From contig NZ_CP030032.1 in the NCBI RefSeq assembly GCF_003258315.1, positions 2,953,804 to 3,017,803 on the forward strand: a DNA stretch of 64,000 nucleotides, given 5' to 3'. Origin of the DNA: Bradymonas sediminis. Lineage in GTDB: Bacteria; Myxococcota_A; Bradymonadia; Bradymonadales; Bradymonadaceae. This document shows positions 1 to 64,000 of this stretch, piece by piece; the stretch's first letter is position 1; each line of letters opens with the position of its first letter. Position numbers and translations under genes: made by a program. Under the pieces are notes generated by a model that saw nothing but the letters and a program-made list of their open reading frames with translations, did not search any database and was not told the origin of the DNA.

Positions 1-533
1 AGCAAGAAGACCTCGCCCGAGACGCGTTGGCGGTTCGAAACGAGGCGCTCGAGCAGGCGGCAGAATTACGCGAGGAGCTTGAGGCGCAGCGTGTCCACGC
101 CGAGGATATCAATCGTGCGATTCAGGCGCTTGAGATGAAGATGGCGGGGGCGCGCGGCAAGGCGCGAAACGCGGGGAATGCGCGAGCTGGCGGGCGAGTG
201 ACACAGCGCCCGCGCAGCAGCGAGAGCGCGTGGGATGCGGAGTTTCGCCGGCGCGTCGAGGGCCAGGGCGCCGCGGCGCCCAGCAGCTATTCGGCAGACG
301 ATGACGCCTCGGATTTCCAGGATGAGCGGCTCTTCCGCGAAGTGGACCGAATGGGCTCAAAGATCGACGCGTTTGAGGCAGGCGTGGAGGCGATGCGCGA
401 GCTGAGCGACGAGGAGCTATTTGACCCAGGTCGAAGCAAGCTCGACGCGCGCTTTCGTGAGTTGGAGCGCCGCCGCCAGCGCGACACGGATCGCGATGAT
501 CTGGCGGCGTTGAAGAAGAAATTCGAAGACTAA
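1..533 (+). CDS. PspA/IM30-like coiled-coil protein, 3' part only
   Basis: The reading frame is open from the window edge (first full codon at 3) to the TAA at 531-533, so the true start lies outside. The visible 176 residues are charged and helical. The beginning (EDLARDAL, then long Glu/Arg/Ala heptads) matches the middle of PspA/IM30 proteins, where a conserved DDLAxEAL segment precedes the second long coiled coil. The C-terminal half is acidic and ends in KKKFED. PspA proteins bind the inner face of the cytoplasmic membrane and help keep it intact under stress. A full-length paralogue lies at 3461-4243 on the other strand. The gene converges on the next lipoprotein with only 21 bases between. 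Family assignment is fairly sure; the partner or stress served here is unknown. Confidence 0.7.
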   Translation, partial: QEDLARDALAVRNEALEQAAELREELEAQRVHAEDINRAIQALEMKMAGARGKARNAGNARAGGRVTQRPRSSESAWDAEFRRRVEGQGAAAPSSYSADDDASDFQDERLFREVDRMGSKIDAFEAGVEAMRELSDEELFDPGRSKLDARFRELERRRQRDTDRDDLAALKKKFED

Positions 534-554
534 GCGAGAGCTTCGAAAGTCTGT

Positions 555-2228
555 TCAGGGCGCCACGTAGATGCCTTCGGCCAGGCCCGCGGCGCCTCGA
601 CTTGAGGTGCTGGGGGAGGTGCCGCCCTGGCCGCCAGTGCCGACGGTGATGGTGGTGTCGACCGGCTCGTTGGTGAGGGCTTCGGTCGTATAGATGGCAA
701 AGGACGGTCCGCCTGCGCCGCCGCCGCCCGCGCCGCCGTCACCGCCGCGCCCGCCCGCGCCGCCATTGCCGCCCCGGCCGCTGCCATTTTCGCTGCCGCC
801 ACCGGTTCCTCCCGGGCCACCGTTGCCGCCCTGGCCGCCCGCCTTGCCCGCACCACCTGCGCCGCCGATGCCGCCGACGATCTCACACTCATAGATGCCG
901 ATATCCGCGCTATTGCGCAAAAAGAGCGCCACGCTCGCGCCGCCATGCTGGCCGCCCGTGCCCCCTGCTCCGCCGCATCCTCCCGCGCCGCCGCCGCCGC
1001 CCGCGCCGCCCCAGCTGTCACACTTACCCCAGCCAAGCCCGCCGCCGCCGCCGCCACCGCCACCGCCGCCGCCGTGGCCGCTGGCGCCAATGCCGCCGGA
1101 ATCACCGTTCATCCCCACCCAACTCATCCCCTCAAAATGCCCGTCAACGCCGCCGCCATTGCCCGCGCTGCCCGCCTCACCGCGCGCTCCCGCGCCGCCA
1201 TTGCCGCCGTTTGACTCGGAACTATTGCCCGCGCCACCGGCCGTGCCGCCGCCTCCGGTCGAGCCGTTGCTCCCTGCATCTTTTTCATGACCGGAGAGCC
1301 CGCCTTTCCCCCCACTATGCCCGCCACACGTCGACACGCCGGCAGAACCGGCCGTCGGTCGGGGGTTCGACGCGCAGACGCCGCCACTATCCTTGACGCC
1401 GTCGCCGCCGTTGCCCCCGCGAGGGCCCGGGTCGCCATTGCCGCCCGCGCTGCCAGCGACGCCGTCACCGGCGTTCGCGCCGACAATCTTTGTCCCCTGC
1501 AAGTCAACGCCATTGGCGTTCTCCAGATAGACGGTGATCACAGATTCCCCCGCAGCCGGCTCTTTGGTGACTTCGACCTGCAGGTCAACCAGGCGAGTGT
1601 CAGAGGTCAGGTCGACGCCCGTAATGGCGGGACTCTCCGGGCTGCGAAGCAGCGTCGGGCCGCCGGTGCCGCGAATCCAGGAAAACCCATAACCGCCGAC
1701 CAGGTTGACCCCATCGACCAGTTCAAGAGATTCGCGAAAGACCGCGGCCTCGATGAGCACCCAGGACTTCGCCGGGTCGCCCGCAGCCGCGTCGATGCCC
1801 GCCTGGATCGTCTTAAACGGACGCGACATCGTCCCCTCATTGGCGTCGTCGCCGTAACTCGCCACAAAGACGCTCGCGGCTTTGTCCCCGTCGACGCCAT
1901 CGCAATTGGCGTCTTCGTAGGTCGGGTCTGGCTCGTCGGTCTCGGCGCAGTCGTCGGCATCCGGGCTTTGCGCGTCCGGGATAATCACGGGCCCACCACC
2001 GTCTGGATTGGGCGTCGAGACATCGGTGAGCCCGGCGTCCAGCCCACCCGCGGCATCCTCGGGGCCCCCCGTGGTGTCTTTATCCTTGAGCTCTCCTGGC
2101 GTACTCCCGCCCGTCCCCACCACTGAGTTGTCGGCGCCGCACGCAGGCAGGCACAACATCAATGCGGCGCTACACAGAATGAGGACGAAGACATGATGCC
2201 GGTGGCGCTGCTGAATCGGTGAGAGCAT
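555..2228 (-). CDS. Glycine-rich surface lipoprotein with DUF1565/pectate-lyase-like region
   Basis: Start chosen at 2228 because GAGGAG lies 9 bases upstream; a longer start at 2252 would overlap this ribosome site. The N-terminus is a lipoprotein signal ending in LPAC (lipobox), so the protein should be anchored to a membrane, probably the outer one. After an acidic Asp/Pro-rich linker with a MopE-like calcium/metal motif (DANCDGVDGD) comes a segment with SRPFKTIQAGIDAA, the usual opening of right-handed beta-helix DUF1565 domains. The C-terminal half (about 300 residues) is almost pure GG, GGxGG and GGAGG runs with a few Cys and Trp, then an ordinary end (IYVAP). Such architectures are common in secreted proteins of myxobacteria-like organisms. 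Function unknown; adhesion or matrix roles are guesses. Confidence 0.75.
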   Translation of the reverse strand: MLSPIQQRHRHHVFVLILCSAALMLCLPACGADNSVVGTGGSTPGELKDKDTTGGPEDAAGGLDAGLTDVSTPNPDGGGPVIIPDAQSPDADDCAETDEPDPTYEDANCDGVDGDKAASVFVASYGDDANEGTMSRPFKTIQAGIDAAAGDPAKSWVLIEAAVFRESLELVDGVNLVGGYGFSWIRGTGGPTLLRSPESPAITGVDLTSDTRLVDLQVEVTKEPAAGESVITVYLENANGVDLQGTKIVGANAGDGVAGSAGGNGDPGPRGGNGGDGVKDSGGVCASNPRPTAGSAGVSTCGGHSGGKGGLSGHEKDAGSNGSTGGGGTAGGAGNSSESNGGNGGAGARGEAGSAGNGGGVDGHFEGMSWVGMNGDSGGIGASGHGGGGGGGGGGGGLGWGKCDSWGGAGGGGGAGGCGGAGGTGGQHGGASVALFLRNSADIGIYECEIVGGIGGAGGAGKAGGQGGNGGPGGTGGGSENGSGRGGNGGAGGRGGDGGAGGGGAGGPSFAIYTTEALTNEPVDTTITVGTGGQGGTSPSTSSRGAAGLAEGIYVAP

Positions 2229-2340
2229 GGTCGCGCACTCCTCAGAAAACAATATATCGGGATGAATTCGCCTGGAATTCGTGGGTTAACTAAGACTATC
2301 GAGGATACGCACAGGGGTCAAATTTGAGCGCGCCCCCGCG

Positions 2341-3366
2341 TCATTTATATGCGCTGCTCTGGGCGACCTTTCCGGCCACCGCGATGCAATCCTTCCACTC
2401 ACCCTCAATCGGGCCCATGCCATAGAGCACCGCGTTCTGGACCGACGCGTTCGCCCCAAGTTCGCACCCATCAATGACCGAGTTGCCCCCAATCTTTGCG
2501 CCCGCCTGGGCCTTCGCGTAGAGGCCGAGCAAAACCGGCCCCTCACATTCGACCTTCGGGTCGAGTTGTTCGGGCTTATAGATAAATCGTCCCGCCGAGT
2601 CCCCCTCGGGCAGCGGTGCCTGGGCGAAGAGCCCCGGCTCTTCCAAGACACGGCGCGTGGTCTCCAAGAAGAGCTCTGGCGTATCGAGCGCGGCCCAGAA
2701 ACCCTCCATCACTGAGGTGTTGATCTCCTCCCCCGCCTCCATCAACGGGCCGTAGACATCGCCGACCATGCAGCCCATTTCAAACGGAATCTCGGCGATG
2801 AACTCCGGCTCGAGAATATGAACCCCGGTGAAGTCATATTCTTTGAGATCTTCGCTGGCGTCGGGGTGGCGCATGTCGCGCAGTCCGCGCAGATGATGCT
2901 CCCCGTCCAGCCAGACCTTTCCCGGCTGGTCGTCGGCGCGCGGGCGCACGATCATGGTCGCGCGACGCCCGCTCTTACGATGCGCTTCGAGATGCTTGGC
3001 AAGGTCCATATTGATGATCGAATCGCCATTGAGCACCACCATCGTGGCGTCCGGCTCGCCCAGCGCGCGCCACATGCCGCGCACGCCGCCGGCGGTGCCG
3101 AGGATCTCCCACTCCCGAGAATATACCGGCAGCAGCGCGAATTGCTTCGCGATCAGATCGACCACCGGCGGGACGCTATCCGCCAGATGGTGCAGGTTCA
3201 GGGCAACCCGCTCAACCCCGGCGCGCGACAGATGCTCAAGCGCGTAGGTCACAATCGGGGTGTTCAAAAACGGGAGCAGCGGCTTGGGAATCGCCTCCGT
3301 CAACGGGCGAAGACGTGTTCCGAAACCTGCGCATAAAACCGCGCCAACTACACTGCGTTCAGCCAT
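2341..3366 (-). CDS. Sugar-1-phosphate nucleotidyltransferase
   Basis: 341 residues. It opens with the nucleotidyltransferase signature GAVLCAGFGTRLRPLTEAIPKP (G-x-G-T-R-L-R-P-L-T plus PKP lysine) and has VVLNGDSI, the metal-binding Asp motif, near residue 113. A C-terminal stretch with repeated G-containing hexad-like turns (KIGGNSVIDGCELGANASV) suggests a short left-handed beta helix. This is the layout of mannose-1-phosphate guanylyltransferase and related enzymes (GDP-mannose, GDP-heptose or MurNAc-1-P uridylyl branches), which activate a sugar phosphate with NTP in the cytoplasm for cell-envelope glycan synthesis. The substrate cannot be read from the sequence. It stands between a lipoprotein gene and the pspA unit, all on the minus strand, but with a terminator separating it from pspA. 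Confidence 0.8.
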   Translation of the reverse strand: MAERSVVGAVLCAGFGTRLRPLTEAIPKPLLPFLNTPIVTYALEHLSRAGVERVALNLHHLADSVPPVVDLIAKQFALLPVYSREWEILGTAGGVRGMWRALGEPDATMVVLNGDSIINMDLAKHLEAHRKSGRRATMIVRPRADDQPGKVWLDGEHHLRGLRDMRHPDASEDLKEYDFTGVHILEPEFIAEIPFEMGCMVGDVYGPLMEAGEEINTSVMEGFWAALDTPELFLETTRRVLEEPGLFAQAPLPEGDSAGRFIYKPEQLDPKVECEGPVLLGLYAKAQAGAKIGGNSVIDGCELGANASVQNAVLYGMGPIEGEWKDCIAVAGKVAQSSAYK

Positions 3367-3404
3367 AGGTCATCCGCGACTCAAGGAGTCCTCATAAAAG
3401 CAAT

Positions 3405-3442
3405 CGGCCCACTAAAAACCAATACGGGTAATTAGTGGGCCG
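3405..3442 (-). terminator. Terminator after ybjN-pspA
   Basis: CGGCCCACTA at 3405-3414 pairs with TAGTGGGCCG at 3433-3442 (10 bp, 18-base loop). Read on the minus strand it follows the pspA stop by about 20 bases and is followed by ATTGCTTTTA. Long loop, so only moderately convincing. Confidence 0.5.
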
Positions 3443-3460
3443 ACCAGGGAAAAGCACGAA

Positions 3461-4243
3461 TTAGAAGTCCTCAGAATCCCAGGTGCCGCGGCCGCCCGCT
3501 TTGACCTGCTCTTCCTGCTTGACCTCTTCTTCTTCGAAAGAGAATTCGGTCTCTTTCTCGCGCGCCGCGCTGCTCACGCCCATCTTCGCTTTAAGGGCAG
3601 CCAGGGCCTCATCGGCGCCGTGGTCGGCCTCGAGATCCTCGAATTTCGAGGCGAGGTCGTCGCCGGAAAAACCCTCGGCGAGCTCGGCCGAGGCCTCGGC
3701 TTCGGCTTCCATCTGCTCGATCTTCTCGGCCATACGCCCGAAGGTGTCGAAGGCCGAGGTGTCGTTGAGCCCGGACATGGTCTGCTGAATCGTCTGCTGG
3801 GCCTCGGCACGTTTTTTACGCGCGATGAGCAGATTCTTCTTGCGGCTGGCCTCTTCAATCTTGCTATTGAGCTGGCGCAGCGACCCGCGAAGCTTGTCCG
3901 CAGCGGCCTTTTGCCCCTGCCATTGCTTCTGGTATTCCGCCGAGAGTTCGCCGTGCTCTTGCTTGCGCGACAGCGCCTCTTTGGCCAGGTCGTCGCGCCC
4001 TGCGCGCACCGCCAGCATCGCCTTCTTTTCCCACTCCGCGGCCTTGCGGGCCTCGGCGTCGTATTGCTTCTTGAGGCGCTTCTCATCCGCGATGGCCACG
4101 GCCACCTGCTTCTTGGCGCTGATCAACTGCTCCTTCATATCAACGATGAGCTGGTTGAGGATCTTTTCGGGGTCCTCCGCCTTGCTGATCACGTCGTTGA
4201 TATTCGCCTTGAAGAGCGTTCCCATTCGTCCGAAAATGCTCAT
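3461..4243 (-). CDS. pspA: Phage shock protein A homologue (PspA/IM30)
   Basis: 260 residues starting MSIFGRMGTLFKANINDVIS, the amphipathic helix and opening typical of PspA/IM30, followed by EDPEKILNQLIVDM. The centre is continuous coiled coil including GRDDLAKEALSRK. The last 40 residues are acidic and Glu-rich (EEEEVKQEEQV) and end WDSEDF. PspA is a peripheral membrane protein that oligomerises (ESCRT-III-like fold) and maintains membrane integrity; it can also act as a stress regulator. A YbjN-domain gene lies 124 bases upstream on the same strand, and a terminator-like hairpin lies just downstream, so the two probably form one transcript. Length and domain order match the family. Confidence 0.9.
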   Translation of the reverse strand: MSIFGRMGTLFKANINDVISKAEDPEKILNQLIVDMKEQLISAKKQVAVAIADEKRLKKQYDAEARKAAEWEKKAMLAVRAGRDDLAKEALSRKQEHGELSAEYQKQWQGQKAAADKLRGSLRQLNSKIEEASRKKNLLIARKKRAEAQQTIQQTMSGLNDTSAFDTFGRMAEKIEQMEAEAEASAELAEGFSGDDLASKFEDLEADHGADEALAALKAKMGVSSAAREKETEFSFEEEEVKQEEQVKAGGRGTWDSEDF

Positions 4244-4367
4244 CTATCGTCTCCTTAATTACGCGCGCCCAATTCGGTGTATTCTGCGTGCGATTCATGA
4301 GTTGTAATGTGCGCCTGCCCTAAAGCGACTGCCGCGGAAGGGGTGAAGGCGCACGAATATTTGGCCT

Positions 4368-4778
4368 TCAAGCTTGCGCTTTGAGGTCCTCTTTTTGAGG
4401 CTGCGCGTAGGCTTGCAATTCGGGATAATGCTCGCGAATCGACAGCGCGATGGAGTCGACCGACCCCTGGAACTCGTTATAATCAAGATTCTCGCTTTGC
4501 AGCGTATCGACGATAACAATCGCGTTGTCTTCGAGACCAAACGCCCCGGCGACCATGCTGGTGGCGTTGAGCTCGAGGAGGCGCTTAAAGAGCTCAAGGC
4601 GCCGATTTTCTGGCGCCTCCATCAACTTCACCCGGAAGGTCACCACCGGTTCGTTGTGGATAAGCACAATATTATCAATGAAGTCGGTCTCATCGTTGAT
4701 GAGCCACATGCCTTCACCAACCTGCTCAAACGGATATTCACCCTCGATTAGATAGGCTTCAATATTGTCGTTCGTCAT
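4368..4778 (-). CDS. YbjN-domain protein
   Basis: 136 residues from the ATG at 4778, chosen because GGAG sits 6 bases upstream; an in-frame start at 4823 has no such site. The sequence (EGMWLINDETDFIDNIVLIHNEPVVTFRVKLM and the later LELNATSMVAGAFGLEDNAIVIVDTLQ) fits the YbjN/type-III-chaperone-like alpha/beta fold: a two-layer domain with no catalytic residues that binds protein partners. It is placed directly upstream of pspA on the same strand, so a role in envelope-stress response with PspA is plausible but inferred from position only. Soluble, no signal peptide. Confidence 0.7.
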   Translation of the reverse strand: MTNDNIEAYLIEGEYPFEQVGEGMWLINDETDFIDNIVLIHNEPVVTFRVKLMEAPENRRLELFKRLLELNATSMVAGAFGLEDNAIVIVDTLQSENLDYNEFQGSVDSIALSIREHYPELQAYAQPQKEDLKAQA

Positions 4779-4997
4779 CGTTATCTCCAAACCTGCGACT
4801 CGATCCGATCTCGCGGATCCCAATTATTTATAGCACGATACGAGCTGTCATACTAAAGAGTCGCTGCTTTGAATGTCAACGCCATCCCGTGCCTGCCACT
4901 AGATAATGTACGAAGCGCCCAAATAATTCGCGAATTTAAAAAACAGCTATTTGCGCGCCCCCTTTCAACCCACAACCCCCCGCGAATAATCCTCGCG

Positions 4998-6446
4998 CTA
5001 TGCGCCTTCCACCTCGGTGATTTCCGGCTCATCGAGCTGCGTCTCCAAATCCTGGATGCGCTGATTGGCGAGCATCACGGCGTATTTTGCGATGCCCGGA
5101 ATCTGCGCTGCCGCCTCGCTAAACTTGGCGGTGGAGAGGAATAATAGGTGGCCGGCGGTCGCCATGACGAAATTGGCCATGGGGTTGCGATTGGATACGA
5201 CACTCACGGCACCAAACACCTCGCCCGCGCCCAGGGTGTCGAGCGTGCGCTCCTGGCCGCGCGCGCTGCGGACCACATCGACCTGACCGTCGAGCACCAG
5301 GAAAATCCCCGCGCTCGCCTCGCCCTGCTCGATGAGGACTTCGCCGGCGTTGACACGAACACCGCAAAACCTACGCATTAAGTCCGCGCGCTGGGCAGGC
5401 TCTGCCTGCTCAAAAAGTGGGTGCGTCTCCAGGAACCCCTCGCTCAACGCGTGGCGGCGGAGGGTCGTGAGGCGATTGTAAAAATCGCCGAATTCCTGCT
5501 CAAGCGCGTCGATGCCATCCTCGCTGAGGCATAAGACGTCCGCCTGAACGCAGCTCGTCACCGTGAAACTTGCGGCCTGGGCCAAGGGGCCAAAGGAGCT
5601 CAGCCCAAGCAGCGTCCCGGCGGGCACCCGAGCGCGAGTGGGCTTTTCGTTGCCCGCCGCATTGGGGCGCTCTTCGATGCAAAACCCCTGAGCAATCGTC
5701 CAATACAAGCCCGCGGGGCGTTGGCCCTGCGTGAGCACGTCTTCACCGCGCGAAACCTCGCGTATCGTCATGAGTTCAATGACTCGACGTAGCGTATTCG
5801 CGGGGAGCAAGCTCAGCAGCGACAGGGGCGGAAGACTCGCGGCCGTCGCCTGCGCATCAAGCAAAGCCCCCTGCGCGCTGAGCGCGCGGGCGAGCAACTC
5901 GTTAAACACTTGCTCCTGCGCCGCCGTTGCAGCTTCCTGCGCGTTCACTTCTGCGCAATTCGCCTCGATCCGCGCGGCATCCACGCGGACGTCAGGCTCC
6001 ATCAGCGCGCGAACGCGCGCGCCCGGATCCAGTCGCTCGCTGCGGACATGATAGCTGGCGCAAAACGCGGCGAGCAGCTCCTCACTGGAGCCGCCCAGGG
6101 CGCGGCGTTGAATCAGCGCGGTGATCGCGCGGGTGGGCTGGCCGGTCTCGGTCCAATAGCTGGCCACCATCTCCCAGAGCCGCGCGGCTCCGCCCTGGCG
6201 CCCGACATTGGCCAGAACCTTGGCCGCCCGCTCCGCCATCAACGCGCTCTCGTCGGGGAGGCAGGTGTCCGGATGGAAATATTCCAGGAGCATCAACGCC
6301 GCGCGCAGATTCGCGTCCTTGTCGATGGCGTCATCGAGCATCTCAAGGAGCGTGGCGCTGAAATCCTCGCCGTTGTGTCCGTCGAGAAGATTCGTAGGTC
6401 CCACGCCCGAATCACTACTAATACTGCCAGACTGGGTGCGTTCCAT
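4998..6446 (-). CDS. Double cyclic-nucleotide-binding-domain protein
   Basis: 482 residues. The N-terminal 190 or so are helical, TPR-like. Two Crp-type cNMP-binding beta-rolls follow: the first around 215-330 (MTIREVSRGEDVLTQGQRPAGLYWTI) and the second around 345-465 (VNAGEVLIEQGEASAGIFLVLDGQVDVVR, then LGAGEVFGAVSVVSN). The second keeps the G-E-x-F-G signature of the phosphate-binding cassette but lacks the usual Arg of true cAMP binders (NRNPMANF instead of R-x-A). There is no helix-turn-helix, no membrane segment and no kinase domain, so it looks like a cytoplasmic sensor or scaffold. Such proteins are common in Myxococcota. It is divergent from the subtilase gene. Confidence 0.75.
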   Translation of the reverse strand: MERTQSGSISSDSGVGPTNLLDGHNGEDFSATLLEMLDDAIDKDANLRAALMLLEYFHPDTCLPDESALMAERAAKVLANVGRQGGAARLWEMVASYWTETGQPTRAITALIQRRALGGSSEELLAAFCASYHVRSERLDPGARVRALMEPDVRVDAARIEANCAEVNAQEAATAAQEQVFNELLARALSAQGALLDAQATAASLPPLSLLSLLPANTLRRVIELMTIREVSRGEDVLTQGQRPAGLYWTIAQGFCIEERPNAAGNEKPTRARVPAGTLLGLSSFGPLAQAASFTVTSCVQADVLCLSEDGIDALEQEFGDFYNRLTTLRRHALSEGFLETHPLFEQAEPAQRADLMRRFCGVRVNAGEVLIEQGEASAGIFLVLDGQVDVVRSARGQERTLDTLGAGEVFGAVSVVSNRNPMANFVMATAGHLLFLSTAKFSEAAAQIPGIAKYAVMLANQRIQDLETQLDEPEITEVEGA

Positions 6447-6798
6447 CGCGGCCTTTTTGCGAATCTAAAGACGTCGCTTTAGATGATTTAAAGTTATTCT
6501 CGGGTTCTCAAAACGACAAACTGCACTTACCTTAAATGAAAGGAGGCGCTTCGGACAACCACCTATCGGTATCCTCGACGAATTAGGCGGCCGCAGGCGC
6601 GGGGCGGCGCGCAACATGACTCGCGCCCAGGGTAATGCTATACTTTAGGGTGCGCATATAGCGGGAATAGATCCCTAAACTCTATTTGCTGTATATATCG
6701 CGGTGGCTAATCTTAAGCTCGTGCCCGATTAGCTGCGACGTTTCGTGCGGACTACGCTCGCGCAATCAGAATCGCTGACATTCAATTAGGAGCAGACC
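6447..6798. other. Divergent intergenic region with promoter
   Basis: 352 bases between two divergent genes. No coding frame with a ribosome site was found. It contains the promoter candidate listed separately and AT-rich stretches near 6480-6540 and 6680-6700. Confidence 0.5.
6616..6644 (+). promoter_or_regulatory. Candidate sigma-70-type promoter of the subtilase gene
   Basis: ATGACT at 6616-6621, a 17-base spacer, and TATACT at 6639-6644. It would give a leader of roughly 150 bases before the ATG at 6799. Assigned by eye from consensus likeness only. Confidence 0.35.
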
Positions 6799-8826
6799 AT
6801 GATGACTAAACGCGCGCCGAATTGGCTTCGCCTCGGAGCCGTCCCAGCAACGTTGCTGATGATGCTGATTGGGGCGCCTCAGATCGCGTCGGCCCAGGCC
6901 CCCCAGAAGACATTGGGAGACTGGCAGGCTTGCCTCAACGGGGCTCAGCCGAGCACCAAGAATATCCCGGCCTACTCGCCGGCGCAGGCGCGGGCCGCCA
7001 TGGGGGCCGATCCCATGCTCGCCCAGGCCATCATGGACACCGACCCCAGCGGCGACCAGATCCTCTTCGACTTCGACGACGCGGTCCCGAATGAAGAGAT
7101 CGTCGCGTTCGGCGAGCAGGTTGGCCTGCAGCTGCGGCTCAATAGCCAATATAGCGACGATGAGAACCTCTTCATCGCCGACGTCCCCGAGGGCGCGGTG
7201 CCGTATATTAAGGACTGCGTCCTCGCCAGCGCACCGGCAGGATTGATCGAGGCCGTCGAAGAGAACTTCGAATACTCGCTCTTTGGTCAGGCAGCCTCTG
7301 CCCGCGACATGAGCGCCGACGACAAAAGCGCAGCGCCGACGCCCGGCAACACCCCGCTCTTTGACGGGGCGCCGGACGACCCGCTCTACCAATTCCAATG
7401 GAACTTCAAACAGGTCGGCGCTGAGAGCGCCTGGAAGGTGTCGACCGGCCGTGGCGTGACCGTTGCGGTCATCGACACCGGCGTCGCCATGGAGAACGCT
7501 CCAGAGCGCGGCATCACCCGCCCCAAAGACCTCGACGGAACCGCCATGGTTGCGGGCTATGACTTCGTCGACAATAACGACTTCGCCTGGGATGGCCACG
7601 GCCACGGCACCCATGTCGCCGGCACCATCGCCCAGACCACCGACAATAGCTACGGCGTCGCCGGCCTGGCGTTCAACGCCAAGATCATGCCGCTTCGCGT
7701 CCTGAACTCGCAGGGCTTCGGACAGGTCTCCGACATCAGCGACGCGATTCGATTCGCCGCCGATAACGGCGCGCAGGTCATCAATATGAGCCTGGGCGGA
7801 CCGCTCCCCAGCCTGGTCATGAGCCGCGCGATTAAATACGCCAACAAAAAAGGCGTGACCGTCGTGGCTGCAGCCGGCAACGGCGGCAAACGCGGCCCGA
7901 GCTACCCCGCTGCCTATAAGGGCGTCATCGCCGTCGCGGCGACCCAATTCGACCAGAACACCACCTTCTATTCGCAATGGGGTAAATTCGTCGATATCGC
8001 CGCGCCCGGTGGCAACACCCGCGTGGACCAAAACGGCGACGGGCGCCCCGACGGCATCATGCAGCAAACCCTGAAGGACGGCAAAACCGACCAGCATGAC
8101 TTCCTCCTCTATATGGGAACGTCGATGGCGAGCCCCCATGTGGCCGCCGCCGCCGCGCTGGTTATCAGCCAGGGCATCACGCGTCCCGAAGAAGTCGAGA
8201 AGATCCTGACGAAGACCGCCGACGACTCCTTCCGCGACCGCTTCGACAGCGCCGAGGAATTCCAGGAGCACTACGGCGCCGGGCTGATGCAGGCCGATAA
8301 GGCCGTCAAAGCAGCCGCGCTTGGCCAGGGTTCGTGGCGCTTCGCCGGTGGCCTGCTCCTCGCAATCTTCGCCCTGGTGGGCGTGCGTCGAAAAGACCTG
8401 CTCGGCGTCGCCGGCGGCTTCCAACCCAAGGTCCTCGCCATCAGCGCGCTGAGCGCCAGTGGACTCTTCTTCCTGCCATTCCTCGTCGGCGACGCGGGCA
8501 TCTTTGGGGCGGTCGTGAGCACGCTCGCCCATCCGCTGGCCGAGGCCGACCTGGCTCTATTCGGGGCGAATTTCAACCAGAACCCGCTGCTCGCCAGTTT
8601 CCTCATTCCCCTGGGCGCGGTGGCCCTGCTGGGCGGAAGCAAGCGCTGGAAATATATCGCCTCCGGCATCGCCCTGGGCATGGCAGGATTCCTGCTCACC
8701 GAGACCTTCCTCTTCACCTCGGACGTGCAGTGGATTCCGGGCACCGGACTGCTCGACCGCACGTGGCTTGGGCTCAACGGTCTGGTTAGCTTCGCCATCG
8801 GCTATTTCAGCCTGAAACGCTACTAA
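6799..8826 (+). CDS. Secreted/membrane-anchored S8 (subtilisin-like) serine protease
   Basis: 675 residues from ATG with AGGAG six bases upstream. A signal peptide (residues about 1-33, ending ASAQA) is followed by a propeptide-like region to about 190, then a subtilase domain. The catalytic triad is intact: Asp226 in VIDTG, His269 in GHGTHVAG, Ser442 in GTSMASPH; Asn361 in AAGNGG supplies the oxyanion hole. After the protease domain (about residue 510) come at least four hydrophobic segments (FAGGLLLAIFALVGV; VLAISALSASGLFFLPFLVG; LLASFLIPLGAVALLGG; IASGIALGMAGFLL), so the enzyme probably stays in the inner membrane with its protease domain outside the cytoplasm. A strong terminator follows. 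The C-terminal polytopic domain is unusual for S8 proteases. Confidence 0.9.
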   Translation: MMTKRAPNWLRLGAVPATLLMMLIGAPQIASAQAPQKTLGDWQACLNGAQPSTKNIPAYSPAQARAAMGADPMLAQAIMDTDPSGDQILFDFDDAVPNEEIVAFGEQVGLQLRLNSQYSDDENLFIADVPEGAVPYIKDCVLASAPAGLIEAVEENFEYSLFGQAASARDMSADDKSAAPTPGNTPLFDGAPDDPLYQFQWNFKQVGAESAWKVSTGRGVTVAVIDTGVAMENAPERGITRPKDLDGTAMVAGYDFVDNNDFAWDGHGHGTHVAGTIAQTTDNSYGVAGLAFNAKIMPLRVLNSQGFGQVSDISDAIRFAADNGAQVINMSLGGPLPSLVMSRAIKYANKKGVTVVAAAGNGGKRGPSYPAAYKGVIAVAATQFDQNTTFYSQWGKFVDIAAPGGNTRVDQNGDGRPDGIMQQTLKDGKTDQHDFLLYMGTSMASPHVAAAAALVISQGITRPEEVEKILTKTADDSFRDRFDSAEEFQEHYGAGLMQADKAVKAAALGQGSWRFAGGLLLAIFALVGVRRKDLLGVAGGFQPKVLAISALSASGLFFLPFLVGDAGIFGAVVSTLAHPLAEADLALFGANFNQNPLLASFLIPLGAVALLGGSKRWKYIASGIALGMAGFLLTETFLFTSDVQWIPGTGLLDRTWLGLNGLVSFAIGYFSLKRY

Positions 8827-8836
8827 TCTTGTCGTC

Positions 8837-8861
8837 CCCAGCCGGCCAATCGCCGGCTGGG
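8837..8861. other. 10-bp perfect hairpin after the subtilase gene
   Basis: CCCAGCCGGC at 8837-8846 pairs with GCCGGCTGGG at 8852-8861 (5-base loop). It lies directly before the larger terminator hairpin and has no T tract of its own. Confidence 0.6.
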
Positions 8862-8867
8862 CTAAAC

Positions 8868-8903
8868 GCAAAAAAAGCGAGCCATTTGGCTCGCTTTTTT
8901 TGC
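8868..8903. terminator. Bidirectional rho-independent terminator
   Basis: A perfect 16-bp inverted repeat (8868-8883 with 8888-8903, loop ATTT) whose outer arms are A7 and T7, so it gives a hairpin with a U tract on both strands. It separates the subtilase gene (+) from the convergent PilZ gene (-). Confidence 0.85.
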
Positions 8904-8930
8904 TTTCGAATCAATGCACTCAATCGCTAC

Positions 8931-9296
8931 TCAACTCGCAGCCTTTTCCCGAAATACCGGGATGCTCGAGATCGATTGCTCCCGCAGCCAGTCGCGCAGC
9001 AGGACAAAATGTTGGTGCGAGATATTTACGAAGCGCACCCCGACCAGTCCATCTTCACAGTCGTAGATTCGCTCGGCCTTAACATCCAGCGGCTCCGGTT
9101 GGCCCGGCAAGGTGAATTGCAATCGCAGCGCACTCGCGTCCTCGTCGCTCTTTCGATGCGGCTCCAACAAACGCATGAGCTGCATGCCGCTCAACGAGAT
9201 ATTCGTCGCCCGACAGATGTTGCGATTCCCGTTCTCCACCTTATTCAGAATAATGTCGCATTCCGTGCGCTCTTGCTCTCTTCGCGTCTCTTCCAT
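8931..9296 (-). CDS. PilZ-domain protein (putative c-di-GMP receptor)
   Basis: 121 residues starting at the ATG at 9296, preceded by AGGAGAG at 6 bases; upstream in-frame starts lack a ribosome site and read into composition unlike protein. It has an RxxxR motif (RREQER) at the very start and NISLSG, the N-x-S-x-x-G half of the PilZ c-di-GMP site, near residue 32. Beta-rich sequence follows and it ends in a helix (HFVLLRDWLREQ). Single-domain PilZ proteins bind c-di-GMP and act on partners in motility, polysaccharide export or pili. No partner is next to it. It shares a terminator with the convergent subtilase gene. Confidence 0.8.
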   Translation of the reverse strand: MEETRREQERTECDIILNKVENGNRNICRATNISLSGMQLMRLLEPHRKSDEDASALRLQFTLPGQPEPLDVKAERIYDCEDGLVGVRFVNISHQHFVLLRDWLREQSISSIPVFREKAAS

Positions 9297-9569
9297 GAGC
9301 TCTCTCCTACTGAATGTCCACGGCGCGCATCTCCCGCGCGCTTCCCGTGCATCGCCTGGCAACGCAGACCACTGCGCTCCACCGTGCAACCACGACCACT
9401 GAATACCACAGCGCCCCGGCCTGCCAAGTTTTTTGGGTCCTCCCTGGCTCACGCCCTCAACCGCCCTAAAAAGATCGCCCACGCGCCGTTTTACGCTATT
9501 CAATCCAGCCCACCAACTGATATGCTTCAGCCGCAATCCAATAATTTTACCCGACCAAAGGGAACGCTG

Positions 9570-10193
9570 ATGAGCGCAGCACCGCAGCCTACAGACGCAC
9601 CGAACTATGTCGAGAATGGCCTAACGCACTTCTCGGGCCAACAGTTTATGGCCCGCAAAAAGGTCTTCTCCTTTTTGGGTCAGCAATTTCATATCTATGG
9701 GCCGAACGCCGATCTGCGGTTTTATATCAAGCAAAAGGCATTCAAGCTCAAAGAGGCGATCACCGTCTATAGCGACGAAACCATGACCACCGAGGTCCTC
9801 AAGATTCAGGCGCGCAGCATCATGGACTTCTCGGGCACCTACGATGTGACGACGCCCCAGGGCGAGGCCATTGGCGCCCTTAAGCGCGACGGCCTAAAGA
9901 GCATCCTGCGCGACAAATGGCATGTCCTCGACGCCAGCGGTCAAACCGTCGGCACCATCGAAGAAGACTCAGCGGCCCTGGCCCTGGTGCGCCGCTTCCT
10001 GTCGAACCTGATACCGCAGTCCTTCACCGTCACCATCAAGGGGCAAAAGGCCGCGGAGTACCGTCAGCACTTCAACCCCTTTATCGCCAAATACGATATC
10101 GACTTCTCACTGGACCAGCAGGACCTCTTCGACCGCCGCCTCGGCATCGCGTCGGTGGTTTTGCTGCTCGCCATCGAAGGCCGCCAGGGCTAA
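9570..10193 (+). CDS. LURP-one-related/tubby-like fold protein, copy 1
   Basis: 207 residues. The start at 9570 (MSAAPQPTDAP) was chosen by comparison with the downstream paralogue; AAAGGGA lies upstream. The sequence is beta-rich with alternating short strands (FHIYGPNADLRFYIKQKAFKLKEAITVY; TYDVTTPQGEAIGALKRDG) and ends in a hydrophobic helix (GIASVVLLLAIEGRQG). This is the pattern of LURP-one-related (YxjI-like) domains, a tubby/scramblase-type 12-stranded barrel around a central helix. Their biochemical role in bacteria is not settled. The adjacent gene at 10326 is a clear tandem duplicate. It is predicted cytoplasmic or membrane-associated through the C-terminal helix. Confidence 0.65.
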   Translation: MSAAPQPTDAPNYVENGLTHFSGQQFMARKKVFSFLGQQFHIYGPNADLRFYIKQKAFKLKEAITVYSDETMTTEVLKIQARSIMDFSGTYDVTTPQGEAIGALKRDGLKSILRDKWHVLDASGQTVGTIEEDSAALALVRRFLSNLIPQSFTVTIKGQKAAEYRQHFNPFIAKYDIDFSLDQQDLFDRRLGIASVVLLLAIEGRQG

Positions 10194-10325
10194 TTCATAG
10201 CGGCTCAGCCGGGGCGACTCCTTCGCCCCGGCCTCCACCGCACCCACGAAGCAATTCCCTTCTGCCAATCCGCCCCACCCGTGCTACAATGCTCACGATT
10301 TATCCCCCAAATGAGTAGTGCATTC

Positions 10326-10943
10326 ATGAGCGCACCGAGGGCAACAGACGAAGTACCCGCGTTCGCTCGCAACGCGTTGAGCCGATTCGCCGGCGAGCGC
10401 TATACCGCGCGCAAGCAACCGCTCACGCTCTGGGGGAGCGTTTTTCGGGTCTACGGCCCCAACCAGAAGTTGCATTTTTTCGTCAAACAAAAGGCGTTTC
10501 GCTTCAAAGAAGCGATCACCATCTATCGCGACGAATCGATGGCGACCCCGCTGATCCGTATCCGGGCGCGCCATATGATCGACTTTTCGGCGGCCTATGA
10601 TATCTCGACGCCGGCCGGCGAAGCGCTCGGCGTGCTCAAACGCGAGGGGCTCCGCAGCCTCTGGCGAGACCGCTGGCTCATCCAAAATAACGAGGGCGCC
10701 GAGATCGGTGTCATCGAGGAGGACCACCTCGCGCTGGCGCGCCGATTGATGCTCCACCTGCTCCCACAGGCCTTTTACGTCCAACTCTATGGCCAGCGCG
10801 TCGCCGTCTTTCGCCAGCACCTCAATCCGTTCGTGGCGCGCTTCGACATCGACTTCTCCCTGGACACCGAACAGTTGTTGGACCGGCGCCTGGGAATCGC
10901 GGCGGCCGTACTTTTGCTTGCCATCGAGCGGCGCCGCGGCTAA
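10326..10943 (+). CDS. LURP-one-related/tubby-like fold protein, copy 2
   Basis: 205 residues from ATG 10326 (MSAPRATDEVPAF), which aligns with the start of copy 1; a start at 10311 (MSSAF) is also possible, and neither has a clear ribosome site. It is homologous over the whole length to the gene at 9570, sharing FVKQKAFRFKEAITIY, IDFSAAYDISTP, LRSLWRDRW and the ending RRLGIAAAVLLLAIERRRG. The spacing to copy 1 is 132 bases and includes a GC-rich hairpin without T tract (about 10208-10232). Tandem duplication of a structural or lipid-binding protein is the simplest reading; a specific function cannot be given. Confidence 0.65.
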   Translation: MSAPRATDEVPAFARNALSRFAGERYTARKQPLTLWGSVFRVYGPNQKLHFFVKQKAFRFKEAITIYRDESMATPLIRIRARHMIDFSAAYDISTPAGEALGVLKREGLRSLWRDRWLIQNNEGAEIGVIEEDHLALARRLMLHLLPQAFYVQLYGQRVAVFRQHLNPFVARFDIDFSLDTEQLLDRRLGIAAAVLLLAIERRRG

Positions 10944-11037
10944 AGCAGTGCATCTTGACCGGCGCGACCAACCCGCCCCGGCACCACGCACTGCGGGCCG
11001 CGCCCTCCCCCAAAACATTTTTCGGAGAACCTTCCTC

Positions 11038-11508
11038 ATGGCTGATCCACTCGCCATTTTGCAAAAGACCTGGGATAAACTCAAAAACGTGCCCAAAGGC
11101 GGCCATGTCTTCGGTCGAATCGTCGGCCGTATGGCGCCCTATACCGGGACCATCCGCCCCATCGTTCGCGACCTCGAGCGCGGCTACGCCCGTATCGAGA
11201 TGCGCGACCGCAAACAGGTGCGAAACCACCTCAAGTCGATCCACGCCATCGCGCTGATGAACCTCGCCGAGGTCTCGTCGGGCCTCGCGTTCACGTATTC
11301 GCTGCCGCCGAAGACCCGCGCGATTTTGACCGGTCTGGAGATCGACTATCTCAAGAAAGCCCGCGGCACCCTGACCGCCGAGTGCCACTGCGAGATCCCC
11401 GAGACCAACGAGCGCGCCGAATACGTCCTCGAGGTCGTGACGCGCGACACCAGCGGCGACATCGTCACGCGCGCGCGCGCCAAATGGCTGATCGGTCCGC
11501 TGAACTAA
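11038..11508 (+). CDS. DUF4442 hotdog-fold (thioesterase-like) protein
   Basis: 156 residues from ATG 11038, with GGAG 10 bases upstream; longer in-frame extensions overlap the previous gene. The sequence matches small hotdog-fold proteins: VGRMAPYTGTIRPIVRDLERGYARIEM, then a helix IHAIALMNLAEVSSGLA (the hot-dog helix with HAIALMNLAE, a motif typical of DUF4442/PaaI-like proteins), and a final strand TRARAKWLIG. PaaI-type enzymes hydrolyse acyl-CoA thioesters using an Asn/Asp pair; here the N-L-A-E in the helix is the likely active region. Cytoplasmic. A terminator follows at 11574. Confidence 0.75.
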   Translation: MADPLAILQKTWDKLKNVPKGGHVFGRIVGRMAPYTGTIRPIVRDLERGYARIEMRDRKQVRNHLKSIHAIALMNLAEVSSGLAFTYSLPPKTRAILTGLEIDYLKKARGTLTAECHCEIPETNERAEYVLEVVTRDTSGDIVTRARAKWLIGPLN

Positions 11509-11573
11509 GCGTCGCGAACGAACCGCGCCGCCTCGGTCTTCGACCCGACGGCAGCGCAGCACCCGCAGCACAC

Positions 11574-11606
11574 CGCCCCGGCCCTCACGGTCCGGGGCGT
11601 TTTTTT
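11574..11606 (+). terminator. Terminator after the DUF4442 gene
   Basis: CGCCCCGG (11574-11581) pairs with CCGGGGCG (11592-11599) around a 10-base loop and is followed by seven T. Confidence 0.8.
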
Positions 11607-11895
11607 GTGGAACCTGGCGTTTACCTTCGCCACACCCCGCAGAGCACTCTTGACTATGTCAAATAAATTAAACTAGGGAGAGGCAACGATTATCTATGGC
11701 GGCAAGAGCATCGAGCGGCAGTCAGCCTGACGTTCTCACCAGTGCGTTAATTCACAGGTGTCGGCCGCGTTGATCCACTGCCCCAGTCGCCGCCGGATCA
11801 ATCGCCAAACCAATTCAGTAATCTGTAGCTATTTAGATATTCGTAGTTTTTATTATTTAGTGGGCGAATCGCCCCAAATTAATTGGAGAGAATTG
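11607..11895. other. Intergenic leader of the Kazal lipoprotein gene
   Basis: 289 bases without a supported gene. AT-rich from 11815 to 11885, probably holding the promoter; no clear consensus pair was picked. Confidence 0.4.
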
Positions 11896-12741
11896 ATGAA
11901 GAAACTCGACAAAATGATGACCTTCGGCGCGGCTCTGATGAGCATGCTGCTGATCCTGAGCATTCTGGCCTGTGGCGGCGAAGACGACACGCCCCCACCG
12001 CCCCCCGAATCCAGCTTCGCGGAATGCGGCGGCATCCAGGGCCTCACCTGCGTGAACCCCGACGAGAATTGCATCTTCGAGCAGGCTCAAAACTGCGGCA
12101 TGTGGGACCAGATGGGCACCTGCCAATTGGCGCCCGAGCTGTGCACCCGCGAATATGCGCCGGTCTGCGGTTGCGACGGACGCACCTATTCCAACGAGTG
12201 CAACGCGCTCGGCGCCGGCGTATCGGTTGCGCACGAAGGAGCATGCGACGCGCCCGTGCAGACCTGCGGTGGCCAGACCGGAAACACCTGCCCCGAGGGC
12301 ACCGCGTGTGTCCCGAACGACCCGAACCAGTGCGGCATCGAGGCCGGCCCCGGCACCTGCCAGGAGCGCCCGACCATGTGCCCCGCCGTCTATGACCCGG
12401 TCTGTGGTTGCGACGGAAAAACCTACTCGAACGCCTGCGCCGCCGGCGTCGCCCACGTGTCGGTCGTGCACCAGGGCATGTGCAACGCCGAGCCCACCGC
12501 CTGTGGCGCGCGCCTCGGCGACACCTGCGACGCCGACCAGGTCTGCGTCTATAGCTCGAACGCCTATTGCGGTCGCGCCGACGCCACCGGCGAGTGCAAG
12601 TCGCGCCCGGAAGTCTGCTCGACCCAATATGACCCGGTCTGCGGTTGCGACGGCCAGACCTACACCAACGAGTGCAACGCCCTGCTCGAAGGCGTCTCGG
12701 TCGACTATGTTGGCGCGTGCAACTCCATGCCCGCCTACTAA
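11896..12741 (+). CDS. Lipoprotein with three Kazal-type protease-inhibitor domains
   Basis: 281 residues from ATG 11896 (GGAGAG 6 bases upstream). A lipoprotein signal ends in SILAC, Cys26 being the lipidated residue, followed by a proline linker. Three Kazal domains occupy about 76-118, 155-197 and 234-275, each with the signature YxPVCGCDGxTYxNxC. Each is preceded by a separate four-Cys unit of about 35 residues (CGGxxGxTC...C...C), so the protein is three repeats of a two-part module. Kazal domains block serine proteases. An exposed lipoprotein inhibitor could protect the cell against its own secreted proteases (a subtilase gene is 3 kb upstream) or those of prey or hosts; this is inference. 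A terminator follows. Confidence 0.85.
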   Translation: MKKLDKMMTFGAALMSMLLILSILACGGEDDTPPPPPESSFAECGGIQGLTCVNPDENCIFEQAQNCGMWDQMGTCQLAPELCTREYAPVCGCDGRTYSNECNALGAGVSVAHEGACDAPVQTCGGQTGNTCPEGTACVPNDPNQCGIEAGPGTCQERPTMCPAVYDPVCGCDGKTYSNACAAGVAHVSVVHQGMCNAEPTACGARLGDTCDADQVCVYSSNAYCGRADATGECKSRPEVCSTQYDPVCGCDGQTYTNECNALLEGVSVDYVGACNSMPAY

Positions 12742-12780
12742 AAGCTAAGGCGGCCGATGGCCGCCGCGCCTCGCACTAAG

Positions 12781-12813
12781 AAGCCCCGCTCTCCCAGAGA
12801 GCGGGGCTTTTTC
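12781..12813 (+). terminator. Terminator after the Kazal gene
   Basis: AAGCCCCGCTCT (12781-12792) pairs perfectly with AGAGCGGGGCTT (12798-12809), loop CCCAG, then a T run. Confidence 0.85.
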
Positions 12814-12888
12814 ATATGCGCCAGGCGCCAGCCCTCCACGATACTCACCGCCAAGTCGACCGCCGCCCAATTCATCGAAGCGATTTTG

Positions 12889-12920
12889 GGCAAAAAATAA
12901 CGGCGCCCCGAGGGGCGCCG
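12889..12920 (-). terminator. Terminator of the atp operon
   Basis: CGGCGCCCC (12901-12909) pairs with GGGGCGCCG (12912-12920). On the minus strand the hairpin is followed by TTATTTTTTG and lies about 70 bases after the atpC stop. Confidence 0.8.
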
Positions 12921-12989
12921 CTCAATCAATCATCCACCAATTCTGAACAATCATCCAATATCAAAACGGTGTAATTGTTTGTCCCGAAC

Positions 12990-13442
12990 TCAGGCGTCGG
13001 AGGCGTCGCCTTCACCAGCGACAAGAAGACGCGTACGCGCGCGCTCCAGGGACTCACGATAGCGCTTCAGAAGCTCTTCGGTGTCCTCGACTTCCTCGAC
13101 GTTGGTCAACTTCTCAAGGCGTCCGATCTCTTGCTCGGCTTCCTTGAACTCCGCGCGAGCGTGCTCGATATCGATATCGCTGACACCCTCGCAGCCCTGA
13201 GTGAGCACGCTGATCTTGTCGTCCAGGATTTCTGCGAATCCCTTGTCGATGAAGAAGCGGCGCTCGGTGCCGTTGTCGCGCAAGATCATCGCGCCGACGT
13301 CCAGGCCGGTCAAAAGAGGCAAATGCCCGGGCAAGATGCCCATTTGTCCCAACGATCCGGGGAGGACGACTTCGTCGACCTCCACGCTCAATACGGCTCG
13401 GGTCGGGGTCACAACTTCGAGTTTAATTTGCGCTGCAGCCAT
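12990..13442 (-). CDS. atpC: ATP synthase F1 epsilon subunit
   Basis: 150 residues. The N-terminal beta-sandwich has the family features KLEVVTPTRAVLS, VDEVVLPGSLGQMGILPGHLPLLTGL and a C-terminal helical hairpin (HARAEFKEAEQEI; ELLKRYRESLERARTRL). The subunit sits in the central stalk, couples gamma to the c-ring and can inhibit ATP hydrolysis through its C-terminal helices. It is the last gene of the minus-strand atp operon, followed by a terminator. The 131-base gap to atpD contains a strong perfect hairpin (13531-13566), unusual within this operon. The C-terminal tail (LVAGEGDASDA) is slightly longer than in E. coli. Confidence 0.95.
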   Translation of the reverse strand: MAAAQIKLEVVTPTRAVLSVEVDEVVLPGSLGQMGILPGHLPLLTGLDVGAMILRDNGTERRFFIDKGFAEILDDKISVLTQGCEGVSDIDIEHARAEFKEAEQEIGRLEKLTNVEEVEDTEELLKRYRESLERARTRLLVAGEGDASDA

Positions 13443-13530
13443 GATTTTCTCTCAGCGAGCCTAAAGTCTTCATAATGACCGGACGGCGCGGCGCGCGCGC
13501 CCGATCGGAGAAGCGATGCGTCTGTGATAT

Positions 13531-13566
13531 CGAGGGCGCCGGCGTCCACGGACGCCGGCGCCCTCG
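13531..13566. other. 17-bp perfect hairpin between atpD and atpC
   Basis: Bases 13531-13547 are the exact reverse complement of 13550-13566, with only two bases between. In the operon direction it starts 7 bases after the atpD stop and has no T tract, so it is more likely an RNA stability, processing or attenuation element than a full terminator. Confidence 0.7.
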
Positions 13567-13573
13567 GCTAGAA

Positions 13574-15199
<1,626 letters not shown>

Positions 15200-15274
15200 T
15201 CAAAAAGACTTCGAATTAATTTTGTTGCCCGAGTCATCACTTCGCGACGCGCCTCGGGTCGACCCAGTCGGGTC

Positions 15275-16162
15275 TTACCCTTTCAGCGATTCGGCACCAC
15301 TGACGATCTCGCAGATTTCTTTGGTGATATAGGCCTGACGGGCGCGGTTATATTGCAGCGTCAACGACTCGATCATATCGCTGGCGTTCTTGGTCGCGCT
15401 GTCCATGGCGGCCATGCGCGAGCTCCACTCGGCCGCGTAGGACTCAAGCAGCGCCTGCAGCACCAGGACCTCGACGTAGGACGGGAGCATCTGGGCGAGC
15501 AACTCTTCCTCGCCGGGCTCATAAATATAGTCGGCCGACTCAGTCGCGGCCTCGGCGCCCTCCGCGCTCTCGAAAAGCTCCTGGCTCAACGGCAGCAGCG
15601 GCACAAGGCGCGTCTCATATTCGATCGCCGAGATGAACTCGTTATACGCGATATAGACGTTGTCGTACTCGCCGCTGGTGAAGAGCTCGACCGCATGTTT
15701 GGCCACGCGGCGCGCCTCATCGAATCCCGGCAGGTCGATCACATCGTCGAAATGCCCCACGGAGTGGCGCTTGGTGCGACGAAAATAGTTCTGACCCTTG
15801 GTACCCGCGGTCACCACCGACACCTTCTCGCCCGAGAGCTTCTCGTCGGCGATAAATTTATCGACCTTTCGAAAAAGGTAGGAGTTAAATCCACCGCAGA
15901 GACCCCGGTCACTCGAGATCGCGTACACCAGCACGCGATCGGCGTCCTCACGCTGGTCGAGCAGCGGATGTCCGCCGCCCTCCGCGCGCTGAACCAGGTT
16001 TCCGATCACCTCGCCCATCTTCGTGGCATAGGGGCGCGCAGCTTCGACGTTTTCCTGGGCGCGGGCCAATTTGGCCGCGGCCACCATCTTCATCGCGCTG
16101 GTGATCTTCTGGGTGTTCTTAATCGACCCAATTCGACTCTTAATATCTTTGAGGCTTGGCAT
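15275..16162 (-). CDS. atpG: ATP synthase F1 gamma subunit
   Basis: 295 residues beginning MPSLKDIKSRIGSIKNTQKITSAMKMVAAAKL, the canonical N-terminal helix of gamma. SSDRGLCGGFN near residue 84 and the C-terminal helix AAMDSATKNASDMIESLTLQYNRARQ, both diagnostic, are present. Gamma is the rotor shaft inside the alpha3beta3 hexamer. The stretch around 200-215 (AEGAEAATESADYIYEPGEEEL) is more acidic than in E. coli. It lies in the operon between atpA (63 bases upstream) and atpD (96 bases downstream). Confidence 0.96.
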   Translation of the reverse strand: MPSLKDIKSRIGSIKNTQKITSAMKMVAAAKLARAQENVEAARPYATKMGEVIGNLVQRAEGGGHPLLDQREDADRVLVYAISSDRGLCGGFNSYLFRKVDKFIADEKLSGEKVSVVTAGTKGQNYFRRTKRHSVGHFDDVIDLPGFDEARRVAKHAVELFTSGEYDNVYIAYNEFISAIEYETRLVPLLPLSQELFESAEGAEAATESADYIYEPGEEELLAQMLPSYVEVLVLQALLESYAAEWSSRMAAMDSATKNASDMIESLTLQYNRARQAYITKEICEIVSGAESLKG

Positions 16163-16224
16163 AGTCTCATCGCAAATCAGTGTTGCCGCCAGACCAACGG
16201 TCCGGCGGCAGACAGGGTTGACAC

Positions 16225-17781
16225 TTATTCGGCAGCGGCCGGCTCAAGAGAGGCCAGGAAGTTTGCCGTATATTCGTCGAGGATATCGAGCACCTGAGCG
16301 GTGACCTTGGACTGCTTATCGGTACGATATTTCTTACCGAATTTACCGTCGCCTTCGATCTTATCCCAGATCTCGGGGTCTTTGCTCTCAGCGAATTCGT
16401 AGAGGCCTTCCTCGTATTTGGCGAGGTCGGAGACCTCCAAGTCCATCACAAAGCCGACGTTGGCGGCGAAGATGATGAGGATCTGCTTGGAGACGCGAAG
16501 CGGAGAGAATTGCTTCTGCTTGAGGATTTCGACCAGACGCACACCCTTGGCCAGCTGGCGCTGGGTCGCTTCGTCGAGGTCGGAGGCGAACTGCGAGAAA
16601 GCCTCGAGCTCACGGAACTGAGCCAGGTCAAGCTTCAGCGTACCGGCGACGTTCTTCATCGCCTTAATCTGAGCAGCACCACCGACGCGGCTAACCGAGA
16701 TACCCACGTTAATGGCGGGACGCACACCCGAGAAGAACAGGTCGGTCTCAAGGAAGATCTGACCGTCGGTAATCGAGATGACGTTGGTCGGAATATACGC
16801 CGAGACGTCGCCGGCCTGGGTCTCAATGATCGGAAGCGCGGTGAGGCTACCTGCACCCTCGACGTCGCTCATTTTAGCGGCGCGCTCAAGCAGACGGCTG
16901 TGAATGTAGAAGACGTCTCCAGGGTACGCTTCGCGTCCCGGCGGGCGACGAAGGAGCAGCGACAATTCGCGATACGCGACGGCCTGCTTGGAGAGGTCAT
17001 CATACACGATCAGCGCGTGCTGGCCGTTATCACGGAAATACTCGCCCATGGCGACACCGGCGTACGGTGCGAGGTACTGCAGCGGCGCGGGGTTGGAAGC
17101 CGCGGCGCTGACGACCGTGGTGTACTCAAGGGCGCCGTGCTGACGCAGACGGTCCACGATCTGGGCGACCGTCGACTCTTTCTGGCCGATGGCGACGTAG
17201 ATGCACTTAACGTCGAGGCCCTTCTGGTTGATGATCGTATCGATGGCGACAGCGGTCTTACCCGTCTGACGGTCACCAATGATAAGCTCACGCTGGCCAC
17301 GTCCGATCGGGACCATGGAGTCGATGGCTTTCATGCCGGTTTGCAGCGGCTCGTGAACCGATTTACGCTCGATAATTCCGGGGGCTTTGACCTCGGCGCG
17401 ACGACGCTCTTTGGCGTCGATCGGGCCTTTTCCGTCAATGGGCTGACCCAGCGGGTTGACGACGCGACCGAGCAGCTCCGGGCCGACCGGAACGTCGGTA
17501 ATACGACCGGTACGTTTGACCTGGTCTCCCTCAACGATCTTGGAGCCGTCGCCCAGAAGCGCGGCACCAACGTTGTCTTCCTCGAGGTTAAGAACCATGC
17601 CCAGAACCCCGTGTGGGAATTCGAGCAACTCGCCGGCCTGGGCCTTCTCGAGCCCGTAAATGCGAGCGATACCGTCGCCGACCGAGATGACCGTGCCGGT
17701 TTCCTCGACGCCGACACGTTTATCGTAGTTCTCAATCTGCTCCTTAATAAGGGAACTGATCTCTTCGATATTAATGTCCAT
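16225..17781 (-). CDS. atpA: ATP synthase F1 alpha subunit
   Basis: 518 residues. The N-terminus [23 protein letters not shown] binds delta; the barrel has [14 protein letters not shown]; the P-loop GDRQTGKT lies at 169-176; [30 protein letters not shown] and the conserved arginine region [18 protein letters not shown] follow. This non-catalytic nucleotide-binding subunit alternates with beta in F1 and supplies the arginine finger. Length is normal. A 168-base gap separates it from atpH upstream, longer than between the other operon genes, and could hold an internal promoter, though none was clear. Confidence 0.97.
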
Positions 17782-17949
17782 CTCTTTTCCCTGCCTCTGG
17801 GGGGCCGCCTGGTTGGCGAGCCCGCTATTAACGCTTTAAGAACACACCCTCTTGGGAGGGCGCGACTTACCAAATTTCAATGACTCAAAAAGTAGCTTCT
17901 GAGTCCGCTAGATAATTTATTGCTACGGTCCGCCTTGGCGGGGGACCGA

Positions 17950-18495
17950 TTAAACTTCTGCCAGAATCGACTGGCGCAGCCGCTCAATATGGCTGCGGGT
18001 CGAGCCGTCATAGACCACGCTGCCGATGCGGGTGATCGCGCCGCCCAGAATCTCGGCGTCGGTGTCGGTCTCAAGCAACACATTCTTGCCCGTGAGCTTC
18101 ACCAGCGCTGCCTTAATCTCGGCGCGCTGCGTGGCGTCCAGTTCGACCGCGCTGGTCACGTGGGCGCGGATATTGCCCAGGCGCTTGTCGACCATCTCGC
18201 CGAATTGGCGAGCGATGGCGCCGGCGACATCCACTCGATGGTTGTCGAGCAGAATCAGCGAGAAGTTACGCACCACCGGATCCCACTTATATTTATCGGC
18301 GATCGCGCGAATCACGTCGCGACGCTCGCTCAGCCGAAGACTCGGATTGAGCAATACGCTGCTGAAGGCCGGAACTTCTTCGAGAAGCTGAGCCAATTGG
18401 TTCAACTGCTCGCGAATGGTCTCGCAATTATCGCGCTCAACACCGATGTCGAGCAGCGCCTGCGCGTATCTTCTTGCAACTAATTCGCCTGCCAT
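17950..18495 (-). CDS. atpH: ATP synthase F1 delta subunit (OSCP)
   Basis: 181 residues beginning MAGELVARRYAQALLDIG, the typical start of delta (A-R-R-Y-A-x-A-L). It contains NPSLRLSERRDVIRAIADKY, FSLILLDNHRV and the C-terminal signature DAEILGGAITRIGSVVYDGSTRSHIERLRQ (G-G-x-x-I-R-x-G-x-x-x-x-D-G-S). It joins the b/b' peripheral stalk to the top of F1. Position between atpF and atpA agrees. Confidence 0.95.
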   Translation of the reverse strand: MAGELVARRYAQALLDIGVERDNCETIREQLNQLAQLLEEVPAFSSVLLNPSLRLSERRDVIRAIADKYKWDPVVRNFSLILLDNHRVDVAGAIARQFGEMVDKRLGNIRAHVTSAVELDATQRAEIKAALVKLTGKNVLLETDTDAEILGGAITRIGSVVYDGSTRSHIERLRQSILAEV

Positions 18496-18575
18496 GAGTG
18501 CTCACTCTTAAATGCTAAAAGATGCTGGAAATTCAGCGACTTGACGCCCGGGCCGATTGCGGCCCAGGGCATAAC

Positions 18576-19217
18576 TTATGCGGCGCGTCCGGAACCGTGG
18601 ATCGCGTCCATCGAACTCAATTCTTTGGTATAGGAGTCAAGCAGGGCCTTCTGGCGACCGGCGTCCAATTCGGCGCGCGCGATGCTCTCGGCCTGCTCGA
18701 CCGCCTGCTCTACCATCTGGCGCTCAAGGGAGGCCACCGCTTTCTTGATCTCTTGCTCAACGCTCGTTTTGGCGTCGGCGCGCATCTTATCGACCTGGGC
18801 TTTCGCCTCCTCGATGATGCGTTTTTTCTCGCGCTCGCCCTGCATATGGTACTCGTCGAGCAGCGCCTTGCGCTCGGCCTCAAGCGAGTCCAGGCGGGCG
18901 CTATACTCTTCGAGACGGGCTTCGGCCTCTTCGCGAAGCGCGCGCGCCTCGTCGAGGTTCTCCAGAAGTTGGGCCCGGCGCCCCTCGAAATGCTTCGTAA
19001 TGCCGGGGCCGGCGAATTTATAGAGAATCCCGAGGAAAATCAGCAAATTAACAATGCTTACGCCCCAGGAAAGCCAATCAAACCCTCCGGCGGCGCCCGA
19101 GGCGGCGAAGGCCGGCTGGGCGAGCAGCAGCAACGCCGCGGCGATCGCCACAGCGACGCTGCGCGAGGTGCGGATGGTACGGCGGGCCTTGCCCAATTTC
19201 TGTGTTCGCAACTTCAT
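18576..19217 (-). CDS. atpF: ATP synthase Fo b subunit with signal-like N-terminus
   Basis: 213 residues. The first 38 form a basic n-region plus hydrophobic stretch ending AQPAFAASG, which looks like a cleavable signal peptide and is absent from the E. coli subunit. The true membrane helix follows (WLSWGVSIVNLLIFLGILYKFAGPGI), then a long charged coiled coil with the pattern expected of the peripheral stalk (EEAEARLEEYSARLDSLEAE onward). Such extended b subunits are known in several deltaproteobacterial lineages. A shorter b' gene lies just upstream, so the stalk is probably a b/b' heterodimer. Confidence 0.92.
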   Translation of the reverse strand: MKLRTQKLGKARRTIRTSRSVAVAIAAALLLLAQPAFAASGAAGGFDWLSWGVSIVNLLIFLGILYKFAGPGITKHFEGRRAQLLENLDEARALREEAEARLEEYSARLDSLEAERKALLDEYHMQGEREKKRIIEEAKAQVDKMRADAKTSVEQEIKKAVASLERQMVEQAVEQAESIARAELDAGRQKALLDSYTKELSSMDAIHGSGRAA

Positions 19218-19317
19218 GGCTCAATACCTATTTCAATCTGCTCGAATTCAACTGCGGCACTAACACCGCGGCGCCCGGGACGCAAAGGTCTGGGCGCGAG
19301 CGGCGAAGACGCAATGA

Positions 19318-19812
19318 TTATTGGGGCAAAATCTGGCGGACCATATCACCAGCCAGCGACTTCGCGCGGGTCTGGATCGTGGCGCGAGCGGTCTGGACTT
19401 TGGCCTCGATCCGGCCGCGCTCCATCTCAAGGTCCTGCTGAATCTGCTCGCGGACCTCGCCGACCATATCGTTCTGCTCTTGGAGGCCCTGGTTTCGCAG
19501 GGACTCACGCACGTCGGTGGCGTCGCGGCGGGCCTGGCGCATCTTCGCCTCGTACTCCTCGATCACGCGGCCGGCGCGCGTCTGCATCTCAGCGGCCTCC
19601 TCTCGCGATCCGTCGACGCCCTCTTCACGCGCATCAACCGCCTTCAAATAGGGGCGAAAGAGCGTGAAGTGAAGGAATCCAAGAACGAACCAGAAAAGGA
19701 CCATCTGGACGATGATCGTACCATCGATATCAATGGCCACGGCCGCGATAAGGGGCGTGGACTGAGTCGACAGGGCGCTGGATAGGGCCGATACGGCCAG
19801 GCTATTTAACAT
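19318..19812 (-). CDS. atpF': ATP synthase Fo b' subunit
   Basis: 164 residues, first gene of the operon. A single membrane helix (IIVQMVLFWFVLGFLHFTLFRPYLKAV) is followed by coiled coil (DAREEGVDGSREEAAEM through the end). FRPYLKAVDAREE is typical of b/b' subunits after the membrane helix. It should pair with the b subunit encoded 100 bases downstream to make the peripheral stalk. Genes for the a and c subunits are not beside it, so they must be elsewhere in the genome. Confidence 0.9.
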   Translation of the reverse strand: MLNSLAVSALSSALSTQSTPLIAAVAIDIDGTIIVQMVLFWFVLGFLHFTLFRPYLKAVDAREEGVDGSREEAAEMQTRAGRVIEEYEAKMRQARRDATDVRESLRNQGLQEQNDMVGEVREQIQQDLEMERGRIEAKVQTARATIQTRAKSLAGDMVRQILPQ

Positions 19813-20690
19813 TATTAGGCTCTCTACTGAGGGACCATGACCGGTGGTGGTCGTCCGGGTTTCTCGCTTCCATTTTGGAAGTCTTCATCGCGTGAACTCG
19901 GGGCTCAATTTCAACGCCCTGGGAGCACGCGCGGCGGGACTAACACGCCCAATTCGAGAGTGTCAAGCCATAGGGTTAAAGGGGCGCGATCATCGCCAAG
20001 CGCCCTCGCCTTACGCGGGCGGCGATTCTATATGCGCCGGAGACGCCGAGATCGCTCGCGACGCCTTACTTATATGGCACGCACCGGGACGGCTTGCTGG
20101 TACGCGACGCACCGCAAATCCAAAGCGCCCCGAGAGCGCAACGCCTTGGCGATACGCAACGCCTCGCAGGCACGCAGCCCCCCTTCTGTCGCTTCGCGAC
20201 ATCTTCCCCAGAGGGGAAGATCTACTGTTGCTCCTGCGGGGCGCTCTTAGCACGCGGTGTTTGTGGCGCTTCTGGCACGCAATGGGTCTCTTCTCGCAAC
20301 GCCTCAGCAACACGCATCAAAACGCAACCCATCGCCAACTTGGAGCGCCCCTAAACTCGCCCGCCCAAAGCGCCCCGAGAGCGCAACCGTAATTCTGCCC
20401 CCTTTGGGGGAAGATGGCGCGCGGAGCGCGTCAGAAGGGGGGACGCCGCGTTGGAGATGCGCTGCTTTAAAAGGTGCTCTATTTGGCGAGGCGTTGCTGG
20501 CACGCGACGCGCCGCGCCGACCGGGACGCGACGCAACATGATCCCTTCGTCGGGGCCACGCCCCACCGCGCCCATCCCGCCATATACTGCATCCTGGATG
20601 ACGGGCCGGCGCAGCCGTTCATCACACGCAAACGGCGGGGGTTAATCCCTACTGGACAGGGTCGGACAATGCCTGCAGCGGGGGTCGACC
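19813..20690. repeat. Degenerate palindromic/tandem repeat tract upstream of the atp operon
   Basis: No supported gene. From about 19990 to 20560 the DNA is built from short degenerate units of the type TTGCTGGTACGCGACGC or TTGGCGATACGCAACGC, plus a longer unit at 20174-20250 (CCCCCCTTCTGTCGCTTCGC then ACATCTTCCCCAGAGGGGAAGA) that recurs at 39472-39545 and 39779-39860, and in inverted, diverged form at 20400-20442. At 20510-20565 a scrap of Rhs sequence (PDEGIMLRRVPV, minus strand) abuts the tract. The atp promoter should lie at the left edge. Confidence 0.7.
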
Positions 20691-21089
20691 CTAATTACAT
20701 GCATTGCCGGAACGGGCGCACGGCAGGTCGCCGGGTGCTGCAGACTTGTCGAGACTGCGGGCGCTCACGGTGAGGTTGGAGAGGCTGGCGCAGCAAGCGA
20801 AGGCCCCGGCCAGCTTGACTGGCCGGTGAATACGACTGACGAGCCCAGACGGCAGCCCATCCGCCCTGGCGAGCGTGGAGCCGCGGATGTCGGTGTGCCG
20901 GTAGCCGGATTGGCGCTCGTCGCGCGCGCCGTCGACAAGCGAGCGCGCCTCCTCGACCATCACGGCGCCGTTGACCGGCACCCGCAACAGCATGATGCCC
21001 TCGTCGGGGCGGATCTCGGCGAGCCCGGCGAAGTCGATGACGCATTTTTTTTGACCGACTTTCTGGTCTTCCGTCGAATTCACCAGCAA
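20691..21089 (-). pseudogene. Decayed Rhs core fragment
   Basis: The minus-strand frame reads QKKCVIDFAGLAEIRPDEGI then MLLRVPVNGAVMVEEARSLV up to GSTLARAD, the same Rhs segment that opens the four cassettes to the right, but it then breaks off and joins a different Rhs-like piece (LTVSARSLDKSAAPG, which resembles LTLSTRNLERPAAPN at about 27230). No Rhs core box, toxin or immunity gene follows. It is best read as the worn-out end of the cassette array. Confidence 0.7.
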
Positions 21090-21299
21090 AACAATCTGGT
21101 TGAGGTTTCTTTAACATATTTAATGAATTTATCTCCCGGAGCAAAGAAATGACAACCAATTCTACAAACCGAGGACTACACTTACGACTATCCTATTTAC
21201 ACCCCTTTTCCAACCACCTCTTCATATTTAAAAAAGAACAACTAAAAGCTCTACTTAAAACAAATATCAACATTGAATCCGTAACTCTAAACCATTCAT
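21090..21299. other. AT-rich spacer
   Basis: About 210 AT-rich bases between the Rhs remnant and the first immunity gene. A 64-residue plus-strand frame (21149-21343) has no ribosome site and overlaps the immunity gene, so it is not called. Confidence 0.4.
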
Positions 21300-21827
21300 C
21301 TATATTCGCAACTCTTTGTTCGCAACGCTTTCAATTTTCTTAATACGTTCGAAGTAGCTAGAGACCGATTCTTCGCTACGAGCTTTATCATAGTCAACCC
21401 ATATCCTGAAAAACTCGTAACCAGCACGAACAAATTCTTTCAAGAAAGAATCCCTCGAAACCAACACCGCCCGAACCGGCTCCACACAAGGGTCTAAAAC
21501 AAGTTTGACCGATTGATTCCGGTCGGGAATCATTTTCAATGTAATTGGCTGATCAAAAAAACCAATTTCCGCCGGGTCTCCATTTAGAAAGTCTTCCACC
21601 GCATTGATAAAATACCCCCACATATCAATAATGCTATCAAAAAAACTTTCATCCATGAACACGTTACCATTTACAATCAACTTGTAAATTCCTAACGGTT
21701 CACATTTATTTTCAGTATCTTCAAAAAGCGTGTCAGGGATTACTCTGGTCGCTTCCTCTAGCGATATAAAACTACCGTCGGACATCCGAATCACGTTCTC
21801 TATTTTCAAAACGCCTTTAGACTTCAT
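21300..21827 (-). CDS. Putative immunity protein of Rhs cassette 1
   Basis: 175 residues from the ATG at 21827, which has AAGGAG 8 bases upstream; in-frame starts at 21833 (ATG) and 21836 (GTG) overlap the stop of the toxin gene. The protein is soluble and acidic, with no signal peptide. I do not recognise its family: VFMDESFFDSIIDMWGYFINAVEDF and SVKLVLDPCVEPVRAVLVSRD are its most distinctive stretches. Identification rests on position: it directly follows, with start and stop codons interlocked, the EndoU-like toxin of an Rhs cassette, exactly where cognate immunity genes sit. Base composition is clearly more AT-rich than the flanking core genes, as expected of a transferred cassette. Confidence 0.6.
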   Translation of the reverse strand: MKSKGVLKIENVIRMSDGSFISLEEATRVIPDTLFEDTENKCEPLGIYKLIVNGNVFMDESFFDSIIDMWGYFINAVEDFLNGDPAEIGFFDQPITLKMIPDRNQSVKLVLDPCVEPVRAVLVSRDSFLKEFVRAGYEFFRIWVDYDKARSEESVSSYFERIKKIESVANKELRI

Positions 21828-21832
21828 AATCA

Positions 21833-22882
21833 TCACTCCTTAACAGGAAAAGCAGTGCGGACATGACCGTCGCGCAAGCCCACCTTATAGGCCTGACCGT
21901 CCACGACCCCACGAATATATTGACTATCTCCGTTGCGATTAATTTTACTTTTATTCCGATGAATAATCTTCCCAACAACACCTTCTATATCATCAATCGT
22001 CATTTCAGACTTAAAGAAAGTTTGCGTTTTCTTTGTTGTACCAGTCCAATGCTTGGGATGGTGTCGCACGAGAATATGCTCCATATCTCTTTTGGTAAGG
22101 CGAACTTCAGCTTTGTCTCCCAGATTCCAGGTTTTACCTCGATATTTAGTCAATGCGTTTTTGGCAACATGTGGCGCCTTCGCCTTGTGAGCAGCACGAG
22201 CACTTTTGACCTTTTTGACGCCTTTGCCAATACCTCCAAATCTGCCCCCTGTAGCAGCATTAAAAGCTTCCTCACCCAGTGAATTCCGCGCAACAGTCTG
22301 CTCACCCAAATCAGGTGTATTCGACGTATTATCTCCGAACATACCGGCGATGCCAGGAACGGCGACGTATTCAGCGAAAAAGCCCACTATAGGTTCGACG
22401 ATAGCCCGCTGTAGTTCTGGGTCAACAACCCCAGTAATCACGCTGCTGAAAGTACCTTCTGGATCGATGCGCCCCACCGGATTATTTCGTGAATAAGAGT
22501 ACAGATTTAACTCCTGCCCCCCAACCGTATCCACCTCCGGCGCCGCCAACAACAACGGATCCGGCGACAACCACCGCCTCAACTCCGGGTCATAAACCCT
22601 GGCCCCCATAAAATACCACCCGGTCGCCGGGTCCGGCTCAAAGCCGACAAATTGGTGGGTCGGCGCGTCGAGCTCGCTGACCCGAAGCGTCTCGCCCCAC
22701 GCGCTGTATTCGGCCTCCTCAAACGGCAGCGACATCTGCTCGGACCAGTCGGCCCGGGCGAGCGTGGAGCCGCGGATGTCGGTGTGCAGGTAGCCGGATT
22801 GGCGCTCGTCGCGCGCGCCGTCGATGAGCGAGCGCGCCTCCTCGACCATCACCGCGCCGTTGACCGGCACGCGCAACAGCAT
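21833..22882 (-). CDS. Orphan Rhs cassette 1: Rhs core end plus EndoU-like RNase toxin
   Basis: Coordinates begin at the first Met, but the frame is open to 23011 (TTRHVCGEGG onward) without a normal start or ribosome site, so this is a 5'-truncated rhs 3' end. Residues 1-115 are the conserved Rhs core end (HQFVGFEPDPATGWYFMGAR; RRWLSPDPLLLAAPE), then NLYSYSRNNPVGRIDPEG, the usual junction and self-cleavage region. The variable tip ends (about 268-349) with MEHILVRHHPKHW, TFF, MTIDDIEGVVGKII and RTAFPV, a spacing that fits bacterial EndoU/BECR-type RNases (catalytic His, His, Lys, Thr/Ser). The next gene is interlocked and probably gives immunity. Fold assignment is moderate; target RNA unknown. 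Confidence 0.75.
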   Translation of the reverse strand: MLLRVPVNGAVMVEEARSLIDGARDERQSGYLHTDIRGSTLARADWSEQMSLPFEEAEYSAWGETLRVSELDAPTHQFVGFEPDPATGWYFMGARVYDPELRRWLSPDPLLLAAPEVDTVGGQELNLYSYSRNNPVGRIDPEGTFSSVITGVVDPELQRAIVEPIVGFFAEYVAVPGIAGMFGDNTSNTPDLGEQTVARNSLGEEAFNAATGGRFGGIGKGVKKVKSARAAHKAKAPHVAKNALTKYRGKTWNLGDKAEVRLTKRDMEHILVRHHPKHWTGTTKKTQTFFKSEMTIDDIEGVVGKIIHRNKSKINRNGDSQYIRGVVDGQAYKVGLRDGHVRTAFPVKE

Positions 22883-22982
22883 GATGCCCTCGTCAGGGCG
22901 AATCTCGGCGATCCCGGCGAAGTCAATGATGCGCTTCTTTTGGCCGGTGAGGTTGTTGGTCGTCTCGCGCAGGACGCGGCGG
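22531..22982 (-). repeat. Rhs core repeat, copy 1 of 4
   Basis: About 450 bases nearly identical to 24244-24650, 26527-27010 and (partial) 30071-30244. The identity ends sharply at the codons for LLLAAP, immediately before the variable toxin region. Confidence 0.8.
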
Positions 22983-23083
22983 CCGCCCTCGCCGCAGACG
23001 TGGCGGGTGGTTTACTCTGTGCTCATCCAAGGTTTTCGTTGTTGTCGTTCGCCCCGGCTTTCACAATCATTCGGACTTTGAAC

Positions 23084-23611
23084 TTATAAAATCCCCCGAC
23101 GCGCGATGATATTGTGAAGCCACTCGACGTCAGAATTATCCTCCCAAAACTTCAGCAACTCATCCTGTTCCTGCTGTGCAAAGGGTGCTGTCGACAGCAA
23201 TGTCTTTATAAAGTCAGGCTCGCCACCGATGATCGCGTGAAGCTCATGCGATATCATCCCCCCCCATTTACCGCTCGGAGACCAAATACTATTTTCCACC
23301 CGAATACCGATCTCACAGTATTCGGCATATTGAGTATCTGGCGTCATTCGCCAGCTTTGTGCCGCTTCAAAAGACTTTGATTCAAGCTCACTTTCCAAAA
23401 TGAGTGCTTCGCCCGCACCGCTTTGAAGTACCGCGGCCATCAACGCGTCATATTGATGCTCTTCAAAGTGATAGCCGTAGGTCGGATAAAACAAAAGCAC
23501 ATTCCAATCTTCACGAAAGGGGTCTCCGAACGGATTATTGCTAGCAAACGCCTGCTTCCAAGTTTGAAGAAGCTGAGCTCGTTCTTGTTTCGTTGTAAGA
23601 GTGTCTACCAT
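23084..23611 (-). CDS. Putative immunity protein of Rhs cassette 2
   Basis: 175 residues from ATG 23611 with GGAG 7 bases upstream; its start overlaps the toxin stop by 7 bases, so translation is coupled. It is acidic and Trp-rich, with no signal or membrane segment. Distinctive stretches are DPFREDWNVLLFYPTYGYHF and ELHAIIGGEPDFIKTLL; I do not recognise the family. Role is inferred from its fixed place right after an Rhs toxin tip. A 72-base gap separates its end from the open frame of cassette 1. Confidence 0.6.
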   Translation of the reverse strand: MVDTLTTKQERAQLLQTWKQAFASNNPFGDPFREDWNVLLFYPTYGYHFEEHQYDALMAAVLQSGAGEALILESELESKSFEAAQSWRMTPDTQYAEYCEIGIRVENSIWSPSGKWGGMISHELHAIIGGEPDFIKTLLSTAPFAQQEQDELLKFWEDNSDVEWLHNIIARRGIL

Positions 23612-24594
23612 TTGCTTTCTCCAATAAATTTTAATTTCCTAACACCATCTTCAACACCATGAACATCCACTGTTGGCGGTCCAAATTTTAACGTTTCTCG
23701 CAAGGTAATATGCCCACCCTTTCCACCTTTTGCTACAAATACGCCGCCCTTGGCTTCCGTGACAACATTCCCATTCCTCAAGCGATCGAATACTTTCCGC
23801 GCATCGTTTGCATCACCTTGTAGCTCCCGTACACCTCTTCTTTTGCCAGGACGCCCGAGGTTTTTAAGTGTGATGTTTTTCGAATATAGAGCACTCTTCC
23901 ACTTCAATTGCTCTCGCGAAAACTGACTTATCTCTTGCCCTGCCTTGGCGGTCTTATGTGCATTTTCAAGTGATGTGGTAACTTTTACTGTATTGTCGGC
24001 TGCGTTCGAATTTTTGGCTGACTTCAGCAGACGAGCAGCTTTGCCAACAAGCTTAAAAAGCCCTTTAGCTGCCATCGCAATTCCCTTACCACCGAGTTCA
24101 ATTGTCCCGGTTTTGAGACCGTAATCAATTTCATCCTCACAACCCACACCACAGTTCGCCAAAAGCCCTTCGGGATCAGTAAATGTTATTGGATTGTTTT
24201 TTGAGTACGTATAAAGATTGAGCTCGTCGCCGTTAACGCTGTTGATATCCGGCGCAGCCAACAACAACGGATCCGGCGACAACCAACGCCTCAACTCCGG
24301 GTCATAAACCCTGGCCCCCATAAAATACCACCCGGTCGCCGGGTCCGGCTCAAAGCCGACAAATTGGTGAGTAGGCGCGTCGAGCTCGCTGACCGACAGC
24401 GTCTCGCCCCACGCACCGTATTCGGCCTCCTCAAACGGCAGCGACATCTGCTCAGACCAGTCGGCCCTGGCGAGCGTGGAGCCGCGGATGTCGGTGTGCA
24501 GGTAGCCGGATTGGCGCTCGTCGCGGGCGCCGTCGATGAGCGAGCGCGCCTCCTCGACCATCACGGCGCCGTTGACCGGCACGCGCAACAGCAT
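23605..24594 (-). CDS. Orphan Rhs cassette 2: Rhs core end plus unassigned toxin tip
   Basis: Given from the first Met; the frame continues upstream to about 24660, where it runs into degenerate repeats (ARRNVAYQKRVIDFAGL). Residues 1-115 repeat the Rhs core of cassette 1. NLYTYSKNNPITFTDPEG marks the junction. The variable part begins LLANCGVGCEDEIDYG, has a hydrophobic/alanine stretch, and ends in about 100 residues with FDRLRNGNVVTEAKGGVFVA, GGKGGHITLRETLKFGPPTVD and GVRKLKFIGESKW. The K/T-x-GPPT-x-D and final basic strand recall several small RNase-type tips (BECR-like) of polymorphic toxins, but I cannot name a family with confidence. Translationally coupled to its immunity gene. Confidence 0.7.
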   Translation of the reverse strand: MLLRVPVNGAVMVEEARSLIDGARDERQSGYLHTDIRGSTLARADWSEQMSLPFEEAEYGAWGETLSVSELDAPTHQFVGFEPDPATGWYFMGARVYDPELRRWLSPDPLLLAAPDINSVNGDELNLYTYSKNNPITFTDPEGLLANCGVGCEDEIDYGLKTGTIELGGKGIAMAAKGLFKLVGKAARLLKSAKNSNAADNTVKVTTSLENAHKTAKAGQEISQFSREQLKWKSALYSKNITLKNLGRPGKRRGVRELQGDANDARKVFDRLRNGNVVTEAKGGVFVAKGGKGGHITLRETLKFGPPTVDVHGVEDGVRKLKFIGESKW

Positions 24595-24650
24595 GATGCC
24601 CTCGTCGGGGCGAATCTCGGCGAGCCCGGCGAAGTCGATGACGCGTTTCT
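24244..24650 (-). repeat. Rhs core repeat, copy 2 of 4
   Basis: Near-identical DNA to copy 1 from the LLLAAP codons upstream to the VIDFAGL codons, where it is cut by degenerate repeats. Confidence 0.8.
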
Positions 24651-24800
24651 GGTACGCGACGTTTCGCCGCGCGACGCCTTGCCGATACGCAACGCAGCGG
24701 AGCGCGTCAGAAGGGGGGCGTCGCGCTGGAGAGACGTTGCTTTAATAAGCACTCTATTTAGCGAGGCGGCGCTGGCACGCGACGTAACATGATGCCCTCA
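24640..24800. repeat. Degenerate repeat tract inside a broken Rhs segment
   Basis: Units like TTTCTGGTACGCGACG and TTGCCGATACGCAACGC, and GAGCGCGTCAGAAGGGGGGC, shared with 20440-20540. The tract lies exactly between the codons for VIDFAGL of cassette 2 and a second, truncated copy of the PDEGIML codons to its right. Confidence 0.7.
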
Positions 24801-24935
24801 TCGGGGGAGATCTCGGCGAAGTCGATGACGCGCTTTATATTGATCGGTGAGGTTATCAGTCGTCGCCCGCAGCACTCGGCCCTCGCCGCAGACGTGGCGG
24901 GTGGTTTGGTTGGCGATAAGTGTATTCGGGCCGCC
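24785..24935 (-). pseudogene. Rhs core scrap, frameshifted
   Basis: Minus-strand reading gives IANQTTRHVCGEG, RVLRATTDNL, then in another frame KRVIDFAEISPDEGIMLRRV before stopping in the repeat tract. It is a shortened, multiply damaged copy of the same Rhs stretch that opens cassettes 1 and 3. Confidence 0.7.
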
Positions 24936-24954
24936 CCAACTGATTATCTATCAA

Positions 24955-24998
24955 ATCGACCACCGCGTGGGGCCTTGCCGCCCCACGCGGTGGTCGAT
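24955..24998 (-). terminator. 19-bp perfect hairpin downstream of immunity gene 3
   Basis: Bases 24955-24973 and 24980-24998 are exact reverse complements (loop CTTGCC). It lies 80 bases after the stop of the immunity gene at 25079 on the minus strand and is followed by TTGATAG rather than a long T run. A terminator or a palindromic recombination element are both possible. Confidence 0.5.
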
Positions 24999-25078
24999 CC
25001 AGGAAGCTAAAACTAGTGATAAATACTAAGATGAGAATGCGGTGACATAATGATGCACGAAGAGTCTCTCTCGACTCG

Positions 25079-25798
25079 TTAGTCGTTCACAGGACCCAAT
25101 ACACCCGCAGCCATCAACTCTGAGTGTAGCTGATGGAGATGTTTGATGCCGTCATTTCGCTCGGAAGACGGTGGCTCTTCACCCGTTATAATAATATTGC
25201 CAGAATCTATCTGAACAACTTTGAACGCTTCTCCCAACTCCGGAAGTGGCCCTCTTTCGTTCTCAAGGAATAACATCCAACCCATCTCGGGCGCGTCGAC
25301 CTCCAGCTCTGGCACTGCATCCATAATTTCATCATTCCAGATATTCGCCCAACTAGGCTCCCATATCTCAATCAGCGCTCGAAGAATACTAAATATTTCA
25401 TCTAACTCTAGGCGTGGGTTCACATCTGGAAGGTTCAAGATGACACTATTAAATGGCCCATATGGTCCGTGATTGTATCCACCACAATGGACTATAAGCT
25501 TTCCTAATTCGTCATCACCATAAGAATACCAAGTTCGAACAGAAAAGCCCAATTCGTCGGCCATTTTTGGCGGTGCCACCGTATCACGCCCCTCTTCTAT
25601 GAAACGTGTTAATTGTGTGTGGTCTAGATGATGCTCTTCATTGGCTTGACCAGGGCCGTTAATGCCCTGATACCATTGCTGAAATTCAGGAGCCAACTGG
25701 GCCAGTCGCTCCAGGGATGTTTTAAAACGATGGGCACATTCTGCCGCTGTTTCACGTCGTTCGCCCCAGAATAATCGCACTAAAAATCTGTTATTCAA
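25079..25798 (-). CDS. Putative immunity protein of cassette 3 (Imm52-like)
   Basis: 239 residues. The start is a TTG at 25798, with GAGG 6 bases upstream and 14 bases after the toxin stop. The layout (NNRFLVRLFWGERRETAAECAHRF; LAPEFQQWYQGI; GFSVRTWYSYGDDELGKLIVHCGG; GWMLFLENERGPLPEL) resembles the Imm52 family, which is described as partner of Tox-REase-5 toxins; the neighbouring toxin is of that type, so both assignments support each other. It is cytoplasmic and acidic, as expected of a nuclease inhibitor. Family call is from memory of sequence pattern. Confidence 0.65.
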   Translation of the reverse strand: MNNRFLVRLFWGERRETAAECAHRFKTSLERLAQLAPEFQQWYQGINGPGQANEEHHLDHTQLTRFIEEGRDTVAPPKMADELGFSVRTWYSYGDDELGKLIVHCGGYNHGPYGPFNSVILNLPDVNPRLELDEIFSILRALIEIWEPSWANIWNDEIMDAVPELEVDAPEMGWMLFLENERGPLPELGEAFKVVQIDSGNIIITGEEPPSSERNDGIKHLHQLHSELMAAGVLGPVND

Positions 25799-25812
25799 TT
25801 TTGTCCTCTTAT

Positions 25813-26877
25813 TTAGTCAACGGGTTCAATGTGCTTCACATTTATACCCTTTACCCTCTGTGACTTCAAAAGCTCCTTGATGGTACTCGCAGCCTTTTCT
25901 TCGGCAACATGCCACTCAACCTTTGCCCCCTTGGCGGCATTAACTTGGCGCCTAGCTTGGTCGAGCAACTTCGTTGCCCCGTCAAACCAATCTTCAAACT
26001 CACCAGTCTTTTTGCTGATAAATTTCGCATAGCCGGGCCCTTTCGCCTCTAATAACACACCGTCCTTAAGTCCATCAAAATCCACACCCTTCAGGTTGAA
26101 TTCAATATTCGCGGCCGTTCCAGTAATTTGCGATTGATATTTTGCAGCTCGGACTGACATGCTCCGATTTCGCGGTACAAATCTGCCAAGACGTCCGATA
26201 GGTAAGGCAGCCATGCCAGCGGACAATGCAGCCGGAGCATAATTCCCTATACCCGCCGAATCCACGGCATTCGCCACATCCACAGGCCCAGATGCCGCGA
26301 TTGCAAGCATCCCCATTGCTCCTGTCATAACAGCGGCGCTTACCCCCTGCACAAATGGCGAAAAATGAGGCGGTGATCCTGCGATTTGTCCGCGACGGTC
26401 GTCGCCGACGGCCCGGCTATCATAGTCGGCAGATGCGATTCGAATGTTGCCGGTAGGGTCAATGAATCCCACAGGGTTATTGCCTGTATAGGAATAGAGA
26501 TTCAACTCCAGACCTTCAGCGCTATCCACCTGCGGCGCCGCCAACAACAACGGATCCGGCGACAACCACCGCCTCAATGCCGGGTTATAAACCCTGGCTC
26601 CCATAAAATACCACCCGGTCGCCGGGTCCGGCTCAAAGCCGACAAATTGGTGGGTCGGCGCGTCGAGCTCGCTGACCCGAAGCGTCTCGCCCCACGCACC
26701 GTATTCGGCCTCCTCAAACGGCAGCGACATCTGCTCGGACCAGTCGGTTTTGGCGAGCGTGGAGCCTCGGATATCGGTGTGCAGGTAGCCGGATTGGCGC
26801 GCGTCGAGCCCGCCGTCGACTAGTGAGCGCGCCTCCTCGACCATCACGGCGCCGTTGACCGGCACACGCAACAGCAT
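25813..26877 (-). CDS. Orphan Rhs cassette 3: Rhs core end plus Tox-REase-5-like nuclease
   Basis: Given from the first Met; the frame is open further upstream (CVRGSQIVADKTTRHVCGEGG) to about 27054, where a TAG and a frameshift separate it from older Rhs sequence. Residues 1-116 are the repeated Rhs core, with small differences (VYNPALRRW). NLYSYTGNNPVGFIDPTG is the junction. A hydrophobic/alanine region (about 170-225) is followed by the toxin: AKYQSQITGTAANIEFNL, FDGLKDGVLLEAKGPGYAKF and W-x-V-A-E-E near the end. The D...E-A-K arrangement is the PD-(D/E)xK nuclease core as found in Tox-REase-5, so the tip probably cuts DNA of competitors. Cognate immunity gene follows 14 bases on. Confidence 0.8.
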   Translation of the reverse strand: MLLRVPVNGAVMVEEARSLVDGGLDARQSGYLHTDIRGSTLAKTDWSEQMSLPFEEAEYGAWGETLRVSELDAPTHQFVGFEPDPATGWYFMGARVYNPALRRWLSPDPLLLAAPQVDSAEGLELNLYSYTGNNPVGFIDPTGNIRIASADYDSRAVGDDRRGQIAGSPPHFSPFVQGVSAAVMTGAMGMLAIAASGPVDVANAVDSAGIGNYAPAALSAGMAALPIGRLGRFVPRNRSMSVRAAKYQSQITGTAANIEFNLKGVDFDGLKDGVLLEAKGPGYAKFISKKTGEFEDWFDGATKLLDQARRQVNAAKGAKVEWHVAEEKAASTIKELLKSQRVKGINVKHIEPVD

Positions 26878-27010
26878 GATGCCCTCGTCGGGGCGGATCT
26901 CGGCGAGCCCTGCGAAGTCGATGACGCGTTTCTTTTTGCCGGTGAGGTTGTTGGTCGTCTCGCGCAGGACGCGGCGCCCGCCCTCGCCGCAGACGTGGCG
27001 GGTGGTTTTG
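26527..27010 (-). repeat. Rhs core repeat, copy 3 of 4
   Basis: Near-identical DNA to copies 1 and 2; the longest of the four, reaching the codons for DKTTRHVCGEGG. Confidence 0.8.
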
Positions 27011-27019
27011 TCGGCGACG

Positions 27020-27350
27020 ATCTGGGACCCCCGGACGCACTGGGGTCTCGGCTACCCGGTCGATTTGGGCCATGCAGCCGGCGGCGTCGTAAAAGACATC
27101 CATCAACGTTTCGCGGTCGCTCGTGGCGCCCTCGCCGGGCTCGAATACGCCTTGATAAATCACCCGCCCGTTTTGGTCGTAATTGAGTTTACGAAACGGG
27201 TCCTGGTTTATACGGGGTGTTGGGTGCTGCAGGCCGCTCGAGATTGCGGGTGCTCAGGGTGAGGGTCGTGCCTGCGCAACCGACGGCCCCGTTGACCGCA
27301 GCACGATCTCCCCACCGAGGCGGAGTTCGACGAAATCGATAAACTACTCC
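27020..27350 (-). pseudogene. Older Rhs repeat-region fragment with several frameshifts
   Basis: Upstream of cassette 3 the minus strand still encodes Rhs-like sequence in three different frames: FIDFVELRLGGEIVLRSTGP, then AGTTLTLSTRNLERPAAPN, then NYDQNGRVIYQGVFEPGEG and DVFYDAAGCMAQIDR. Between them are frame changes and a stop. It shows that the cassette once carried more of the upstream rhs gene. Confidence 0.7.
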
Positions 27351-27419
27351 ATCAAACTTGTACAACATGAGCTGCTAAAGTCGATATGGCTGCCTCTTCA
27401 ACACCAAAACAAAACCAGC

Positions 27420-27704
27420 TTATGCAAGTTCACCATCCTCATAATGGTAGTGTTCAAGATGTGCTGAGGTAAAACGCTGAATAAACTCCGGAGAGTTTTG
27501 CTGTTCCTCGGAAGGAGCAAACAATTCTTCCGTCACAGCCCATTCAAAAACTGTCATATCTAATGGATATTCTGTAAGAACTCCTGTTAATCCAAATCGC
27601 TCAATTTCAGTTTCTGCGAGCTTACGTGTACTAAACACACCGCACGGGAAACGCGCACAAGCACCGTTAAACACCCAAAGGCCGCTTAAGTTATCTCTTC
27701 CCAT
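27420..27704 (-). CDS. Putative immunity protein of cassette 4 (DUF7710-like)
   Basis: 94 residues from ATG 27704 with GAGGAG 6 bases upstream. It reads GLWVFNGACARFPCGVFSTR, then ETEIERFGLTGVLTEYPLDM, VFEWAV and an ending IQRFTSAHLEHYHYEDGE. This is the pattern of a small protein family (DUF7710, as I recall it) with conserved W-V-F, G-V-F, L-T-x-YP and HYHYE-D, often found beside polymorphic toxins. It lies 131 bases after the original stop of the cassette-4 toxin (27835), so it is most likely the cognate immunity gene. Because that toxin is now split by an IS, this gene may be an unpaired immunity gene today. Confidence 0.65.
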   Translation of the reverse strand: MGRDNLSGLWVFNGACARFPCGVFSTRKLAETEIERFGLTGVLTEYPLDMTVFEWAVTEELFAPSEEQQNSPEFIQRFTSAHLEHYHYEDGELA

Positions 27705-28056
27705 ATTATACTCCTCTTACCATCAGTTACTGGAGGGAACTCATGACAGAAATAAGACCACCAATTGACCAGTAAATCAAACAAATCGGGCACTTCAAAA
27801 GTGTTCTAAAGCTATATTTCCATAATTGATCTGTTCATTGAACGACACCGCCATATTTTTCTTGATATTGATTCCATCTTCCAATTTTTTTCCCTGCCTT
27901 ACGAATCGCAGCCTTATTCTCTTCGATCAATTTATGCTGCGCGCTAGATAACTCTGGCTCTCCCTTGAGAGGCTTGCCATTCGGGTGTGGATCTCGTATT
28001 TATCAAGGCCTGAACGCGTAGTCGCCGCCGGTTGAATTGAAAAAGGAGCGCCGTCT

Positions 28057-28128
28057 ATGGCAAAACTGTTTTCGACCAAGAACTCAGTTACTGCCAAGGA
28101 GGCGCCCCATGGTCCAACAATCGCATAA
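28057..28128 (+). CDS. Short leader ORF in the ISKra4-type element
   Basis: 23 codons (MAKLFSTKNSVTAKEAPHGP...) with AAGGAG 8 bases before its ATG. It overlaps the transposase start (28109) in another frame, and the transposase ribosome site lies inside it, so it may couple or throttle transposase translation. Reality unproven. Confidence 0.35.
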   Translation: MAKLFSTKNSVTAKEAPHGPTIA

Positions 28129-29473
28129 ACGAGACGAGATTCGCAAGCAACTTCAGCCGTTTTTCGAAGACCTGATCGAGACGGTCATCCAGGCTCGAAG
28201 CAGCGAGGAACCAAGGATTACCGAGCTAAAGATTGCCCGCGCGGGCGACCGGCTCGGAGCTGAGGCAATCGGCCGATGGTTACTCGGCTATGACCTCGAC
28301 GCATCACTTATTAATGTCGATGGGGCGTGTCATTATCGGATGAGCAAACCCGTCGAAAAAACCTACCACACACAGCGCGGCGAGGTTCGGCTGGCGCGCC
28401 ATGTCTATCGTCCCAGCGGCGAGCACAACGGCGCGATTGTCTGCCCACTGGAGGCGAGGGTCGGGATGGTGCACGGGGAGTGGACACCCGGCTGCGCCGA
28501 GGCGATGGCCTATATCGCCCAGGAACTTCCCGAGCGCGCGGCCTCAAAAGTCGCCCAAAAATTGGGAGCAATGGCGTACTCCTTTAATAGCTTTAAGCGC
28601 GTCGCGCGCACCCTTGGGGCGCGCTGGGAAGCGGACCGGGATCAGCACGAAGAGGCCACGATTCAAGCTTTTAAAATACCCGATGCGGCCGCCCGACTCG
28701 CGGTGTCCATCGACCGAGTGAGCCTGCTGATCGATGAAGAGCAGAAGCTGAACTGGCGCATGGCGTATTGCGGCACGCTGACTCTTTACGACGGCACAGG
28801 CGAGCCACTTAAAACGCTTCGATACGGGCGTATGCCGGGCGAAGGTGCCCATATTTTACGCGAGCAGATGAAGTGGGATGTGGCGGCGATTGGCGGGCGC
28901 CGAGAGGATTTAGAGGTCGTCACCTTAAGCGATGGGGCGGCCGAATTATGCAACATCCTCGATGCCGATTATCCCGAAGCGGCGCGCTATATCGACTATT
29001 ATCACGTTGTCGAAAAGCTCTCGGCCGCCCTCACTGCGTTTTGCAATAAGCGCTCCACGTCGAAAAAGGCGAAGGAACTATTGGCCAAATGGAAAACCGA
29101 ATTGCTCAACACACCGAATGCCATTGAGAATATAGAGCGAACGATCAAACGCTGGCGAGCTGTGAACCTCGAGGTCGGCGGGCAAAAACCGGTCCACCAG
29201 GCGTTGACCTACATTGCGAATCACAAGGCCCAAATGAACTATGCCGAGGCGCGCGCCAAAGGCCATCCCATCGGCAGCGGACACGTCGAGGCCTGCTGTA
29301 AACAACTGGTGCAGACGAGAATGAAGCGAAACGGGCAGCGCTGGAAGCCCCGTGGAGGACAGTCCATTTTGACGCTGCGAAGCTTGGCGACGGACGCCAG
29401 ATGGGAGGACGCGATGCAGGTGATGATGCCGAGCTTTATGCGGTGCGTTGAGCCAGCAGCTCAGGCGGCGTGA
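28109..29473 (+). CDS. ISKra4-family transposase
   Basis: 454 residues from ATG 28109, chosen because AAGGAGG lies 6 bases upstream; a longer frame from 28037 lacks one. Family features are the N-terminal helical part, VVTLSDGAAELCNILDADYP (an acidic catalytic region) with YIDYYHVVEKLS, and the C-terminal GHPIGSGHVEACCKQLVQTR followed by MKRNGQRW and GGQSILTLRSL, which is the ISKra4 signature (G-S-G-x-V-E-x-C-K, then R-M-K). The gene is full length and the element has intact ends and a perfect target duplication, so it may still be active. Confidence 0.88.
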   Translation: MVQQSHKRDEIRKQLQPFFEDLIETVIQARSSEEPRITELKIARAGDRLGAEAIGRWLLGYDLDASLINVDGACHYRMSKPVEKTYHTQRGEVRLARHVYRPSGEHNGAIVCPLEARVGMVHGEWTPGCAEAMAYIAQELPERAASKVAQKLGAMAYSFNSFKRVARTLGARWEADRDQHEEATIQAFKIPDAAARLAVSIDRVSLLIDEEQKLNWRMAYCGTLTLYDGTGEPLKTLRYGRMPGEGAHILREQMKWDVAAIGGRREDLEVVTLSDGAAELCNILDADYPEAARYIDYYHVVEKLSAALTAFCNKRSTSKKAKELLAKWKTELLNTPNAIENIERTIKRWRAVNLEVGGQKPVHQALTYIANHKAQMNYAEARAKGHPIGSGHVEACCKQLVQTRMKRNGQRWKPRGGQSILTLRSLATDARWEDAMQVMMPSFMRCVEPAAQAA

Positions 29474-30070
29474 TCAATATGAGATTCACACCCTGCCATT
29501 CTGTCCAATCCTGACTTCCTTACCTCCTCCCTTCACATGCATATGCGCGGGTCCGTGATCACCACTCTTAGTATAGTGAATTATTTCGATGTCGCCACTT
29601 TTCGCAACGCTTTTAGGCGGAAGTGTTGGTGGAGTTGGTAACTGGCTAACCGTCTTCGACCGCCGCTTAACCGACCTCGAAACAGTTGTATTTACTCCCT
29701 TCGCAACCTTTCCAACCTGCCCACCAGGTACAACCGCCATGCCAACAGTCATTACGAGTGGAGTATAATTGCCACCTTTCGCATCCACTCCGGCGTTCCA
29801 AATGTCGGCGAAACCCTGAGCCACAAACCCAGCCCCCACATTAACTGTTTGGGCTGTGCCAAGCACCATGCCTGCGGCCGCGTCGCCGTAGTTCCCTTGG
29901 TCAAGGCTCTGCTGGGTTGTGGCGGTAATTGCCTGATATGCCTCCCAAGCCGCCGAAAAGCAGTCAACCTTAGCGCCATTTCGCCGACACGTTCCATCTG
30001 GATCGGTATAAACAATCGGATTATTACCGGCGTAGGAATATAAATTTAGCTCTATCCCTTCCCCCGAACC

Positions 30071-30244
30071 GAGTTCCGGCGCCGCCAACAACAACGGATC
30101 CGGCGATAACCACCGCCTCAACTCCGGGTCATAAACCCTGGCCCCCATAAAATACCACCCGGTCGCCGGGTCCGGCTCAAAGCCGACAAATTGGTGGGTC
30201 GGCGCGTCGAGCTCGCTGACCCGAAGCGTCTCGTCCCAGGCACC
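30071..30244 (-). repeat. Rhs core repeat, copy 4 of 4 (truncated)
   Basis: Same DNA as the other three copies from the LLLAAP codons to the codon before GETLRVSEL, then cut by IS4 copy 1 at 30245. Confidence 0.8.
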
Positions 30245-31720
30245 CACTCGTGTTCGGTTAAGCCGAAACCTCCTCAAAAGCGACCGTATCGGGCTTATGA
30301 GCCAGGGGAATCGCTGATAGGATGTCGTGTGAACCGGGTCTATTGCGATTGGGATCCGCAGCTTCGGCCGTCATCAGCTTGAACAAATCAATCCGGCGCG
30401 CCCCCCGTTTCTGGGCGATATGGAGCAATATTACGGTGGCGAAATCGCGAAAAACCGCGTCCATGCGCTGGGCGGGATAGGTGCGGCCAGGGTTAATTTG
30501 GCGCAACACCTGTAGAAACGCGTTGGAGAGCAAAAGTGCGAGGATGGACGCGTAAATAAGCGCCTTGACGACTTCGGGTTTTGAGCTGGGAATCTGATTG
30601 AGACGCATCGTCGTTTTGAGCCGCGTAAACAATAGTTCGACCTGCCAGCGCAACCGGTAGGTCTGGGCGATCTCGTCGGCGCCGAGGGTTTCGGGGCCGA
30701 TATTGGTAAAATAGAGGTGGTATTGACCGGTTTCGGCATGTTTTTGGCCGACCAAGCGCATACGCATTTTCGCGGTTCGACTGCGACCGCGATACTTTCG
30801 AAGCTTCACGGGGACTTCGACTTCAACATCAATAATGCGGCGCTCAAGCCGCGCCAAGACGTCTTGGAGCTTCTGGCCGACTAAATTGATAGAGTTCCCC
30901 GCCACCCGCTGGTGGGAGGCGACGATGCGCGGGTTTGCGTTGGACTTGGCGCGGCTTAAGAAAAACCCGCCCTTTTTGGCGATGCGCCTGAATAAATGAA
31001 AATCGTAATAGCCCAGGTCGACCATCAGCAGGCAATTTTTGACCCACGAACCGACGGTCTTCCACGGGCCGATATCAGCCCGGGTCTGGCCGGTCATTTT
31101 AACCGAATTGGCGGTGCCTGACACGACGTTTGTGACCATATGCAACTTGGCTGCAGCCTGGCCAGGCTGGGTCGACGCCCATCTGTGGGCGAGCATCTGA
31201 TGAAGCCCGATGACGGTCGAATCCAGCGCCAGAAGCTCGCTGAAGCCGTCGAGGCGCTTGGCCGCGTTTTTGGTGATCGACTTCTTCTGCACCGCCAGCC
31301 TCCAGTCGACCAACCGTTTGATGAGGTCGGCCAGCAAACCGGTCAGCCGGTCGTGGAATGACGAACGGGCAATCGTGATGGACGCGACCTGCTGAAAGCG
31401 CCGCCTCAGCGAGGCGATGCTCCGTTTAGAGCCCGCCGGAAACCCCAACACAAGCGTCCAGACGAGCATGACTGGGTCGACCTTGCGCTCTCGCACGACG
31501 ACGCCGAGCGCCCGCGCATACTTTTCGATGACAAAGTCTGGAAGAAAGGTTGTCAAAAACTCGAGAGTTTGTTTAGAATCGATGTGCGCCATCATAGCTC
31601 CTTTTTTGTTCGTGTAACGATCGACTAATCGCACCATGAACATGGGAGATATGATGGCGTTTTTCAATGTCTGACGGAGTTTAAAGCGGGGGGGGGTGGG
31701 GGCTTAACCGATCACGAGTG
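30245..31720 (-). mobile_element. IS4-family insertion sequence, copy 1
   Basis: 1476 bp with 18-bp ends CACTCGTGTTCGGTTAAG and CACTCGTGATCGGTTAAG (17 of 18 match). Nearly identical to copy 2 at 33464-34936. Flanks do not match each other (Rhs DNA on the left, a transposase fragment on the right), so there is no target duplication and an adjacent rearrangement must have occurred. Confidence 0.9.
30258..31667 (-). CDS. IS4-family DDE transposase, copy 1
   Basis: 469 residues. DDE motifs: LLALDSTVIGLHQ (first Asp), CLLMVDLGYYDFHLF (second Asp) and YRLRWQVELLFTRLK, which contains the Y-x2-R-x3-E-x6-K signature of IS4 elements with the catalytic Glu. The N-terminal domain (FLTTFLPDFVIEKYARALGV) is of the DUF4372 type. 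It differs from the second copy by a single residue (Ser for Thr in SKRSIAS). The stop lies inside the terminal repeat. GGAG precedes the ATG-proximal MAHIDSKQ start at 31592, which could be the real start of a slightly shorter protein. Confidence 0.9.
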   Translation of the reverse strand: MKNAIISPMFMVRLVDRYTNKKGAMMAHIDSKQTLEFLTTFLPDFVIEKYARALGVVVRERKVDPVMLVWTLVLGFPAGSKRSIASLRRRFQQVASITIARSSFHDRLTGLLADLIKRLVDWRLAVQKKSITKNAAKRLDGFSELLALDSTVIGLHQMLAHRWASTQPGQAAAKLHMVTNVVSGTANSVKMTGQTRADIGPWKTVGSWVKNCLLMVDLGYYDFHLFRRIAKKGGFFLSRAKSNANPRIVASHQRVAGNSINLVGQKLQDVLARLERRIIDVEVEVPVKLRKYRGRSRTAKMRMRLVGQKHAETGQYHLYFTNIGPETLGADEIAQTYRLRWQVELLFTRLKTTMRLNQIPSSKPEVVKALIYASILALLLSNAFLQVLRQINPGRTYPAQRMDAVFRDFATVILLHIAQKRGARRIDLFKLMTAEAADPNRNRPGSHDILSAIPLAHKPDTVAFEEVSA

Positions 31721-31901
31721 CCTCGTAGGCTAACTCGACGAAACGCCCGATAATTTGCTTGAGCGGCGACTCGGGCGTCAGGCTCTCGGCCAAGGGTTTG
31801 CCAGCGGCCTCTTTCGCAAACCCGCGCAATAACTCGTCGATCGGCTCGCCGAGGTAATTTTGAGTGCGTGGTGATTTTGTTGTCTTCTTTTTCTTGGTCA
31901 C
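31721..31901 (-). pseudogene. N-terminal fragment of a transposase (IS256-like)
   Basis: Starts at a GTG (31901) with TTGGAG upstream and reads QNYLGEPIDELLRGFAKEAA then TPESPLKQIIGRFVELAYE before IS4 copy 1 cuts it. The lysine-rich start and N-Y-L-G-x-P-I-x-x-L-L-x-x-F-A pattern resemble the N-terminus of some IS256-like transposases. The rest of the gene is missing from the window. Confidence 0.45.
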
Positions 31902-31987
31902 GGCTGTGCTCCAATTTAAGGGTTGCTCCGAAAAGACGGAGTGAATACCCCAAATACACAGAATTTATTACACTCCCAATCGCAATC

Positions 31988-32339
31988 CAAATATCGAGGA
32001 TGAAGCGCTATTATTGTCCCATTTTGAGGCCACGGCCGAGCCCGTGAGAAGCTTGGACAGGTATTGTGCCACCACGATACCACAAAACTTTCGTTTCCGA
32101 TCCACGACGATAAACTCCGTGAGAACTTGTCGCGCCGCTCGAAAAACCGGCAGGGATTCTTATGGCACGCGAGTCTTGTAACTTCGGCTGATGGGCTGCG
32201 CGCCTGGCTCGGCCTGGTCGCGGCGAAGGCCTTTGTGCACGAAAGTGAGCTACCGGATCCGGCAAGCAAAACATTCTGGGAAGAGCGCCAAGGGCTGCAT
32301 ACGGACGAGGCGCGGCTGGCAACGGTTGATGGCGTATAA
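31988..32339 (+). pseudogene. Tn5/IS4-type transposase fragment
   Basis: The plus strand reads NPNIEDEALLLSHFEATAEPV and, after a one-base frame change near 32043, REKLGQVLCHHDTTKLSFPI, then KNRQGFLWHASLVTSADGLR and more up to a TAA at 32339. D-T-T-x-L-x-F after a hydrophobic strand is the first catalytic Asp region of Tn5-like transposases. Both ends of the gene are missing. Confidence 0.6.
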
Positions 32340-32590
32340 GCGCGCGTTCGCCCTAGGTTTGCAGGCGAAGACGGGCTTGTGATCAATCATGAGACCCAAT
32401 CCTATAAGGCTATACCCCATAACGTTATGATGCTGATCGCGTCAAAATTTACATCTAAATGAAAAATCACTCGTGAGGCTATCGCGCATAGCCTCACGAG
32501 TGAACTGTTGGTGGGTTGTCTTGATTATAGCAGTTTGCCAAAACGCTAGGAAAACAACGCCTAATCCCGCGAGCCTGCCGAAGCTCGTTT
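32340..32590. other. Intergenic region with a terminator
   Basis: No supported gene. Contains the hairpin at 32467-32503. Confidence 0.5.
32461..32503 (-). terminator. Terminator of the lipoprotein gene at 32591
   Basis: A perfect 16-bp inverted repeat (32467-32482 with 32488-32503, 5-base loop), followed on the minus strand by TTTTTC. Confidence 0.8.
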
Positions 32591-33100
32591 TTACTGAGAA
32601 GCGTCTTCGGTGAGTCTTGAAAATAGTGCTACCAAGCCACTCAGATGCCCTTTTGCGGTTCCTTCCACACTGGTAGGCACAAGACAAATAATACCATCAC
32701 TGCGTGATCCGCCCTCGCGGTCTCCGATGTCTATTGCATAAGAATCGGCATGGCCGTCACATCGCTCATAGGATGGTTCCGCAGCATCAGCCAACGCGAC
32801 TGCAGCGGCTGGTGTGGTGTGCGCTTCCAACTCTGTAAGATCGGCCTGCGATAATACGCCCGTCTTCGGTTGCTTAGGTCCATGGAGTATTTCGTAATTC
32901 CCATTAGGAAGTACACTGAGCATGACCCGCTCCTCGGCATTGTCCGCGGTCGGCGCAAAGTGTGACATATTCAACACGTAAATGGGTCCCGTGTCCGAAC
33001 CGCCACTTCCGCACGAAGTGCTGCCAAGCATGCACAGCAGCAAGAACAGAGGAACGATAGACACGCGACGACGAGCGGGTCGGTTGTTTAAGTGCGGCAT
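32591..33100 (-). CDS. Small lipoprotein of unknown function
   Basis: 169 residues from ATG 33100 with GGAGAG 7 bases upstream. A basic start and hydrophobic stretch (VSIVPLFLLLCMLGSTSC) end in a lipobox, Cys about 30 being lipidated. The mature part has no repeats or membrane segment; two further Cys (YERCDGHAD and DGIICLVP) could form a disulfide. I do not recognise the family; similar short lipoproteins are frequent in deltaproteobacterial genomes. A 126-bp MITE lies 34 bases upstream of the start and may have changed its promoter. A good terminator follows. Confidence 0.7.
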   Translation of the reverse strand: MPHLNNRPARRRVSIVPLFLLLCMLGSTSCGSGGSDTGPIYVLNMSHFAPTADNAEERVMLSVLPNGNYEILHGPKQPKTGVLSQADLTELEAHTTPAAAVALADAAEPSYERCDGHADSYAIDIGDREGGSRSDGIICLVPTSVEGTAKGHLSGLVALFSRLTEDASQ

Positions 33101-33134
33101 ATGTATGCTCTCCGAATTAAGTTGGTGAGTGAAT

Positions 33135-33260
33135 ATGAGCGTCAGTGGGTCTGCCTAGAACAAGGCTTCCATAAACTTTTAAAGTTGCTGCTTTGTCCAA
33201 AGTCCAGAAAGTCTTTCAAACGGCCCTTGAACCGTAAAAACTACCCCACTGACCGCTTAC
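33135..33260. mobile_element. IS66-related MITE
   Basis: 126 bp without a gene. Left end ATGAGCGTCAGTGGGTCTGC; right end reads (complement) GTAAGCGGTCAGTGGGGTAG. Both resemble the IS66 ends at 37579 and 39159 (GTAAGCGTTCAGTGGGTC). Flanked by direct repeats GAGTGAAT at 33127-33134 and 33261-33268, the 8-bp size expected for IS66 transposition. Confidence 0.75.
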
Positions 33261-33463
33261 GAGTGAATAGGTTATTAGCAGGTGGAATATGTATAGCCTG
33301 CAGAATTCATCCGCATGCACGGATCAGTACTAAATCTATTTGCCAAATAGTAGTTACCTTCTGTCACCGCTGATGAACGAATTGAACTGTTAATCCAGTT
33401 GCTCCGAGCGGTGGTCGCAAACCAATTCAAATACAGCACGGTATAAGCATTGGCCCCCTTACC

Positions 33464-34936
33464 CACTCGTGTTCGGTTAAGCCGAAACCTCCTCAAAAGC
33501 GACCGTATCGGGCTTATGAGCCAGGGGAATCGCTGATAGGATGTCGTGTGAACCGGGTCTATTGCGATTGGGATCCGCAGCTTCGGCCGTCATCAGCTTG
33601 AACAAATCAATCCGGCGCGCTCCCCGTTTCTGGGCGATATGGAGCAATATTACGGTGGCGAAGTCGCGAAAAACCGCGTCCATGCGCTGGGCGGGATAGG
33701 TGCGGCCAGGGTTAATTTGGCGCAACACCTGTAAAAACGCGTTGGAGAGCAAAAGTGCGAGGATGGACGCGTAAATAAGCGCCTTGACGACTTCGGGTTT
33801 TGAGCTGGGAATCTGATTGAGACGCATCGTCGTTTTGAGCCGCGTAAACAATAGTTCGACCTGCCAGCGCAACCGGTAGGTCTGGGCGATCTCGTCGGCG
33901 CCGAGGGTTTCGGGGCCGATATTGGTAAAATAGAGGTGGTATTGACCGGTTTCGGCATGTTTTTGGCCGACCAAGCGCATACGCATTTTCGCGGTTCGAC
34001 TGCGACCGCGATACTTTCGAAGCTTCACGGGGACTTCGACTTCAACATCAATAATGCGGCGCTCAAGCCGCGCCAAGACGTCTTGGAGCTTCTGGCCGAC
34101 TAAATTGATAGAGTTCCCCGCCACCCGCTGGTGGGAGGCGACGATGCGCGGGTTTGCGTTGGACTTGGCGCGGCTTAAGAAAAACCCGCCCTTTTTGGCG
34201 ATGCGCCTGAATAAATGAAAATCGTAATAGCCCAGGTCGACCATCAGCAGGCAATTTTTGACCCACGAACCGACGGTCTTCCACGGGCCGATATCAGCCC
34301 GGGTCTGGCCGGTCATTTTAACCGAATTGGCGGTGCCTGACACGACGTTTGTGACCATATGCAACTTGGCTGCAGCCTGGCCAGGCTGAGTCGACGCCCA
34401 TCTGTGGGCGAGCATCTGATGAAGCCCGATGACGGTCGAATCCAGCGCCAGAAGCTCGCTGAAGCCGTCGAGGCGCTTGGCCGCGTTTTTGGTGATCGAC
34501 TTCTTCTGCACCGCCAGCCTCCAGTCGACCAACCGTTTGATGAGGTCGGCCAGCAAACCGGTCAGCCGGTCGTGGAATGACGAACGGGCAATCGTGATGG
34601 ACGCGACCTGCTGAAAGCGGCGCCTCAGCGAGGCGATGGTCCGTTTAGAGCCCGCCGGAAACCCCAACACAAGCGTCCAGACGAGCATGACTGGGTCGAC
34701 CTTGCGCTCTCGCACGACGACGCCGAGCGCCCGCGCATACTTTTCGATGACAAAGTCTGGAAGAAAGGTTGTCAAAAACTCGAGAGTTTGTTTAGAATCG
34801 ATGTGCGCCATCATAGCTCCTTTTTTGTTCGTGTAACGATCGACTAATCGCACCATGAACATGGGAGATATGATGGCGTTTTTCAATGTCTGACGGAGTT
34901 TAAAGCGAGGGGTGGGGGCTTAACCGATCACGAGTG
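33464..34936 (-). mobile_element. IS4-family insertion sequence, copy 2
   Basis: 1473 bp, same ends as copy 1, flanked by a perfect 10-bp target duplication CCCCCTTACC (33454-33463 and 34937-34946). It differs from copy 1 by a few bases, including a shorter G run near its right end. Confidence 0.92.
33477..34886 (-). CDS. IS4-family DDE transposase, copy 2
   Basis: 469 residues, identical to copy 1 at 30258-31667 except Thr for Ser in SKRTIAS. It has the same DDE/YREK motifs (LALDST; MVDLGYYD; YRLRWQVELLFTRLK). The element keeps both ends and its target duplication, so it is a recent, intact insertion and could be the source of the other copy or derive from it. It lies inside the split protease gene. 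Confidence 0.9.
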   Translation of the reverse strand: MKNAIISPMFMVRLVDRYTNKKGAMMAHIDSKQTLEFLTTFLPDFVIEKYARALGVVVRERKVDPVMLVWTLVLGFPAGSKRTIASLRRRFQQVASITIARSSFHDRLTGLLADLIKRLVDWRLAVQKKSITKNAAKRLDGFSELLALDSTVIGLHQMLAHRWASTQPGQAAAKLHMVTNVVSGTANSVKMTGQTRADIGPWKTVGSWVKNCLLMVDLGYYDFHLFRRIAKKGGFFLSRAKSNANPRIVASHQRVAGNSINLVGQKLQDVLARLERRIIDVEVEVPVKLRKYRGRSRTAKMRMRLVGQKHAETGQYHLYFTNIGPETLGADEIAQTYRLRWQVELLFTRLKTTMRLNQIPSSKPEVVKALIYASILALLLSNAFLQVLRQINPGRTYPAQRMDAVFRDFATVILLHIAQKRGARRIDLFKLMTAEAADPNRNRPGSHDILSAIPLAHKPDTVAFEEVSA

Positions 34937-35049
34937 CCCCCTTACCAGAACTACTACCGACGCCAACACATCCGTTCGACCAATGAGGTTGCTTCAGTTT
35001 TCCGGACACATCGAAGAGTATAATCACAGAAACTCAACGAGGTGTTCAA

Positions 35050-35337
35050 ATGAAGCGGTATCCAAAGGAATTTAAGCAAGAGGCGGTTCGCCTGTCGTAT
35101 CTCGACGACCGTACTTGCGTGCAAGTTGCAGACGAACTCGGGATCGATGTCCGAAGCCTTTATCAATGGCGTAGCCAGGCTAAAAAGAACGGCGAGGATG
35201 CCTTTCCTGGCAAGGGAAAGCAGACGCCGGAGCAGGCCGAGATTAGCGAACTTAAGAAGAAGGTGCGGCGCCTCGAGCAAGAGCGAGCCATCTTAAAAAA
35301 AGCTATGAGTATCTTCGCCGACAGGGAACAGGCGTGA
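35050..35337 (+). CDS. IS3-family OrfA (helix-turn-helix)
   Basis: 95 residues: MKRYPKEFKQEAVRLSYLDD, a typical Tnp_1/HTH_8 domain that binds the IS ends, then a leucine-zipper-like helix (ELKKKVRRLEQERAILKKAM). A run of seven A at 35295-35301 (A AAA AAA in the OrfA frame) is a classic -1 slippery site. The -1 frame is open from there into OrfB, so a fused OrfAB transposase can be made. Its stop overlaps the OrfB start by 4 bases. Confidence 0.9.
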   Translation: MKRYPKEFKQEAVRLSYLDDRTCVQVADELGIDVRSLYQWRSQAKKNGEDAFPGKGKQTPEQAEISELKKKVRRLEQERAILKKAMSIFADREQA

Positions 35338-36194
35338 GATACGAAGTCATCGAGTCGCATCGCGACGAGTTCCCGGTCACGCTTTTGTGCGAGGTATTGG
35401 ACGTCTCCACCAGCGGGTATTACGATTGGCGAAAGCGTCCCCCGAGCAAGCGTCAGCAAGAAGATGAGGCGTTGCTCAATAAAATTGAGGACATTCACGC
35501 AAAGAGCCGAGAGACCTATGGAAGCCCAAGAATCCATCGCGTTCTCAAGGATGAAGGCCGTGTCGTCGGTCGAAACCGCGTGGCGAGACTAATGCGCGAC
35601 AACGGCATTAAAGCGGCTCAGAAGCGGCGGAGCAGGCGTACAACCGACTCCAATCACGCGTTCCCGTTGGCCGATAACCTGCTTGCGCGCGAGTTCAGCA
35701 CGACCCAGCCTAATCAAGTCTGGCTGGCGGACATTACCTACGTCGACACGCAGCAGGGTTGGCTATATTTGGCGGCTATTCTCGATATCTATAGCCGCAA
35801 AATCGTTGGCTGGGCGATGGATGAAACGATGGGTCGAAAGTTGTGTATAAATGCGCTGCAGATGGCTGTGCTTAACCGAGAGCCCGATGAAGGCCTATTG
35901 CACCACTCCGACCGAGGCTGCCAATATGCCAGCGGCGACTATCAGGAGTTGCTTAAAGATTACGGCATGACCTGTTCGATGAGTCGCAAGGGCAACTGCT
36001 GGGACAATGCGCCGATGGAAAGCTTCTTCGGCACCTTAAAGACCGAGTCGCTTCATCGCAGAGTCTTTGCGACCCGGGATGAAGCACGGCAAGAAATCTT
36101 CGAATATATTGAGGTTTTTTATAATCGGCAGCGCAAACACTCGGCGCTCGATTTTGCCAGTCCATCCGAGTTCGAAATGGCCAATGCGGCTTAA
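35334..36194 (+). CDS. IS3-family OrfB (DDE integrase core)
   Basis: 286 residues starting at a GTG that overlaps the OrfA stop. An HTH_21 region (SRETYGSPRIHRVLKDEG) precedes the rve integrase core: VWLADITYVDT (first Asp), LHHSDRGCQYAS (second Asp) and CWDNAPMESFFGTLKTE (Glu), the D-D-35-E arrangement of IS3 elements. It is intact and ends 20 bases before the right terminal repeat. Probably translated mainly as the OrfAB fusion. Confidence 0.93.
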   Translation: MRYEVIESHRDEFPVTLLCEVLDVSTSGYYDWRKRPPSKRQQEDEALLNKIEDIHAKSRETYGSPRIHRVLKDEGRVVGRNRVARLMRDNGIKAAQKRRSRRTTDSNHAFPLADNLLAREFSTTQPNQVWLADITYVDTQQGWLYLAAILDIYSRKIVGWAMDETMGRKLCINALQMAVLNREPDEGLLHHSDRGCQYASGDYQELLKDYGMTCSMSRKGNCWDNAPMESFFGTLKTESLHRRVFATRDEARQEIFEYIEVFYNRQRKHSALDFASPSEFEMANAA

Positions 36195-36807
36195 ACTGAG
36201 TGTCCGTTAAATCAGAGCAACGTCACAATTTGGGTCGCAGTTCCCGCCCGAACAACTACCTTGATGGCCACACCACCCTTCCGCATGGCGAGCTTCGTGA
36301 AAAATAGTTGCTGCGCGTTGTACCACGTTTTCATCATAGAAAAATGGCGCGCGCAACTCGGTTTTATTATCGATGATGGGACCATATACCGTGTGTGCGC
36401 GACTACTGTTGCTGCAGCTACTGTCAAGTTCATCGATTGAGTTGCCTGACCAACAATACGCCCAGTAGCCAACATTGCTATTACTCGTGCTGCACGTAGG
36501 AGAAGATGTAACGCTATAGGCAAGCACTTGCAGTGCATTGAAAGTTCTCTTTAGAGGCAACGCATTATTGCATGCGTCCTCCCATCCCATCCCATTATCC
36601 CAGTCTCCCTTGTCGAAATCAAATCTAGACCACATATCGTCGACCCGAGACTGACTGCAGTTCCAATTAGAACCATAAAATGAGTCAAACTGTGCGGTGC
36701 TTGCAGTGCGACCACAGGCTTGCGCATGAGAGTTTCGCACAACGCCAAGGCTTGCAATCAGAATTATCCCAACAACTATTACTCGACTCAATGTAATGAT
36801 ATTCATC

Positions 36808-37578
36808 TTACTGTCCCTCCTCTGGCACGTTAGTTGACCGTGGACGTTGCCGCGTATCCTCACCTGAGCGAACCTCTTCCGGATGCACCTCGCGAACTTT
36901 GGCGAGTTCAGCATCGGTGAGCAATCGGAACGCAGTCGAGATGCCTCTAGACTCAAGCGCGGCGCGCCAAGCACTACTCAGGTTCCCGTCGCTAAAAAGC
37001 TCAAGAGCCAAAAGACGCGCTGTTTCCTTGTCGCCTGTTACTAACACCTCATAAATCGCTTCCTCTGCCCCATCAACATTCGCTGCGTAGTTCTTCGCAA
37101 GACCGATTGCCCCATTGCTTCGGACAGAAAAAGCAGTATCACGCCTCTCTCCATCGTCTGACTCCCAAACATCCGGAGGGCTCAGCGCAAGCATTTTAAT
37201 AAAATTAATAACCTCGGGTTCTCGAATTTGTGCCGCCAAGAACGAAATGCGTCGACGAAGATCCGGTTCGATGCGCGGGATCGATTGGTAACGGGCCTGG
37301 AGACGAGCGATTGCCTGAGGCTCGCCCAAAAAGGCTTCCAGCTTTGAGTTAAAACGTAAGGTTTCCCCGTGACCGACCGCTTCCATCGAAGCAAGTAATT
37401 CGTCCAGCGAATCCGCCCCCGTCTCATTAACTTCGGCAGACTCCAAAGCCGTTTCATTAACCTCGACAGACTCCATACGGGCACTTTCAGTAGGCTGTGA
37501 CAAGTCAGATTGGCAGGCAAACAGCGAGACCGAAACCGCACTCGTAAACATTATTGATCGTAATGAATAACCCCGCAT
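36808..37578 (-). CDS. Lipoprotein upstream of the split protease
   Basis: 256 residues. A short signal ends in SLFAC (lipobox, Cys about 22). The acidic linker holds a near-repeat (VEVNETALES / AEVNETGADS). The rest is helical, HEAT-like, with two SRA-like turns and a basic tail RQRPRSTNVPEEGQ. I do not recognise the family. The stop TAA overlaps the upstream region of the next start (TAAGATG), so both genes form an operon. Its ATG is the first codon after the IS66 left end (37579), with no ribosome site left, so the original start or promoter was probably lost and the gene may be silent. Confidence 0.6.
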   Translation of the reverse strand: MRGYSLRSIMFTSAVSVSLFACQSDLSQPTESARMESVEVNETALESAEVNETGADSLDELLASMEAVGHGETLRFNSKLEAFLGEPQAIARLQARYQSIPRIEPDLRRRISFLAAQIREPEVINFIKMLALSPPDVWESDDGERRDTAFSVRSNGAIGLAKNYAANVDGAEEAIYEVLVTGDKETARLLALELFSDGNLSSAWRAALESRGISTAFRLLTDAELAKVREVHPEEVRSGEDTRQRPRSTNVPEEGQ

Positions 37579-39159
37579 GTAAGCGTTCAGTGGGTCTACC
37601 TAAAATGGGGCTGACAGACACTTTTCGGGTTGCCTGAGCGCCTCCGGTTCCGACACTTAATGTGATGGAGATACTACCCGACAAACGTGATTTACGCATC
37701 GCCGAGCTCGAAGCCGAGAACGCCCGTCTTCGTGGATGCCTGAAGGAACGGGAACTTTATTGCGCCAAACTCGCCGCGCAACTCGAACAAGCGTTAAAGC
37801 GCATTGACCAATTGGAGCGCCAACTCGATTTGAATTCGCAGAACTCCTCGAAGCCGCCGTCCAGCGATGGGCCGAAGCAGCGTGCCCAGCGTAAAAAAAA
37901 AGAAAACGGAAAACGCGCCCAGGGCGCTCAAAAGGGGCATCCGGGCCACCACCGTGAGCTTTGGCCGCCGGAGAAGGTGGACCATCAAAAGCAGTATTTT
38001 CCCACAAATTGCTCAGAATGTGGGCTCGAGCTAGCGGCTGAAGATGCACGCGGCGAGCCGGTGCGCCATCAAGTTTTTGAGGTTCCGCCGAAGCTTATCG
38101 AATGCACCGAACACCAGCGCATGGCCTGTGAGTGCCCGGGGTGCGGGCATCGAACGCGCGCAAAGCTGCCCGAAGCGGTCGAAAAAAGCGGTTGGGGGCC
38201 GCGCCTGGTTGGGCTGCTGGCCACACTTGGAACGCTTACGACGGACACGCGCCGGCAACTCGACTGGTTTGTCGGCGAGGTGCTCGGCGCGCCCAGCTCG
38301 CTCGGGTGCGTGCAGCGCCATCTTGAGGAGGCAAGCGCCGCGCTAAAGCCCGGATTCGATCAGGCGTGCACGGCGATTCAGCGGGCCGAGCAGGTCGGGG
38401 TCGATGAAACCGGCTGGCGAAAAGGCCGACTTCCGCATTGGATCTGGGTCATTCAGAGCGCACAGGCTGCCGTCTATCGGATCCGGTCGGGTCGTACTAA
38501 AGCGGTCGCCCAGGAGATTATCGGCGCCCCCGGCGCGCGTATCTTCGTTACCGATCGCTACGGCGCGTACTCATATTTGGCGGCCGAACGTCATCAAATT
38601 TGTCATGCGCACCTGCTACGCGAGTTTGTAAAAATGTCGGAACTCGACGGCGAAGTCGGCCAGATTGGCAAGAAATTGGAGGTCATGAGCCGCGAACTTC
38701 AGGGTAAATGGGCGCGCACGAACGCCGATGAAATCCCGCACGAAAAATGCGTCATATGGGTCCGCCAAAAGGTGCGCCCAAAGTGGGAAGCCTTGCTCAA
38801 AAAGGCGGCGGCCCACGGGAAAGCCGCGCCGGCGGTAGTTCGCTGGCTTCTAAAAGATAAGCATCTAAAGATGGCCTGGGTTTTTCTGGAACACCCCGGC
38901 GTTGAGATGACCAACAACGCCTCGGAGCGCGCGCTTCGCGGGCCAGTGGTCCAGCGAAAGATCTCCTGGGGCTCGCAATCCAACGCCGGATTGCGGATGA
39001 TGGAGCGGCTGTGGACCATCGCAGAGACTTGCAAGCGCCAGTCGATCAGCGCCCTCGATTATATCACCCAAGCGGTTGAGGCGCTGAGAAATGAGGCACC
39101 AGCACCGCTCTTGATCGCGTAAATGGCTGACGTTTAGGTCGACCCGCTGAACGCTTACG
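37579..39159 (+). mobile_element. IS66-family insertion sequence (single-gene type)
   Basis: 1581 bp with ends GTAAGCGTTCAGTGGGTCTA and (complement) GTAAGCGTTCAGCGGGTCGA; 25 of about 27 positions match. Only the tnpC-type gene is present (no tnpA/tnpB), as in ISBst12-like members. The flanking 8-mers (CCCCGCAT and GCTAGAAT) differ, so no target duplication remains. Confidence 0.9.
37665..39122 (+). CDS. tnpC: IS66-family transposase
   Basis: 485 residues from ATG 37665 (a GTG codon directly precedes). An N-terminal leucine zipper (LRIAELEAENARLRGCLKER) is followed by LNSQNSSKPPSSDGPK, the hallmark of IS66 TnpC, then a four-Cys zinc finger (C-x2-C ... C-x-C-x2-C), and the DDE core with GVDETGWRKG, FVTDRYGAYSYL, H-x-C-H-A-H-L-L-R-E-F and EMTNNASERALRGPVVQRK. 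Intact. The element may supply transposase for the IS66-like MITE at 33135. Confidence 0.93.
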   Translation: MEILPDKRDLRIAELEAENARLRGCLKERELYCAKLAAQLEQALKRIDQLERQLDLNSQNSSKPPSSDGPKQRAQRKKKENGKRAQGAQKGHPGHHRELWPPEKVDHQKQYFPTNCSECGLELAAEDARGEPVRHQVFEVPPKLIECTEHQRMACECPGCGHRTRAKLPEAVEKSGWGPRLVGLLATLGTLTTDTRRQLDWFVGEVLGAPSSLGCVQRHLEEASAALKPGFDQACTAIQRAEQVGVDETGWRKGRLPHWIWVIQSAQAAVYRIRSGRTKAVAQEIIGAPGARIFVTDRYGAYSYLAAERHQICHAHLLREFVKMSELDGEVGQIGKKLEVMSRELQGKWARTNADEIPHEKCVIWVRQKVRPKWEALLKKAAAHGKAAPAVVRWLLKDKHLKMAWVFLEHPGVEMTNNASERALRGPVVQRKISWGSQSNAGLRMMERLWTIAETCKRQSISALDYITQAVEALRNEAPAPLLIA

Positions 39160-40250
39160 CTAGAATTTGTTGGGGATGTACCAGCGGTTTCTGATTTGGG
39201 TCAAGTTCACTACTCTTATTTTTATATAACTTTAATACCCCTCATCGTTCACACGGTAACCTTTCAATCTCATCCCCGGTCGACAATCCACCACCGTTTG
39301 ATTGACTTGCTTAGATAAGCGCATGGTCTCGCATGATCACTCCGGGGGGCTCAGGGGGGGGGCAAACGGGCGCAACACTTTGCTGATACGCAATGTACCG
39401 CAACGTCTTGCTGGTTAGGCGACGCAACGCGACGCTTTGCCGATAAGCGACGCATCGCAACGCATCGCAGGTACGCAGCCCCCTTCGGTCGCTTCGCGAC
39501 ATCTTCCCCATAGGGGAAGAAATGCTGTTGCCCCTGCTGGGCGGTGGATGGGGCGCTTCTGGTACGCGACGCACCGCAAATCTAAAGCGCCCCGCTAGCG
39601 CAACCGTAATCCTCCGCCCCGCAGGGGGAGGTGCCTGCGCAGCAGGCGGAGGGGGGAGCTGCAAATCGGCGAGGCGTTGCTGATACGCAACGCACAATTT
39701 TCGAGGCGTTGCTGATACGCGACGTCTCGCAACGCGACGCCTTGCCGATACGCGACGCACCGCAACGCCTCGCTGGTACGCAGCCCCCCTTCTGTCGCTT
39801 CGCGACATCTTCCCCAGAGGGGAAGATCTACTGTTGCGCCTGCGGGGCGCTTCTGATGGGCGGTGTTCGCGGCGCTTCGGGTGGGCGGTGTTCGCGGCGC
39901 GTCGTGTACGCCGCGCCCCAAACAATCCCAGCCTATCCCCCCTGCAAACCACGGCGCAAATTCGCTGGAACAATCCTCAAGCCACGCGCGTTGGCGGCAG
40001 TAGACGAAGGGGAGCGGGCCGGAACGCCGCGCTTAATCGGGCCTGGGCGAAACGAATTAAATGAATCGCCCCTCACTTCTTGACCCACCGCACTCCTTGC
40101 GCCATGGTAGCGCCAGAATTTCGACGGGTAGGTCGTTTTTCGCGCCACCCCTTGTAAATATCCATCCCCGATTCTGCGTGGGATGTTTTAAGTTTAATAT
40201 TATACGCCTGGTATTACCCACCGAACCTCTTTGCACCGAGAGCCAAAGCC
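39160..40250. repeat. Intergenic region with degenerate repeat tract
   Basis: About 1.1 kb without a supported gene. 39360-39900 is made of the same units as 19990-20560: TTGCTGATACGCAACGC-type 17-mers, and two copies of the longer unit CCTTCTGTCGCTTCGCGACA plus CTTCCCCAGAGGGGAAGA (39472-39545, 39779-39860). A diverged GC-rich palindrome lies at 39600-39655. 39900-40250 is plain sequence and should hold the sucA promoter. Confidence 0.7.
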
Positions 40251-43130
40251 GTGACGAAAGCGTCGAAGAAAGCACTTCCACAGTCGCAAGCAAATACGAC
40301 CGAATTTAGCGGTAGCAACCTGCCTTATATTGAGCAGCTCTATGGGCAATACCTGCGCGATGCCGCGTCGGTCGACCCGAGCTGGCTGCCGATCTTTGCG
40401 GAGTACCTCGACCAGATGGGCGCCGAGGACCCGCGCCCTAATTTCAAGCGTCGCTCCCTCTTCCGCGCCGGAGCGAGCGCCAGCAACGGCCAGAGTGCCG
40501 TGGACGACGGCATCTATACCGACCGCGTCCAGAACACCTCGGTCGAGGCCCCCGGGCGCACCGCCGGGTTCGCCGCGCGCGTGGAGTCGCTGGTGCGCGC
40601 CTACCGCCTGCATGGGCATCTGGCCGCAAAGATCGACCCGCTCGGCTTTGAGCGCCCCGCCCCGCCGCCCGAATTGGACCCGGCAAGCTACGGGTTCAAC
40701 AGCAGCGACATGGACACACCGGTGCGCTGCAAGGCGCTGTTTGGCGACAACCAGCAGACCTCGCTGCGCGAGGTGCTGGCCAAGCTAAAGTCGCTCTATT
40801 GCGACTCGATCGCGGTGCAATACCAAAATATGCCGGTGTCGCGCTCGCGCATCTGGCTGCGCGACCAGATCGAGCTCAATAACTACGCCCCGCTTGACAC
40901 CGCCGAGCAAAAGCGCGCGCTGCGCCGGCTGATCGAGGCGGACGCGTTTGAGTCCTTCTTGGGCAAAAAATACGTCGGCGCCAAGCGCTTCTCGGTGACC
41001 GGCGGCGACGCCCTGATCCCGATGCTCGACGCGATGCTCAACGAATTTGGGGAGCTCGGCGTCGAAGAGGTCATCTTCGGCATGGCGCATCGCGGCCGGC
41101 TCAACGTGCTCCATAATATCATGGACAAGCCCGCCGAGATGATGCTCTCGGAGTTCGAGAAGAACCCGGTCCCCATGGAGTTTTTGGGCTCCAGCGACGT
41201 GAAATACCACATGGGGTATTCGAGCGATTTCGAGAGCGCGACGGGCAAAAAGATCCACCTGTCGCTCTGCTTTAACCCGAGCCACCTCGAGTTCGTAAAC
41301 CCGGTGGTCGTCGGGCGCGCGCGCGCCAAGCAACACCGCAAAGGCGAAGAGAGCGCGCACCAGCAGATCGTCCCGGTTCTGATGCACGGCGACGCGGCCT
41401 TCGCCGGCCAGGGCATCGTCACCGAGACGCTCAACATGTCCCAGCTCGACGCTTATGACGTCGGCGGCACGATTCATATCGTCATCAATAACCAGATCGG
41501 CTTCACCGCCGAGCCCAGCGAGGCCCGCTCGACTACCTACGCGACCGACGTCGCCAAGATGCTCTCGGTCCCGATCTTCCACGTCAACGGCAACGACCCG
41601 GACGCCTGCGTGCGCGTCATGAAACTCGCCGCGCGCTACCGCCAGATGTTCGGCGAAGACGTCATCATCGACCTGGTCTGCTACCGCGAATACGGCCACA
41701 ACGAGGGCGACGAGCCCCGCTTCACCCAGCCGCTGATGTACCAGGCGGTCGACAAGCTCAAGCCCGTGCGCGAGATCTACGCCGACGAGCTGATCGCGAA
41801 GAATATCCTGACGGCCGAAGAGGCCAGCGCGCAATTCGACGCGCGCACGGAGATGTATAGTAAGGTCTTCGACAAGGTTCATACCGCGCCCGAGAAGACC
41901 ACCGTCGACACCATGAACGGCCTGTGGAAGCCCTATAAGGGCGGCGACGTCGCCGAAGATCATGACGTCGACACGACCATCTCCAAAGAGTTGCTCCTCG
42001 AGTTGGGCGAAACGCTCAGCCAGGTCCCCGACGACTTCACCCCGCACCGCACCCTGGGGCGCCTGTTGAAGTCGCGCGTCCAGATGGCCAAGGGCGAAAA
42101 GCCCATGGACTGGGGCATGGGCGAGGCGCTGGCATTTGGCTCGCTGCTCAAGGAGAACACCTCGATTCGCCTCAGCGGCCAGGACTGCGTGCGCGGCACG
42201 TTTAGCCACCGCCACGCCGCGCTTCGCGACATCAATAACGGCGACCAATATTGGCCGGCCCGCCATATCGCCGAGGAACAGGGCGAATTCCAGGTCTATA
42301 ATAGCCTGCTCTCCGAGTCGGCGGTCCTGGGCTTTGAGTACGGCTATAGCCTGGACTCCCCGGACGCCCTGGTCATGTGGGAAGCCCAATTCGGCGACTT
42401 CTCCAACGGCGCCCAGGTCATCATGGACCAGTTCATCAGCGCCGGCGAAGACAAATGGATGCGCCTCAGCGGTCTGGTGATGCTGCTGCCCCACGGCTAC
42501 GAAGGCCAGGGCCCGGAGCACTCCAGCGCGCGCCTTGAGCGCTACCTGCAGATGTGCGCCGAAGACAATATGATCGTGTGCAACCCGACCACCCCGGCCC
42601 AGTATTTCCATATGATCCGCCGCCAGGTGCTCAGCCCGCTCAGAAAGCCGCTGATCGTCATGACCCCGAAGAGCCTACTTCGCCTCAACGAAGCCAGCTC
42701 CACGGTCGACGAACTCACCAGCGGCGGCTTCCAGAAGATCAAGGGCGAGACCTCCGAGAAGGTCGACCCGGCCAAGGTCAAGCGCGTGCTGATGTGCTCC
42801 GGCAAGGTCTATTATGACCTCGACGAGTACCGCCAGGCCAACGAGCTCCACGACACCGCGATCATCCGCTTCGAGCAGCTCTACCCGCTGCGCAAAGAGG
42901 ATATCGACGCGGCGCTGGCCGAGTTCCCCAACCGCGAAAAGGTCTGTTGGGTCCAGGAAGAGCCGAAGAATATGGGCCCCTGGCCCTACCTCTTCGAGCG
43001 CTTCTACGACTACGACCTGCTGCCCATCGAGTATGTCGGTCGCGTCGCCAGCGCCAGCCCGGCCACCGGCTCGCGCGACGCGCACCTTATCGAGCAAGCT
43101 GCGCTGGTTGAGAAGGCCTTCAAGGGCTAA
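40251..43130 (+). CDS. sucA: 2-oxoglutarate dehydrogenase E1 component
   Basis: 959 residues from a GTG at 40251 with GAGAG upstream. N-terminal E1 helix: LPYIEQLYGQYLRDAASVDPSW. E1-type TPP enzyme: FGMAHRGRLNVLHNI, FNPSHLEFVNPVVVGRARAK, the TPP/Mg motif starting HGDAAFAGQG near residue 380 with NNQIGFT, and the transketolase-like pyrimidine domain SGQDCVRGTFSHRHA. It decarboxylates 2-oxoglutarate and passes the succinyl group to E2 (SucB) in the TCA cycle. Length is normal. sucB is not adjacent: a terminator follows and the next genes are on the other strand, so E2 must be elsewhere. Confidence 0.95.
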   Translation: MTKASKKALPQSQANTTEFSGSNLPYIEQLYGQYLRDAASVDPSWLPIFAEYLDQMGAEDPRPNFKRRSLFRAGASASNGQSAVDDGIYTDRVQNTSVEAPGRTAGFAARVESLVRAYRLHGHLAAKIDPLGFERPAPPPELDPASYGFNSSDMDTPVRCKALFGDNQQTSLREVLAKLKSLYCDSIAVQYQNMPVSRSRIWLRDQIELNNYAPLDTAEQKRALRRLIEADAFESFLGKKYVGAKRFSVTGGDALIPMLDAMLNEFGELGVEEVIFGMAHRGRLNVLHNIMDKPAEMMLSEFEKNPVPMEFLGSSDVKYHMGYSSDFESATGKKIHLSLCFNPSHLEFVNPVVVGRARAKQHRKGEESAHQQIVPVLMHGDAAFAGQGIVTETLNMSQLDAYDVGGTIHIVINNQIGFTAEPSEARSTTYATDVAKMLSVPIFHVNGNDPDACVRVMKLAARYRQMFGEDVIIDLVCYREYGHNEGDEPRFTQPLMYQAVDKLKPVREIYADELIAKNILTAEEASAQFDARTEMYSKVFDKVHTAPEKTTVDTMNGLWKPYKGGDVAEDHDVDTTISKELLLELGETLSQVPDDFTPHRTLGRLLKSRVQMAKGEKPMDWGMGEALAFGSLLKENTSIRLSGQDCVRGTFSHRHAALRDINNGDQYWPARHIAEEQGEFQVYNSLLSESAVLGFEYGYSLDSPDALVMWEAQFGDFSNGAQVIMDQFISAGEDKWMRLSGLVMLLPHGYEGQGPEHSSARLERYLQMCAEDNMIVCNPTTPAQYFHMIRRQVLSPLRKPLIVMTPKSLLRLNEASSTVDELTSGGFQKIKGETSEKVDPAKVKRVLMCSGKVYYDLDEYRQANELHDTAIIRFEQLYPLRKEDIDAALAEFPNREKVCWVQEEPKNMGPWPYLFERFYDYDLLPIEYVGRVASASPATGSRDAHLIEQAALVEKAFKG

Positions 43131-43149
43131 TTTGACCCGCTAGAACGAC

Positions 43150-43190
43150 AACGGCCACCCAACGCAATGTTGGGTGGCCGTTCTTCGTTT
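43150..43190 (+). terminator. Terminator after sucA
   Basis: AACGGCCACCCAAC (43150-43163) pairs perfectly with GTTGGGTGGCCGTT (43169-43182), loop GCAAT, followed by CTTCGTTTT. Confidence 0.75.
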
Positions 43191-43233
43191 TGGGCCTGAA
43201 GTTTTGGTGTTGTCGCTGGCTAAAACGACGCGC

Positions 43234-45525
43234 TCAGGGCCCGGCGTTTCGATCCCGCGAGACCTTCTTCTTTGGCTTGGCCGTCTTCGTCTCATTTAAC
43301 GCACTCAGCGCCGCCTCACGCTCGCGCAGCCAACGCAGCTTCTCGCTGGCCAGATAGCGCAGCCTCTCGAAGTCTTCACGCTTCTCTTTGCTCAAGTCAT
43401 TTTTTTCGTAGGGGTCATTCTTCCAATCGACGAGCCTTCGGCGACCGGTTCGCAGATCTTCGCTATAAGCGAACTCCTGGGTGCGCAGGGCGATATTTCG
43501 AAACGCATCGGTCTGGCGCTTGGCGTCCTCTGGGATATAGAGCAAGCCATAGATCAGGTCTTTCTCAACGGGTACGCCCTCGAAGAGGGTTGGAATGAGA
43601 CTCTCGCCAACCCAATTCTCGGGCGCGCGATGCCCGGCAAGGTTGAGCACGGTGGGCGGGATATCGGCCTGTGAGACCAGGTCTGGGCGCACCTGACCGC
43701 GCTGCTTGGGTCCCTGAATGACCAGCGGAATATGCAATAAATCAGTCCCTAGACCGACACCGTGGCGCGCGCCTCGCCCTGCCCGAAACGACTCTCCATG
43801 GTCCGCGCTGAAGATCATTAGATACTCCTCGGGCGCCCATTTTTGCTGCACCGCGTCCATCAACTCCCCCCAATGCATATCCGCCCAATGCAGCTCGTTA
43901 TCGTAGAGGTCGACCGCCTCAGCTCCCTCGAACGGAGCATGACCTTTGATCTTTCTGTAGGGGCCATGATGGTCGAAATAATGCACCCATAAAAAGATTG
44001 GCTGTTCGGGGGCCTGCGTCTCGAGGTGGTGTAGGGCGCGGCGAGTGACCGATGGTGCTGTATGAACCTTATCGGCGGCCCCTTTATACCCATGACCGTC
44101 GACCTCGTCGAAGCCGATGGAGACCCCCGGCCAGCGCGACTTTAAGAAATATTTATCGCCCGGCACAAAGACCGTTCGATAGCCGCTTTGCTGGAGAATC
44201 GAGGCGAGCGTCGGGGTATTCGCTGGGTATGAATAGGGATGTACGCGCCCGTCTTTCATCTTAATCATGCTATTAAATTGCCCGAGGAGCAGCCCGGGAA
44301 GCGACAAACGCGTACTTGAACTCAGCGAAAACGCGTGCTCAAAGACGGTGGCGTCCTTGGCCCAACGGGCCAGGTTCGGCGTGGTATCACGATGGTATCC
44401 CCCGAGCGTTGTATGCTCCGCAGAGAGCGCGTCGGTTGTGATCAGAATGACATTGGGCTGAGCCGCGACGCCCTTTGGCTGGGGCCGGTTGAGCTTGCCG
44501 AGCTTGAACCTTTCAAGGTCGACGACCAGGTCACTGCCAGAACAATTCTCATCAATCCCATTCCCAACAATCTCGCGCTGCAGCGGATGAATCTGGGCGT
44601 CATACGGCGCGCAATCATTGCCTGCATAGTACGAAATCGCCCCATCCCCGTCATAGTCTAGGCGCGGCTCAACCAGGGCGTACCACATGCTGACGACCGA
44701 GGATTGCCCCACAAAAACGACACGCGCGTCGCTTAATCTCTGCGGAAGAAAAACACTTAAGACCCCTAACCCGATGACCGCCAGTCCGAGCCCAGTGCCG
44801 CTTATTGAGCGTCTTCGCGGGCGAGCATGAACCGCGGCCCCGACGGCGGCTGTGAGAATTGCCCCGGCCGTCGGCCCGAGCACAAACGCCCACGGGAGCG
44901 CGGCCATCGTTTCGGGACTCATCACCCACAAATAAATCGCCGCGCCGAGCACGGCGACGAGGAGCACGGTCAAAAGCCAGAACGGACGAAGCGGGTCGCG
45001 CTGCAGCAAACGCATCGCCACCGCGCGAACCCCGAGCAAAACCTGCCGCATAAGCAACAAGATCGGCGGAGCTGCCAGCAAGAGTATGACGCCGAGGAGG
45101 ATCGCTACCGCAAGGATAAGCAGCACAAGATACGCGGGCGTCTTCACCGCGCTCAACAGTCGCACGCCGATGCTCACTCCACCCAATAACCAGGCAAAAA
45201 TAAGCAGCGGCGCCCCCAGGAGCCAGGCGCAGCGACGCGCGCGGGTAGGCGCATCACCGCCCACGAGATACCGACCGGCCATACCCACGGCGGAGGCCAA
45301 CGGGTCGGGAATATCGAGCCAGCGGGCCCAACTAGCCACAGCCATCCCGGCGAACAGCCCCCCGCCCATCACAAGCGGCATGCCGACGCCGAGATTAATC
45401 ATCGCCCCCCAAACCGGCGCGTCTTCTACCGTCGCGACGACATAAAGCCCTTCGACTAGAAACCAGGCGCTCAAGAAGACCAGAGCGTATAAAAATCCTC
45501 CAAAGAGAGCGTCTCGTGTTTTCAT
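43234..45525 (-). CDS. Membrane-anchored sulfatase-superfamily protein with MopE-like linker
   Basis: 763 residues from ATG 45525 (MKTRDALFGG); no clear ribosome site, and a start 54 bases earlier is possible. About seven hydrophobic segments fill the first 270 residues. A linker at about 300-345 has DYDGDGAISYYAGNDCAPYD and IDENCSGSD, a MopE-like metal-binding repeat. The sulfatase/alkaline-phosphatase fold follows: PNVILITTDALSAEHTTLGGY (metal Asp), SLSSSTRLSLPG (Ser/Thr where sulfatases have Cys), WVHYFDHHGPY and FSADHGES. Without the Cys it is more likely a phosphotransferase-like or LTA-synthase-like enzyme than a classical sulfatase. Its active site should face the periplasm. A paralogue lies upstream. 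Confidence 0.8.
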   Translation of the reverse strand: MKTRDALFGGFLYALVFLSAWFLVEGLYVVATVEDAPVWGAMINLGVGMPLVMGGGLFAGMAVASWARWLDIPDPLASAVGMAGRYLVGGDAPTRARRCAWLLGAPLLIFAWLLGGVSIGVRLLSAVKTPAYLVLLILAVAILLGVILLLAAPPILLLMRQVLLGVRAVAMRLLQRDPLRPFWLLTVLLVAVLGAAIYLWVMSPETMAALPWAFVLGPTAGAILTAAVGAAVHARPRRRSISGTGLGLAVIGLGVLSVFLPQRLSDARVVFVGQSSVVSMWYALVEPRLDYDGDGAISYYAGNDCAPYDAQIHPLQREIVGNGIDENCSGSDLVVDLERFKLGKLNRPQPKGVAAQPNVILITTDALSAEHTTLGGYHRDTTPNLARWAKDATVFEHAFSLSSSTRLSLPGLLLGQFNSMIKMKDGRVHPYSYPANTPTLASILQQSGYRTVFVPGDKYFLKSRWPGVSIGFDEVDGHGYKGAADKVHTAPSVTRRALHHLETQAPEQPIFLWVHYFDHHGPYRKIKGHAPFEGAEAVDLYDNELHWADMHWGELMDAVQQKWAPEEYLMIFSADHGESFRAGRGARHGVGLGTDLLHIPLVIQGPKQRGQVRPDLVSQADIPPTVLNLAGHRAPENWVGESLIPTLFEGVPVEKDLIYGLLYIPEDAKRQTDAFRNIALRTQEFAYSEDLRTGRRRLVDWKNDPYEKNDLSKEKREDFERLRYLASEKLRWLREREAALSALNETKTAKPKKKVSRDRNAGP

Positions 45526-45627
45526 TGGTGTAATAGGTACCGCTAAAATCCAAGGCCATCGGCTTGCGCTGCCGAGCAAAGCTCGACCCTATATCGCCCG
45601 GCTAAGATTAGGCAAACGTGACGACTC

Positions 45628-47730
45628 TCAGACCCCGAAATTCGACGGGTCGAGCCCTCGCTCGAGATAGAATTCACGCAAAACCTCGAGCATTTCATCG
45701 CGCCGCTGGGGCTCCTTGTCCGACCGGTCAATCTTCTCGCCCGAATCTTCGGCCAGGTCGAACAGCTGGATTAGCTCAAGCGACGGTCGAAGTAGCAACT
45801 TGTCGTCGCCCTGGATGATCGCCGCGCCCAAATAGTCGCGTGTGCGGTCAGGAATGACCTCGGTATAGACGATGCGCTCGGGCGGCTCCTCGCCGGCGAG
45901 CAGCGAGGGCCCAAGGGATTGACCGCAGAGCGCCTCGGGGACGTTGAGCTCAACCAGGTCGAGGACCGTGGGCACCAGATCGATCAATGAGACCGGCGAT
46001 TGGTAGACGCCGGGCTTGATCCCCGGCCCCCAGAAAAGCCAGGGGACGTGAACCTCTTCGCCGAAGACGGTGGCCCCGTGGGCGCGAAACCCGTGCTCCA
46101 TAAACGCCTGACCGTGGTCGGCGGTGATGATCACGATCACCGGGCGCGGCAGGTTCGGGCCGCGCGCGAATTCGAGAAGACGCTCAATCTGGGTGTCGAC
46201 GAAGTTCAGCCCGCTGTCGTAGCGGTCGGCCTCGCGCTTTCCGTATTTCACCAGGTTCGGCCCGCCGAAATAGGGTTGATGCGCTTCGAGCATATGCGCC
46301 CAGACAAAGCGCGGCGCCACGCGCTCGGGGTCAGAGAGATACGCCGTCATGCGGTTCACGATATGAGGCGCCCCGCGGTCGGTATCCCCGTACATCTTCA
46401 CCGGCGACTCATCGACGAGGTCGAAGCCCTGAAAAGCGCGATATTTTGTGGGGAACGCGCCGGGGTCGGTCGACAGCGCCTTAGTCTCATAGCCGGCGGC
46501 GCTCAGATAGGAGGCAAGGGTCTCCTGACCGGGGGCAAAACTTAGCCCCCATTTGGTGCTCTTGGGCGCGGCGATGCGCGAGGAGTAAATGCCCGAGAAC
46601 ATGCCGCGAAAACTCTGGCGCGTGCTCGACGCGGTCGTGTAGGCGTTGGCGAATACAGCGGCGGACTCCGCGCGCTTTTTCAGGTGCGGTGTGGTGTCGC
46701 GCTTATATCCGCCCAGCGAGGTGTGGTCCCAGCGCATCGCGTCGACGGTGAGCAAAATAATATCCGGGGCGCCATCGCCCACCCGCCCCACCCGGCGCGC
46801 GTCGGGCGGGGTCTGGCCGGGTTTACACACGGCCGACTGCGAATTCGACTGAATATCCCGCGCGAACTGAACAGGCTTCTTTTTAAGCGTGCCCAGCACA
46901 AGGTTCGTCCCCGGGGCATATTGAGGCATCCGAACCCTCATCTGCGCGGGCACCTCGCTGCCCATATAGAAGATCCCCAGCCCACCGAGCCCGAAGATGC
47001 CGGCCATCGCCGCGGCGAGGACCGTGCGCCGTGCTGGCATAAAACTCCCCACGACCGCGGCCACGCCGATGATCGCAAACGGCAACACCGGCTGAAGATT
47101 AAGCTCATCGAAGACATCCGGCGCCAGGAAGATAAAGCTTAGCCCCCAGGTAATCGCCAGAATAAGCGCGCCTAAAAACGCAGCGATCGGCAGGCGTCTC
47201 TCTACCTCTTTCTGGCCGAGTTCGCGCTTTGTTAACGCCACGAACCCACGCATCAAACCGGCCTCGGCCCCACGCCACACCGCCCAGGCGAAGATCCCAA
47301 TAAATGGAAGCACCAGGGCCAACGCGATCTGACGGACCTTGGGGGAGCTAAAGAGCGCGGCGAAAATTTCCACACTTCCAAACGCGAGGTAGCTCACGAG
47401 CACCAGGGCAAGCGCGCTCGCCCCGAGCAACGAGGCAAAGCGCAGCGGCGCGGCGGCGACGAACGCGCGAACCCGCCCGCCCGCCTGCTTCCAACGCCAT
47501 AAGGCACCAACGCACCATCCCAGTGGAAGAGTCAGCATGATAACGACGGCCGCGGCCGCCCCGCTCGCCGCCCAAGCCTGCCAAAAGGTTACCTCCGCAC
47601 TCTGTAATCGCCAGGCCTCATAGAGCGACCAGATAGCCCCGCAGAGCGCCGCCATCGTGAGCACACCGGGGATGGCGCCGATGCCGAATTTCCCCTCAAA
47701 TTGTGATCTGGTTCGCCTGCTCTTACTCAA
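45628..47730 (-). CDS. Membrane-anchored sulfatase-superfamily protein
   Basis: 700 residues. Seven or so membrane segments (GVLTMAALCGAIWSLYEAW through LAAAMAGIFGLGGLGIFYMG) are followed by a periplasmic domain: DIILLTVDAMRWDHTSLGGY, TASSTRQSFRGMFSG, WAHMLEAHQPYFGG, VIIVIITADHGQAF-like ITADHGQAFMEHG and FDLAEDSGEKIDRS. Metal-binding Asp and His residues are present, while the usual Cys nucleophile is replaced by Ser/Thr. It is homologous to the gene 102 bases downstream but lacks the MopE-like linker; a Cys (SAVCKPGQ) lies in that place. The pair probably modifies a cell-envelope polymer. It is divergent from tspO. Confidence 0.8.
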   Translation of the reverse strand: MSKSRRTRSQFEGKFGIGAIPGVLTMAALCGAIWSLYEAWRLQSAEVTFWQAWAASGAAAAVVIMLTLPLGWCVGALWRWKQAGGRVRAFVAAAPLRFASLLGASALALVLVSYLAFGSVEIFAALFSSPKVRQIALALVLPFIGIFAWAVWRGAEAGLMRGFVALTKRELGQKEVERRLPIAAFLGALILAITWGLSFIFLAPDVFDELNLQPVLPFAIIGVAAVVGSFMPARRTVLAAAMAGIFGLGGLGIFYMGSEVPAQMRVRMPQYAPGTNLVLGTLKKKPVQFARDIQSNSQSAVCKPGQTPPDARRVGRVGDGAPDIILLTVDAMRWDHTSLGGYKRDTTPHLKKRAESAAVFANAYTTASSTRQSFRGMFSGIYSSRIAAPKSTKWGLSFAPGQETLASYLSAAGYETKALSTDPGAFPTKYRAFQGFDLVDESPVKMYGDTDRGAPHIVNRMTAYLSDPERVAPRFVWAHMLEAHQPYFGGPNLVKYGKREADRYDSGLNFVDTQIERLLEFARGPNLPRPVIVIITADHGQAFMEHGFRAHGATVFGEEVHVPWLFWGPGIKPGVYQSPVSLIDLVPTVLDLVELNVPEALCGQSLGPSLLAGEEPPERIVYTEVIPDRTRDYLGAAIIQGDDKLLLRPSLELIQLFDLAEDSGEKIDRSDKEPQRRDEMLEVLREFYLERGLDPSNFGV

Positions 47731-47924
47731 CTACTTTCTCCCGAAGACGAAGCCTGCATCGTACTTGAAATTTTGCGATTCTCGGTCTGTGACTTGACCT
47801 GTGAGCGATACCTCTTGACTATCGCGGCGCCTCCCTATCATTTCCATAAATCGAGATCGAGTTTCAGACGCTACTTGTTTAGGCTCGACCCACGACCTTT
47901 TTGCTCTTGCCCGCGGCACACACG

Positions 47925-48422
47925 ATGAGCGACCTCCCAAAGAAGCAGCAAACGTTCGGACTCATCGGATGGCTCGTGCTGAGCTATATCGTATCAGCCA
48001 TCGGCGGGGTGGCGTCATTCCAGGCGCGCGCGTTTTACGCCGACCTCACCCAGCCCGCGTGGGCCCCGCCCGGCTGGCTCTTCGGCCCGACGTGGATGGT
48101 GCTCTATACGATGATGGGGGTCGCCGCCTGGCTGGTATGGCGGGAGGGTGGCGCAGAGAAAAACCGCATCGCGCTGGGCATCTTTATCGTCCAACTCGCC
48201 GTCAATGGCGTGTGGAGTTGGCTCTTTTTCGCCTGGAGTCTGGGCGCCCTGGCCTTCGCAGATATCGTACTGTTATGGCTTCTCATCGTCGCCACGATCG
48301 CCCTCTTCTGGCGCACCCGCCCGTTGGCCGGCGCCCTGCTGATACCCTACCTACTCTGGGTCAGCTTCGCGGCCGCGCTCAATTTCGCGGTCTGGCAGCT
48401 CAACCCACAGATACTGGGCTAA
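47925..48422 (+). CDS. tspO: TspO/MBR family membrane protein
   Basis: 165 residues from ATG 47925 (MSDLPKKQQ). Five membrane helices and the family signature QPAWAPPGWLFGPTWMVLYT, WLVWREGG and the later LFFAWSLGALAFADIVLLWL. TspO proteins bind tetrapyrroles and cholesterol-like ligands, degrade or transport porphyrins, and act as stress sensors; in bacteria they lie in the outer or inner membrane. No porphyrin gene is adjacent. It stands divergently from the sulfatase pair. Confidence 0.9.
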   Translation: MSDLPKKQQTFGLIGWLVLSYIVSAIGGVASFQARAFYADLTQPAWAPPGWLFGPTWMVLYTMMGVAAWLVWREGGAEKNRIALGIFIVQLAVNGVWSWLFFAWSLGALAFADIVLLWLLIVATIALFWRTRPLAGALLIPYLLWVSFAAALNFAVWQLNPQILG

Positions 48423-48560
48423 ACGACGCATATCAGCGCGGACCGAATCCGCCTGATTGGAATAAACGCTCGCGGCTGGCGATTTATAGGCCGCGTCGCT
48501 AATATAAGCGCGACGAACCCCTTATTTTTTTTTCGAAACCCTACTATTTAGGACATTCTT

Positions 48561-48974
48561 ATGAAGTTTCGTTTTCTCGCACTATTGATCGTCTTTATCG
48601 CTGCAGGCTGCGCGACCACCCCGGCAGAAAACACCGAGTCGACCGAGCAAACTGAGTCGACCGACGAAAATGTCGAGTCGACCGAGAGCGCCGAGGCCGA
48701 GGCCGAGTTTGGTCCGGCCACCTATGAGTGCAAATCCGGCACCATCATCAAGACCACCCCTGCGGGCGAAGAGACGATTTCTCTGGAGATGGGAAGCGAC
48801 ACGAATACCCTGACGCTCGCGGTCTCCGCCAGTGGCGCGCGCTATGTCGGCGACGGCCTCGTGTGGTGGACCAAGGGAAGCGGCGTTGGCTCCGAAGGCA
48901 CCCTCTTCTTCGACGACGTCGGCAACACCGGCGACATCATCGAATCATGCGTTCAGACGACCATCGTCGAATAA
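48561..48974 (+). CDS. MliC-like lysozyme-inhibitor lipoprotein
   Basis: 137 residues. Lipoprotein signal ending FIAAGC, then a Ser/Thr/Glu linker made of repeats (ENTESTEQTESTDENVESTES). The C-terminal domain has the MliC pattern: YECKSGTIIKT, TLTLAVSASGARYVGDGLVWWTKGS and a final Cys (IIESC) that would pair with the first. MliC proteins block C-type lysozymes at the outer membrane, through the S-A-S-G-A-R-Y loop. This could help a cell that meets animal or predatory lysozymes. The following gene continues in the same frame right after this stop. Confidence 0.8.
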   Translation: MKFRFLALLIVFIAAGCATTPAENTESTEQTESTDENVESTESAEAEAEFGPATYECKSGTIIKTTPAGEETISLEMGSDTNTLTLAVSASGARYVGDGLVWWTKGSGVGSEGTLFFDDVGNTGDIIESCVQTTIVE

Positions 48975-49043
48975 CGCGGTGGGTCGCCCCCGGCGATCGC
49001 GCAAGATCAGGACGCAGAAGCCGAAAAGAACGCGCGCATTAAA

Positions 49044-49997
49044 ATGGCCCTCGACGCGATTCAGTCCGTCGAGAGAGCCAAAAAGGAGGAAAAGAAAACG
49101 CCGGCAGAGCGCTCGGTGCGCCCGCCACGCCACGGCTTCGAGCGCGATGAGCGCGGCCGCTTGTACCAAACCCATTTCGACCTTCGCCGGCGCGCCTTCT
49201 ATGGTGTCTATGACTGGATTTCGGCGAGCCGCGACCTGGGGAGTTTTGAGCACCGGCTGGCGGGCGAATTCGGCGGTGTCTGGGAGACCTACGACGACCA
49301 GGACAAACACCGCCATCGCCATCAATTTGTGCAGGCCCGCGCCGGCATCAACCCCACCGAAGTCCACGGCCTGCTCTACGGGTATGACCGCGGGCGCGCC
49401 GACGCGGAGCCGACCTTTCGCCTGGTCGAATTCCTCACCCCCCAGGCGGATCGCTACGATCTCTTCCTAAATCTGGGCACCGGTGTGCGCGTCGGGCGCA
49501 TGCGCTACGAGCCCAATCAAGACAATTACCAACTTCTCATCGACGTCTTCCAGGGCCACCTTAATTGGGAGTTTTTGCAGAATCGCGACCAGGGCCTGGA
49601 GGATTATCTCTTGCTTCGGGTTGGCGCAGGGGTGGGGGTCGCGCTCGGCTCCGAGCGCGACTTCGACCTGTATGCCTATCCCGAGGTTGGCCTGGAAGGC
49701 GCCTGGACCATCGACGAGCGGGGGTTAACCCAGATGACGATGCACGCGGCCTACCGCCATATCTGGGAAGACGCCGGCCTGGAGCACGACCGCGCCCACG
49801 CACGGGTCAACGTCGAGCGCGTGCTCTTTAGCCTCAATGATATGCCCGTGTCGGCCTTTGCGGAGGTGGGCGTCGCCTACCGAAGCGGTCCGCTCTTCGA
49901 CGCGGGTGCCCTCAACTACCAGGCCACGCTCGGCGGACGCATCAGTTTCCTGAGCCCGCCGCGCCCCGACTACGCCCCCCAACCCAGCACGGACTAA
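49044..49997 (+). CDS. Probable outer-membrane beta-barrel protein, N-terminus lost
   Basis: 317 residues from the ATG at 49044, but there is no ribosome site. The frame is open upstream to the MliC stop, reading SPPAIAQDQDAEAEKNARIK, which looks like the end of a signal peptide and the start of a mature protein. So the signal sequence may have been deleted, or an unnoticed frameshift hides it. The mature part has alternating strands (RRRAFYGVYDWISASRDLG; YDLFLNLGTGVRVGRMRY; LLLRVGAGVGVALGS; TLGGRISF) as in a small barrel. Family not recognised. The next gene begins 4 bases after its stop, encodes a similar protein, and is frameshifted. Confidence 0.6.
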   Translation: MALDAIQSVERAKKEEKKTPAERSVRPPRHGFERDERGRLYQTHFDLRRRAFYGVYDWISASRDLGSFEHRLAGEFGGVWETYDDQDKHRHRHQFVQARAGINPTEVHGLLYGYDRGRADAEPTFRLVEFLTPQADRYDLFLNLGTGVRVGRMRYEPNQDNYQLLIDVFQGHLNWEFLQNRDQGLEDYLLLRVGAGVGVALGSERDFDLYAYPEVGLEGAWTIDERGLTQMTMHAAYRHIWEDAGLEHDRAHARVNVERVLFSLNDMPVSAFAEVGVAYRSGPLFDAGALNYQATLGGRISFLSPPRPDYAPQPSTD

Positions 49998-50000
49998 TTC

Positions 50001-50502
50001 ATGACGTATTTTCGCCGCCATCAAAGCAGCGCTGTCGTGGGGGCAGTGCTCCTCAGCGCGATCTTGGCCGCCCCTCGCCCTGCTGCGAGCGCTGAGGACT
50101 GGAAGGTCGACGCCCAAGAGCGGAAGTTCCGGGTAGGCTTTGACCCGCATAACCGCGCCGACCGCGACCTGGCGCACCTGGCGCCAAGATGACACCACTT
50201 GGAAGCAGCAATTTGTCCCGCTGACCGGCGTCGAGGCGATCTATGCCTGGGAGAGCGGCAATGGGCGCTACCATTTTGGGCTGCGCGGGCGATGGGGCCA
50301 GGCTGTCACGCCGGGCACAGACACCGAGTGGGCCTGGGAGACGCTATGGCAGGCCGAGGCCCGCGCCGAGATTATCCTGCTGTCGATCAACGACCAGCCG
50401 CTGAGCATTCCGCTTCGTTTTGAGCTCGACAAACGCGGCGACACCGCGCTTGATTGGCGTGCATTTGCCGGGCTCCGGATAAGCTTCCAAACGGGCTCGT
50501 GA
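50001..50502 (+). pseudogene. Probable outer-membrane protein, frameshifted
   Basis: The first part (from ATG 50001) has a signal peptide (SSAVVGAVLLSAILAAPRPA) and reads to FRVGFDPHNRADRDLAHLA, then hits a stop at 50190. The second part, in another frame from about 50175, continues DDTTWKQQFVPLTGVEAIYA through WRAFAGLRISFQTGS to a stop at 50502. Together they make one barrel-type protein like the upstream gene, but the joint seems to lack material as well. It could be a true pseudogene or an assembly error near 50165-50190. Confidence 0.6.
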
Positions 50503-50531
50503 AGTCAAAACCCCGCGCGCCAACACATCAC

Positions 50532-51566
50532 TCAGAGAAACTCAGCCGGCAGGTCGATATCATCCCGCGGGATGAAGACGGTGTCGCGGTAGATCTCCTC
50601 GATCTGGCGCTCCCGAAGGGTCAGCCCGAGCGCGGGTTTGATGTCATCGGGGAGCGCGCGCTCCTGGTCGGCGACGCTCTTCGCTTCGACATAATTTGAG
50701 CCGCTAAAGGGCGTCCAGAATTGGCTCTTAAAGATCGCCTCGGCCAGGCCGGCGACCTCCTCGAGCGAGTCGCCCTGGGTCATCTCCCCGTTGGCGCTGT
50801 CGCGAGGCGCGACAATCCCGTCGTATTGCCGAGCGCTCCAGCCGTCCGCGTCGGCCGAAGCCGGCGCCTGGTTCAGCGCGACCGTGAAGGCTTCGGCCTG
50901 CTCAAACCCGGGCCGCGCCCAGACGAGCGCCCGCTCGAACCCACCCGATTCTCCCTCGACCCGGCCCATATAGATGGCCAGCCCGGGGGTGGCGCCCTTG
51001 TCGGTCAGGGGCGCGTAAAAACGCACGATCATGCCTTCTTCGGCCCGGTCGGGGTCGAGTGAGACCACGAAGGTGACGTCCATGCGCCGGGCGCCGATGG
51101 CATTGGCCTCGCCGGCCCCGCCGTCGAGGGCCTGCAACAAAAGCGTCGCGGTGGCGCGCTGCTTCGCGTTTAACCCACTTCCATCGCTCGCCTCGCGGCG
51201 CAGATAATCGAGGACCGACGCCGCCCCGCTCCAGGCATCTTCCTCAAACTCTGCGGCGTCAATCTGCCAATAATCAAAGGCCACGACCTCGTCGACAAAC
51301 GCGTCAGGTAACAGCCCCTGGTCGCCGCGGGCGACCGGCGTCCAATCCGCCCAGATCGCCTGGGCTGACTGGCTATCCAGGCCCATCAGACCCCCGCCGT
51401 TGCCCTGCGATCCACCCGATGCACACCCTGCGGCCGCCCCGACCAGCAGCAGTGTCGCCGCCGTGGCGAGCCCGCGTCGCACCCAGGTCATCTGGCGAGC
51501 CCCGCGGCGCGCCTCGATGCGATGCTCCTGAGCTCCTCTCGGATTGATCCCGTATTTCGAATTCAT
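50532..51566 (-). CDS. Lipoprotein of unknown function
   Basis: 344 residues from ATG 51566 (GAGG 5 bases upstream), giving a long basic n-region; an internal start at 51491 would give a more standard signal. The lipobox is GAAAGC, followed by a Gly/Ser linker. The mature region is acidic and contains a mixed alpha/beta domain with VTFVVSLDPDRAEEGMIVRF, GLAIYMGRVEGESGGFERAL and ARPGFEQAEAFTVAL. I do not recognise a family. It is divergent from another lipoprotein gene at 51737. Confidence 0.65.
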   Translation of the reverse strand: MNSKYGINPRGAQEHRIEARRGARQMTWVRRGLATAATLLLVGAAAGCASGGSQGNGGGLMGLDSQSAQAIWADWTPVARGDQGLLPDAFVDEVVAFDYWQIDAAEFEEDAWSGAASVLDYLRREASDGSGLNAKQRATATLLLQALDGGAGEANAIGARRMDVTFVVSLDPDRAEEGMIVRFYAPLTDKGATPGLAIYMGRVEGESGGFERALVWARPGFEQAEAFTVALNQAPASADADGWSARQYDGIVAPRDSANGEMTQGDSLEEVAGLAEAIFKSQFWTPFSGSNYVEAKSVADQERALPDDIKPALGLTLRERQIEEIYRDTVFIPRDDIDLPAEFL

Positions 51567-51736
51567 GAAGTCCTCGCAGTTCTTATATCGATCACAAAGT
51601 TGGAGTAGTATGTCGGCCGTCTGGCACTAAAAGCATCGCTATTTGAATTTCGCGACGTTGCGAAAGTCTGATCGGTTGCCTAGATTCGACGCGACCTTAA
51701 GTTTTTGCACTCAAAGTATCCAATAAAATAAAGCCT

Positions 51737-52558
51737 ATGAATCCATCGCTGATGTTTCGCTCTCTGCTCGTGCTCCTGGTCTTCGCCGCAATGGCCAGCG
51801 GGTGCGCCAAAAATATCCCGCCTCCCGAGAACGCCATCGAGGACCCGGCGCAGCTGCGCGCCGCGATCGACGCGCGGCTTGGGCAGATCGAGGATGCCCG
51901 CTTTAGCGAGATCGTACTCGACTATTTCGGCGACGGCCAACGCGTCAAGGTGCGCCAGCTTATCCTGGTGAAGCAACCCGACAAATTGCGGGTGCAGACG
52001 CGCATCCCCGGCACCGACTCGATCATGAGCGTCCTGGTCACCGACGGCGAGACCTTCGCGATGCATAATCGCGACACCAACGAGTATTTCACCGGGGCGC
52101 CGACCCCGGCCAATATCAGCCGGCTCTTGCCGGTCGACCTCTCGGCGCGCGACGTCGTGCGCATGATGCTCGGCGGCGCGCCCTGGGACCGCTTCGAGCG
52201 CAGCGCGGCGCCCGCCGAGCTGCGCTGGAACCCGAAGACCGGCCGCTATAGCTACGAGAAGTCCATGCCCACCGGCGGCAAGCTCAAGATGGAGGTGCGC
52301 CCGAGCGACTTCGCCGTCATCGAGCTCACCGAGACCGACGCCAAGGAGAACACGACCTATCGCTACACCAGCGAGGATTGGAAGCGCACCAAGGACAACG
52401 ATCGCATCGCGCTGCCGGAATACCGCCGCTTCGTCTGGCCGGCGCGAAACCTCGACTTCTCCCTGGATATCCGAGGCACCCAGCTCGACCCGGGCCTGGT
52501 CGACCCGCTCTTTGAGCTCGCCGCGCCGGCCGGCAGCACCGTGGTCGAGGTGCAATAA
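51737..52558 (+). CDS. LolA/LolB-like lipoprotein (DUF4292-like)
   Basis: 273 residues. A lipoprotein signal ends MASGC. The mature part is a half-barrel type sequence: LRAAIDARLGQIEDARFSEI, RVKVRQLILVKQPDKLRVQT, VLVTDGETFAMHNRDTNEYF, and INLDFSL-type strands later (RYSYEKSMPTGGKLKMEVRP). This order of a helix followed by repeated strands, with P-D-K-L-R and D-G-x-x-x-x-x-x, is shared by LolA/LolB and related outer-membrane lipoproteins (DUF4292). A role in carrying or inserting lipoproteins is possible; the assignment is by pattern. Confidence 0.65.
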   Translation: MNPSLMFRSLLVLLVFAAMASGCAKNIPPPENAIEDPAQLRAAIDARLGQIEDARFSEIVLDYFGDGQRVKVRQLILVKQPDKLRVQTRIPGTDSIMSVLVTDGETFAMHNRDTNEYFTGAPTPANISRLLPVDLSARDVVRMMLGGAPWDRFERSAAPAELRWNPKTGRYSYEKSMPTGGKLKMEVRPSDFAVIELTETDAKENTTYRYTSEDWKRTKDNDRIALPEYRRFVWPARNLDFSLDIRGTQLDPGLVDPLFELAAPAGSTVVEVQ

Positions 52559-52728
52559 CGCGACGACTCACCGGGCGCTCGGCGGGAATGAACGCCGACT
52601 TCGCGGTGTTCTCGACCACAGCGCGCCGCGGGTTGCGCTTGACGCCCGGCGGCGCGAAATCTAGGTTTCCCCGCAGATGGATGCGAACGCATCACATATA
52701 AATTTAGACCACGTTATGAGGCTTTAAG

Positions 52729-53061
52729 ATGATCTCATTGACCCAAAAAGCAGCCAATAAGGCTGTCGATATGATGCGCGAGAACGACATTGACCCCAAG
52801 AGCTCCTACGGGCTTCGCCTTGGCGTAAAAGCCGGCGGGTGCTCCGGGATGAACTATGTCCTCGACATCGTCGAGAAGCCCCGCGAAAACGACCGCGTCT
52901 TTCAGCTCCACGGCGTCAACGTCTATTGCGACCCCAAGAGCTATCTCTACCTCAACGGCACCGAGGTGGACTGGCAGGACGGCATGGTCGACGCCGGGTT
53001 CAAATTCAGCAACCCCAACGCCAAGCGATCCTGCGGGTGCGGCACCAGCTTCACGACCTGA
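52729..53061 (+). CDS. A-type iron-sulfur carrier (IscA/ErpA family)
   Basis: 110 residues. It has the three conserved Cys of A-type carriers: one in KAGGCSGMNYVL and the pair in SCGCGTSF near the C-terminus. These bind an Fe-S cluster and hand it to apoproteins in the cytoplasm. LTQKAANKAVDMM at the start is also typical. Whether it is the IscA, ErpA or SufA member cannot be decided, since no isc or suf genes are adjacent. A terminator follows. Confidence 0.92.
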   Translation: MISLTQKAANKAVDMMRENDIDPKSSYGLRLGVKAGGCSGMNYVLDIVEKPRENDRVFQLHGVNVYCDPKSYLYLNGTEVDWQDGMVDAGFKFSNPNAKRSCGCGTSFTT

Positions 53062-53087
53062 TCCGCGCCGCTAATACGCGTTAAACG

Positions 53088-53117
53088 AAAAAACCGGCCC
53101 TGATGGCCGGTTTTTTT
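53088..53117 (+). terminator. Terminator after the Fe-S carrier gene
   Basis: A6 then CCGGCC (53094-53099) pairs with GGCCGG (53105-53110), loop CTGAT, then T7; usable on both strands. Confidence 0.85.
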
Positions 53118-53135
53118 ATGCCTCTGAAGAACGAC

Positions 53136-53546
53136 TCAGGCGCCGGCAACCCCCGCCGCCGCCATCAGCGCAGCGAAACTGCCGAAGAATAACACCACCG
53201 CCCCGACCGACAGGCAGGTGCCAATCACCACAAGGCCCACGTTCGCCACGCTCAGCCAGAAGCCAATCTTGGTGACGGTCTTCCCAGCCGCAGAGCTCTT
53301 ACCACTCTCGATATTCTTCAGCTCGATCCAGCCCATAATCGCCCCGACGACCGCCGCGATGACCGGCAATAGGACCCAGGACGCGATCCCCAGGGCGAGG
53401 GTCGCGTAGGCGAGCCCAGAGGGGTCACCGGTCGCGGAACTGCCGGTCGGCGGGCTCGAGGGCGGCTGGTAGCCCGAGTTAAGGCCGGGCCGAAACTGCG
53501 GCAGCTTCGACCAAAAAATTAACGTCATCATCAAATAGCGCAGCAT
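53136..53546 (-). CDS. DUF4190-type membrane protein
   Basis: 136 residues. A Pro/Ser-rich cytoplasmic N-terminal tail (GYQPPSSPPTGSSATGD) is followed by two membrane helices: LAYATLALGIASWVLLPVIAAVVGAIMGWIEL and IGFWLSVANVGLVVIGTCLSV. The first carries the A-x-x-A-L-x-L-G-I pattern and the G-x-x-x-x-x-x-E-L-K turn of DUF4190 proteins. Function unknown. The ribosome site of the ATG at 53546 is weak, and the next Met at 53531 or 53528 is an alternative. Confidence 0.7.
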   Translation of the reverse strand: MLRYLMMTLIFWSKLPQFRPGLNSGYQPPSSPPTGSSATGDPSGLAYATLALGIASWVLLPVIAAVVGAIMGWIELKNIESGKSSAAGKTVTKIGFWLSVANVGLVVIGTCLSVGAVVLFFGSFAALMAAAGVAGA

Positions 53547-54055
53547 AGGCGATCCTGGTGCGGGTCAAAGGGCATCGTGCGAAGCATCCTGCGAAGCTTC
53601 CTGCTTGGGCGAAAAACACTCTAAACACCATAGAGCAAAATGGAAGAACCGCGAAGGCCGGCGGCGGCGCGCTTCCCCCTATACACAGGCGCCACACTAT
53701 ATTATGACTCCCCGCGGCGATCTACACCGTGGGTAAGAGCCCGTCGATCCGGTCGAAATATCCATATATCGACTCAATATCGACTGCTTTCGCCCGAGAT
53801 TCGGTCGATAAACGTCACTTTTAGGCTCCGATGCTCGCGACGAATTACTCAGTGAGCATCATGGCTTGACGCCCCCAATCGCCTCGTGTAGGTTCCGCCA
53901 CCTTCGGGCTGCTCGGCCACGCATCCGCTTATTGGCTGCGCGTTTTGAGACAACCTGTGAGTAAATTGATAGTTTTACGGCGAGTCGTTGCGACGATTTG
54001 GCCCCTAAAATTTCGTTTAAACGAACGCGATAGATTATTTTTCAGGAGACCCATC
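53547..54055. other. Intergenic region upstream of rplU
   Basis: 509 bases without a supported gene. It holds the rplU promoter candidate at 53866 and, around 53740-53800, repeats of ATCGACT. No tRNA cloverleaf was found. Confidence 0.5.
53866..53894 (+). promoter_or_regulatory. Candidate promoter of rplU-rpmA-obgE
   Basis: TTGACG at 53866-53871, a 17-base spacer, TAGGTT at 53889-53894; about 155 bases upstream of rplU. A good -35 box, a moderate -10 box. Confidence 0.45.
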
Positions 54056-54373
54056 ATGCATGCAATTTTTAAGACCGGCGGTAAGCAGTACCGCGTCAAG
54101 GCTGGCGACGAATTCAACGTCGAGAAACTCGCCGACGCCGAGGCCGGCAGCGAAATCACCTTCGATAGCGTGCTTGCTGTAGGCGACGGCGATGATATCG
54201 CTGTTGGCCAACCGCTCGTCGAAGGCGCCACCGTCAAAGCAACGGTCGTCGACAACCATCGCGGCCCGAAGATCATCGTCTTCAAGAAAAAGCGGCGCAA
54301 AAAGTACCGCAAGAAGCAAGGTCATCGTCAGTCCTTCACGCGCATCCGCATCACGGATGTCGTCGCGGGCTAA
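54056..54373 (+). CDS. rplU: 50S ribosomal protein L21
   Basis: 105 residues from ATG 54056 with AGGAGA 6 bases upstream. [27 protein letters not shown]-like [20 protein letters not shown] and [14 protein letters not shown] are the standard L21 segments. It is a 23S-rRNA-binding protein of the large subunit. First gene of the usual rplU-rpmA-obgE cluster. Confidence 0.97.
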
Positions 54374-54494
54374 AGCCTATTGCCCGGAGTTAATTTCGAC
54401 GCCGCTCGGGCGTCGAGAGAATCGGGCAGTTTAATCTCGAGTCAATTCAAGCGCGAATTGGTTCAACAAAGAGCAACTTAAAGGAGCGTCTGAT

Positions 54495-54770
54495 ATGGCT
54501 CATAAGAAAGGTCAAGGTAGTACACGAAACGGTCGCGATTCCAATCCACAGTACCGTGGCGTGAAATCGTTCGGCGGCGAGCTTATCAAAGCGGGCACGA
54601 TCATCGTGCGCCAGTGCGGCACCAAATTCCACCCCGGCCTGCACGTGGGCATGGGCAAGGATTATACGATCTACGCAAAAACCGAAGGTCGTGTACATTT
54701 TCGTAACGTCGCAGGTGGCCGCAAAGTCATCTCGATCATTCCGAGCGAAGATGTCGCAGCAGCTGAGTAA
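54495..54770 (+). CDS. rpmA: 50S ribosomal protein L27
   Basis: 91 residues starting [20 protein letters not shown], the highly conserved N-terminus that reaches towards the peptidyl-transferase centre, followed by [15 protein letters not shown] and NVGMGKD-like [19 protein letters not shown] lies upstream of the ATG. It is the second gene of the cluster. Confidence 0.97.
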
Positions 54771-54887
54771 GTTTGCCCCACGCCTTCGGGCGGGCAATAT
54801 GCTTTAAAGCTTAAAATGCGGTTCGCATCGCCCCTGTCCCACCCCAAGCGTGGTTCAGGGGCTTTGTTATTCGGACCCACTCATTAA

Positions 54888-55967
<1,080 letters not shown>

Positions 55968-55976
55968 TCTTGAACC

Positions 55977-56022
55977 AAAAAAATCGTCGGCCCGAAGAGA
56001 TTCGGCGCCGACGATTTTTTTT
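55977..56022. terminator. Terminator after obgE
   Basis: A7 with ATCGTCGGC up to 55991 pairs with GCCGACGAT from 56007 and a T8 run; bidirectional, serving also the small gene at 56043 on the other strand. Confidence 0.85.
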
Positions 56023-56042
56023 GCCTTAAATACGTCAAAAAT

Positions 56043-56252
56043 TCAGGCGGACTTCTCAGCCCCTTCCTCGTCCTGCTCCCCGGCCGCCGCGCCGTCGCGC
56101 GCCTGCTGTTTCTCGCGAATCGCCTGGCGGCGCTCGCGGCGCTTCTTCAACTCCCGCGCCTCTTCCTGAGCCGCGTGTCGCCCCAGGTAGAAGCCCGCGA
56201 GCAGACCAATAAAGAGGGCGATGGGGATATAAAATATATGTGCGCTCGACAT
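56043..56252 (-). CDS. Small single-helix membrane protein
   Basis: 69 residues from ATG 56252 with GAGGAA upstream. One membrane helix (IFYIPIALFIGLLAGFYLG) with a G-x-x-x-G-x-x-x-G-like face, followed by a basic and then acidic cytoplasmic tail (KKRRERRQAIREKQQ; EQDEEGAEKSA). Function unknown. It is downstream of the ccmC/CcmD-like pair on the same strand and may be co-transcribed with them. Confidence 0.65.
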   Translation of the reverse strand: MSSAHIFYIPIALFIGLLAGFYLGRHAAQEEARELKKRRERRQAIREKQQARDGAAAGEQDEEGAEKSA

Positions 56253-56315
56253 GAATTTCCTCGCTTGAATGCGTCGTTCTATAGAGCTCGATGCTCGACC
56301 CGGTTCAGCCCGCTT

Positions 56316-56861
56316 CTATTCCATATCGTCAAAGACGACGTCCATGCGCCGGCCTAACTCGTCCAGCTCGCGATTGAGCGCGCGCTGGCGGCGCATGGTC
56401 ATAAAGATCATGGCGAAGATGAAGATCCACAGCACAAAATAGGCCGCAACCATCAGCGGGCCGCCGGGGATCTTCCCGTGCTGCCAGGCCTGCTTTAGCC
56501 CGACGCGTCGGGCCTGAGTGACGACCTCGGCGCTCACCGCCATGGCGATCGCGACCTGGGCCTCGGAGCCCGAAAGCTGCTGGGCAACCACAGGCTTGGC
56601 CGCGGGAGCCGCGTCTTCGGCGCCCGCCTCTTCCAGCGCGACCTCATCCGCCGCAACTTCGGCCGCAGCCGGCTCTGGTGCGCCCTGGGCGAACGCCACC
56701 GAGCCAGCGCCCACCGGCCCAAGCGAAAGAAGCGCCAGGAGCGCAGCGACCACGCCGGACTTAAGCCAGCGCCGGGGCGAATGACGACGGTCCCTCACCG
56801 GCTCGGGATATGCGCCCAACAGCGTTACATGGGTAAGCGGGCTACGTGTCGATCTCTTCAT
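56316..56861 (-). CDS. CcmD-like protein with long N-terminal extension
   Basis: 181 residues from ATG 56861 (AAGAG upstream). The C-terminal 50 residues are CcmD-like: GGPLMVAAYFVLWIFIFAMI then FMTMRRQRALNRELDEL. The first 130 are a signal-like segment (VVAALLALLSLGPVGAGSVAFAQ) and an Ala/Glu-rich periplasmic region (PEPAAAEVAADEVALEEAG). CcmD is a small membrane protein needed with CcmABC to load haem onto CcmE. It lies downstream of ccmC on the same strand, which supports the call. The extension is unusual since CcmD is normally 50-70 residues. Confidence 0.6.
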   Translation of the reverse strand: MKRSTRSPLTHVTLLGAYPEPVRDRRHSPRRWLKSGVVAALLALLSLGPVGAGSVAFAQGAPEPAAAEVAADEVALEEAGAEDAAPAAKPVVAQQLSGSEAQVAIAMAVSAEVVTQARRVGLKQAWQHGKIPGGPLMVAAYFVLWIFIFAMIFMTMRRQRALNRELDELGRRMDVVFDDME

Positions 56862-56965
56862 AGCAACTCTTCTTTGTTGAGAACTCAACCGCGAGAACTT
56901 TAGGTCCTCAAAAAACGAATATCTACAACCGTCGGGCGCACCTGCAAGGATGCCTCCCCCGGCGT

Positions 56966-57673
56966 CTATGCCTCGGTCAGCACCTGTGCGGCGTCTTCGA
57001 CATCCAGGTAAAGGCGATCCACCGTGCGCTGCGTCAAACGCACGCGAAGGCGCAGCCAAAATAGCACTAAAAACAGCCCCAAAAACGCCAGCATCGCCGC
57101 CGACAGCGCCATCTTCATATCCGGCGCCAGCCCCCCGCCGCCCTCCCGCTCAATCACCGGATGCATGCCGCCCCACTGGCGCACCGCATAGTGAATAATC
57201 GGAATGTCGACGAAGGCGATAATCGCCAGCACCGCCGCGATCTTGCGCACGCGCTCCCCGGAACCCGAGAAGACCCGTAACAGCATATAGCCGGTATAGA
57301 GGAGGAAGAGCACAAAGGTCGCGGTTAACTGCGGGTCCCACGTCCACGCCCTGCCCCAGGCTTTATAGGCCCACAGCGGCCCGGACACGAGCACATAGAG
57401 GCAAAAGAGCAGCCCGACTTCGGCGCCGCTGACCGCGACCATATCCCAGATGCGGTTGGGCTTTATCAGGTACAGCAGGCTCGCCAGCGACGCGATCGTG
57501 AACCCGGCGTACATGATCATCGCCGCGGGCACGTGCACATAAAAGATCTTCTGCACGATCCCCATCGTCAGCTCGACCGGGGCGTAGAAGAAGATCAGAT
57601 AGAGCGTGGCCATAAAGGCCAGGGCGCTCAGAGCGGCGATTATCGGAAAGATTTTTTCGAGGATACGAACCAT
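56966..57673 (-). CDS. ccmC: Haem exporter/chaperone CcmC
   Basis: 235 residues from ATG 57673 (AGGTG upstream); earlier in-frame starts lack support. It has six membrane helices, the tryptophan-rich haem-binding motif WGRAWTWDPQLT (usual form WGxxWxWDxR) near residue 120, and the conserved His in YVHVPAAMIM and IIHYAVRQWGG. CcmC presents haem to CcmE in cytochrome c maturation (system I). The other ccm genes are not in the window except a CcmD-like gene next to it. A Gln replaces the usual Arg after WDP. Confidence 0.88.
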   Translation of the reverse strand: MVRILEKIFPIIAALSALAFMATLYLIFFYAPVELTMGIVQKIFYVHVPAAMIMYAGFTIASLASLLYLIKPNRIWDMVAVSGAEVGLLFCLYVLVSGPLWAYKAWGRAWTWDPQLTATFVLFLLYTGYMLLRVFSGSGERVRKIAAVLAIIAFVDIPIIHYAVRQWGGMHPVIEREGGGGLAPDMKMALSAAMLAFLGLFLVLFWLRLRVRLTQRTVDRLYLDVEDAAQVLTEA

Positions 57674-57889
57674 GAGCATCACCTGCCTTGCGGGTGGGAA
57701 CTGCGTGCCGCGCACCAGAATCCTGGGACAATAGCGCAGCGAATTGCGCCGACCGGCGATTAGCACACGCGGCCAGCGTGAACAACGCACAAGCCGGGTC
57801 CGCGCGTGATTGCGTCACCTCCGGGGCTATTGTATGGTCTGCGAGTAGGTGCATTAGGCGATAACCCAGCAAATTCGGACACCCTCGGT

Positions 57890-59002
57890 ATGATTCCAAA
57901 AAGAATCTTTGAACAGTCTATCCAGCGCTATTTTAAGCCCATCCTGCCCTATCTTCAGGACGCGTCGGTCAGCGAGATCATGATCAACGGGCCCGACGAT
58001 ATCTGGATCGAGGTCAGCGGAAAGCTGCACAAAACCGACGCCCGCTTTGAGACCAACGACGATCTGATGGGCGGGGTCAAGAATATCGCGCAATACGTCG
58101 GCAAGACCCTCGACGAGCTCAACCCGCGCATGGACGCGCGTCTGCCCGACGGCAGCCGTGTCCACGTCGTGTTGCCCCCATGCGCCCGAAACGGCATCAG
58201 CCTGGCGATTCGTCGCTTCGGCACCTTCTCGCTCAACATGGAAGCGCTGGTCGGCTACGGCAGCATCACCGAGGATGCCGCCGCGTTCGTCAAAACCTGC
58301 GTCGAGATGAAGCGCAACCTGGTGGTCGCCGGCGGTACCGGTAGTGGTAAGACCTCGCTGCTCAACTGTATCTCACTGCTCATCGACCCGGCCGACCGCA
58401 TCATCGTCATCGAGGACTCCACCGAGCTCCAGATGCAGCAGCCCCACGTCATCATGATGGAGGCCCGCCAGCCCGACGCGCGTGGGCGCGGCGCGGTCAC
58501 GATCGGCAACCTCTTTCACTCTGCGATGCGACTGCGCCCCGACCGAATCGTCATCGGTGAGATCCGCGGCGGCGAGGCGCTGGACCTGCTTCAGGCGATG
58601 ACCTCGGGTCACGGCGGCTCCATGACCACGACCCACGCAACCTATCCCGACGATACGCTGCGCCGTCTGGAGACCATGGCGATGATGTCGCCGGTGCAAT
58701 TGCCGCTGACCGCCCTGCGCAGCCAGGTCGCCTCGGCCGTGCAGGTGATCGTGCAGACCAGTCGCTTCAGCGACGGCTCGCGTAAGCTCACCCATATCGC
58801 CGAGGTCCTCGACCTGTCGCCCAACGGCGAGTATCAGATTCACCCCCTCTTCGAGTTCGTCCACCGCGGCACCGACGAAGACGGCAAGGTGAAAGGCAAG
58901 CTCGAACCCATGGGCAATTTGCCCACCTTTATGAAAGAAGCGAAGCGACAGGGCATCCGCCTGGAAGAGTCCTGGTTCCAACCCGATCCGAACTCCGACT
59001 AA
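57890..59002 (+). CDS. CpaF/TadA-family secretion ATPase
   Basis: 370 residues from ATG 57890. The N-terminal part (LPYLQDASVSEIMINGPDDIWIEVSGK) is the N1C-like region; the ATPase core has the Walker A VAGGTGSGKTSLL (about 147-160), an acidic Asp box IVIEDSTELQM, a Walker B-like RLRPDRIVIGEIRGGEA and the His box TGHGGSMTTTHATY. CpaF hexamers power Flp/Tad pili or type II/IV-like secretion at the inner membrane. No other tad gene is adjacent; a pseudokinase gene follows 69 bases later. It has the usual length for CpaF without a long N-terminal domain. Confidence 0.85.
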   Translation: MIPKRIFEQSIQRYFKPILPYLQDASVSEIMINGPDDIWIEVSGKLHKTDARFETNDDLMGGVKNIAQYVGKTLDELNPRMDARLPDGSRVHVVLPPCARNGISLAIRRFGTFSLNMEALVGYGSITEDAAAFVKTCVEMKRNLVVAGGTGSGKTSLLNCISLLIDPADRIIVIEDSTELQMQQPHVIMMEARQPDARGRGAVTIGNLFHSAMRLRPDRIVIGEIRGGEALDLLQAMTSGHGGSMTTTHATYPDDTLRRLETMAMMSPVQLPLTALRSQVASAVQVIVQTSRFSDGSRKLTHIAEVLDLSPNGEYQIHPLFEFVHRGTDEDGKVKGKLEPMGNLPTFMKEAKRQGIRLEESWFQPDPNSD

Positions 59003-59071
59003 GCACCCCCTGTCGCTTTTAGCCCCGCGATTCGTCGCGTTTCACAGTGTAGCAAGGCCCCCTAAAGCTCT

Positions 59072-61072
59072 ATGTCCGACGATAGATTTAAACAGGCGAG
59101 ACGAAGCCTCATCGACCGTAATAACCAGCGCCGCCAGCAGGGAGGCGACGATATGGCGGATGACGACTTCTACGAGGACGAGAAGACCCTCATGGTCAGC
59201 ATCGACTCGATGAGCGCCCCGCCGTCGCAGCCCTCGCAGCCAGCGCCTCCGTCCTACCATTCGATGCCGGATGAGGACGATTTTGAGGATGCCGCCACCC
59301 AGATGGTGGACCTGAACGCGTTCCAGCAACCGCCGGGCTATTATGGGGAGAGCACCGACCCGCGCCGCGATGCCCTGTCAGCGCCGAGCCCATCGGTGGG
59401 CATCGGCGCACAGCAGCAATTCGGCCCCGCGGGCGGCGTCGCCCAATTTGTCCCCGACACCTCGGTCGCGGGTCACGAAGGGCATACCGACTTCATCAAT
59501 ATCGAAGAGTTGGCCGCCCAGGGAGCCAACTTCGGCGGGCCCGCCGCCGGCCCCGCGGGCGGGATCATGGACGACCCGGTGCTCACCCACGGGTACCAAT
59601 TTGGCCCTCAATCGGTCCAAGAAGGTGAGATCACACTTATCTTCGCGCAGAACCCGCTGGGCCGACCGGTCGTGCTCCGCCGCATCTGGTCGGAAGCCCC
59701 CAACGCGATGCCCGCCGAATGGCGCCAGCGCCTGGCCCAACTCGAAGCCCTAAAAGTCCCCGGACTCGTGCCGCTTAACGGCGTGCTCGCCTCCCAGTCG
59801 GGCGTGTGGGCGGAGATGGCGAAACCCGAGGGGTATCGCCTCTCAGCGGTGATCGAGCAGCATGGACCGCAATCCCCCGAGCACGTCACCGGTTGGTTGA
59901 AGCAATGCGCCGAAGTCCTGCAGGCGGTTCACGAGGCGGGGCTGCTCTACGTCAACCTGAACCTGGACGCGATTTGGATCCAGGAAGATAACTCGATCAT
60001 GGTTGAGCCCTTCGACTTGCTCAGCTTCGAGTCGCGCGGTCACCTGGGCGAATTCGGCCCGATGGAGCTGCGCCGTCCGCCCCAGGACCGCCAACTCACA
60101 CCGGCCACCGACGTCTATAGCCTGGCCGCCGTCGGCACCGCGGCGCTCACCGGCATGCCGCTGTCGCCCCAGAGCCTCGACGCAATCGACGACAAGAGAC
60201 TGGTCAAGCAATTGCGCCTTGGCCTGTCAGACAACCCGGCCGAGCGCCCGCAAACGATGGCCGACTTCGGCTCAAAGCTGAGGGTCCGCGGCGCCAGCGG
60301 CGGCAGCAAGATTAACTTCGACCCGTCCCAGCTCGACATCAAAGTCGTCGCGGCCATCGCCGTGCTCCTGCTCGGCGGGTTCGCCGGCTATATGTATTGG
60401 AATAAGCAGCAGGCTGAGAAGGCCGCGCTCGAACAGGCGCGCATCCAGGCAGCTCAGATGGACGCGCCCATCGACGCCCCCGCGGCCCCGGGCGGCGCAA
60501 ACCCTGCAGCACCCGGCGCGCCAGCAGCACCCGGCGCGCCTGCGGCGCCCGGTGCGCCTGCGGCACCCGGCGCCCCCCTGGCCGGAGTCGTCCCCGATTC
60601 GCGCCTGCAGGTGGTGACCAGCTACCAGGTCAACCCGCCCACCACGGAGGCCGAGGAGGCTCAGCTCAGCCCCGAAGAGCTCGAAGCCCAGTCGACGGCG
60701 CTGCTTGAAACCGCCCGCGCCCGCATGGCCAAGGGCGACAAACTTGCCAAGGCCAGCGACCAACTCCAGGAGTATCGCAGCGCGCTTGAGAGCGTGACCA
60801 AGTCCATTCGCCTGCGCAAAAATGCGCCGACCGATGAAGAGAAGCAATTGCTCGCCGATCTTCTGCAGAAGAAGCCGCTGCGCGACTATGAGGCCCGACA
60901 GCGCGAGCGCATCACCAAGGCGATCGACAAGGACAATATCGGCGACGCGACCCGCTCCTATAAGACCCTGGCGACGCTGGATTATCGCGCTGAGTCGGAG
61001 CATTTCTTCCAGAATAACCCGACCGCGAAGGTCCGCGTGCTCTCGCCGAAGCAGAGCCCCGCGCCCGAATGA
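59072..61072 (+). CDS. Transmembrane pseudokinase-like protein
   Basis: 666 residues. A low-complexity acidic N-terminal part (1-180) contains two EDEKTLMV/EDAATQMV motifs like FHA-binding TxxMV phosphosites. A Hanks-kinase-like domain (about 184-410) follows, but it is degenerate: VVLRRIW has Arg where the ATP-binding Lys should be, YVNLNLDAIWI replaces HRDLKPxN, and VEPFDLL replaces DFG. A membrane helix (VVAAIAVLLLGGFAGYMYW, about 425-443) follows, then an APGAPA-type repeat, and a C-terminal helical domain (LLETARARMAKGDKLAKASD). Likely a non-catalytic receptor or scaffold. It is in the same direction as the CpaF gene, 69 bases away. Confidence 0.8.
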   Translation: MSDDRFKQARRSLIDRNNQRRQQGGDDMADDDFYEDEKTLMVSIDSMSAPPSQPSQPAPPSYHSMPDEDDFEDAATQMVDLNAFQQPPGYYGESTDPRRDALSAPSPSVGIGAQQQFGPAGGVAQFVPDTSVAGHEGHTDFINIEELAAQGANFGGPAAGPAGGIMDDPVLTHGYQFGPQSVQEGEITLIFAQNPLGRPVVLRRIWSEAPNAMPAEWRQRLAQLEALKVPGLVPLNGVLASQSGVWAEMAKPEGYRLSAVIEQHGPQSPEHVTGWLKQCAEVLQAVHEAGLLYVNLNLDAIWIQEDNSIMVEPFDLLSFESRGHLGEFGPMELRRPPQDRQLTPATDVYSLAAVGTAALTGMPLSPQSLDAIDDKRLVKQLRLGLSDNPAERPQTMADFGSKLRVRGASGGSKINFDPSQLDIKVVAAIAVLLLGGFAGYMYWNKQQAEKAALEQARIQAAQMDAPIDAPAAPGGANPAAPGAPAAPGAPAAPGAPAAPGAPLAGVVPDSRLQVVTSYQVNPPTTEAEEAQLSPEELEAQSTALLETARARMAKGDKLAKASDQLQEYRSALESVTKSIRLRKNAPTDEEKQLLADLLQKKPLRDYEARQRERITKAIDKDNIGDATRSYKTLATLDYRAESEHFFQNNPTAKVRVLSPKQSPAPE

Positions 61073-61171
61073 GTCGTGCTGACCGATAGTTATCTTTTAG
61101 ATCCAAAACTTGCTTCGTTCGTTTGAATAAATACCCCGTTGGTATGGATTGAAACTTTCGCAAGAGGACGC

Positions 61172-62053
61172 ATGATGATGAGCCAAAAACAAAATTTATT
61201 CGCTCCCGAAAAATCGGCACCGTTGCTCCGCAAAGGCCGAATTCTTCTGTTGGCCGGCGTCATGCTTGGGTGCGTCTCCGCCTGTGGTGAGGCGGAGCAG
61301 GTCGAGGCGCCCAGCGCCTATGACTTCGAAGTTCAGGTCGCGGTGGCCGACGAAAACCAGCGCCCTGTCGCCAAAGCCCCGGTGGTCTTGGACGGCAATA
61401 TCGTCGGCTACACCGACCGCGATGGCATCTACCAGGCCACGCTCAACGAGTACGTCAACACCGAGGTCAGCCTGGCGATCGGCGAGATCGAGGGCTATGT
61501 CGTCCCCGAGACGGCCCAGACCATTACGACGCTACAGCGCGTCAAGACCATCGACGGGTTCAGCAACAGCCCGGTGCGCCTGCAAACCAACCTTCAATCA
61601 ATCCGCAACGACTATCTGGTCTGGATCGACATCGAGTGCGGCGAGGAGATCGACGCCGAGGTTTGCCAGAAATTCCCAATCAAATTTAACGGCGAAGAGG
61701 TCGCCAAGACCGACGCCGAGGGCCGCGCTCATTTCGACTTCAAGGGCATCCCGGAGCAGACGGTCACCCTGCAGATCGACACACCGAAGTATATGCCCAA
61801 GCAGGGGCACACGACGGATGATTTCTACGAAATCACCCCCGCCAACCCGACCTATGAGATCACCCTGGGGCTCGCCTCGGAGGTGCTGACGATCAACCAG
61901 AAATTTGGCGACCCCAAGGCCGCCGAACGCCTCGCCGAAAAGAAGGCGCGCCAGCAGGCCGCCGCGCGTCGACGCGCCGCCCAAAGCCGCAAGAAGGCCA
62001 AGAAGAAAGAAGCGAAAAAAGCGAAGGACGCCGGCGTCATCGACCTGTGGTAA
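61172..62053 (+). CDS. Lipoprotein with PEGA/carboxypeptidase-regulatory-like domains
   Basis: 293 residues from the first of three consecutive ATGs (61172-61178); GAGG lies upstream. The lipobox is VMLGC or VSAC. The mature part has two Ig-like beta-sandwich regions: VQVAVADENQRPVAKAPVVL then GYTDRDGIYQATL, and KFNGEEVAKTDAEGRAHFDF, which are carboxypeptidase-regulatory or PEGA-like. The C-terminal 45 residues are Lys/Ala/Arg-rich (KKARQQAAARRRAAQSRKKA), which may bind polyanions such as peptidoglycan or LPS. Function unknown. It may belong to the CpaF-pseudokinase group by position. Confidence 0.65.
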   Translation: MMMSQKQNLFAPEKSAPLLRKGRILLLAGVMLGCVSACGEAEQVEAPSAYDFEVQVAVADENQRPVAKAPVVLDGNIVGYTDRDGIYQATLNEYVNTEVSLAIGEIEGYVVPETAQTITTLQRVKTIDGFSNSPVRLQTNLQSIRNDYLVWIDIECGEEIDAEVCQKFPIKFNGEEVAKTDAEGRAHFDFKGIPEQTVTLQIDTPKYMPKQGHTTDDFYEITPANPTYEITLGLASEVLTINQKFGDPKAAERLAEKKARQQAAARRRAAQSRKKAKKKEAKKAKDAGVIDLW

Positions 62054-62148
62054 GTTGGCCGCAATTCGCCTAGCGCGCCGTGGATTTATCGCCTGATACT
62101 CTCCCCCAGGCATCCTCGGCGCGCTCATCCCCCCACACCGCCATTGTA

Positions 62149-63237
62149 ATGACACAACCGACTTTCCCCGACTTTAAGGACCGCTACGGGCGCAAGGTGA
62201 CCTACCTGCGCGTCTCCATCACGGAGCGTTGCAATTTCCGCTGCGTCTACTGCATGCCAGCCGAGGGGATCGGGCAGATCGCCAGCAAAGAATACCTGAG
62301 CTACGACGAGATCGCCGAGTTGGTCGAGATCTTCGCTGCACAGGGCGTCACCAGCGTGCGCATCACCGGCGGCGAGCCCCTGGTGCGCGCCGACGTCCCC
62401 GACCTGGTCGCCAAGCTGCGCGCGATCGACGGCATCGAGCGCATCGCCATGACCACCAACGGCTTTCTGCTCGACCGCTACGCCCAGGCCCTCAAAGACG
62501 CCGGCCTCGACAGCCTCAATATCAGCCTGGACACCCTGGACCCCGAGCGCTTCAAGCGGATCACGCGCGTGGGTGACCTGGACCGCGTCCTTCAGGGCAT
62601 CGACGCCGCCCAAAAAGCCGGCTTCAAATCGGTCAAGCTCAACGCGGTCATCGTCGCCGGCTTCAACGAGGACGAGATGCTCGACCTGGTGCGCTTTGCC
62701 ACCGAGCGCGCCATGATCATGCGCTTTATCGAGTTTATGCCCATCGGCGACACCGTCTGGGCAAACGACCTCATCGGCTCCGATGGCGCGCCCCAACTTC
62801 CACCCGGCGCGGGCAGGTCAAACCTGGGCTATTGCGTGCCGGCCAAGACCATGCGCGCCGAGATCGCCAAGCATTACCGCCTCGAGGTCGACCCGAAACG
62901 CTACGGCACCGGCCCGGCGCGCTACTGGCGCCTGCACGGCCCGGATACCCCGCCTGAGGGCCAAGCCTTCGGCATCATCGCCGCGGTCACGGAGTGCTTC
63001 TGTGACCTGTGCAATCGCGTGCGCCTGACCGCCTCGGGCGGGCTGCGCGCGTGCCTGGCCGACGATGACGAGATCAACCTGCGCGCGCCGCTGCGCACCC
63101 ACTCCGACCCGGTCTTGCGCCGCGCCGAAATCGAGGAGCGCGTCCACGAAGCCCTCTTCGGCAAAAAGGAGCGCCACGCCTTCGATATCGAGGGCGGCTC
63201 GGTGACCACCAAAAACATGACCTCCATTGGCGGATAG
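62149..63237 (+). CDS. moaA: GTP 3',8-cyclase MoaA
   Basis: 362 residues from ATG 62149 (MTQPTFPDFKDRYGR); a GTG at 62080 is possible, but the sequence before 62149 is not conserved-looking. N-terminal radical-SAM cluster: CNFRCVYCMP (C-x3-C-x2-C); the SAM-binding ITGGEPLVR; C-terminal cluster Cys in CFCDLCNRVRLTASGGLRAC. The end SIGG resembles the functional C-terminal Gly-Gly tail. MoaA converts GTP to the first intermediate of molybdenum-cofactor synthesis. The sequence between about 215 and 245 (SDGAPQLPPGAGRSN) is longer than in E. coli. No other moa gene is in the window. Confidence 0.93.
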   Translation: MTQPTFPDFKDRYGRKVTYLRVSITERCNFRCVYCMPAEGIGQIASKEYLSYDEIAELVEIFAAQGVTSVRITGGEPLVRADVPDLVAKLRAIDGIERIAMTTNGFLLDRYAQALKDAGLDSLNISLDTLDPERFKRITRVGDLDRVLQGIDAAQKAGFKSVKLNAVIVAGFNEDEMLDLVRFATERAMIMRFIEFMPIGDTVWANDLIGSDGAPQLPPGAGRSNLGYCVPAKTMRAEIAKHYRLEVDPKRYGTGPARYWRLHGPDTPPEGQAFGIIAAVTECFCDLCNRVRLTASGGLRACLADDDEINLRAPLRTHSDPVLRRAEIEERVHEALFGKKERHAFDIEGGSVTTKNMTSIGG

Positions 63238-63343
63238 AATTCGGCTGAATATTCTGTTAAAAAGAGTCCTCGTGGGTAGAAATTCTAGCCGCGACTCATT
63301 ATTTCACCTGTTAGCATCCACGCGACACCGAGCCTATTGACCG

Positions 63344-63718
63344 ATGCATTATCGCCCCGACAGCCTCAAATTCCGAATCTTCTGGAGCCGCCTTATCAGC
63401 GCCGCTCTGGTGGTCTTCGGACTGTTGATGGCAACCGCGGCGGTCGCATCCAACCCCCCGACGGACGCCCACACCGGTGACGCGGTCGCCGAGGCCTCGC
63501 CCTGCGATGCCAAATGCCCGGGCGACGCTCCCGAAGACCTCTGCGCGGATGACTGCCCCGACTGCACGCATTGCCACTCCGTGGCCCCCACGCTTGCAGC
63601 CTATTTCGCGGGCGTCCATATTTTCCCCCTGCCTCATAGCAAAGATCCGATTCCCGTCGCGTCTATCGCGCCGTCCAACCTCGGATATCGCCTCTTCAGG
63701 CCGCCGCAACCCTCCTAA
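63344..63718 (+). CDS. Cys-rich exported protein, probable metal-efflux accessory
   Basis: 124 residues. A signal segment (ISAALVVFGLLMATAAVAS) is followed by a Cys cluster CDAKCPGDAPEDLCADDC with PDCTHCHS, then a proline-rich end. I recall similar short Cys/His-rich proteins at the start of RND-type heavy-metal efflux operons in related bacteria. A signal-peptide gene, perhaps the TolC-like component, begins at 63867, which fits, but the assignment is inferred from context. Confidence 0.55.
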   Translation: MHYRPDSLKFRIFWSRLISAALVVFGLLMATAAVASNPPTDAHTGDAVAEASPCDAKCPGDAPEDLCADDCPDCTHCHSVAPTLAAYFAGVHIFPLPHSKDPIPVASIAPSNLGYRLFRPPQPS

Positions 63719-63866
63719 ATCGATCTTCCCGGGTGAATTGTGCCTTGAACGCGTGCACTCTGCCGACTTCGGCGACACGCCGCGCGCCCTCACTCGCCGG
63801 AAAATTGCGCACAACTGAATCAATTTTATAACACCTTACGCTCCCAATTTACGATTTGGATCTGCG

Positions 63867-64000
63867 ATGTATGAGATGATCCCGACGGGATTTAAGACCC
63901 AGAAGCGTCTTTTTATAGGCGCTATCTTGGCCGCATTTTACCTGAGCGCGACGCCTGTCTACGCCCAGGAATCCGCGCGTAACGAGGCACAAAAAACCGC
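63867..64000 (+). CDS. Exported protein, 5' part only
   Basis: The ATG at 63867 opens a frame to the window end (MYEMIPTGFKTQKRLFIGAI then LAAFYLSATPVYAQES), a clear signal peptide with cleavage after VYAQ or VYA. It runs out of the window after 44 residues. It probably forms an operon with the Cys-rich gene before it; it may be an outer-membrane efflux protein, but nothing in the visible part proves this. Confidence 0.5.
   Translation, partial: MYEMIPTGFKTQKRLFIGAILAAFYLSATPVYAQESARNEAQKT

Follow-up and report, generated by a model that had tools for sequence, protein, structure and literature searches.

The 126 bp at positions 33135–33260 of the window (the whole stretch of 64,000 nucleotides of Bradymonas sediminis DNA analysed here) are best explained as a MITE-like IS66 relative, devoid of a transposase gene, that an IS66-type transposase inserted in trans, a reading to which we assign a probability of about 0.65. 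That the segment derives from IS66, by whichever route, we hold with great confidence. Taken by itself, it is probably an ordinary, worn, single IS66-derived mini-element, the relic of a MITE. The relevant features of the window are the following.

32591–33100, minus strand: putative lipoprotein gene (N-terminus judged by eye; no Pfam family)
33127–33134, plus strand: target duplication GAGTGAAT, lipoprotein side
33135–33260, no strand assigned: IS66-ended non-autonomous element, 126 bp, without a recognisable gene
33135–33149, plus strand: left tip ATGAGCGTCAGTGGG, worn (two substitutions and one deletion relative to the IS66 tip)
33150–33189 (approximate limits), plus strand: subterminal stretch on the left, similar to the left end of IS66 (by sequence match and shuffles)
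33244–33260, minus strand: right tip GTAAGCGGTCAGTGGGG (one mismatch to GTAAGCGTTCAGTGGG over 16 bases)
33261–33268, plus strand: target duplication GAGTGAAT, far side
37579–39158, plus strand: IS66 element with one transposase ORF (37662–39122), likely a relative of the source

The original prediction had placed a 126-bp segment between 8-bp repeats, and a re-reading of positions 33127–33268 showed these coordinates to be exact, with a perfect GAGTGAAT on either side. The direct identity actually extends over 9 bp (GAGTGAATA), as the segment begins with the base that also comes next in the flank. The left tip reads ATGAGCG-TCAGTGGG and departs from GTAAGCGTTCAGTGGG by two substitutions and a missing base. 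On the minus strand, reading inward, the right tip has one mismatch in 16 bases with the left tip of the IS66 copy located 4.3 kb away, whose own two tips show 0 and 1 mismatch to GTAAGCGTTCAGTGGG. The ends are thus IS66-like as predicted, imperfectly so on the left. The interior is also free of genes as far as tested: a 93-aa mechanical ORF (33092–33373) that runs across the element matched no Pfam family up to E = 1. A search of Rfam gave no match in 32900–33480.

The likeness to IS66 continues past the tips. In a search of the element's own genome (5,045,683 bases, one contig), positions 4–54 of the element were 75% identical to the IS66 left end. When the first 16 bases were set aside, the left arm and its counterpart in the window's IS66 copy matched at a level that 1 of 2000 shuffles reached; for the right arms the figure was 4 of 2000, a modest result given that eight arm comparisons were made. 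The crossed comparisons were unremarkable (1765 and 513 of 2000 shuffles as good), and so were all four comparisons with the most diverged resident copy of IS66 (261, 1884, 433 and 1999 of 2000). The segment therefore combines IS66 tips (the left one imperfect), an 8-bp duplication, a short length and the lack of a transposase with some similarity, modest in both arms, to the parental insertion sequence.

The genome contains three near-identical IS66 copies and a fourth at 84%, and the transposase frame is open in all four. The resident transposase has a DDE_Tnp_IS66 domain, and between the tips of the window's copy every other ORF of at least 80 aa overlaps the transposase ORF. IS66 elements are described as duplicating 8 bp of target in two sources (PMC12898284, PMC3281130). 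By eye, the fourth copy is flanked by an exact 8-bp repeat, TTTTGGGT, and one other copy by a repeat matching at 7 of 8 positions; the flanks of the remaining two differ at 3 and 4 of 8, the window's copy being the one with 4. PMC12898284 gives ISDge4, of the ISBst12 group, one ORF, an 8-bp duplication and the tips GTGACTACTCAGCA and GTAACTGCTCAGCA. The resident IS66, which also has a single transposase ORF with a DDE_Tnp_IS66 domain, would fit this single-ORF group as so described, whereas the window element is 126 bp long and has no transposase ORF. In the intergenic stretch beyond the window's IS66 (39370–39900), degenerate short repeats around GATACGCGACGCACCGCAACGC were seen by eye.

Against the refuting condition given with the original prediction (no other copies and no empty site in relatives), the element fares badly. 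It is single-copy in its own genome, where everything else that matched was short (two of these fragments being left ends of IS66 copies), and 20 further genomes of the family contained no match at E ≤ 0.001. Those 20 genomes also yielded no match to the lipoprotein gene, and a search of the element's own genome revealed no second copy of its flanks. Among plasmid records there were five short matches, which spanned 14–22% of the query. Thus, of the predicted IS66-related MITE, the relation to IS66 stands (tips, 8-bp duplication, both arms and the existence of other short elements) and the multiple copies do not; since a single copy does not prove a MITE family, we call the element MITE-like.

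Searches by tips and by paired tips identified three better-preserved short elements with IS66 ends in the same genome, at the following genome coordinates.

2454168–2454289: 122-bp IS66-ended element, AAAAGAAA flanks
2454298–2454416: 119-bp IS66-ended element, AAAAGAAA flanks
4787147–4787266: third short IS66-ended element, AGGCAGTT/AGGCAATT flanks (7 of 8 identical)

The first two adjoin, and three copies of AAAAGAAA flank and separate them; the arrangement (2454168–2454416, or L050:1669-1917) looks as if the second had been inserted into the target duplication made by the first. Their interiors are related (0 of 1000 shuffles as good), and their left arms resemble those of the window's IS66 (10 and 0 of 2000 shuffles) and of the fourth IS66 copy (1 and 0 of 2000). 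The interior of the third consists of two palindromes. Kinship between the interior of the window element and those of these three elements is unproven, the two best comparisons being equalled by 116 and 15 of 1000 shuffles and the third by at least 688. We discounted isolated tips with as many as three mismatches, as these matched 18 and 19 times and the reversed control 22 and 20 times. Elsewhere in the genome, a tandem array (L051:1414-2686, genome positions 2325413–2326685) comprises about 13 units of 99 bp, each with two palindromes (GGAGCCAGGTCATCTTGACCTGG and CCAGACCTGGAAGGTCTGG) and one degenerate IS66-like tip; single units resembling this array also occur at other places.

Short IS66-ended elements are present in other genomes as well, which lends support to the derivation from IS66. 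Within the family, a paired-tip pattern matched in 3 of 21 genomes, at three places in the element's own genome and at 22 and 1 in the others, while the reversed control produced one match among the 21, in a different genome. The window element fails this pattern and, owing to its left tip, would also be missed by the stricter one applied to a public genome collection. The public scan returned 71 stretches with 72 elements; their lengths, 104–134 bp, are set by the pattern and are uninformative on a preferred size. These elements have the same tips as the window element, and an exact 8-bp flanking repeat was found in 28 of the 71 that could be tested, with a one-base difference in 4 more. Exact repeats of lengths 4–7 and 9–12 occurred in 0–2 elements each. 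The 28 exact cases are spread over 8 assemblies (counted by accession prefix), and elements of the same group are not independent. Viral contigs contained no match to the paired-tip pattern.

When the 72 public elements were compared with the four of the B. sediminis genome (BLAST, E < 1e-4), they fell into 22 groups, and the window element stood alone, its interior being unrelated to those of the public elements at that threshold. The largest group comprised 18 elements of one Myxococcales MAG (SKQC), 13 of them with exact and 2 with near-exact repeats; judging from shared coordinates, this MAG is probably the family genome with 22 pattern matches. Record titles included Myxococcales, Deltaproteobacteria, Desulfobulbaceae, Chloroflexi, Anaerolineales, Thermoflexia, Nitrospirae, Elusimicrobia, Methylomirabilota and Bacillota, and those of the exact-repeat elements included Myxococcales, Nitrospirae, Elusimicrobia and Thermoflexia. 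That the interiors are hairpins is an impression, drawn from the energies of one element per group computed without shuffles; the energy of the window element was the weakest among those printed.

Groups of 16 (second in size), 3 and 2 elements showed the 8-bp repeat in no testable case. The 12 listed members of the 16-element group are titled Deltaproteobacteria or Desulfobulbaceae, as are the checked titles of the repeat-less groups overall, and these groups may represent a different kind of element. By eye, 7 of their 18 printed flanks share a similar sequence on one side only. The seven loci concerned (L097, L103, L106, L128, L131, L140 and L152) are GTAAGCGTTCAG-ended hairpins without 8-bp repeats, and the one-sided flank is approximately CCNGGANT; they are perhaps a different, site-choosing element.

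An association between mini-elements and IS66 transposase genes through shared genomes was not demonstrated. Of 28 genomes searched (all source genomes of the public scan except the SKQC one), 10 yielded such genes: 4 of the 7 that carry an element with exact repeats and 6 of the 21 others. The two other family genomes that carry such elements (86% and 93% complete) yielded none. All but one of the 28 are titled MAGs. Insertion sequences often assemble poorly in MAGs, so co-presence of the transposase neither proves nor refutes the link. Among 25 IS66 loci checked for pairs of GTAAGCGTTCAG tips (up to two mismatches, 900–3200 bases apart), many of them on short contigs, two were positive: L092, in the family genome G010, has both tips with 0 mismatches, no 8-bp repeat and a transposase frame with one stop, and L182 has two mismatches in its second tip and likewise no 8-bp repeat.

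A chance resemblance, in which unrelated intergenic DNA happened to contain a repeat, would sit easily with the imperfect left tip and with the single copy, and we nevertheless find it barely credible. In 60 dinucleotide-shuffled windows, tip pairs (up to four differences per tip, spacing 90–160 bp) arose three times and never with an exact 8-bp repeat, and in the real sequence the arms match IS66 past the tips too. Within the window, identical 8-mers 131–137 bases apart occur at 15 of 446,950 places, the site of the element included. When folded as DNA, the 142 bases including the repeats were more stable than 199 of 200 shuffles, as expected of paired tips.

The main rival is that a full IS66, inserted with an 8-bp duplication, was afterwards deleted internally where it stood, so that the 126 bases as such never moved. 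The element's being single-copy, the resemblance of both its arms to the resident IS66 and a worn left tip suited to an old insertion all fit this account. We consider it rather unlikely in view of the similar-sized elements with their own repeats in the same genome and the multi-copy groups with differing 8-bp repeats in other genomes, which indicate that mini-elements of this kind do spread; the size of the element proves little by itself, as lengths were limited by the search patterns. Our preferred reading, insertion in trans, has to accommodate the same single copy and degenerate left tip, the want of a clear 8-bp repeat at the window's IS66 and at one more resident copy, the failure of the window element to group with any of the 75 other short elements, and the presence of IS66 transposase genes in a minority of the genomes searched that carry such elements. 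According to this preferred reading, an internal deletion in an IS66 relative would have removed the transposase gene, leaving roughly 50 bases on the left and a shorter arm on the right. The deletion would have come before insertion at the present site, where an IS66-type DDE transposase acting in trans would have inserted the mini-element and duplicated 8 bases of target. Mobilisation by the resident IS66 transposase, as originally suggested, is plausible. The mini-element is probably immobile at its present site, since its left tip is worn.

The original prediction also hinted at a connection with the promoter of the adjacent gene, which encodes a putative lipoprotein of 169 aa without a Pfam match. 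The element indeed ends 34 bases ahead of the ATG at 33100, as had been stated, and promoters are carried by other bacterial MITEs according to a review (PMC10969869), so that the element might supply or reshape the promoter, a role compatible with the other readings. In a loose count of hexamer matches, made without a shuffle control, two pairs within the element, lying 70 and 77 bases ahead of the ATG, scored 8.0, and a pair formed by tip and flank, CTGACG-18-CTTAAT, scored 7.5 (15 bases before it). With the flanks joined as if the element were removed, the best pair scored 7.5, and the pairing of CTTAAT dropped to 7.0. The gain is half a match, and a consensus scan of 32500–33480 returned no promoter-like site on the strand of the gene. 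The hint found no support, and we regard a promoter role as improbable. Downstream of the gene, a near-perfect inverted repeat (32467–32503, 95%) is followed on the gene's strand by a T-rich stretch, judged by eye, and is likely a terminator.

Bacterial MITEs are already known as a kind, and the window element by itself matters little. In published reports, parents are suggested for MITEPsy1 (ISPsy2, 'IS5?'), MITECca01 (IS982) and MITEPye1 (IS1182), direct repeats are given for MITEPsy1 (4 nt) and MITEPye1, and the tips of MITEPsy2 are said to resemble a Tn3-family element. Like the first three, the window element is short, has inverted tips similar to those of an insertion sequence and lacks a transposase gene; it differs in being single-copy and in its parent family, which for those three is other than IS66, and its 8-bp duplication contrasts with the 4 nt of MITEPsy1. 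We found no IS66-derived MITE in our searches of the open-access literature, ISfinder excluded, which is weak evidence of absence. The string IS66 does not occur in a 2024 review of prokaryotic MITEs (PMC10969869), and another paper (PMC12888890) describes a MITE that lies within the remnant of an IS66 and has a 4-bp repeat.

The wider set is the more interesting result: IS66, for which the literature searched offered no MITE, is now tied to 72 short elements, many with the 8-bp signature. We tentatively propose, at somewhat less than even odds, that short IS66-ended elements with unrelated interiors form a widespread and largely unrecognised class in several phyla, that single-ORF and other IS66-type transposases repeatedly mobilise nearly any insert of ~100 bases between GTAAGCGTTCAG tips, and that the window element is a decayed member. 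The set offers an easy way to find out what a single-ORF IS66 transposase requires for moving DNA.

The lipoprotein gene and the mini-element also lie between two near-identical 469-aa transposase ORFs in the same orientation (30258–31667 and 33477–34886), in an arrangement like that of a composite transposon. The second ORF, the one of the pair that was scanned, has a DDE_Tnp_1 domain, and the end beside the first matches two further places in the genome.
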